Below are positions 1 to 34,202 of a DNA stretch of 34,202 bases, piece by piece. Position numbers and translations under genes: made by a program. The notes under the pieces were generated by a model. The model saw nothing but the letters and a program-made list of their open reading frames with translations, had not been told where the DNA came from and did no database searches. The DNA is from an uncultured Lachnospiraceae bacterium (GTDB taxonomy: Bacteria; Bacillota; Clostridia; Lachnospirales; Lachnospiraceae), in NCBI GenBank assembly GCA_947631985.1, contig CANRNK010000011.1, positions 1-34,202 on the forward strand, read 5' to 3'. Each line of letters begins with the position of its first letter. Positions within the stretch are counted from its first letter, which is position 1.

Positions 1-17
1 GAGAGGGTGGGTAATGT

Positions 18-674
18 ATGGATGAAAAAAGGCTTTTGTTTGAACAGTACTTGAATTTGGAAAACAAAGAAAAGGCTGTTTCTTATTGTATAGAGCTTCT
101 GAAAGAAAAGAAGACAGATGTTGTTAGCCTGTATGAAACCATTTTGACCCCTGGTCTGAATCAGCAAGTCTGTGGAGAGGCAGATCAACAAATCTGTATC
201 TGGAAAGAGCACGTCAAAACGGCAATTGTGAGAACAATTGTAGAATGTTCCTACCCGTATGTTATGGAGGAGCGTAAGATGAAGAATGCAATTAATAAAA
301 TTACAGCCGTTATCGTGTGCCCATCCGAAGAATATCATGATTTGGGAGCCAGAATGGTAGCGGATTTTTTTACAATATGTGGGTGTAACACGATTTTTGT
401 TGGAAGCAATACTCCTTTTAACAACTTTTTTAATGCACTGAACCGTCTTAGACCTGAAATTGTTGCAATTAGTGTAAGTGACTATTATAACCTTGTTGCA
501 ACGAAAAAAATGATTGAGAAGATCAGAAGTGTAATGGGTTATTCTGTTACAATTGTGGTGGGTGGAAATGCATTTGAAAATGATCGGAATAAAGCGGTTA
601 GCTTAGGGGCAGATTATTTTACACAATCTTTTCAAGATATTGAAGATATCGTTAAAAAAGAGGTAACAGAGTGA
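18..674 (+). CDS. Stand-alone cobalamin (B12)-binding domain protein (helical cap + Rossmann B12-binding domain)
   Basis: Complete 218-aa ORF; EYHDLG matches (D/E)xHxxG; downstream ISVSDYYNL and VVGGNAF match the S and GG segments of B12-binding folds; N-terminal helical region contains 'WKEH'. Confidence 0.8.
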   Translation: MDEKRLLFEQYLNLENKEKAVSYCIELLKEKKTDVVSLYETILTPGLNQQVCGEADQQICIWKEHVKTAIVRTIVECSYPYVMEERKMKNAINKITAVIVCPSEEYHDLGARMVADFFTICGCNTIFVGSNTPFNNFFNALNRLRPEIVAISVSDYYNLVATKKMIEKIRSVMGYSVTIVVGGNAFENDRNKAVSLGADYFTQSFQDIEDIVKKEVTE

Positions 675-737
675 AATGATTTTACGATTATTTCACATTG
701 GTTTCGATGATACGCGTGCTTAAGCACGCAGATGGGA
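671..737 (+). repeat. Two-hairpin/SD intergenic cassette, copy A
   Basis: GTGAAAT(671-677)/ATTTCAC(690-696) hairpin, then ATTGGTTTCGATGATAC, then GCGTGC-TTAA-GCACGC (714-729), then AGATGGGA (730-737). Shares sequence with 29597-29668. Confidence 0.7.
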
Positions 738-743
738 ATAGTA

Positions 744-1925
744 ATGAGACTTGGATTTAAAATAGCGGTCCGTTTTCTGAAATCAAATCTTGGACAGACC
801 TTCTTAATTGTACTAGGAATTGCAATCGGTGTATCTGTACAGATTTTTATTGGTTCTTTAATTCAGGGTCTCCAGAAAAGTCTGATAGATAAAACAATTG
901 GGAACTCTGCGCATATTACAGTTCTATCAGCAGAAGAGGAAGAAGAAACAGAAAATCAAGAAATCATTGAAGACTATGATTTGCTTTATCAGGAAATTCT
1001 TGGTATCAATGCTAAAATCGAAGATGCAGTTGTAGTTGCAGACTATCCTGCGGTGCTTGAATATGAGGAGGATTCTCAGTCTGTTCTGGTAAGAGGATTT
1101 GACCTGGCACAGGCGGAAGCAATCTATGAGTTTTCAGACAGGTTAGTAGAAGGGCGTATTCCGAAAGAAACGGATGAAGTTATGCTTGGCATAGACTTAA
1201 AGGATAAATATAAACTCAAAGTAGGTGATTTTGTAACACTTATTACAAATAAGGGAAATGTAGATGAATTTATAGTAAGTGGTTTTTTTGATCTGAAGGT
1301 ATCCAGTGTGAATAAAACATGGGCGGTTACGACATTGAAATCATCGGAGAACCTATTTGGACTAGATCGGACGATTACATCGATTGAAATACAGTTGGCG
1401 GAGGCGAATGTGTTTGACGCTGATCTTGTTGCAGACCAGATTCGACAGACATTGGGTGCAGAATACGAAATAGAAGATTGGAAAAGCCAGAACGAACAGT
1501 TATTAAGTGGTCTTTCGGGGCAGAGTATTTCCAGTATTATGATACAGGTTTTTGTTTTGATTTCAGTGGTTCTTGGAATTGCAAGTGTTCTCGCAATTAC
1601 TGTAATGCAGAAATCCAGACAGCTTGGAATTTTGAAGGCAATGGGGATTAAGAATTCCGCAGCGAGTTATATTTTTTTATTTGAAGGGTTTCTGCTTGGT
1701 ATTTTGGGAGCTATTCTTGGGATTGCGTTTGGACTTGGACTTGCCTATTCCTTTACAAAATTTGCGATTAACCCAGATGGAACTCCTGTTATCGCACTTT
1801 TTATTTCCCCTTCGTTTATCGCGGGATCCGGAGTGATAGCGGTTGTAGCCTCTGTTTTGGCAGCTCTTGTTCCTGCGATTCGATCTTCTAAATTGAATCC
1901 AATCGATATCATACGAAATAATTAG
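744..1925 (+). CDS. ABC transporter permease, FtsX/LolC-MacB type
   Basis: ORF 732-1925; start at 744 (MRLGFKIAVRFL) favoured because ATG732 lies inside AGATGGGA. N-terminal TM, large extracytoplasmic domain, C-terminal TMs with ILKAMGIKN and ending NPIDIIR. Confidence 0.85.
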   Translation: MRLGFKIAVRFLKSNLGQTFLIVLGIAIGVSVQIFIGSLIQGLQKSLIDKTIGNSAHITVLSAEEEEETENQEIIEDYDLLYQEILGINAKIEDAVVVADYPAVLEYEEDSQSVLVRGFDLAQAEAIYEFSDRLVEGRIPKETDEVMLGIDLKDKYKLKVGDFVTLITNKGNVDEFIVSGFFDLKVSSVNKTWAVTTLKSSENLFGLDRTITSIEIQLAEANVFDADLVADQIRQTLGAEYEIEDWKSQNEQLLSGLSGQSISSIMIQVFVLISVVLGIASVLAITVMQKSRQLGILKAMGIKNSAASYIFLFEGFLLGILGAILGIAFGLGLAYSFTKFAINPDGTPVIALFISPSFIAGSGVIAVVASVLAALVPAIRSSKLNPIDIIRNN

Positions 1926-1958
1926 GAGCCTGTTGAAAACAGAAAGGAAAGTCAGATT

Positions 1959-2645
1959 ATGGAAAAAATAATGGAGCTTCGCAATATTGACAAGATCTAT
2001 GGAACACAGATTCAGACACAGGTTCTTTATGATATCAACTTATCTTTTGAGCAGGGAAGTTTTAATTCGATTATTGGACAATCGGGAAGTGGTAAAAGTA
2101 CTCTGCTAAATATTATGGGGACGCTGGATCGTCCTACAAATGGACAGGTTTTGATAAAGGGAATTCCTGCGAATGAGATGACAGAAAATGAGTTGGCAGA
2201 TTTAAGAAACACATCCATTGGTTTTGTGTTTCAGTTTCATTATCTGCTTCCGGAATTTACTGCAATTGAGAATGTCCTGATGCCGTTTCAGATTCAGACT
2301 GGAAAAATAACAAAAGAGATTAGGAATAAAGCAGAGGAATATATGGATCTTGTAGGTCTTTCGCAAGTCAGGAATAATCCGTCCTCCAAGATGTCAGGTG
2401 GACAACAGCAAAGAACGGCAATTGCCAGAGCACTGATTAATCGTCCGTCAATCATACTTGCGGATGAACCGACAGGAAATCTGGATTCTGATTCGACAGA
2501 AACAATTTATGAACTTATGAGAGATATTAACCAGAAATTAGGTACCACATTTATCATAATTACTCATGACAGAAGAATTGCTGAAAAGGCAGATCGAATC
2601 GTTGAAATAAAGGATGGAAGGATTAATCTTGATATTAGAAAATAA
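1959..2645 (+). CDS. ABC transporter ATP-binding protein, LolD/MacB type
   Basis: Walker A GQSGSGKST, signature SGGQQQRTAIARAL, Walker B IILADEPTGNLD, H-loop ITHD. Confidence 0.92.
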   Translation: MEKIMELRNIDKIYGTQIQTQVLYDINLSFEQGSFNSIIGQSGSGKSTLLNIMGTLDRPTNGQVLIKGIPANEMTENELADLRNTSIGFVFQFHYLLPEFTAIENVLMPFQIQTGKITKEIRNKAEEYMDLVGLSQVRNNPSSKMSGGQQQRTAIARALINRPSIILADEPTGNLDSDSTETIYELMRDINQKLGTTFIIITHDRRIAEKADRIVEIKDGRINLDIRK

Positions 2646-2682
2646 AAAATGCGTTTTGCTTTCCTGGCAAAACGCATTTTTT
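2643..2682. terminator. Bidirectional intrinsic terminator between convergent ABC and pyrI genes
   Basis: AAAAAATGCGTTTTGC-loop-GCAAAACGCATTTTTT, about 16-bp stem with A/T tracts on both sides. Confidence 0.9.
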
Positions 2683-2701
2683 GGGGATTTTGATTTCTTT
2701 A

Positions 2702-3133
2702 TTAATAAAATTTTTCGTATTTTTCTTCGCAGTATTTACAGCGATAAACCGATTTCGCTTCATCTGTTAACAAGAAGACATGCGGAAGTTCCTGCTCAAT
2801 TGAAGTAATGCAACGTGGATTCTTACATTTAATAACATTGGTTATTTCTGTTGGGAGAACAAGAATCTGTTTTTCCTGAATGTCTCCTTTTTTTATGACA
2901 TTCACAGTGATGTTGTGATCAATGAACCCAAGAATGTTGAGGTTTAAAAGTGACGGGTCACACTCAACCTTAAGAATATCTTTTTTCCCCATTTTATTAC
3001 TTTTTGCATTTTTAATTATTGCGACAGTACAATCAAGCTTATCAAGGCCTAAGTATTCATAGATGGATAGACTTTTGCCGGCTTTGATATGATCTAAAAC
3101 AAAGCCTTCTTCTATTTTACCAACGTTTAACAT
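2702..3133 (-). CDS. pyrI: Aspartate carbamoyltransferase regulatory subunit
   Basis: MLNVGKIEEGFVLDHIKAGKS and C-terminal Zn site CKNPRC...YRCKYCE; follows pyrB. ORF extends to 3157; ATG at 3133 fits SD AGGAAAGGA. Confidence 0.93.
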   Translation of the reverse strand: MLNVGKIEEGFVLDHIKAGKSLSIYEYLGLDKLDCTVAIIKNAKSNKMGKKDILKVECDPSLLNLNILGFIDHNITVNVIKKGDIQEKQILVLPTEITNVIKCKNPRCITSIEQELPHVFLLTDEAKSVYRCKYCEEKYEKFY

Positions 3134-3223
3134 ATTAAGAACCATTCCTTTCCTCATAACCTGCCTCTTTGTATTGCAGGCACGAATTGCGTGTGAAACA
3201 TTACTCTTTTACACGAATACCTC

Positions 3224-4138
3224 TTATACCAGTTCGAGAAGTGTCATAATCAGTGCCATGCGAACGTAGACGCCGTATTGTACTTGCTTAAAATAGACAG
3301 CTCTTGGATCTTCATCAACCTCAATAGAAATTTCATTGACACGTGGGAGAGGATGAAGAATTAACATGTCTTTTTTTGCAAGTTTCATTTTTTCTTTGTC
3401 CAGAATATAAAAATCTTTTAAACGAATATATTCCTGCTCATTAAAAAATCGCTCTTTTTGTACACGAGTCATATAGAGGAGATCTAAATCTTGCATGCAG
3501 TCTTCTAAGCGGATGAATTCCTGATAGGGAATATGATTCTTATCCAGAACATCCTCTCTGATGTAGTCCGGTATTTTAAGTTCCTCTGGGGAGATAAAGA
3601 TAAAATGAATATTTGGATAGCGAATCAGTGCATTAATTAGGGAATGAACTGTTCTTCCAAATTTGAGATCACCACACAATCCAATGGTGAAGTCCTGTAA
3701 TCTTCCTTTTAAGGATCGAATTGTCAACAAGTCTGTCAGGGTCTGTGTTGGATGCTGATGCCCTCCATCTCCAGCATTTATGACGGGAATTCCTGCTTTT
3801 GAGGAAGCAACCATTGGTGCGCCCTCTTTTGGATGACGGATTGCACAGATGTCAGCATAGCAAGAGATCATTCGGATGGTATCCGATACGCTTTCTCCTT
3901 TCGAAGCAGAGCTAGATGCGGCATCGGAAAAACCAAGAACATTTCCGCCTAGATTATACATGGCAGATTCAAAGCTTAATCTGGTACGAGTACTTGGCTC
4001 ATAAAAACAGGTTGCAAGTTTTTTGCCGTCACAAACATGACGAAACTTCTGGGGGTTGGCTTCAATTTGGGAAGCTAGATCGAATAGTTTTTCTAATTCC
4101 TGGGTTGTAAAGTCGAGGGGATTCATTAAATGTCGCAT
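3224..4138 (-). CDS. pyrB: Aspartate carbamoyltransferase catalytic subunit
   Basis: [62 protein letters not shown]. Start at 4138 rather than the ORF-track 4282. Confidence 0.95.
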
Positions 4139-4326
4139 TTGTTGTCTCCTTTCTGAATACAAGTTGCAAAATTGCCGAAAAAAAACGAAGAGTAAATACT
4201 CTTCGATGATTGAATAAAGAAATAAAATATAGTAGGAATGAAACTTGAAATGGATAAAAACGAAGCAGTTGATGCTTCGCAAATCAACCAGTATGCTGCA
4301 ATTAAATCTGGGATTGTTCTTCTCAT
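4126..4326 (-). CDS. Putative pyrBI leader peptide (66 aa)
   Basis: ATG at 4326 after [32 protein letters not shown]... passes through both leader hairpins and stops 13 nt inside pyrB. Confidence 0.55.
4178..4205 (-). promoter_or_regulatory. pyrBI attenuator (intrinsic terminator in leader)
   Basis: Minus strand CGAAGAGT-ATTT-ACTCTTCG-TTTTTTTT, 8-bp perfect stem with 8 U, upstream of pyrB. Confidence 0.8.
4256..4279 (-). promoter_or_regulatory. Pause-type hairpin in pyrBI leader
   Basis: Minus strand CGAAGCA-TCAAC-TGCTTCG-TTTTT, 7-bp stem with U5, 50 nt upstream of the attenuator stem. Confidence 0.65.
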
Positions 4327-4366
4327 AAGTTACTCCATCTTTTATAATTCAAGTTCATTTCTTGAT

Positions 4367-4395
4367 ATGATAACATAGGTTATAGTCATTGACAA
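4367..4395 (-). promoter_or_regulatory. pyrBI sigma-A promoter
   Basis: Minus strand TTGTCA (4395-4390), 17 bp, TATCAT (4372-4367). Confidence 0.75.
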
Positions 4396-4404
4396 TAACA
4401 AAGT

Positions 4405-4438
4405 AGGTGATTATTTGCCAAATCAGGTGATCATTTGC
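4405..4438. repeat. Two 14-bp direct repeats in the pyrB / PH-protein divergent promoter region
   Basis: AGGTGATTATTTGC (4405-4418) and AGGTGATCATTTGC (4425-4438), 13/14 identical, 20-bp period. Confidence 0.8.
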
Positions 4439-4463
4439 ACTTTCTATTATAATCTTATATAAT
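4435..4463 (+). promoter_or_regulatory. Sigma-A promoter for the PH-domain gene
   Basis: TTGCAC (4435-4440), 17 bp, TATAAT (4458-4463). Confidence 0.75.
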
Positions 4464-4511
4464 AAACGAAGAAAAACTAAAATTATTTCATAATTATTAG
4501 GAGGAAACAAG

Positions 4512-4886
4512 ATGCAATTCATTGAAAGAAAGAGAATTTTGTTTTTAGGGTTACCTTGGACTTTTACAAAATATCTGGTTAAAGAAGATATGATTACGAT
4601 TAATGCCGGACTACTGAGTAAGGAAGAGAATGACTGTTATATGTATAAGGTGCAGGATGTAAAACTGAAATTGTCTTTTCTGGAAAGAATTTTGAAAATC
4701 GGGACGATTGAATGCTTTACTGGAGACGTAACCAATCCAACGATAAAACTAATCCATATTAGAAATGCAAAAGTGATTAAAGATTTTATTCTTCAGGCCT
4801 CTGAAGAAGCAAGAAGAAAAAGAAGGACGTTGAATACACTCGACATTACAGCAGATGATCTTGAAGATACAAACGATTCTCTTTAA
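4512..4886 (+). CDS. PH-domain-like (bacterial PH/YdbT-type) protein
   Basis: 124-aa ORF with GAGGAA SD; ITINAGLLSKEENDCYMYKVQDVKLKLSFLERILKIGTIECFTGD resembles bPH domains. Family call from pattern only. Confidence 0.6.
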   Translation: MQFIERKRILFLGLPWTFTKYLVKEDMITINAGLLSKEENDCYMYKVQDVKLKLSFLERILKIGTIECFTGDVTNPTIKLIHIRNAKVIKDFILQASEEARRKRRTLNTLDITADDLEDTNDSL

Positions 4887-4928
4887 ACAGGATGAAACGA
4901 TAAATCGCTTCACTTGTCATGAAGGAAA

Positions 4929-4957
4929 AGTGTGATATGAAAATATCACGCTTTTTT
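4929..4957 (+). terminator. Intrinsic terminator
   Basis: AGTGTGATAT-GAAA-ATATCACGCT followed by TTTTTT. Confidence 0.85.
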
Positions 4958-5048
4958 AATACTTGTATTTCTGATCAAACATGTTAGAATGATGTTTGGT
5001 ATTTTGCAAATTAGTTTATTTGGTTCAAAAGAAAGTAGGCCAGGATAC

Positions 5049-6407
5049 ATGGAATTAGATATGACAAAAGGGAGTCCATTTAAGCTGATTATGAAGTTTA
5101 TGGTTCCATTAATTATAGGGAATATTTTTCAGCAGTTATACAATATGGCGGATACAATCATTGTAGGTAGATATGTTGGAACTGGCGCACTCGCGGCAGT
5201 CGGTTCAACAGGAACGATTATGTTTCTGATTATTGGATTTATGCAGGGAATGACAACAGGATTTACTATTCTGACCTCACAGAGATTTGGATCTGGCGAT
5301 ATCGAAGGATTGAAAAAAAGCGTTGGAAATGCAGCAGTTCTTTCTATTATAGTTACGGTGATTGGAACTTTTATCAGCGTTGCTGGAATGGATGGACTTT
5401 TGAAGTTGATGAATACCCCACCAGATATCTTTCAGGATGCCAAGGATTATATCACGATTATCTGCATTGGGCTTGTGGCAAATATTCTGTATAACCTATT
5501 AGCCAGCATTCTTAGAGCAGTTGGAAATAGTAAAGTACCCCTTTATTTTCTGGTAGTTGCGGCCATTCTGAATGTTGTGTTGGATCTTGTTTTTATTATT
5601 CAGTTCGAGATGGGGGTTTCGGGTGCGGCCTGGGCAACAGTAGTATCACAGGGCATTTCAGGCGTGCTTTGCCTTATTTATATTATGAAAAAAGTTTCGA
5701 TTCTTCATATTAGAAAGGAAGATTGGAAGCTAGATTATTATTGTGTGAGAAATCAGTTATCGATTGGAATACCAATGGCGGTGCAATTTTCAATTACAGC
5801 AATTGGAACAATTTTAGTACAGAGTGCTTTAAATATATTGGGGTCTGTAGCGGTTGCTGCCTATACAGCGGCCGGGAAAGTGGAACAGTTTGTAACGCAG
5901 CCATTTCTTGCGCTTGGAATGACAATGGCAACTTATTGTGCTCAGAACACAGGAATTAACGATATCAAGAGAATTCGTGCGGGTGTATTGATTGCAAATA
6001 TCATGTCTGCAATCTATGGAGTTGTCATTGCGTTTGTAGTGGTGTTTGCAATGCCACATGCAATTAAACTATTTATTGTAGATGATGCAGCAATGATTAC
6101 GGAATATGCAAAAACTTATATAGGAATCACAAGTGTATTTTTTATTCCACTTGGTATGATTTTTATTTTTAGGAACGTGTTACAAGGTTGTGGATATTCT
6201 TTTGTACCTATTATGGGAGGTATTGTAGAATTGGCAAGCAGGGCCGTTCTGGCTGTTCTTGCAGCAAGACTGATGAGTTTTACAGGTGTCTGTTTTGCGA
6301 ACGCGGCAGCGTGGATTACGGCAGGTCTCTATTTATGGATTTCCTACCTGTATACGATGAGGAAATGGGAACGCAAGCAGACTATATTTCAGGATAATGC
6401 GGTTTAA
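5049..6407 (+). CDS. MATE family efflux transporter
   Basis: MTKGSPFKLIMKFMVPLIIGNIFQQLYNMADTIIVGRYVGTGALAAVG and 12 TM-like segments. ORF opens at 4989; MELDMTKG start at 5049 preferred. Confidence 0.93.
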   Translation: MELDMTKGSPFKLIMKFMVPLIIGNIFQQLYNMADTIIVGRYVGTGALAAVGSTGTIMFLIIGFMQGMTTGFTILTSQRFGSGDIEGLKKSVGNAAVLSIIVTVIGTFISVAGMDGLLKLMNTPPDIFQDAKDYITIICIGLVANILYNLLASILRAVGNSKVPLYFLVVAAILNVVLDLVFIIQFEMGVSGAAWATVVSQGISGVLCLIYIMKKVSILHIRKEDWKLDYYCVRNQLSIGIPMAVQFSITAIGTILVQSALNILGSVAVAAYTAAGKVEQFVTQPFLALGMTMATYCAQNTGINDIKRIRAGVLIANIMSAIYGVVIAFVVVFAMPHAIKLFIVDDAAMITEYAKTYIGITSVFFIPLGMIFIFRNVLQGCGYSFVPIMGGIVELASRAVLAVLAARLMSFTGVCFANAAAWITAGLYLWISYLYTMRKWERKQTIFQDNAV

Positions 6408-6421
6408 AAGGGGGGAGTAGT

Positions 6422-7717
6422 TTGAATTATCAGCAAAGCATGGAATTTATGGAAGAAGCAGCCAGGAGGGGCAGCCGACTGGGTTTGGAAAGCATGTCCT
6501 GTTTGTTGGAATATCTAAACAATCCGCAGAACGAATTACGGTTTATCCATATTGCTGGAACAAATGGAAAAGGATCAGTCCTTGCATTTATTTCTACGGT
6601 CATGCAAAAAGCTGGGTATAAAACAGGAAGATACCTTTCACCAAGCGTCTTTTCCTACTGTGAAAAAATGCAGGTGAATCAAAAAGCAATTTCTAAGATT
6701 GCGGTGGCCAGATATCTGACTAAGTTAAAAGAGACGATGCATAAAATGGAAGAGGATGGGAAACCACTTCCAACGATATTTGAAATTGAAACTGCTGTCT
6801 CTTTTTTATATTTCAGAGACCAGAAATGTGACATTGTTGTTCTGGAAACTGGCATGGGGGGACTCACCGACGCAACGAACGTAATCACGAATACACAACT
6901 TGCAATCATTACCCCAATTAGTCTGGATCATTGTGATTTTCTTGGAAATACAATAGAGGAAATAGCACAACATAAAGCTGGGATAATCAAAGAAGGATGT
7001 AACGTAATCAGTGCGCCACAAGAGCCTATGGTTTGTGAAATCATAAAAAGAAAGTGTGAAGAAAAAAAGGTTTTATTATCACTTGCAGATTACACAAACA
7101 TTAAGAAGATAACATATGGAATACAGAGTCAGAAATTTTCGTATCAGGAGTTTGAAAATATTGTGATTACCATGGCAGGAGCGTATCAGGTTGAGAATGC
7201 AACGCTTGCGCTAGAGGCACTTAGAATGCTTAGAAAGATGGGCTTAGAGATACCCGATTGGGCAATCAGACAGGGTATGGAAGAGACCAAGTGGCTGGGC
7301 CGTTTTAGTGTGATTGGTAAAAAACCACTTTTTATTGTAGATGGAGCACACAACAAAGCAGGAGCAAAAATGCTTGCCCAATCCTTGCGGTTGTATTTTC
7401 CAAATCAAAAAATCATTTATATTATGGGTGTTTTTGCAGATAAAGAATATGAGGAAATGATAGAAATTACTTGCCAGCTTGCAAGCCATATTATTACCGT
7501 GTCAACCCCTGGAAATAGTAGGGCGCTACCGGCGTATGACCTTGCATTAGCGGCTAAAAAACATCACAATCAGGTTACAGTAGCAGATAGCCTCGAAGAA
7601 GCGGTTGAAATCAGCCAGCTTTTATCAGAGAAAGATACCGTGACGGTTGCGTTCGGGTCTCTTTCATTTCTTGGTAGAATCATAACCATTTTACTTGATA
7701 AGAATGGGAAATCGTAA
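6422..7717 (+). CDS. folC: Folylpolyglutamate synthase / dihydrofolate synthase
   Basis: FIHIAGTNGKGSV, YLSPSVF, ETGMGGLTDATNV, ITPISLDHCDFLGNT, VDGAHN; TTG start after a GGGGGAG SD. Confidence 0.93.
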   Translation: MNYQQSMEFMEEAARRGSRLGLESMSCLLEYLNNPQNELRFIHIAGTNGKGSVLAFISTVMQKAGYKTGRYLSPSVFSYCEKMQVNQKAISKIAVARYLTKLKETMHKMEEDGKPLPTIFEIETAVSFLYFRDQKCDIVVLETGMGGLTDATNVITNTQLAIITPISLDHCDFLGNTIEEIAQHKAGIIKEGCNVISAPQEPMVCEIIKRKCEEKKVLLSLADYTNIKKITYGIQSQKFSYQEFENIVITMAGAYQVENATLALEALRMLRKMGLEIPDWAIRQGMEETKWLGRFSVIGKKPLFIVDGAHNKAGAKMLAQSLRLYFPNQKIIYIMGVFADKEYEEMIEITCQLASHIITVSTPGNSRALPAYDLALAAKKHHNQVTVADSLEEAVEISQLLSEKDTVTVAFGSLSFLGRIITILLDKNGKS

Positions 7718-7731
7718 ACGAAAACAAAAAT

Positions 7732-7786
7732 AAAATCCCCTTTGCCAGAAATCATGTTGGAAATGAGTCTGGGAAAGGGGATTTTT
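7732..7786. terminator. Bidirectional terminator between folC and the DUF5050-like gene
   Basis: AAAATCCCCTTTGCCAG ... CTGGGAAAGGGGATTTTT, 17-bp stem with one mismatch. Confidence 0.88.
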
Positions 7787-7792
7787 CGTCAT

Positions 7793-8827
7793 TTAATTGG
7801 CAGAAGCAAATGCCGCATCTCTTGCAGAATCAAAAGTTGTTACATTGACTGGGCCCAAAAGAGGCGTTTTGAAGACAGGAACTGGGTTATCAAATTCATT
7901 GTAGTAAACGTATTGAGAGGTGATATTGATCTGTTCAAAGATTCCTTCATCTACAATTTCGATATTAGTTCCATCAAGTGCCATTCTTTTTAAAGCAGGA
8001 GCAGTGGCAGAACTAACCTGATAATAAATAGCATTTTCAGACACATTAAAAAAATCAATTCGATCTTCCGTCAGAACCTGAATCTCATTCGTTGAAATTT
8101 GGTATCGACACAAACGATATTGATAGCTCACATCCATGAAATAAATAAAGTCATCCTGTATAATAGGATTCCAAACACTACGTTCAAGAATCAGCTTCAT
8201 ACTATGGTCAGAGAGATTGAGAGAATAAAGATTGTGGTCTTTTTCCACACCATTAAAATAGATCAGCCCGTTTTGTGAGGAAGCTGGATTAATAATTTGT
8301 TTTGCAATTTCAATCGGGTTCTTTCGATCAAGATCCTGACGATAGAGTGTCATCCCGTTAGTGGCGTCATAGTGCTGATAATAGAGATGATTTTCAATCA
8401 AAGACACAATTTGAGCGGGATCTTTATTAAAACAGGTCATTTTGGTCCCCTTTAATGTGGAGCGGTACACACCAGTCATACTTCTGACAGAGCCTAGTCC
8501 GGATGCAGCAGAAGAATCAGCCTGATAATAATATAGATAGTTACCTGCAACATTAAGAGATTCTATTTTAATATCAGCGAGTTTTCTACTATTTGTTTCA
8601 TCGGAATTCATTGCATAAAGGGATCCATTATCATAGGCATTGGAGAAATATACAGTTCCGTTTTCCTCACAAAAAAGGCCTTTGTTGTTCAGATTACCAG
8701 CTGTATTGCCAGTTGTTCCAGGAGGATTTTCTGGAATTCGTCCAAGATAAAGATTTGCAAAAAACATGACGAATAGAAGCAGTATGACTATGGGGAGCAG
8801 GAATTTGACAGCAAGTTTATTGTTCAT
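7793..8827 (-). CDS. Membrane-anchored DUF5050-like beta-propeller protein
   Basis: N-terminal TM anchor; repeated YFxN/LYYxQ/IYFxxV blades (GNYLYYYQ, NHLYYQHY, GLIYFNGV, DDFIYFMDV, NAIYYQVS, QYVYYNEF). Confidence 0.75.
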   Translation of the reverse strand: MNNKLAVKFLLPIVILLLFVMFFANLYLGRIPENPPGTTGNTAGNLNNKGLFCEENGTVYFSNAYDNGSLYAMNSDETNSRKLADIKIESLNVAGNYLYYYQADSSAASGLGSVRSMTGVYRSTLKGTKMTCFNKDPAQIVSLIENHLYYQHYDATNGMTLYRQDLDRKNPIEIAKQIINPASSQNGLIYFNGVEKDHNLYSLNLSDHSMKLILERSVWNPIIQDDFIYFMDVSYQYRLCRYQISTNEIQVLTEDRIDFFNVSENAIYYQVSSATAPALKRMALDGTNIEIVDEGIFEQINITSQYVYYNEFDNPVPVFKTPLLGPVNVTTFDSARDAAFASAN

Positions 8828-9051
8828 TGGGAAACCTCCTTATCCATAAAAAAAGATATTATCTGTATTATAGCGATAATTTTGTGTAATGCAAAGTCTT
8901 TCTATCCAAAGGAGAGGTATTTGTGATTTGTAATGTAAAAACTAAGTTAAATTCTTGAATAAAGGCGGAGAATGGTTTAAGATAATTGAAATAGATGGAT
9001 TGGTGATTTTGCGAGTCTGAATAGAAGAATGATGGACGGGAGTAGACAGGG

Positions 9052-10182
9052 ATGATAGATTTGGCGGAACTTAGGGTAAGGATAGATGAAATTGACCGGG
9101 ATATTGTGCAGCTATATGAGCAGAGGATGGAGATTTCAAGGCAGGTAGCAGAGTTCAAAATTGGGACGGGAAAGAAGGTCTTCGATAAGGAGCGTGAGGT
9201 TGCCAAGTTAAAATCGGTAAAAGATTTAACACATAATGATTTTAACCGACATGGAATAGAAGAATTATTTGAGCAGATTATGTCAATGAGCAGGAAGTTG
9301 CAGTATCAGTTACTGGCGGATACGGGAACAACTGGTAAGTTACCTTTTATTGGAATAGATGAGTTAGACCGCATGAAAGCACGTGTTGTATTTCAGGGGG
9401 CCGATGGGGCCTATTCGCAGGCAGCAATGGAACGGTATTTTGGAGAGCAGGTTGGAAGTTTTCATGTAGATACTTTTCGGGATGCAATGATTGCAATTGA
9501 AGAGGGAAGTGCGGATTTTGCGGTGCTTCCAATAGAGAACTCGTCAGCGGGCATTGTAAGTGAAATCTATGATTTACTGGATGAATTTGAGAATTATATT
9601 ATTGGAGAACAGGTCATTGAAATTGAGCACTGTTTATTAGGCTTACCAGGGACGAAGAAGGATGAGATTGAGACAGTATATTCGCACCCTCAGTCTTTGA
9701 TGCAGTGTGAGAAATATTTAGCAGGATACAGTGACTGGAAACAGATCAGTATGCACAATAATGCATTTGCAGCAAAGAAGATAGCTGAGGATGGAGTACT
9801 TTCGCAGGTAGCGATTGCATCAGCATATGCAGGAAAAATCTATGGTCTTGAGGTGCTTGAGAAGAAAATCAATGATAGTGCAACGAATTCCACGCGTTTT
9901 ATCATTGTATGTAATCAAAAGATATTTTTAAAGGAGGCAAAGAAAATCAGTATCTCCTTTGAAATTCCTCACGAAAGTGGTTCTTTGTACCATATGTTAT
10001 CTCACTTTATCTATAATAACCTAAATCTGACCAAAATTGAAAGCCGGCCTATGGAAGGAAGAAACTGGGAATATCGATTTTTTATGGATTTTGATGGAAA
10101 TCTGTCTGATAGTTCGGTTAAGAATGCACTTAGGGGATTGAGAGAAGAAGCAAAGAATATGAAAATACTTGGTAACTATTAA
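9052..10182 (+). CDS. pheA: Bifunctional chorismate mutase / prephenate dehydratase
   Basis: N-terminal chorismate mutase (LAELRVRIDEIDRDIVQLYEQRMEISRQVAEFK), PDT domain (VVFQGADGAYSQAAMERYF, LPIENSSAG, NDSATNSTRFIIV), C-terminal ACT domain. Confidence 0.95.
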   Translation: MIDLAELRVRIDEIDRDIVQLYEQRMEISRQVAEFKIGTGKKVFDKEREVAKLKSVKDLTHNDFNRHGIEELFEQIMSMSRKLQYQLLADTGTTGKLPFIGIDELDRMKARVVFQGADGAYSQAAMERYFGEQVGSFHVDTFRDAMIAIEEGSADFAVLPIENSSAGIVSEIYDLLDEFENYIIGEQVIEIEHCLLGLPGTKKDEIETVYSHPQSLMQCEKYLAGYSDWKQISMHNNAFAAKKIAEDGVLSQVAIASAYAGKIYGLEVLEKKINDSATNSTRFIIVCNQKIFLKEAKKISISFEIPHESGSLYHMLSHFIYNNLNLTKIESRPMEGRNWEYRFFMDFDGNLSDSSVKNALRGLREEAKNMKILGNY

Positions 10183-10197
10183 GGAGAAGAGTGCTAC

Positions 10198-11472
10198 ATG
10201 AGGGAAACTGAGCTAATACTATACAGATTAGGTGAACGGGATGTTTTGATTAGGGATATGGCCAGGCTGATGGAGGAGTTTGATCTGGTTTCATTTTATG
10301 ATGTAGTCAATCGCATCCTTGAGATGGCGGCACAAAATGGTTTTTATGGCAACCTTTGGCATTGCTGTCTTACCGATTTTCTTTTAAATCATGAAAATGC
10401 ATATTCACTTGGATGTGAAATCCATGGAGAGAGCAATGCCTCTTTAAAAGAACTTGTATTACATGATTTTGAGATCATTTCTGAATTGTATCACTATGAC
10501 TTTAATTTATTCCCTAAGGGAGCGCACAAAGAGGTGCTAAGCAGTATCCTGGAATTTAAGGAAAGTGTGAAGGGTGGAAACATCTATAATGACAGAATCA
10601 GAAGCTTAATCTGTGAAACAGCAGTGATGCTTGGGGGTTGCAAAAAAACGGAGGATTTCGGCGAAATTGTAACGAAATGTTATGAGAAATATGGTGTGGG
10701 AAAATTTGGACTTCATAAAGCATTTCGGATACAGAACCAGAATGGAAAGACGGAAGTGGTTCCAATCCGAAGAATTACACATGTGAATCTGGATGATCTG
10801 GTTGGATATGAAATTGCTAAAAAAAAGCTAATTGAGAATACAGAGGCGTTTGTTGAAGGCAGGAGGGCGAATAATTGCCTGTTATTTGGCGATGCAGGAA
10901 CAGGAAAATCTTCTAGTATTAAGGCAATTATCAATCAGTATTATGATCAGGGTCTTCGTATTATTGAAATTTATAAGCACCAGTTTCAAGAGTTGAATGA
11001 AGTACTGGCACAGGTGAAAAATCGAAATTACAAATTTATTATTTATATGGATGACCTGAGTTTTGAAGAGAATGAATTAGAGTATAAGTATCTTAAGGCG
11101 GTGATTGAAGGTGGAATGGAAAAGAAACCAGATCATGTCTTAATCTATGCGACCTCTAACAGGAGACACCTGATTCGGGAAACCTTCCGGGACAAAGAGG
11201 ATAGAAGAGAAGGGGATATTCATACAGGAGACACGGTACAGGAAAAACTATCACTTGTTGCGAGATTTGGAGTAACAATTTACTTTGAAGCACCAATGAA
11301 AAAAGAGTTTCAGCAGATTGTTCTGACTTTGGCTAAAAGAAATCAGGTAGAGATGGAAGACGAGGCGATATTGGCTGAAGCAAATAAATGGGAATTGTAT
11401 CATGGGGGTATGTCTGGCAGAAGTGCACAGCAGTTCATAGATTATCTTCTTGGAACAAAAGTCGGAAAGTGA
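10198..11472 (+). CDS. DUF815-type AAA+ ATP-binding protein
   Basis: LLFGDAGTGKSSSIKAIINQY (Walker A), KFIIYMDDLSFE (Walker B), IYATSNRRHL, typical of DUF815 ATPases. Confidence 0.85.
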   Translation: MRETELILYRLGERDVLIRDMARLMEEFDLVSFYDVVNRILEMAAQNGFYGNLWHCCLTDFLLNHENAYSLGCEIHGESNASLKELVLHDFEIISELYHYDFNLFPKGAHKEVLSSILEFKESVKGGNIYNDRIRSLICETAVMLGGCKKTEDFGEIVTKCYEKYGVGKFGLHKAFRIQNQNGKTEVVPIRRITHVNLDDLVGYEIAKKKLIENTEAFVEGRRANNCLLFGDAGTGKSSSIKAIINQYYDQGLRIIEIYKHQFQELNEVLAQVKNRNYKFIIYMDDLSFEENELEYKYLKAVIEGGMEKKPDHVLIYATSNRRHLIRETFRDKEDRREGDIHTGDTVQEKLSLVARFGVTIYFEAPMKKEFQQIVLTLAKRNQVEMEDEAILAEANKWELYHGGMSGRSAQQFIDYLLGTKVGK

Positions 11473-11482
11473 GGAACTTTGT

Positions 11483-13033
11483 ATGCCTGTGAGTATGTTT
11501 GCAGCGATCGATGTTGGCTCGTATGAGCTGGCAATGAAAATATTTGAGTTTTCCAGAAAAAATGGGATGAGAGAAATTGACCATGTCCGACATAGAATTG
11601 ACCTTGGCACCGATACTTATGCGACGGGAAAAGTGAGTTACGCAAGAATGGATGAGCTTTGCCGGGTTTTGCGTGAATTTTCAGATATCATGAAAAGTTA
11701 CAAAGTGGAGCATTATAGAGTCTATGGTACAAGTGCAATCAGAGAAACAGAGAATACAAATATTATTCTGGATCAGATTAAAATAAGAACTGGAATGAAA
11801 ATTGAGATTTTGAGTAATTCTGAACAGCGTTTCCTGGATTATAAATCGATTGCGTCTAAGGGTGAGTTTTTCAATAAAATCATTGATAAAGGGACTGCAA
11901 TTGTAGATATTGGCGGGGGAAGTATCCAGCTTTCTCTTTTTGACAAAGACAGCCTGATTACAACACAAAATCTACGGCTTGGGATACTCCGCATTAGAGA
12001 AAAACTGGTTAAAATCGAGCCAGTTCGATATCAGATTGACGGACTGGTGGAAGAGATGGCACTGAGCCAGCTTATGACGTTCAAAAAACTATTTCTCAAA
12101 GACCGTGATATCAAGAACCTGATAATTGTAGATGATTATGTTTCTGTCGTGTTACAGCAAAAAGGCTCTATGACAAAGGAAAAGGGATTTGTTACAGCTG
12201 AAGATTATTGCAAGTTTTATGATTTGCTGAAAACAAAGAATGTGGAAGAAATTGCAATTTATCTTGGGATTCCAGCTGAGAATGCACATCTTTTATATAT
12301 TTCCGCCATTCTGATCAAGCAGATGCTACGTATTATGGAGATTGAATTAATCTGGGCACCTGGGGTGACATTATGTGATGGAATTGCATATGAATATGGG
12401 GAGAGAAATCGACTGATTACACATCCACATAATTTTGAGCAAGATATCATTGCTTGTGCCAAGAATATAAGCAAGCGTTTTATGGGAAGCAAGAAAAGAG
12501 GGGAAACACTCGAACAGATTTCCAAAACAATTTTTGATAGTATGAAAAAAGCACATGGGTTAGGCAAGAGAGAGAGACTCTTTCTTCAGCTTGCAGCAAT
12601 TTTGCATGATTGTGGAAAGTACATTACATTGTCTACAGTTGCAAGCTCTTCCTATAATATTATTATGGCAACTGAGATTATTGGACTTTCCCACCAGGAG
12701 AGAGAAATTGTTGCCAATATCGTAAAATATAATCATATTGAATTTGAGTATTATGAAGAGGTCAGCAAAAAGTCATCTATGGACAAGCAATCGTATCTGA
12801 CCATAGCAAAGCTGACCGCAATTTTAAGGGTTACAAATGCACTTGATAAGAGTCATAAGCAGAAATTTAAGAATTTCAAGACGACATTAAAGGACAACCA
12901 ACTAGTTATTCTGGTAGAGACAAATGATGATATTACCCTGGAAAGAGGTCTCTTTCAGGAAAAAGCTGATTTTTTTGAAGAGGTCTATAGCATCAGACCT
13001 GTGATTAAGCAGAAGAAAATCAATCAAATCTAA
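11483..13033 (+). CDS. ppx: Ppx/GppA phosphatase with C-terminal HD domain
   Basis: AAIDVGSYELAMKIFE, YGTSAIRETEN, AIVDIGGGSIQLSLF; HD signature LAAILHDCGKYI. ATG 11483 preferred over the 11450 ORF start. Confidence 0.88.
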   Translation: MPVSMFAAIDVGSYELAMKIFEFSRKNGMREIDHVRHRIDLGTDTYATGKVSYARMDELCRVLREFSDIMKSYKVEHYRVYGTSAIRETENTNIILDQIKIRTGMKIEILSNSEQRFLDYKSIASKGEFFNKIIDKGTAIVDIGGGSIQLSLFDKDSLITTQNLRLGILRIREKLVKIEPVRYQIDGLVEEMALSQLMTFKKLFLKDRDIKNLIIVDDYVSVVLQQKGSMTKEKGFVTAEDYCKFYDLLKTKNVEEIAIYLGIPAENAHLLYISAILIKQMLRIMEIELIWAPGVTLCDGIAYEYGERNRLITHPHNFEQDIIACAKNISKRFMGSKKRGETLEQISKTIFDSMKKAHGLGKRERLFLQLAAILHDCGKYITLSTVASSSYNIIMATEIIGLSHQEREIVANIVKYNHIEFEYYEEVSKKSSMDKQSYLTIAKLTAILRVTNALDKSHKQKFKNFKTTLKDNQLVILVETNDDITLERGLFQEKADFFEEVYSIRPVIKQKKINQI

Positions 13034-13060
13034 ATAGGTAATACAGCAGAGGGTGAGAGT

Positions 13061-15235
13061 ATGGAAAGCAGTGTAGTAAATAGTAAAGCAATTGCGAAGA
13101 AGAGTTTGGATAAAAAGATTGATTTCAAAAGTCCGGAGCTGTATATTAATCGTGAGCTGAGCTGGATTCGTTTTAACGAAAGAGTCTTATGCGAAGCCAG
13201 AGATAAGCAGATTCCATTATTTGAAAGACTAAAGTTCTTAAGTATTACGGCATCAAATCTGGATGAGTTTTTTATGATTCGGGTTGCATCCTTAAAAGAT
13301 ATGGTAAATGCAGGATATGATAAAGTGGATCTTTCTGGAATGCTTCCAGAAGAACAGCTGAATATGATTAACCGGGCTGCCCACGAGTTGGTACACACAC
13401 AGTACACGACCTATAATCGGTCTCTGATTCCAGCATTATTGCAAAACAAGATTAGAATGATTGAATCCCATGAGGCATTAAATGAACAGCAAATGGCATT
13501 TGTTGACAATTATTTTCTTCAAAACGTATATCCGGTCCTGACACCGATGGCAGTGGATTCCTCAAGGCCCTTTCCTTTAATACGAAATAAGTCTCTCAAT
13601 ATTGGTGCACTTGTTACGAAAAAGGGAGAAACAGGATTAGATTTTGCGACTGTGCAGGTCCCAAGCGTTTTGCCAAGAATTGTGTCTATTCCATCCATTG
13701 ATGCTGGAAAAAGTTTAATTCTATTGGAAGAGATTATTGAAAGAAATATTTCAAAGTTGTTTTTGAATTATGATATTATCTGTGCCCATCCTTTCCGGAT
13801 TATGAGAAATGCAGATCTGGCAATCGATGAAGATGAGGCGGAGGATTTATTAAAAGAAATTGAGAGACAGCTTAAGAAGCGGCAATGGGGAGAAGCAATC
13901 CGCCTTGAAGTGGATGAGAAGATGGATGCCAGGCTCCTCGCAATGCTACAGAATGAGTTGGACATTAGCCGGGATGAAATCTATGAGATTAGCGGTCCTC
14001 TTGATCTTACTTTTTTGATGAAAATGTATGGGAGTGAAGGATTTGAATCCTTAAAGTATTCAAAATACACGCCACAAATAGTCCCCGGTTTATCGGCGGA
14101 GGACTCTGTTTTTGATAAAATCCTGGAGGGGGATATTTTACTTCACCACCCCTACCAGACATTTGAACCGGTTGTAGAATTGATCCGACAGGCGGCAAGG
14201 GATCCACAGGTCCTGGCGATTAAACAGACATTGTACAGAGTAAGCGGAAATTCTCCCATTATTGCAGCACTTGCACAGGCAGCTGAGAATGGAAAACAGG
14301 TATCGGTATTAGTAGAATTAAAAGCAAGGTTCGATGAAGAGAATAATATTGTATGGGCAAAAAAACTTGAAAAATCGGGTTGTCATGTAATTTACGGATT
14401 GGTTGGTCTGAAAACACATAGTAAAATCACCTTAGTAGTCCGCAAAGAAGAGGATGGCATAAGAAGATATGTACATCTTGGGACGGGTAATTATAACGAT
14501 GCAACAGCAAAAATATATACGGATATGGGCATTATGACCTGTAATGAAGAAATTGGAGAGGATGCAACAGCTGTTTTTAATATGCTATCAGGATATTCCG
14601 AACCAATTAGCTGGAATAAATTATCGCTGGCACCACTTTGGTTGAAAAATAAGTTTTTATATTTGATTAGAAGAGAAAAAGAAAATGCACAAAATAATAA
14701 ACCGGCTAAAATCATTGCAAAAATGAATTCACTTTGCGATCAGGATATTATTATGGCTTTGTATGAAGCAAGCGCAGTGGGTGTCCCAATCGAGTTGATT
14801 GTACGAGGAATCTGTAGTATTAAAGTTGGGATTCCAGGTGTAAGTGAAACGATTACGGTTCGCTCAATTATAGGAAACTTTCTAGAACATTCTAGAATTT
14901 TTTACTTCGAAAATGCAGGTAATTATGAAGTGTATATGGGAAGTGCAGACTGGATGCCAAGGAATCTGGAACGAAGGGTTGAAATTCTTTTTCCAGTTGA
15001 AAAAAAGGAATTAAAGGAGCAGATACTGCACATCCTGGAATGGCAGCTACGGGACAATCGGAAAGCACATGTTTTAACACCAGAAGGAACCTATGAAAAA
15101 GTAGATCGCAGAGGAAAAGAAACGTTTGACTCACAGTTGGCTTTTTGTGAGGAAGCAATAGAAAAAGTGAAGGCAGCAGAACTCGAAATATTAAACAATA
15201 GAGTCTTTATTCCAGAGACTCATATTTTGGAGTAG
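13061..15235 (+). CDS. ppk1: Polyphosphate kinase 1
   Basis: ELYINRELSWIRFNERVL, SNLDEFFMIRVA, HHPYQTFEPVVELIRQAA, KQTLYRVSGNSPI, VELKARFDEENNI, THSKITLVVR, HLGTGNYN. Confidence 0.96.
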   Translation: MESSVVNSKAIAKKSLDKKIDFKSPELYINRELSWIRFNERVLCEARDKQIPLFERLKFLSITASNLDEFFMIRVASLKDMVNAGYDKVDLSGMLPEEQLNMINRAAHELVHTQYTTYNRSLIPALLQNKIRMIESHEALNEQQMAFVDNYFLQNVYPVLTPMAVDSSRPFPLIRNKSLNIGALVTKKGETGLDFATVQVPSVLPRIVSIPSIDAGKSLILLEEIIERNISKLFLNYDIICAHPFRIMRNADLAIDEDEAEDLLKEIERQLKKRQWGEAIRLEVDEKMDARLLAMLQNELDISRDEIYEISGPLDLTFLMKMYGSEGFESLKYSKYTPQIVPGLSAEDSVFDKILEGDILLHHPYQTFEPVVELIRQAARDPQVLAIKQTLYRVSGNSPIIAALAQAAENGKQVSVLVELKARFDEENNIVWAKKLEKSGCHVIYGLVGLKTHSKITLVVRKEEDGIRRYVHLGTGNYNDATAKIYTDMGIMTCNEEIGEDATAVFNMLSGYSEPISWNKLSLAPLWLKNKFLYLIRREKENAQNNKPAKIIAKMNSLCDQDIIMALYEASAVGVPIELIVRGICSIKVGIPGVSETITVRSIIGNFLEHSRIFYFENAGNYEVYMGSADWMPRNLERRVEILFPVEKKELKEQILHILEWQLRDNRKAHVLTPEGTYEKVDRRGKETFDSQLAFCEEAIEKVKAAELEILNNRVFIPETHILE

Positions 15236-15267
15236 TATTTTGACAAAAGAGGCAGATAGGAGTTAAT

Positions 15268-15918
15268 TTGAAACTGGTAATTTTTGACTTGGATGGAACG
15301 CTTGCGGACTCAATTGAATCCATTACGTATTGCGGCAATTACGCACTTAAGCAAGCAGGATTGAGAACTTTTGAAAGGGAGGATTATCAATATTTTGTTG
15401 GAGATGGGGTTGTTTCACTGGTGAGCAGAATGGTAAAGGCGGCTGGAGATGAAAAACTGAAATCATTTGATCTTGTTAAAAAGGAATATGATAAGATTTT
15501 TGAAGAATATTGTATGTATGAGGTCAGACCCTATCCGGGAATTGTAGAATTACTTGAGCAGCTAAAGCAAAGAAATCTACTTGTGGCTGTCTTATCCAAC
15601 AAACCACATGCAAGAACAATCGATGTAATCCATGCTTTATTTGGGAAACATGTATTTGATGCCATTCAAGGGCAACAGGATGGAGTGTTGAAGAAGCCGA
15701 GTCCAGAAGGTGTGTTTGAAATTGCAAAGCAATTAGAGGTAGATCCCTCTGAAATTCTATATCTGGGAGACACGGATACAGATATGAAGACGGGAAAGTC
15801 CGCTGGAGCTTATACCCTGGGTGTTCTCTGGGGATTTAGAAAGCAGGATGAATTGATTGATAATGGTGCAGATGCAATTATAGAAAACCCACTTGATGCA
15901 CTTTTGTATTTAGGATAG
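15268..15918 (+). CDS. HAD hydrolase, phosphoglycolate phosphatase-like
   Basis: VIFDLDGTLADS, VLSNKPH, KKPSPEG, YLGDTDTDMKTGKSAG; TTG start after AGGAG. Confidence 0.9.
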   Translation: MKLVIFDLDGTLADSIESITYCGNYALKQAGLRTFEREDYQYFVGDGVVSLVSRMVKAAGDEKLKSFDLVKKEYDKIFEEYCMYEVRPYPGIVELLEQLKQRNLLVAVLSNKPHARTIDVIHALFGKHVFDAIQGQQDGVLKKPSPEGVFEIAKQLEVDPSEILYLGDTDTDMKTGKSAGAYTLGVLWGFRKQDELIDNGADAIIENPLDALLYLG

Positions 15919-15996
15919 TTTCGACTTGTCTAAATTGAGTCAAATTACCTGTGAATCCCTTTATTTTTCAGATTTAAAAAATCCTGTTAATATGCA

Positions 15997-16025
15997 TTGA
16001 CAAATGGATAGTAGCATATTATAAC
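15997..16025 (+). promoter_or_regulatory. Strong sigma-A promoter for the 87-aa acidic protein
   Basis: TTGACA (15997-16002), 17 bp, TATAAC (16020-16025). Confidence 0.75.
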
Positions 16026-16065
16026 TATTAAATAAAGAAATCATATTGGGATGGGAGGGAGATAG

Positions 16066-16329
16066 ATGCACGAATTTGATGATGCGGTTTTACGTTGTTT
16101 TTTAAAGAACCAGTCTCAATTATTTCCTGAAGATGTTGCTAGTAATCTTGAAGAAGCAGAAGCTTATCTGGAAGAGTGTATGGCAGTTGTTGTAGACTCA
16201 ATCAGCGAAGTCATAGAGTACTTTGAGGATGAAGGAATTGATATCGCAGGACAAGATGAAGAAGAGATTTTGGATGCTTCAGAAGTATTCGACGTTGGTG
16301 ATGGCAGATATTTAATCGTAGCAGGTTGA
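16066..16329 (+). CDS. Small highly acidic protein of unknown function (87 aa)
   Basis: Own strong promoter, SD GGGAGGGAG, and terminator directly downstream. About 25 D/E against 3 K/R. Confidence 0.75.
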   Translation: MHEFDDAVLRCFLKNQSQLFPEDVASNLEEAEAYLEECMAVVVDSISEVIEYFEDEGIDIAGQDEEEILDASEVFDVGDGRYLIVAG

Positions 16330-16341
16330 TGATAATCAAAT

Positions 16342-16386
16342 AAAAGAAGCTCCTCCTTCCATTGATTCAGGAAGTAGGAGCTTTTG
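16342..16386. terminator. Intrinsic terminator
   Basis: AAGCTCCTCCTTCC-attgattca-GGAAGTAGGAGCTTTT. Confidence 0.85.
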
Positions 16387-16430
16387 TTATGTGAATAAAT
16401 CTTGAAAATGAATCAAAAAAGAAAATTGAC

Positions 16431-17246
16431 TTATAGTTCGAAAAAGGAAATCAGGAAAGGAAGAATGCCATCCTCATTGTTGCTTGCATAGGTGACAAAG
16501 TCTGCAGCTTCTTTTAATTGTGAATCTGCATTGCGCATTGCAATTCCGGTTCCAGCAGCTTCAATCATAGTAAGGTCGTTTTCCGCATCCCCTGCAGCCA
16601 GGCAGTTTTCTACTGGAATTTGAAGATAGTTGCAAATGGATGTTAGAGCTGCACCCTTTCCAGAATCAAAGGATAAAAATTCAAGATAATAAGGATTAGA
16701 GAATACAGTCATAATCTTCTGATCGGACCAGGGCTTAAGTGCCTGAATCAGAGTAACTAATTTTTCGTGGGAATGCAGGTTGACAGCAAGTGCTTTAAAC
16801 GGAGCTTTTTTTAATTCCTTATTCCAATCTGGTGCAATCAAGACAGGTAACGTGATTGTCTTGGTATAGAAATCAAGTTCCGGGGTCTGAGATTTCGCGA
16901 TAATGTGAGTGTCTGTATAGGTGTGGCAGTGCAATCCCAGATTGGTTGCGACAGCGCTAATATGAAGGATATCGTCAACGCTCACTCTTTTTTCGACTAG
17001 TACTTTTTTTGTAGCACATTCTATGACGAAACTTCCGTTATACGCACTGATATATACATTTTCATCGGGAAGGCCCAATTGTTCCTTTAGGGCAGCAATG
17101 CTTTTATAGGGACGTCCTGAAGAGAGTACCAGCTTGTGATCTTTTTCAAGGAGTTTTAAGAGTGCTGTTTTTAAAGCTGGAGAGATGGTTTTCTGGTCGT
17201 TTAATAAAGTGCCATCCAAATCTGTAAAAAATATTTTATTTGTCAT
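16431..17246 (-). CDS. Cof-type HAD-IIB hydrolase
   Basis: FFTDLDGTLLNDQKTIS, LSSGRPY, GDAENDLTMIEAAGTGIAMRNA. Confidence 0.93.
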   Translation of the reverse strand: MTNKIFFTDLDGTLLNDQKTISPALKTALLKLLEKDHKLVLSSGRPYKSIAALKEQLGLPDENVYISAYNGSFVIECATKKVLVEKRVSVDDILHISAVATNLGLHCHTYTDTHIIAKSQTPELDFYTKTITLPVLIAPDWNKELKKAPFKALAVNLHSHEKLVTLIQALKPWSDQKIMTVFSNPYYLEFLSFDSGKGAALTSICNYLQIPVENCLAAGDAENDLTMIEAAGTGIAMRNADSQLKEAADFVTYASNNEDGILPFLISFFEL

Positions 17247-18133
17247 GAAATGTTCGTCCTTTTTTGTTTGGAAGTAGTAATCAGGGTTTCAAGAATCGAG
17301 TCGGGAATATATAATCTGCCATAGCCTGTAGCAAGGTCAAGCCCTGGTTTTGCAGTCCCATGAAAGTCAGAACCACCACTGATGGCAAGGTTGTGTTTGC
17401 CTGCAAGAGCACGCATTTCACGTTCCTCGGAAGGATTGTAGGTGCTGTAAACTGCTTCAAGTCCAACAAGTCCGCTTTGTGCCAACAAGGCAACCAGTGC
17501 ATCTAATTTTTCTTTTCCCAGAGAATAGAGGAGAGGGTGAGCTAATATGGGGATTCCACCAAATTCAAGAATGAGAGAAATTGCCTGAGCAGGTGTGATT
17601 TTTTCACGTGGCACGAAGCAGGGGCCAAAATCGCCAATGTAACGTTCAAAGGCTTCATTCCGGCTTTTAATCTGTCCTTTTTGCAACAGGTACTCTGCGA
17701 AATGAGCACGGGTAATGACAGAATCCGGGAAAGTGTTTTGAAGCGATGGGTAGTCAATGGGAATCCCCTGTTGCATTAAAAGAGAGCACATTTTCAAATT
17801 TCTACTTGTTCTTGAATCCAGAAAATTTGAAAGTCGGTCTTGAAATGCCTGATTCTGATAAGGCAGGTATAGACCAAGAATGTGAATATCACGTCCCAAG
17901 TATTCTGTAGACAATTCAATTCCAGGGATTACTTCGAGAGAATGGTGCGATAGATTGCTCTTTGCTGCAAGGATCGCTTCTTCTACGCCGGCGGTTGTAT
18001 CGTGGTCCGTCAAGGCAAAAGCGGATAATCCTTTTTGTATAGCATATTCCACCAGGCCGGAAGGTGTCATTGACCCATCCGATCTGGTGGAATGTACATG
18101 CAGATCAACGATTTTTGAATTAGTCTTCATCAT
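17243..18133 (-). CDS. PHP-domain phosphoesterase (YciV/TrpH-like)
   Basis: VDLHVHSTRSDGSMTP, FALTDHDTTAGVEEA, IPGIELSTEY, PILAHPLLY, SGGSDFHG. Start near 18133, overlapping the end of the ABC-F gene. Confidence 0.9.
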   Translation of the reverse strand: MMKTNSKIVDLHVHSTRSDGSMTPSGLVEYAIQKGLSAFALTDHDTTAGVEEAILAAKSNLSHHSLEVIPGIELSTEYLGRDIHILGLYLPYQNQAFQDRLSNFLDSRTSRNLKMCSLLMQQGIPIDYPSLQNTFPDSVITRAHFAEYLLQKGQIKSRNEAFERYIGDFGPCFVPREKITPAQAISLILEFGGIPILAHPLLYSLGKEKLDALVALLAQSGLVGLEAVYSTYNPSEEREMRALAGKHNLAISGGSDFHGTAKPGLDLATGYGRLYIPDSILETLITTSKQKRTNIS

Positions 18134-19757
18134 CTTCCGTCTCCGCAGTATAGACGAATCTCTTACGGGCAAGTTCGTCATTTTCAAGATATTCATCATA
18201 AGTAGTGATTTTATCAATCAGAGAACCGTCGGGCAGGATTTCGATGATTCTGTTTGCAGTTGTCTGAACAATCTGGTGATCATGCGATGCAAAAAGCAAA
18301 ACACCAGGGAATTTAACCAATCCATTATTGAGTGCAGTAATAGACTCCATATCAAGGTGGTTCGTAGGCTCATCAAGAACTAAAACATTTGCACCTGAAA
18401 TCATCATTTTGGATAAAAGACAACGTACTTTTTCTCCACCAGATAATATTTTGACTTTTTTGATTCCGTCTTCTCCAGGGAATAGCATACGTCCAAGGAA
18501 TCCTCTTACATAGGTGACATCTTTAACAGGGGAATATCCAGTAAGCCAGTCCGTGATGGTGTAGTCATTGTCGAATTCTTCTGTGCTGTCTTTTGGGAAA
18601 TAGGCCTGTGTAGTTGTAATGCCCCATTTGTATGAGCCTTCATCAGGTTCCAGCTCTCCTGTCAGAATTCTAAAAAGAGTTGTTTTTGCAAGTTCATTGC
18701 CACCAACAAAAGCAGCCTTATCATCACGATTCAGGGTGAAAGAGACATTATTCAGGACTTTCTCTCCACTGATCGTTTTACTGATGCCTTCTACGGTTAA
18801 GATTTCGTTACCGATTTCGCGGTCAGGACGGAAGTCAATATAAGGATATTTACGGCTCGAAGGTCTGATATCATCAAGTTCAATTTTGTCCAAGGCTTTC
18901 TTTCGGGAAGTTGCCTGTTTCGATTTTGAAGCATTTGCAGAAAATCGTGTAATGAAATCCTGGAGTTCTTTGATTTTTTCTTCTTTTTTCTTATTTGCAT
19001 CCTTCATCTGTTTGACCATAAGCTGGCTTGATTCGTACCAGAAGTCATAATTTCCAGAATAAAGCTGAATTTTTCCATAATCTATATCTGCCGTATGTGT
19101 ACAGACTTTATTTAAAAAGTAACGATCATGAGAAACTACGATAACGGTATTTTCAAAATTAATCAAAAATTCTTCTAACCAGGCAATTGCGTCAAGGTCT
19201 AAATGGTTGGTAGGCTCATCGAGCAAAAGGATATCAGGGTTACCAAACAGTGCTTTTGCAAGCAACACTTTTACTTTTTCACTACCAGTCAGGGTATTCA
19301 TGAGAGCGTGATGGAGTGTGGAAGAAATACCAAGCCCATTTAAGAGAGAGGCAGCATTTGATTCTGATTCCCATCCATCCATTTCAGCAAATTCTCCCTC
19401 GAGTTCACTTGCCCGTATTCCATCTTCGTCGGTAAAATCTTCTTTAGCGTAAATTTCTTCTTTTTCTTTCATAATCTGAAAGAGTCTTACATTTCCCATG
19501 ATTACAACATCTAATACAGGATACTCGTCATATTTAAAGTGATCCTGTTCTAAAAAGGAGAGTCGTTGTCCGGGCGTAGTGACGATATCCCCCTGGGTTG
19601 TCTCAAGGTTACCTGAGAGGATTTTAAGAAATGTTGACTTTCCAGAGCCGTTAGCTCCAATCAATCCATAACAGTTTCCTTCTGTAAATTTGATATTGAC
19701 ATCTTCAAACAGGGCTTTTTTTCCAATTCGAAGTGTTACATTATTAGCACTTATCAT
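18120..19757 (-). CDS. ABC-F family ATPase (two ABC domains)
   Basis: GANGSGKSTFLKIL, LLLDEPTNHLDLDAIAWLE, VVSHDRYFLN, second domain VGGNELAKTTLFR and VLDEPTNHLDMESITALN. ATG 19757 (MISANNVTLRIG); ORF extension to 20003 not supported. Confidence 0.93.
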   Translation of the reverse strand: MISANNVTLRIGKKALFEDVNIKFTEGNCYGLIGANGSGKSTFLKILSGNLETTQGDIVTTPGQRLSFLEQDHFKYDEYPVLDVVIMGNVRLFQIMKEKEEIYAKEDFTDEDGIRASELEGEFAEMDGWESESNAASLLNGLGISSTLHHALMNTLTGSEKVKVLLAKALFGNPDILLLDEPTNHLDLDAIAWLEEFLINFENTVIVVSHDRYFLNKVCTHTADIDYGKIQLYSGNYDFWYESSQLMVKQMKDANKKKEEKIKELQDFITRFSANASKSKQATSRKKALDKIELDDIRPSSRKYPYIDFRPDREIGNEILTVEGISKTISGEKVLNNVSFTLNRDDKAAFVGGNELAKTTLFRILTGELEPDEGSYKWGITTTQAYFPKDSTEEFDNDYTITDWLTGYSPVKDVTYVRGFLGRMLFPGEDGIKKVKILSGGEKVRCLLSKMMISGANVLVLDEPTNHLDMESITALNNGLVKFPGVLLFASHDHQIVQTTANRIIEILPDGSLIDKITTYDEYLENDELARKRFVYTAETEDDED

Positions 19758-19884
19758 ACGTAAACCTTCCTTATCTATGTGATTCATTTTATTAATTCTA
19801 TTTGTCCACCGCTTATATTGTACATGAAAAAGATGAAAATGCAAGTGATATGAAGAAAAATGCGGGTAAATAGTAGAAAGAGGA

Positions 19885-19913
19885 TTGACATGAGAAAAAA
19901 GAAATGGTAGAAT
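19885..19913 (+). promoter_or_regulatory. trp operon promoter
   Basis: TTGACA (19885-19890), 17 bp, TAGAAT (19908-19913), just upstream of the T-box. Confidence 0.7.
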
Positions 19914-19924
19914 TTTTGCAATTG

Positions 19925-20273
19925 AAAAAATAAAGTCAGTGAGCAAAAAGAGTACTGCAAGAGGAAACATCACAGAGAGCATATGTTTGGTGAGAATATG
20001 CATGGTTCGCTTTCAGGAATGGGTTTGTGAGATGCAAGGAGAAAGCGTTAAAGTGAGTATCTATAGCCGTAGTCTCTACGTTATAAGAGAAGGATATCGA
20101 AGCTGTTATCTATAGCAGAATCTGTATCTGGATGAGATTAATTTGAATGGTGGCAGGCATTTTCCATAAGGAAGTGTCTTTTTTTGTGTCTTTCTACCAT
20201 TTTCAGATTAAATCAGGGTGGCACCGCGTGTTTGACATGTCCCTGCGAAAGCAGAGATGTGTCTTTTTTTATG
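19925..20273 (+). ncRNA. T-box leader upstream of the trp operon
   Basis: AGGGTGGCACCGCG (20215-20228) T-box core; stem-I motifs AGAGTAC, CAGAGAG, GGTGAGA; terminator GACATGTCCCTGC-GAAA-GCAGAGATGTGTC-TTTTTTT. Candidate UGG specifier at 20020-20022. Confidence 0.92.
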
Positions 20274-20319
20274 CAGTCAGAGAAAAGTTACGAATTAGGA
20301 AGAAAGGTTGGTTATCAGA

Positions 20320-21759
20320 ATGAAACAGGAACTATTCATTGGAAATGATACGAAAACAATTTATCGTGCTTATAAAAAAACAGTCAGTATTGTTCAGGAA
20401 TCTGCAATCTCCATGTTTGAAGGGATTGCAAAAGGAAAAAAAAGTTTTCTCCTGGAAAGCTATGACAAAAACTATGACAGATATTCTTTCTTTGGGGTGG
20501 AGCCAAAGGCAATCATTACATCTTGCAAGGAAGGGCTTAAAATTGCTGACCGGGATGGAACGATTCAGATAATGCAGGGAAATCCAATGCAGTGTCTAAA
20601 AGTTCTCTACAGTTCGATTGAGGTGAAAAAAGATCCAGGGGAACTGAATATGATTGGTGGATTTGTCGGGAGCATTGGGTATGACTATGTGCGATTTATG
20701 GAAGAAATTCCAGACCAGAATCCCGATGAAATTGGAATTGAAACAATACAACTTATGTTCGTGACGGAATTTATTACCATTGACCATATGGCGGAAACGC
20801 TGACTGCGGTGGTCTTGAGAGAGGATAATTCGGCAGGCAGAATAAAAGGGGAACTCCGTGCAAATGAGATGGTTGAGGAGGTATTTGGCGCGCAAAAAGA
20901 AAGGATGCGTGATTTTGTAAGGGATGGAAAGATTCTTTGCAAAACTGATTCTATAGAAGCTTATAGCAAAAAAGTAGAGAAAATCAAGGAATTTATTAAA
21001 GAGGGGCATGTCTTTCAGACAGTATTGTCACAAAGGTGGACGATACAGACGAACCAGACGGGATTGCAGCTATATCGTGAATTAAGGGAACGCAATCCGT
21101 CGCCTTATCTTTATTACTTCCAATTTGAAACATTTGAAATCATAGGAAGTAGTCCGGAAATGCTTGTTAAGCTTCAGGATCAAAAAGTATTTACCTGTCC
21201 AATTGCAGGGACCAGAAAAAGGGGGAAGACACCAGAGGAGGATCAGCAACTAAAGGAAGAGTTGTTGGAAGATGAGAAAGAAAGAGCAGAGCACGTCATG
21301 CTGGTGGATCTTGCAAGAAATGATATGGGTAGAATCGCAGAATTTGGGACAGTAAAAGTGACAGAATTTATGAGGGTTCAAAACTATTCTCACGTTATGC
21401 ACCTCGTATCTCTGGTGGAAGGAAAGAAAAGAGAAGAATATCACCCAGTAGACCTCATATCGGCATTTCTTCCGGCAGGAACTTTAAGTGGAGCCCCAAA
21501 AATCAGGGCGATGGAAATCATTGATGAATTAGAAGAAGTAAAACGAGGATTGTATGGTGGGGCCACAGGATATTTGGGATTTAACGGTAATATGGACTTC
21601 TGTATTACAATTCGAACCATGATCAAAAAAGGTGACAGGGTTTATCTGCAGGCAGGAGCTGGAATTGTGGCAGATTCGGTTGGTGAAAAAGAGTATGAAG
21701 AATGTTGCAACAAAGTGATGGCACTTGCAAAGACATTGGTTACGGAGGAAAGCTTATGA
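20320..21759 (+). CDS. trpE: Anthranilate synthase component I
   Basis: GFVGSIGYDYVRFME, SSPEMLVKLQ, CPIAGTRKRGKTPEED, LPAGTLSGAPKIRAME, GAGIVADS; downstream of the T-box. Confidence 0.95.
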   Translation: MKQELFIGNDTKTIYRAYKKTVSIVQESAISMFEGIAKGKKSFLLESYDKNYDRYSFFGVEPKAIITSCKEGLKIADRDGTIQIMQGNPMQCLKVLYSSIEVKKDPGELNMIGGFVGSIGYDYVRFMEEIPDQNPDEIGIETIQLMFVTEFITIDHMAETLTAVVLREDNSAGRIKGELRANEMVEEVFGAQKERMRDFVRDGKILCKTDSIEAYSKKVEKIKEFIKEGHVFQTVLSQRWTIQTNQTGLQLYRELRERNPSPYLYYFQFETFEIIGSSPEMLVKLQDQKVFTCPIAGTRKRGKTPEEDQQLKEELLEDEKERAEHVMLVDLARNDMGRIAEFGTVKVTEFMRVQNYSHVMHLVSLVEGKKREEYHPVDLISAFLPAGTLSGAPKIRAMEIIDELEEVKRGLYGGATGYLGFNGNMDFCITIRTMIKKGDRVYLQAGAGIVADSVGEKEYEECCNKVMALAKTLVTEESL

Positions 21760-22316
21760 TACTTCTCATAGACAATTATGATTCTTTTACCTATAATTTA
21801 TATCAGTATATTGGTACATTTACTGATGCGATTACGGTTGTTCGTAATGATAAAATCACAATTGCAGAAATAGAAAAGATGAATCCTGATCGGATTATTC
21901 TCTCACCAGGACCTAAAAGTCCAAAGGACGCAGGAATCTGTATGGATCTGATCCGTTATTTTGCAGGAAAAAAGGCGATTCTTGGTATCTGTCTGGGTCA
22001 TCAGTGCATTGGAGAGGCATTTGGTGGAACGGTATCCTACGCCAAGGAAGTACTACACGGTAAACAGAGCCTGCTGGAACATGAAGGAAACTACCTTTTC
22101 GAAGGAATTCCGTCCCCTATTAAGGTAGCCAGATATCATTCTCTTGCGATATTATCGGAAACTCTTCCGGATTGTCTAAAGGTACTCGCTAGGACTGACG
22201 ATGGAGAAATCATGGCACTGGTACACCGTGAGTATCCAATTTATGGTCTGCAGTTTCACCCGGAGTCAATTTATACAGAGTATGGAAAACGGATGATCGA
22301 GAATTTTATCCGGTAG
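21756..22316 (+). CDS. trpG: Anthranilate synthase glutamine amidotransferase component
   Basis: MILLIDNYDSFTYNLYQY, LSPGPKSP, ILGICLGHQCIGEAFGG, LQFHPESIYTEYG; ATGA overlap with trpE. No C-terminal TrpD fusion. Confidence 0.95.
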   Translation: MILLIDNYDSFTYNLYQYIGTFTDAITVVRNDKITIAEIEKMNPDRIILSPGPKSPKDAGICMDLIRYFAGKKAILGICLGHQCIGEAFGGTVSYAKEVLHGKQSLLEHEGNYLFEGIPSPIKVARYHSLAILSETLPDCLKVLARTDDGEIMALVHREYPIYGLQFHPESIYTEYGKRMIENFIR

Positions 22317-22334
22317 AAAGGAAGGGGTATTAGG

Positions 22335-23120
22335 ATGATTTTAGACAAAATTGTAGCATCTAAAAAAATGAGATTAACTGAACAAAAGCAGATAATTAGT
22401 GAAGAGAAGATGAAAGAGATGGCAATTGCATGCGAACGGGAAAGTATCAGCTTTTATGATGCATTATCAAAGAACTCCCTTTCTATTATAGGGGAATTTA
22501 AAAATGCTTCTCCAAGCCATGGCACAATGAAGGACAGCTTATCACTGCCGGAGAGGATTGCGCAATACAATGAATCTGTGGATGCAATTTCCTGCCTGAC
22601 AGAGGAAGATTTTTTTGGTGGAAGCATTGCTTACTTTGAAACAATCAGAAAGATAACGCGCCTTCCTATGATCAGGAAGGATTTTATCATTGATCCCTAT
22701 CAGATTTTCGAAGCGAAAATGATTGGCGCAGACTGTATTTTACTGATTGCAGCAATTTTAAATGATAGAGAGTTGAAGTGGTTTCATGAACTTGCAGGGT
22801 TACTTGGCATGGATGCTCTGGTTGAAGTGCATGATGAGCTGGAGATGATGAGGGCAATCGGTCTGGACGCTCCCCTGATTGGCATTAATAATCGGAATTT
22901 AAAGGATTTTACAATTGATTTGAATCGGACCAAAGAACTTGCAGTGATGGTACCGGAGGATACCATTCTGGTTTCGGAAAGTGGCATCAGTCATACGGAA
23001 GAGATTCAATTTCTAAAAGAATGTGGCGTGAGCGCAATTTTGGTTGGCACTTCACTCATGGAGGCTGAGAGTCCGAAACAGGTAGCAGATTTATGGAAAC
23101 AAAGTTATGAAGGAATGTGA
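22335..23120 (+). CDS. trpC: Indole-3-glycerol-phosphate synthase
   Basis: ILDKIVASKKMRL, IGEFKNASPSHG, PMIRKDFIIDPYQIFEA, ALVEVHDELEM, GINNRNLKDF, VSESGIS. Confidence 0.95.
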   Translation: MILDKIVASKKMRLTEQKQIISEEKMKEMAIACERESISFYDALSKNSLSIIGEFKNASPSHGTMKDSLSLPERIAQYNESVDAISCLTEEDFFGGSIAYFETIRKITRLPMIRKDFIIDPYQIFEAKMIGADCILLIAAILNDRELKWFHELAGLLGMDALVEVHDELEMMRAIGLDAPLIGINNRNLKDFTIDLNRTKELAVMVPEDTILVSESGISHTEEIQFLKECGVSAILVGTSLMEAESPKQVADLWKQSYEGM

Positions 23121-23121
23121 G

Positions 23122-23772
23122 ATGGGTACAGCAATCAAAATATGTGGAATTACTTCATTGGAAGAGATGAAATGGTTAGCCGAAGAAGCAGTTGAATATG
23201 CCGGGATTGTGCTTTTTTTTGAAGAAAGCAGACGTTGCTGTTCACCTCAGAGGGCAGAATGGATCGTTTCGGAAACAAAAAAAATATGCAATCCACCCAA
23301 ACTTGTTGCAGTGTGTGTGAGTCCAACGAAGGAGCAGGTTGCAATCATAGAAGAGATAGGATTTGACTATCTGCAGATTCATGGAACTTTGTCAGATGAG
23401 GTGGTACATCTGGCAAACTTACCAATCATTAGGGCAGTCGGGTATTTAGAAGAGAGAGAGACGGTTTTGGAAGTGTCAGGGAAGGTAATTGGAACGTTAT
23501 ACGACAGTGCCTGTCCGGGAAGTGGAGTTGCCTATGACTGGGGAACCTTAACAGTCCCCCAAGAGTCTGAAAAGCTTTTTTTTCTTGCAGGAGGTCTCAC
23601 TCCTGAAAATGTAAAACATGCAATAGAAGTCCTTCATCCGGATGTTGTGGATGTCAGCAGTGGTGTGGAACGAGCGGGAAGCGTTGGAAAAGACAAAGAG
23701 AAAATACTGGATTTTATCAGTGAAGTAAGAGGTGTGGAGAATGGAAGGAAAGGGAAAACAAATGAATCATAG
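23122..23772 (+). CDS. trpF: Phosphoribosylanthranilate isomerase
   Basis: [60 protein letters not shown]. Confidence 0.93.
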
Positions 23773-24946
23773 TTATTATGGCGAATATGGGGGGCAATAT
23801 ATCTCGGAAGCACTGATGAATACATTATACGAATTAGAAACAGCATTTCAGGATGCAATTAAAGATCCTTTGTTTCTGCAGGAATATCATTATTATCTAA
23901 AAGAATATGTGGGAAGAGAAACGCCACTGTATCTTGCAGGCAGGCTCTCTGAAGAGTATGGATGTAAAATCTACTTAAAAAGAGAAGATTTGAATCATAC
24001 CGGAGCACATAAGATCAACAATGTAATTGGGCAGATCTTATTGGCGAAACGTATGGGCAAGAAAAAGGTGATTGCAGAGACAGGTGCAGGACAGCATGGT
24101 GTCGCAACAGCAACCGGAGCAGCACTTTTTAATATGGAATGTACTGTGTATATGGGTACGGAGGATATTGAAAGGCAACATCTTAACGTGATGCGAATGG
24201 AAATGCTGGGAGCAAAGGTGGTGGGTGTTCGCTCGGGTAGTAACACCTTAAAAGATGCGACAAACGAAGCAATCAGAACCTGGGCCAGGACGGCAGAAGA
24301 TACCTTCTATATTATTGGATCGGCCGTTGGACCGCACCCTTACCCTAAGATGGTAAAGGAATTCCAGAAAATTATTAGTGTGGAAGCAAAAAGACAATTT
24401 TTAGAAAAAGAGCAACGTTTACCCGATGTCGTAATGGCATGTGTCGGTGGGGGATCTAATTCTATCGGTATGTTTGCAGAATTCATTGAGGACAAAGAAG
24501 TGGAACTCATCGGTGTTGAGGCTGCTGGGATGGGAGTTTCTAGTGGGAAACATGCAGCAGCAATGGCAGCAGGTAAGCCAGGTATCCTTCACGGGATGAA
24601 ATCTTATTTGCTTCAGGATGAGGATGGAAATGTCAAACTGGCACATTCGATTTCCGCAGGACTTGATTATCCGGGGGTTGGGCCTGAACATGCCTTTCTT
24701 CATGATACAAAAAGAGTTAAATATGTTTCGGTGACAGATCAGGAAGCAATGGAAGCACTTTCGATTCTGTGTAAAATGGAAGGAATCATCCCAGCGATTG
24801 AAAGTTCCCATGCGCTGGCCTATGCATTTAAAAAAGCAAAAAGTATGAAGAAAAATCAGGCAATGATTGTATGTCTGTCAGGACGTGGAGATAAAGATGC
24901 TGCGACAATAGAATCTTATTTTAATGGAGAAGGATATCTAAATTAG
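23762..24946 (+). CDS. trpB: Tryptophan synthase beta subunit
   Basis: [87 protein letters not shown]. Starts within the end of trpF. Confidence 0.96.
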
Positions 24947-24962
24947 CGCATGCAGATGGGAG
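24946..24962 (+). repeat. Collapsed hairpin/SD cassette before trpA (copy D)
   Basis: GCGCATGCAGATGGGAG shares GCG..GCAGATGGGAG with the full cassettes, immediately after the trpB stop. Confidence 0.4.
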
Positions 24963-24968
24963 ATCAGT

Positions 24969-25769
24969 ATGAATAGAATAGAAGAGAAACTGGAACGACT
25001 TAAAAAGGAACAGAAAAAGGCTTTTATCACATATATGGCAGCAGGACTGCCAGATATGGAAGGCTGTGCAGCACTGATTAAGGCACAAGAAGAAGCGGGA
25101 ACAGATATTTTGGAACTTGGTATTCCTTTTTCAGATCCGGTGGCAGATGGTCCGGTAATTCAGGAAGCATCTTATCAGTCGATTTTAAAGGGTACAAATC
25201 TGAAAAAAGTATTTGACCTAGTGGAAAAAGTAAGAAGTGAAGGTGTAAACGTCCCCATTGTATTTATGATGTATTTCAATACAATTGCAGCATACGGGCT
25301 TGCAGCATTTGTCTCCAAATGTGCAACGGCAGGAATTGATGGATTGATTGTTCCGGACCTGCCGTATGAAGAACAGGGCCAACTTAACAAAATACTTGAT
25401 AAAATAGAGGATGCTCCGATTCTGATTCAACTTGTCTCACCAGTTTCCAAACAAAGAATTCCGATGCTTCTGCAGCATGCAAGAGGATTTGTGTACTGTG
25501 TTTCCAGCATGGGGGTTACAGGGCAGGATGCGAAATTTCACAAAGATATTCTTTCGTATCTGGAAAAGGTAAAATCTGTTTCCAAAATTCCTGTTATGAT
25601 GGGATTTGGAATCAGAACTGCGAAAGACATTGAACCAATGAAAGAAAGTATCGATGGCTGTATTGTGGGATCATATTTTTGTACCCTGCTCGCGCAAAAT
25701 CATTATAGTGTAGATGTTGCAAAAGAATATATTTCTCTTTTCAAAAAGGAGATGAATGGAGTAGAATAG
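24969..25769 (+). CDS. trpA: Tryptophan synthase alpha subunit
   Basis: AFITYMAAGLPD, DILELGIPFSDPVADGPVIQEAS, GLIVPDLPYEE, YCVSSMGVTG, MGFGIRTAKD. Confidence 0.95.
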   Translation: MNRIEEKLERLKKEQKKAFITYMAAGLPDMEGCAALIKAQEEAGTDILELGIPFSDPVADGPVIQEASYQSILKGTNLKKVFDLVEKVRSEGVNVPIVFMMYFNTIAAYGLAAFVSKCATAGIDGLIVPDLPYEEQGQLNKILDKIEDAPILIQLVSPVSKQRIPMLLQHARGFVYCVSSMGVTGQDAKFHKDILSYLEKVKSVSKIPVMMGFGIRTAKDIEPMKESIDGCIVGSYFCTLLAQNHYSVDVAKEYISLFKKEMNGVE

Positions 25770-25814
25770 GAGAGAAGAGAAGTACAACGAATCAGTAAGG
25801 ATGGGTGGGTATCT

Positions 25815-26756
25815 ATGGAGAATCAGGTAAAAACATTGGAACAACGCTTCAAAGATCATATTAAAAATTATAATTTATCCAGTCTCTATGAAATGAATGA
25901 AGTCAGAAACTATTTAAAAAATCTTGCAACAGCATTGGATATTAAAATTTTGCTAACAGAAAGACACGGGGAAAGAGCCGTTGTAATTGGTGATTTTGAT
26001 AGGTTCATACCTGATGTGGTGCATTCGCCAGGCAGGAAGATCAAAGTATATGAAAGGACAATTGGACATTTATACGTAGTCGATGTCTGCGAACGCCCTG
26101 ACAGAAAAGAACATATGGATGATCTCTTGGATAGTATTGTGGAACAATTTGCTTATCAGGCGATGATGTCTTTTCGAGCTGAGGAGACACTTATTTATGC
26201 TGAGGAACTTGAGGAAAGTCTTGAAAAAGAACGGTATCAGGTAAAGCACGCAGAGAAAAAGGATGCATTGACGGGTACTCTGACCCGGAATTACTTCACG
26301 AACAGAATGAATGTGGTGGAACGTTCTTTTCTTGTTCCTGTTGCGGTAATCTGTTTTAATATCAATGACTGGAAATACATCAATACTAATTACGGTGAGG
26401 AAGAGAGTGACAGGCTGATTAAAATAGTAGCCTCCATTATAAAAAAGGAAGCAAAACCGGAATACATTATTGGGCGTGTTGAAGGGGATGTGTTTCATGT
26501 GCTGATTCCGATGGCTGAAGAAGGGGAAGCGTATGAATACTGTAGAAAAGTGCAGGCCCAGTGCCTGAAATTTGAAGACCCAATCCTGGCACCTTCGGTA
26601 GCCTGTGGCTTTATTCATAAGACCAATATTGAAGAGAAGATGTCTGAACTTTTCTCAGATGCAGAGTATGAAATGCTACAGAATAAAATTGAAATGAAAA
26701 GCAGCCAGGGATATCTTGAACGTCTGGAAAAGAGAATGAGTCAGATTACGGAATAA
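25815..26756 (+). CDS. Degenerate GGDEF-domain protein
   Basis: KKDALTGTLTRNYF, CFNINDWKYINTNYGEEESDRLI and GRVEGDVFHVLIP at the GGDEF position (EGDVF). Confidence 0.75.
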   Translation: MENQVKTLEQRFKDHIKNYNLSSLYEMNEVRNYLKNLATALDIKILLTERHGERAVVIGDFDRFIPDVVHSPGRKIKVYERTIGHLYVVDVCERPDRKEHMDDLLDSIVEQFAYQAMMSFRAEETLIYAEELEESLEKERYQVKHAEKKDALTGTLTRNYFTNRMNVVERSFLVPVAVICFNINDWKYINTNYGEEESDRLIKIVASIIKKEAKPEYIIGRVEGDVFHVLIPMAEEGEAYEYCRKVQAQCLKFEDPILAPSVACGFIHKTNIEEKMSELFSDAEYEMLQNKIEMKSSQGYLERLEKRMSQITE

Positions 26757-26871
26757 AGTATTAAAAAAATATTAAATCAGATTTTTATTGTCCAAATGTA
26801 AAAAAACGAGAAAAAACGAGAAAAGAAGAGAAAACTGCATAAAAAAGCCATTTATTACAGGCTATATGGTG

Positions 26872-26900
26872 TTGCCAAGAAAAGATAAAATAACTAATAT
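26872..26900 (+). promoter_or_regulatory. groESL sigma-A promoter
   Basis: TTGCCA (26872-26877), 17 bp, TAATAT (26895-26900). Confidence 0.7.
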
Positions 26901-26912
26901 TAGTTTTAGCAA

Positions 26913-26939
26913 TTAGCACTCAACAAAAGAGAGTGCTAA
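26913..26939 (+). promoter_or_regulatory. CIRCE element (HrcA operator)
   Basis: TTAGCACTC-N9-GAGTGCTAA, perfect inverted repeat. Confidence 0.98.
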
Positions 26940-26978
26940 TAATCTAGTTAGAACGAATTTGATCAAGGAGGTTTTATT

Positions 26979-27263
26979 ATGAAATTAGTACCATTAGGAG
27001 ACAGAGTTGTATTAAAACAACTGGTTGCGGAAGAAACTACAAAATCAGGAATCGTATTACCAGGACAGAACAAAGAGAAACCGCAGCAGGCAGAGGTAGT
27101 AGCAGTTGGACCTGGTGGAGTGATTGATGGGAAAGAAGTAAAAATGGAAGTTAAGCTGGGAGATCAGGTTATTTACTCCAAATATGCTGGAACAGATGTG
27201 AAAGTGGAAGAGGTTGAATATATTGTTGTAAAACAGAGCGACATTCTTGCAATCCTTCAGTAA
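26979..27263 (+). CDS. groES: Co-chaperonin GroES
   Basis: KLVPLGDRVVLKQLVAEETTKSGIVLPG; AGGAGG SD; upstream of groEL. Confidence 0.97.
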   Translation: MKLVPLGDRVVLKQLVAEETTKSGIVLPGQNKEKPQQAEVVAVGPGGVIDGKEVKMEVKLGDQVIYSKYAGTDVKVEEVEYIVVKQSDILAILQ

Positions 27264-27320
27264 TAAGGGAAAAGATAGAAGTACGAAATAGACACAATTG
27301 AATTCCAAAGAAAGATTTAG

Positions 27321-28949
<1,629 letters not shown>

Positions 28950-28962
28950 TTTTTAGATTTTT

Positions 28963-29012
28963 AAAAGCCCATATTCAGTATGTGACATCCATATTGAATG
29001 TGGGCTTTTTTT
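28963..29012 (+). terminator. Intrinsic terminator after groEL
   Basis: AAAAGCCCATATTCAGTATG ... CATATTGAATGTGGGCTTTTTTTT. Confidence 0.9.
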
Positions 29013-29079
29013 TCTCTTTTTTTGGGTCGAGAAGAGGCGTGTCCCAATCTGTGCAGTAGAATGAAATTGAATAAATATT

Positions 29080-29108
29080 TTGACTTCCTATTTGTTTAAT
29101 AATATAAT
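29080..29108 (+). promoter_or_regulatory. Sigma-A promoter for the glyoxalase-like gene
   Basis: TTGACT (29080-29085), 17 bp, TATAAT (29103-29108). Confidence 0.7.
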
Positions 29109-29155
29109 GGAGAATGAAATTTGTTTTTTGGATGGGAATAGACTGGAGGAAATCA

Positions 29156-29527
29156 ATGAAATTTAAATTTGTTCATAATAATATAAATGTAGTAGATTTA
29201 GAAAAGTCACTTCGATTTTATGAAAAAGCACTGGGTATGACAGAACATCACAGAAAGGTTCAGGAGGATGGCAGCTTTATTCTGGTTTATTTGGGAGACA
29301 ATGTGACCAGTCATCTGTTAGAACTCACCTGGCTTCGGGATTGGGAAAAGGACCAGTATAATCTGGGAGACAATGAGTTTCATCTTGCTTTTGAAGTGGA
29401 CGATTTTGATGGGGCCTATGAGAAACACAAGAAAATGGGGTGCATCTGTTTTGAAAACAAAGAAATGGGAATTTATTTTATTGCCGATCCAGATGGATAC
29501 TGGCTGGAAATTGTACCCGCGAACTAA
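29156..29527 (+). CDS. gloA: VOC-family protein, lactoylglutathione lyase (glyoxalase I)-like
   Basis: KFVHNNINVVDLEKSLRFYEKALGM, LLELTWLRDW, HLAFEVDD, DPDGYWLEIV. ATG 29156 preferred over 29114. Confidence 0.8.
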   Translation: MKFKFVHNNINVVDLEKSLRFYEKALGMTEHHRKVQEDGSFILVYLGDNVTSHLLELTWLRDWEKDQYNLGDNEFHLAFEVDDFDGAYEKHKKMGCICFENKEMGIYFIADPDGYWLEIVPAN

Positions 29528-29596
29528 AAATTGGAACTGTGCACTTTTGTAAGTGATGACAAATGATGACAAAGATAGAAAGTTATGACAGTAAAA

Positions 29597-29668
29597 GTGA
29601 AATGATTTTACAATGATTTCACATTAGTTTTGATTGGTATGCGACCAAAGGTCGCAGATGGGAGCTAA
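29597..29668 (+). repeat. Two-hairpin/SD intergenic cassette, copy B
   Basis: GTGAAAT(29597-29603)/ATTTCAC(29616-29622), ATTAGTTTTGATTGGTA, TGCGACC-AAA-GGTCGCA (29640-29656), AGATGGGAGCTAA. Confidence 0.8.
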
Positions 29669-29732
29669 GGTTGAATAAATAGTATTCAACCCCTTGATTG
29701 GTATGCGACCAAAGGTCGCAGATGGGAGCTAA
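29669..29732 (+). repeat. Two-hairpin/SD intergenic cassette, copy C (tandem, immediately before apt)
   Basis: GGTTGAATA-AATAG-TATTCAACC (29669-29691), then exact 39-bp repeat TTGATTGGTATGCGACCAAAGGTCGCAGATGGGAGCTAA (29694-29732 = 29630-29668). Confidence 0.85.
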
Positions 29733-29734
29733 AA

Positions 29735-30259
29735 ATGAAAAAATTAGAAGAATATGTAAGAAGTATCCCCAATTTTCCAGAAGAAGGGATTTTGTTTCGA
29801 GATGTAACCAGCGTGTTACAGGATGCAGATGGTCTGCATCTGGCAATTGATACAATGCAGAATTTAATTAAGGATATCGAGTTTGATGTGGTCGCAGGAC
29901 CCGAATCAAGAGGATTTATCTTTGGAACTCCAATTGCTTATATCAATCACAAACCATTTGTACTCATCCGCAAACAGGGGAAACTTCCTTGTGAAACAGT
30001 ATCAAAAGAATATGAGCTGGAATATGGGACTGCAACCATTGAAATGCACAAAGATTCAATCAAACCAGGGCAGAAAGTTTTGATTGTGGATGATCTGATT
30101 GCGACTGGTGGAACCACGCAGGCAATGATTCAGCTGATTGAATCACTTGGCGGAACCGTAGTAGGGATTGTTGTTTTGATTGAGCTTGCAGGATTGAAAG
30201 GAAGAGAAAAAATTGCTGATTACAGGGTAGATGCAGCATTGACATACGAAGGAAAATAA
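29735..30259 (+). CDS. apt: Adenine phosphoribosyltransferase
   Basis: YVRSIPNFPEEGILFRDVTSVLQDADG, GPESRGFIFGTPIA, VLIVDDLIATGGTTQA (PRPP motif). Confidence 0.96.
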   Translation: MKKLEEYVRSIPNFPEEGILFRDVTSVLQDADGLHLAIDTMQNLIKDIEFDVVAGPESRGFIFGTPIAYINHKPFVLIRKQGKLPCETVSKEYELEYGTATIEMHKDSIKPGQKVLIVDDLIATGGTTQAMIQLIESLGGTVVGIVVLIELAGLKGREKIADYRVDAALTYEGK

Positions 30260-30277
30260 TGAATAGTGGTGGGTCAT

Positions 30278-32611
30278 ATGGCAGAAGAAAAGTTGGCAGA
30301 GATCAGGAAACAAAGTATTGGTGTTGTAATTGATGATGGTCGCATTGAGTCGATCCGGGAATTTATGAGTCCTGAAGAGTTGTATCAGGATCTTATTAAC
30401 CGTGTGCGGAAATATCATCCATCAGATGATTTTTCCATGATAGAGAAAGCATACCAGATTGCAAATACAGCCCACAAAGATCAAGTTAGAAAATCTGGCG
30501 AACCCTATATAATCCACCCACTTTATGTTGCAATTATTCTGGCAGATCTAGAGCTTGATAAGGAAACAATTATTGCTGGGATTCTTCATGATGTAGTAGA
30601 AGATACCATTCTGACAGATGATGAGATCAAAGAACAGTTTGGTGCAGATGTTGCACTACTCGTTGATGGTGTTACAAAGCTTCAGCAGCTTCAGTTCACA
30701 GGAGTGAATGGAGATGATAAATCATTTGACAAGATGGAGCTACAGGCAGAAAATCTTAGGAAAATGTTTCTTGCAATGGCAAAAGACATCAGAGTAATTA
30801 TGATTAAGCTTGCTGACCGGCTTCATAATATGCGTACACTGAAGCATATGCCACCCGACAAGCAACAACGAATTGCAAGAGAAACCTTAGAAATCTACGC
30901 ACCCATTGCGCAGAGACTTGGTATTTCCAAAATCAAAGTTGAATTAGATGATCTTTCTTTGAAATATTTAGAACCAGAAATCTATTATGATCTGGCAGAA
31001 AAAATTTCTGTCCGTAAGGCAGAACGCGAGAATTACGTTCAGAATATTGTGGATGAAGTCAGAGAACATATAGAAAGTGTTGGGATTCATGCGCAGATAG
31101 ATGGAAGAGTGAAACATTTTTTTAGTATTTATAAAAAAATGAAGAACCAGGGAAAGACAATGGATCAGATTTACGATCTTTTTGCGGTCAGAATCATTGT
31201 GGAAAGTGTCAAAGACTGTTATGCAGCCCTTGGTATCATACACGAAATGTTTAAGCCGATTCCTGGGCGCTTCAAGGATTATATTGCTATGCCCAAAGCA
31301 AATATGTATCAGTCTTTGCATACAACACTGATTGGTTCGACAGGGCAACCATTTGAGATTCAGATTCGTACACTTGAGATGCACAAAACAGCAGAGTATG
31401 GGATTGCAGCACATTGGAAGTACAAAGAAGCCTCAGATGGTAAAAAAATCAAGGCACAGGAAGAAGAAAAACTTTCCTGGTTGAGACAGATTCTGGAATG
31501 GCAAAAGGATATGTCTGATAATAGAGAGTTTCTGAACCTTTTAAAAAGCGATCTTGATCTGTTCTCAGAAAATGTTTATTGCTTTACACCGACTGGGGAT
31601 GTAAAAAATCTACCGGCCGGATCCACTCCAATTGATTTTGCGTACAGTATTCATAGTGCTGTTGGAAATAAAATGATTGGAGCCAGGGTGAATGGAAAAC
31701 TGGTCACCATTGATTATGAGATTCGAAACGGTGACAGAATAGAAGTTATTACTTCTCATAATTCGAAGGGTCCCAGCCGTGACTGGCTCAATGTTGTAAA
31801 AAGTACCCAGGCAAAAAATAAAATCAACCAATGGTATAAGAACGAATACAAAGAAGATAATATTGTTAAGGGGAAGGAGCTTCTCCAGGCATATTGTAAG
31901 ACAAAAGCAATCAGCACAGTTGATATTATGAAGCCAGCTTATATGGACCATGTAATGAAAAAATACGGGTTTCATGATTGGGATGCGGTTCTGGCTGCAG
32001 TTGGACATGGTGGATTAAAAGAAGGCCAGATTATCAACAAAATGCAGGAAATGTTTGAACGCGACACAGCGAAGACGGTTACGGACGAGCAAATTCTTGC
32101 AGATGTACAGGAGAATGCACTCAACAAGCAAATGCAGCCTAGAAAAGCCAAAGGTGGGATTGTTGTTGAGGGGATTCATGATGTGGCGGTTCGCTTTTCA
32201 AAATGCTGTAGTCCTGTTCCAGGAGACGAAATTATTGGATTTGTTACAAGAGGAAGAGGCGTCTCGATTCACAGAACAGATTGCATTAATGTGATTAATT
32301 TACCTGAAATAGAAAGAGGCAGATTGATTGACGCTGAGTGGCAGTCATATGGTGAGGGACAAAGCGATGAAAAGTATCTCGCTGAGATAAAGATTTATGC
32401 ACACAACAGAAACGGACTCTTAGCAGATATTACGCGTGCCCTGACAGAGAAGAATATCGATATTCTGGCAATGAACACCAGAACCAACAAGCAGGGAGTA
32501 GCTACCATGTCGACCTCTTTTGAGATACGTGGCAGAGATGAGCTTCATAGAATTATTGATAAAATCCAGGCGATTGACAGTGTGATTGATATTGAAAGAA
32601 CCAGCGGATGA
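30278..32611 (+). CDS. rel: Bifunctional (p)ppGpp synthetase/hydrolase (RSH)
   Basis: HD domain IIAGILHDVVEDT, synthetase YDLFAVRIIV and GRFKDYIAMPKANMYQSLHTT, TGS, C-terminal ACT domain. Start taken at 30278. Confidence 0.95.
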   Translation: MAEEKLAEIRKQSIGVVIDDGRIESIREFMSPEELYQDLINRVRKYHPSDDFSMIEKAYQIANTAHKDQVRKSGEPYIIHPLYVAIILADLELDKETIIAGILHDVVEDTILTDDEIKEQFGADVALLVDGVTKLQQLQFTGVNGDDKSFDKMELQAENLRKMFLAMAKDIRVIMIKLADRLHNMRTLKHMPPDKQQRIARETLEIYAPIAQRLGISKIKVELDDLSLKYLEPEIYYDLAEKISVRKAERENYVQNIVDEVREHIESVGIHAQIDGRVKHFFSIYKKMKNQGKTMDQIYDLFAVRIIVESVKDCYAALGIIHEMFKPIPGRFKDYIAMPKANMYQSLHTTLIGSTGQPFEIQIRTLEMHKTAEYGIAAHWKYKEASDGKKIKAQEEEKLSWLRQILEWQKDMSDNREFLNLLKSDLDLFSENVYCFTPTGDVKNLPAGSTPIDFAYSIHSAVGNKMIGARVNGKLVTIDYEIRNGDRIEVITSHNSKGPSRDWLNVVKSTQAKNKINQWYKNEYKEDNIVKGKELLQAYCKTKAISTVDIMKPAYMDHVMKKYGFHDWDAVLAAVGHGGLKEGQIINKMQEMFERDTAKTVTDEQILADVQENALNKQMQPRKAKGGIVVEGIHDVAVRFSKCCSPVPGDEIIGFVTRGRGVSIHRTDCINVINLPEIERGRLIDAEWQSYGEGQSDEKYLAEIKIYAHNRNGLLADITRALTEKNIDILAMNTRTNKQGVATMSTSFEIRGRDELHRIIDKIQAIDSVIDIERTSG

Positions 32612-32665
32612 TTTTTCAGACTGGAATCAAGATGGAATGACAGAATGAGAGGAATGGTTATTAAA

Positions 32666-33295
32666 ATGACAGAGATTAAGATCGGCAAAATGTTAATTGG
32701 CAGCGTGCAGACCAACTGTTATTTTCTATATAGGGAAGATCAAAAGGAAGTGATCTGTATTGATCCTGCTGACCAGGGGGAACAGATTTATCAAAAACTT
32801 CTATCGCAAGGATTTACAATAAAAGCAATTTTACTAACACACGGACATTTTGATCATATTTTTGGGTGCGATGTGATAAAAGAAAAAACAAATGCTCCAA
32901 TCTATGCCTTGAAGCAGGAAAAAGAACTACTAGGAAATGCCACACAAAATGTATCCGTCCAGTTTGGAAGACCCTATACATTGAATGCAGATTATTATTT
33001 TGAAGATGGAGAAAGTATAACGATTGCTGGTATGAATGTGCGTGTGATTGCTACTCCAGGACATACGGCAGGGAGCTGTTGTTTTTATCTGGAAGAAGTA
33101 GGGATGCTGATTAGTGGAGATACCCTGTTTGAAGAATCAGTTGGCCGCACAGACCTTCCAACGGGAAGTGGAGCACAGCTTGCCCGCTCAGTCAAGGAGA
33201 AACTATTTATCCTTCCAGAAGAGACAAAGGTGTATCCAGGGCATGGGGATGCGACAACAATCGGTCATGAAAAACAATATAATCCCTTTTTCTGA
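32666..33295 (+). CDS. MBL-fold metallo-hydrolase (glyoxalase II-like)
   Basis: LTHGHFDHIFGCD, ATPGHTAGSCCFY, SGDTLFEESVGRTDLPTGS, VYPGHGDATTIGHEK. Possible upstream start at 32645. Confidence 0.92.
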   Translation: MTEIKIGKMLIGSVQTNCYFLYREDQKEVICIDPADQGEQIYQKLLSQGFTIKAILLTHGHFDHIFGCDVIKEKTNAPIYALKQEKELLGNATQNVSVQFGRPYTLNADYYFEDGESITIAGMNVRVIATPGHTAGSCCFYLEEVGMLISGDTLFEESVGRTDLPTGSGAQLARSVKEKLFILPEETKVYPGHGDATTIGHEKQYNPFF

Positions 33296-33330
33296 TTGTG
33301 ATTTTAGAATAGGTAGTTAGGAGTAATAAA

Positions 33331-34202
33331 ATGCTGGTAGTAACAATTAGCAAACTGCAGTTTGAATATGACATTCATTCTTTGGTAAAAGCCTTTTATC
33401 CAGAAGAAGAAGTAAAGGTGATTCTAAAAGAAGAGTCACCTTGCTTTGCGCTGAGGGATTTATTTTTAGATCTTGATCTTGGAAGCAATCAAGTAATACA
33501 ACAAAACAGAATCGTGTGTACACTAAAAGCGTCGTTGTACCATAAAGAGCTAAAGCGTGAAGTTGTTGTAGAGCAAGAAGAGTCTGACAGAGCTGACATG
33601 AGAAATAAACTAAAACAACTTATCTATGAATTGCTTTCCAAAAACTGCCAGCACACACTTCCGTGGGGGACGTTGACTGGAATCAGGCCTACAAAAATTC
33701 CTATGATGAAATTGGAAGAGGGAAAAACACGAGAAGAGATTTTGACATTCATGAAGGAAACTTATCTGATTTCAGAGGAAAAGGCAAAACTGAGCATTGA
33801 GATTGCAGAAAAAGAATTGCAGATTTTAGATGGGATTCATTATAAAGAAGGATATAGTCTTTATCTGGGTATCCCGTTCTGCCCGACAACTTGCCTTTAT
33901 TGTTCGTTTACTTCTTATCCAATTGGGCTCTGGAAACAGAAAGTAGAGGATTATCTGGATGCGCTTGATCTCGAAATAGAGGCGGTCTCCGAACTGATGA
34001 AAAGTAGAATTCTGGATAGTGTTTATATTGGAGGTGGAACCCCTACAACGCTTACGGAGGAGCAACTCGAGCGGGTTTTGTCAAAGCTAACGTCCAGATT
34101 TGATTTTAGCCATGTAAAAGAGTTCACACTGGAAGCGGGAAGAGCCGATAGCATTACCCCTTTAAAACTTGCAATTATGAAGAAGTATGGCGTTGAAAGA
34201 AT
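33331..34202 (+). CDS. hemZ: Coproporphyrinogen III oxidase-like radical SAM protein HemZ (3' truncated by window)
   Basis: Open frame to window end; translated by eye: LPWGTLTGIRPTKIPM, YLGIPFCPTTCLYCSFTSYPI (CxxxCxxC), VYIGGGTPTTL, FTLEAGRADS. Confidence 0.9.
   Translation, partial: MLVVTISKLQFEYDIHSLVKAFYPEEEVKVILKEESPCFALRDLFLDLDLGSNQVIQQNRIVCTLKASLYHKELKREVVVEQEESDRADMRNKLKQLIYELLSKNCQHTLPWGTLTGIRPTKIPMMKLEEGKTREEILTFMKETYLISEEKAKLSIEIAEKELQILDGIHYKEGYSLYLGIPFCPTTCLYCSFTSYPIGLWKQKVEDYLDALDLEIEAVSELMKSRILDSVYIGGGTPTTLTEEQLERVLSKLTSRFDFSHVKEFTLEAGRADSITPLKLAIMKKYGVER

Follow-up and report, generated by a model that had tools for sequence, protein, structure and literature searches.

REPINs, among the best comparisons for the element described here, are made up of a pair of inverted REPs and are linked with a RAYT gene (PMC3116915). 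Our element resembles REPs and REPINs in being short, extragenic and hairpin-forming, in reaching tens to hundreds of copies that are often clustered, and in having hairpins that vary by subfamily. It differs in that its two hairpins are unlike each other and form no inverted palindrome pair, in that it lies in a single orientation between a Shine-Dalgarno sequence (SD) and an ATG while carrying an SD itself, and in that a Y1 gene was not detected in most high-copy genomes. With the BOX, RUP and SPRITE repeats of pneumococcus it shares small size, lack of coding content, hairpin formation, dispersal and a Gram-positive host; these repeats are set apart by description, in which we came across neither a specific SD-to-ATG location nor a replacement SD (PMC3049150). 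The Rfam leader families (T-box and others) are likewise structured 5′ UTR elements, and none reaches threshold on the element. Unlike those of a classical MITE derived from a DDE transposon, the two ends of the element (GGTTGAA.. and ..GGGAGCTAA) do not form inverted repeats. The double-hairpin elements and GC clusters of fungal mitochondria are also small double-hairpin mobile DNAs, and how they are mobilised is unclear; they differ in belonging to another domain of life and in lacking an SD function. In kind, the present element belongs with the bacterial short interspersed hairpin repeats, among which its placement between SD and ATG and its replacement SD are new features. Our searches of the open-access literature turned up no account of an element of this sort.

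The locus lies in a 34,202-nt stretch of DNA (the window) from an uncultured Lachnospiraceae bacterium (genome G000). Between a glyoxalase-like gene and apt (adenine phosphoribosyltransferase; 29735-30259, + strand), two tandem two-hairpin units occupy positions 29597-29732, and each ends in the SD GGGAG. An exact 39-bp block is present twice, at 29630-29668 and 29694-29732, with a start-to-start spacing of 64; both the units and the repeated block had been placed correctly in a preliminary description of this DNA. Unit 1 (+ strand) begins with hairpin 1 at 29597-29622 (GTGAAAT at 29597-29603, ATTTCAC at 29616-29622), which is of a long-interior subfamily, and its 39-bp block comprises the spacer TTGATTGGTAT, hairpin 2 (GCGACC-AAA-GGTCGC, 29641-29655), the SD segment AGATGGGAG (29656-29664) and CTAA. 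In unit 2 (+ strand), hairpin 1 spans 29669-29691 and is formed by GGTTGAATA (29669-29677), AATAG and TATTCAACC (29683-29691), followed by the second block with an identical hairpin 2 at 29705-29719 and GGGAG at 29724-29728. The apt start codon, ATG 29735, stands 2 nt past the end of unit 2 and 6 nt after this SD, which apt would use. A 24-nt core of the element was observed twice in the window and not once in dinucleotide shuffles of it, and a chance origin is excluded. The predicted fold of the tandem lies 6.7 sd below shuffles. The covariance model R2 described below matched unit 1 at 29595-29664 with 57.9 bits and unit 2 at 29669-29728 with 80.7 bits (E 1.7e-17).

The same model identified a third copy in the window at 669-738 (+ strand; 35.1 bits, E 1e-6), with hairpin 1 at 671-696 (GTGAAATGATTTTAC..ATTTCAC), hairpin 2 at 714-729 (GCGTGC-TTAA-GCACGC) and the SD GGGAA at 734-738. 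Its left flank contains GAGGTAACA, and it ends 5 nt before ATG 744. The preliminary description had spoken of three copies, A to C, and its coordinates are good for the two apt units; the third copy lies outside the range that it gave. Its statement that hairpin 1 is unlike between the apt units and yet keeps its pairing holds as well, and the difference is accounted for by a second subfamily, because hairpin 1 of unit 1 is of the type found in the copy at 669-738. This type also occurs in several copies of the congener G004. Unit 1 is a chimera of a subfamily-B hairpin 1 and a subfamily-A block that is the same as in unit 2. At the third copy, the mechanically called ORF starts at 732, inside AGATGGGAA; the in-frame ATG 744 is better suited to the SD, so the annotation may place the start 12 nt too early. 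Elsewhere in the window, a T-box leader (RF00230, 103 bits) is located at 19930-20247 (+ strand).

The units are members of a dispersed family. With up to three mismatches, the 24-nt core occurred 18 times in G000 and 70 times in G004, on both contig strands, and the reversed control pattern gave no match in either genome. A first covariance model (R1) was built from 15 copies and terminates at GGGAG, which leaves the downstream ATG as an independent test. As the preliminary description had envisaged, the genome-wide search with such a model found many further copies; this genome has 29 copies in all, and the congeners G004, G003, G001 and G002 had 73, 5, 1 and 0 copies, respectively. A second model (R2), trained on an alignment of 127 copies, detected the element in 20 of the 397 species sampled from this bacterial family, including 138 copies in the complete 5.4-Mb genome G348 from another genus and 57, 37, 35 and 28 copies in G352, G317, G267 and G091, respectively. 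Diverged versions occur in other genera of this bacterial family, and in an order-level sample of 392 genomes only three genomes matched, all of them from this family. Comparison of the element with plasmid and phage records gave no match. In the Rfam scan, no family reached the gathering score, and the best sub-threshold matches at a permissive E-value were snoRNA noise; the preliminary description had likewise recognised no named riboswitch or repeat family in the units. An IS-derived origin was tested for ends of the Y1/IS200 type.

The element is approximately 60-70 bp long (a typical unit has about 62 bases). In 5′-to-3′ order, its parts are hairpin 1 (GGTTGAA..TTCAACC type), single-stranded CYTTGATTTGTA, the GC-rich hairpin 2 and AGATGGGAGCTAA; outside the stems, sequence is conserved in TTGATTTGTA, which separates the hairpins, and in AGATGGGAG, which follows hairpin 2. 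Each of the 13 stem pairs had double-sided changes among 118 distinct aligned copies, and 94.3% of cells paired compared to 74.2% in shuffled and 30-44% in slid controls, in an alignment that had itself been fitted to the model. For this reason, pairing was retested with arms set by flanking sequence alone, taking the 5 nt after TGAT[AT]N5 and the 5 nt before RGATGGGAR. All five positions paired in 68 of 81 copies, with arms as diverse as GCGAC/GTCGC, GCCCG/CGGGC, GCGTG/CACGC and GCCGC/GCGGC. Both hairpins show strong compensatory change; the preliminary description had named a lack of covariation as grounds against its reading. Two short variants in G111 (L141 and L142) lack hairpin 1; both have CCCCTTGATTTGTAC ahead of hairpin 2 and sit directly after SD-like GGAG/GAGAAG; they suggest that hairpin 1 may be dispensable.

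Among 214 distinct copies, an ORF began 4-12 nt after 159, most often at 5-6 nt, and another unit came next after 35, while 12-17% of random positions in copy-bearing loci had an ORF start. Since these loci had been chosen for holding copies, an unselected 400-kb stretch of G348 was also scanned, and 11 of its 13 matches preceded an ORF start at 5-7 nt. Approximately 9% of copies lie away from ORF starts, as is expected for a mobile element; exceptions include L299, which adjoins hairpin-like sequence, and L286, which lies upstream of the host SD. The downstream genes, named from their translated starts, include apt, pgk, deoC, pyrF, transketolase, cysS, def, nadE and amt; these are housekeeping genes with no pathway in common.

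The left flanks of the copies are enriched for SD-like motifs. Such a motif was found to the left of hairpin 1 in 45 of 105 cases compared to 6-16 per approximately 104 in control windows further upstream. Among the 78 first units whose hairpin 1 is intact, the left flank is rich in G from -8 to -6 and has AA at -2/-1, and most of the motifs end 4-6 nt short of the element; in about 40% of such units no SD can be recognised in this flank, either because it has decayed or because the preference is not absolute. The right end of the element, GGGAGCTAA, has the same layout as the left flank. The left flank ends in AA and the right end in (T)AA, so the target may have been duplicated over 2-3 bp (TAA or AA); subfamily determines the right end, which does not follow the left flank.

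Orthologous upstream regions of sister species were empty, with a copy in 0 of 60 (E 0.1). The cleanest comparison is pgk, in which G004 has ATGGAGGACATAA, a 63-bp insert and AAATG, while G002 has ATGGAGGACATAAAAATG; the insert falls exactly between the host SD and the ATG, and once joined, its flanks match the site in the sister species. At the corresponding position, insertions of 61-72 bp were found before def, cysS, genes for a response regulator, an ammonium transporter and an oxidoreductase-like protein, and at L113, with flanks that are less similar, and several of the empty-site comparisons are only moderately alignable. Upstream of ispG, three congeneric loci (L237 in G001, L239 in G000 and L114 in G004) carry differing hairpins followed by AGATAGGAA or AGATGGGA; the candidates in G000 and G001 score below threshold, and these hairpins are possibly decayed relics of an old common insertion. 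At the transketolase locus L016 (contig C7 of G000), a younger unit is closely preceded by an older, diverged one (GCATGTAAAGTAGCATGCAGATAGGAG), an arrangement that would correspond to insertion at the SD of a pre-existing copy.

Most probably, each unit is a copy of a miniature mobile element whose target is the SD-ATG spacer and which supplies a substitute for the SD that it displaces. The element would insert in one orientation just 3′ of an SD-like sequence and AA (GGAGNNAA^), that is, between the host ribosome-binding site and the start codon, without evident duplication of the target, and its 3′ end would provide a fresh SD and a spacer of suitable length for the downstream gene. Having its own SD and the right spacer, it would leave that gene with a ribosome-binding site, so that insertion could be tolerated even before essential genes. 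The dispersed family, its paired hairpins, the position of insertion, the empty sites of relatives and the SD next to ATG can be read directly from the sequences, from which active transposition and preserved translation are inferred. Of the ideas in the preliminary description, a small selfish repeat supplying a ribosome-binding site is well supported, given the dispersed family, its covariation, its absence from sister species and its own 3′ SD near starts.

The strong RNA covariation and the tight placement at start codons would also suit a cis-regulatory RNA, such as a riboswitch, an RNA thermometer or a protein-binding leader, that opens and closes the SD and whose tandem units sharpen the response. 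In the lowest-energy fold of the apt tandem, both copies of hairpin 2 pair with each other and mask the second SD, which could be an alternative fold. In addition, G-U pairs exceed A-C mismatches in the stems, which weakly favours folding of the sense strand, in a model-based alignment that itself favours G-U. Against this reading, which we consider quite improbable, the centroid fold of single units leaves the SD mostly unpaired (window copy), no Rfam family matches, copy number ranges from 0 to 73 within one genus, and the element was kept in none of the 60 orthologous regions. As the genes have housekeeping roles unrelated to one another and the sites lack conservation, they are unlikely to form a conserved regulon, and the suggestion of translational or processing control as a conserved function is not supported. 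It is possible that a unit affects the translation of individual genes.

Tandem copies are direct, not inverted. In the 36-nt right block, array neighbours were more alike than units at other loci, with identities of 0.99 versus 0.65 in G000, 0.91 versus 0.71 in G004 and 0.78 versus 0.70 in G111, indicating that local duplication or conversion is the main process that generates arrays or keeps them uniform. The tandem copies probably derive largely from local duplication or homogenisation after insertion. It has to be asked whether homologous recombination or gene conversion between copies, together with tandem duplication, could have spread the family with no dedicated transposition. Homogenisation within arrays and the chimeric unit 1 at apt fit such a process, but it cannot seat a first copy at dozens of unrelated, formerly empty sites, and we hold it to be very improbable as the sole means of spread.

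For a targeted mobile element, a trans-acting enzyme would be expected to recognise the hairpins in single-stranded form. One candidate is a Y1 transposase of the RAYT type, which would act on two single-stranded DNA hairpins and make the units a REP/REPIN or an IS200/IS605-derived element. Two terminal hairpins, a short preferred sequence on the 5′ side of the insertion point, the lack of an evident target duplication, extragenic dispersal and subfamilies with differing hairpin sequence all fit this origin. Nevertheless, Y1_Tnp was not detected in seven carriers (G000, G004, G111, G091, G352, G317 and G168, drafts included). Y1 transposase genes are present in G348 (4), G267 (2), G131 (13), G028 (17) and G001 (1), but the TTGATTTGTA-hairpin-AGATGGGAG block does not adjoin those of G348, G131, G267 and G028, and we judge this origin improbable. 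A link to IS200/IS605 read from TTGAT and GTAC beside hairpin 2 was rejected for most hosts, because Y1 genes were not detected in them and the ends of the Y1 elements found elsewhere are unrelated. The search for an autonomous parent covered the Y1 type. A reverse transcriptase domain (RVT_1) is present in G000, G004, G348, G352, G317 and G267 and was not detected in the high-copy draft genomes G111 and G091; as a candidate common factor, a reverse transcriptase was thus not detected in every high-copy genome. Among the Y1 and reverse transcriptase searches of high-copy carriers, which include drafts, no mobilising gene was found.

In a more specific and rather unlikely version of the mobile-element reading, homing is guided by the SD itself; for example, an enzyme or RNA that reads GGAG would insert the element at ribosome-binding sites, in mRNA or in single-stranded DNA. 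If this were true, the family would be the first known mobile element that homes to translation-initiation signals and mends the one that it has broken. Insertion between SD and ATG with a replacement SD would let the repeat sit beside essential genes without killing its host, and it would alter the 5′ UTRs of dozens to more than 100 genes per genome, which would be relevant to annotation, to the evolution of gene expression and to the design of synthetic ribosome-binding sites.
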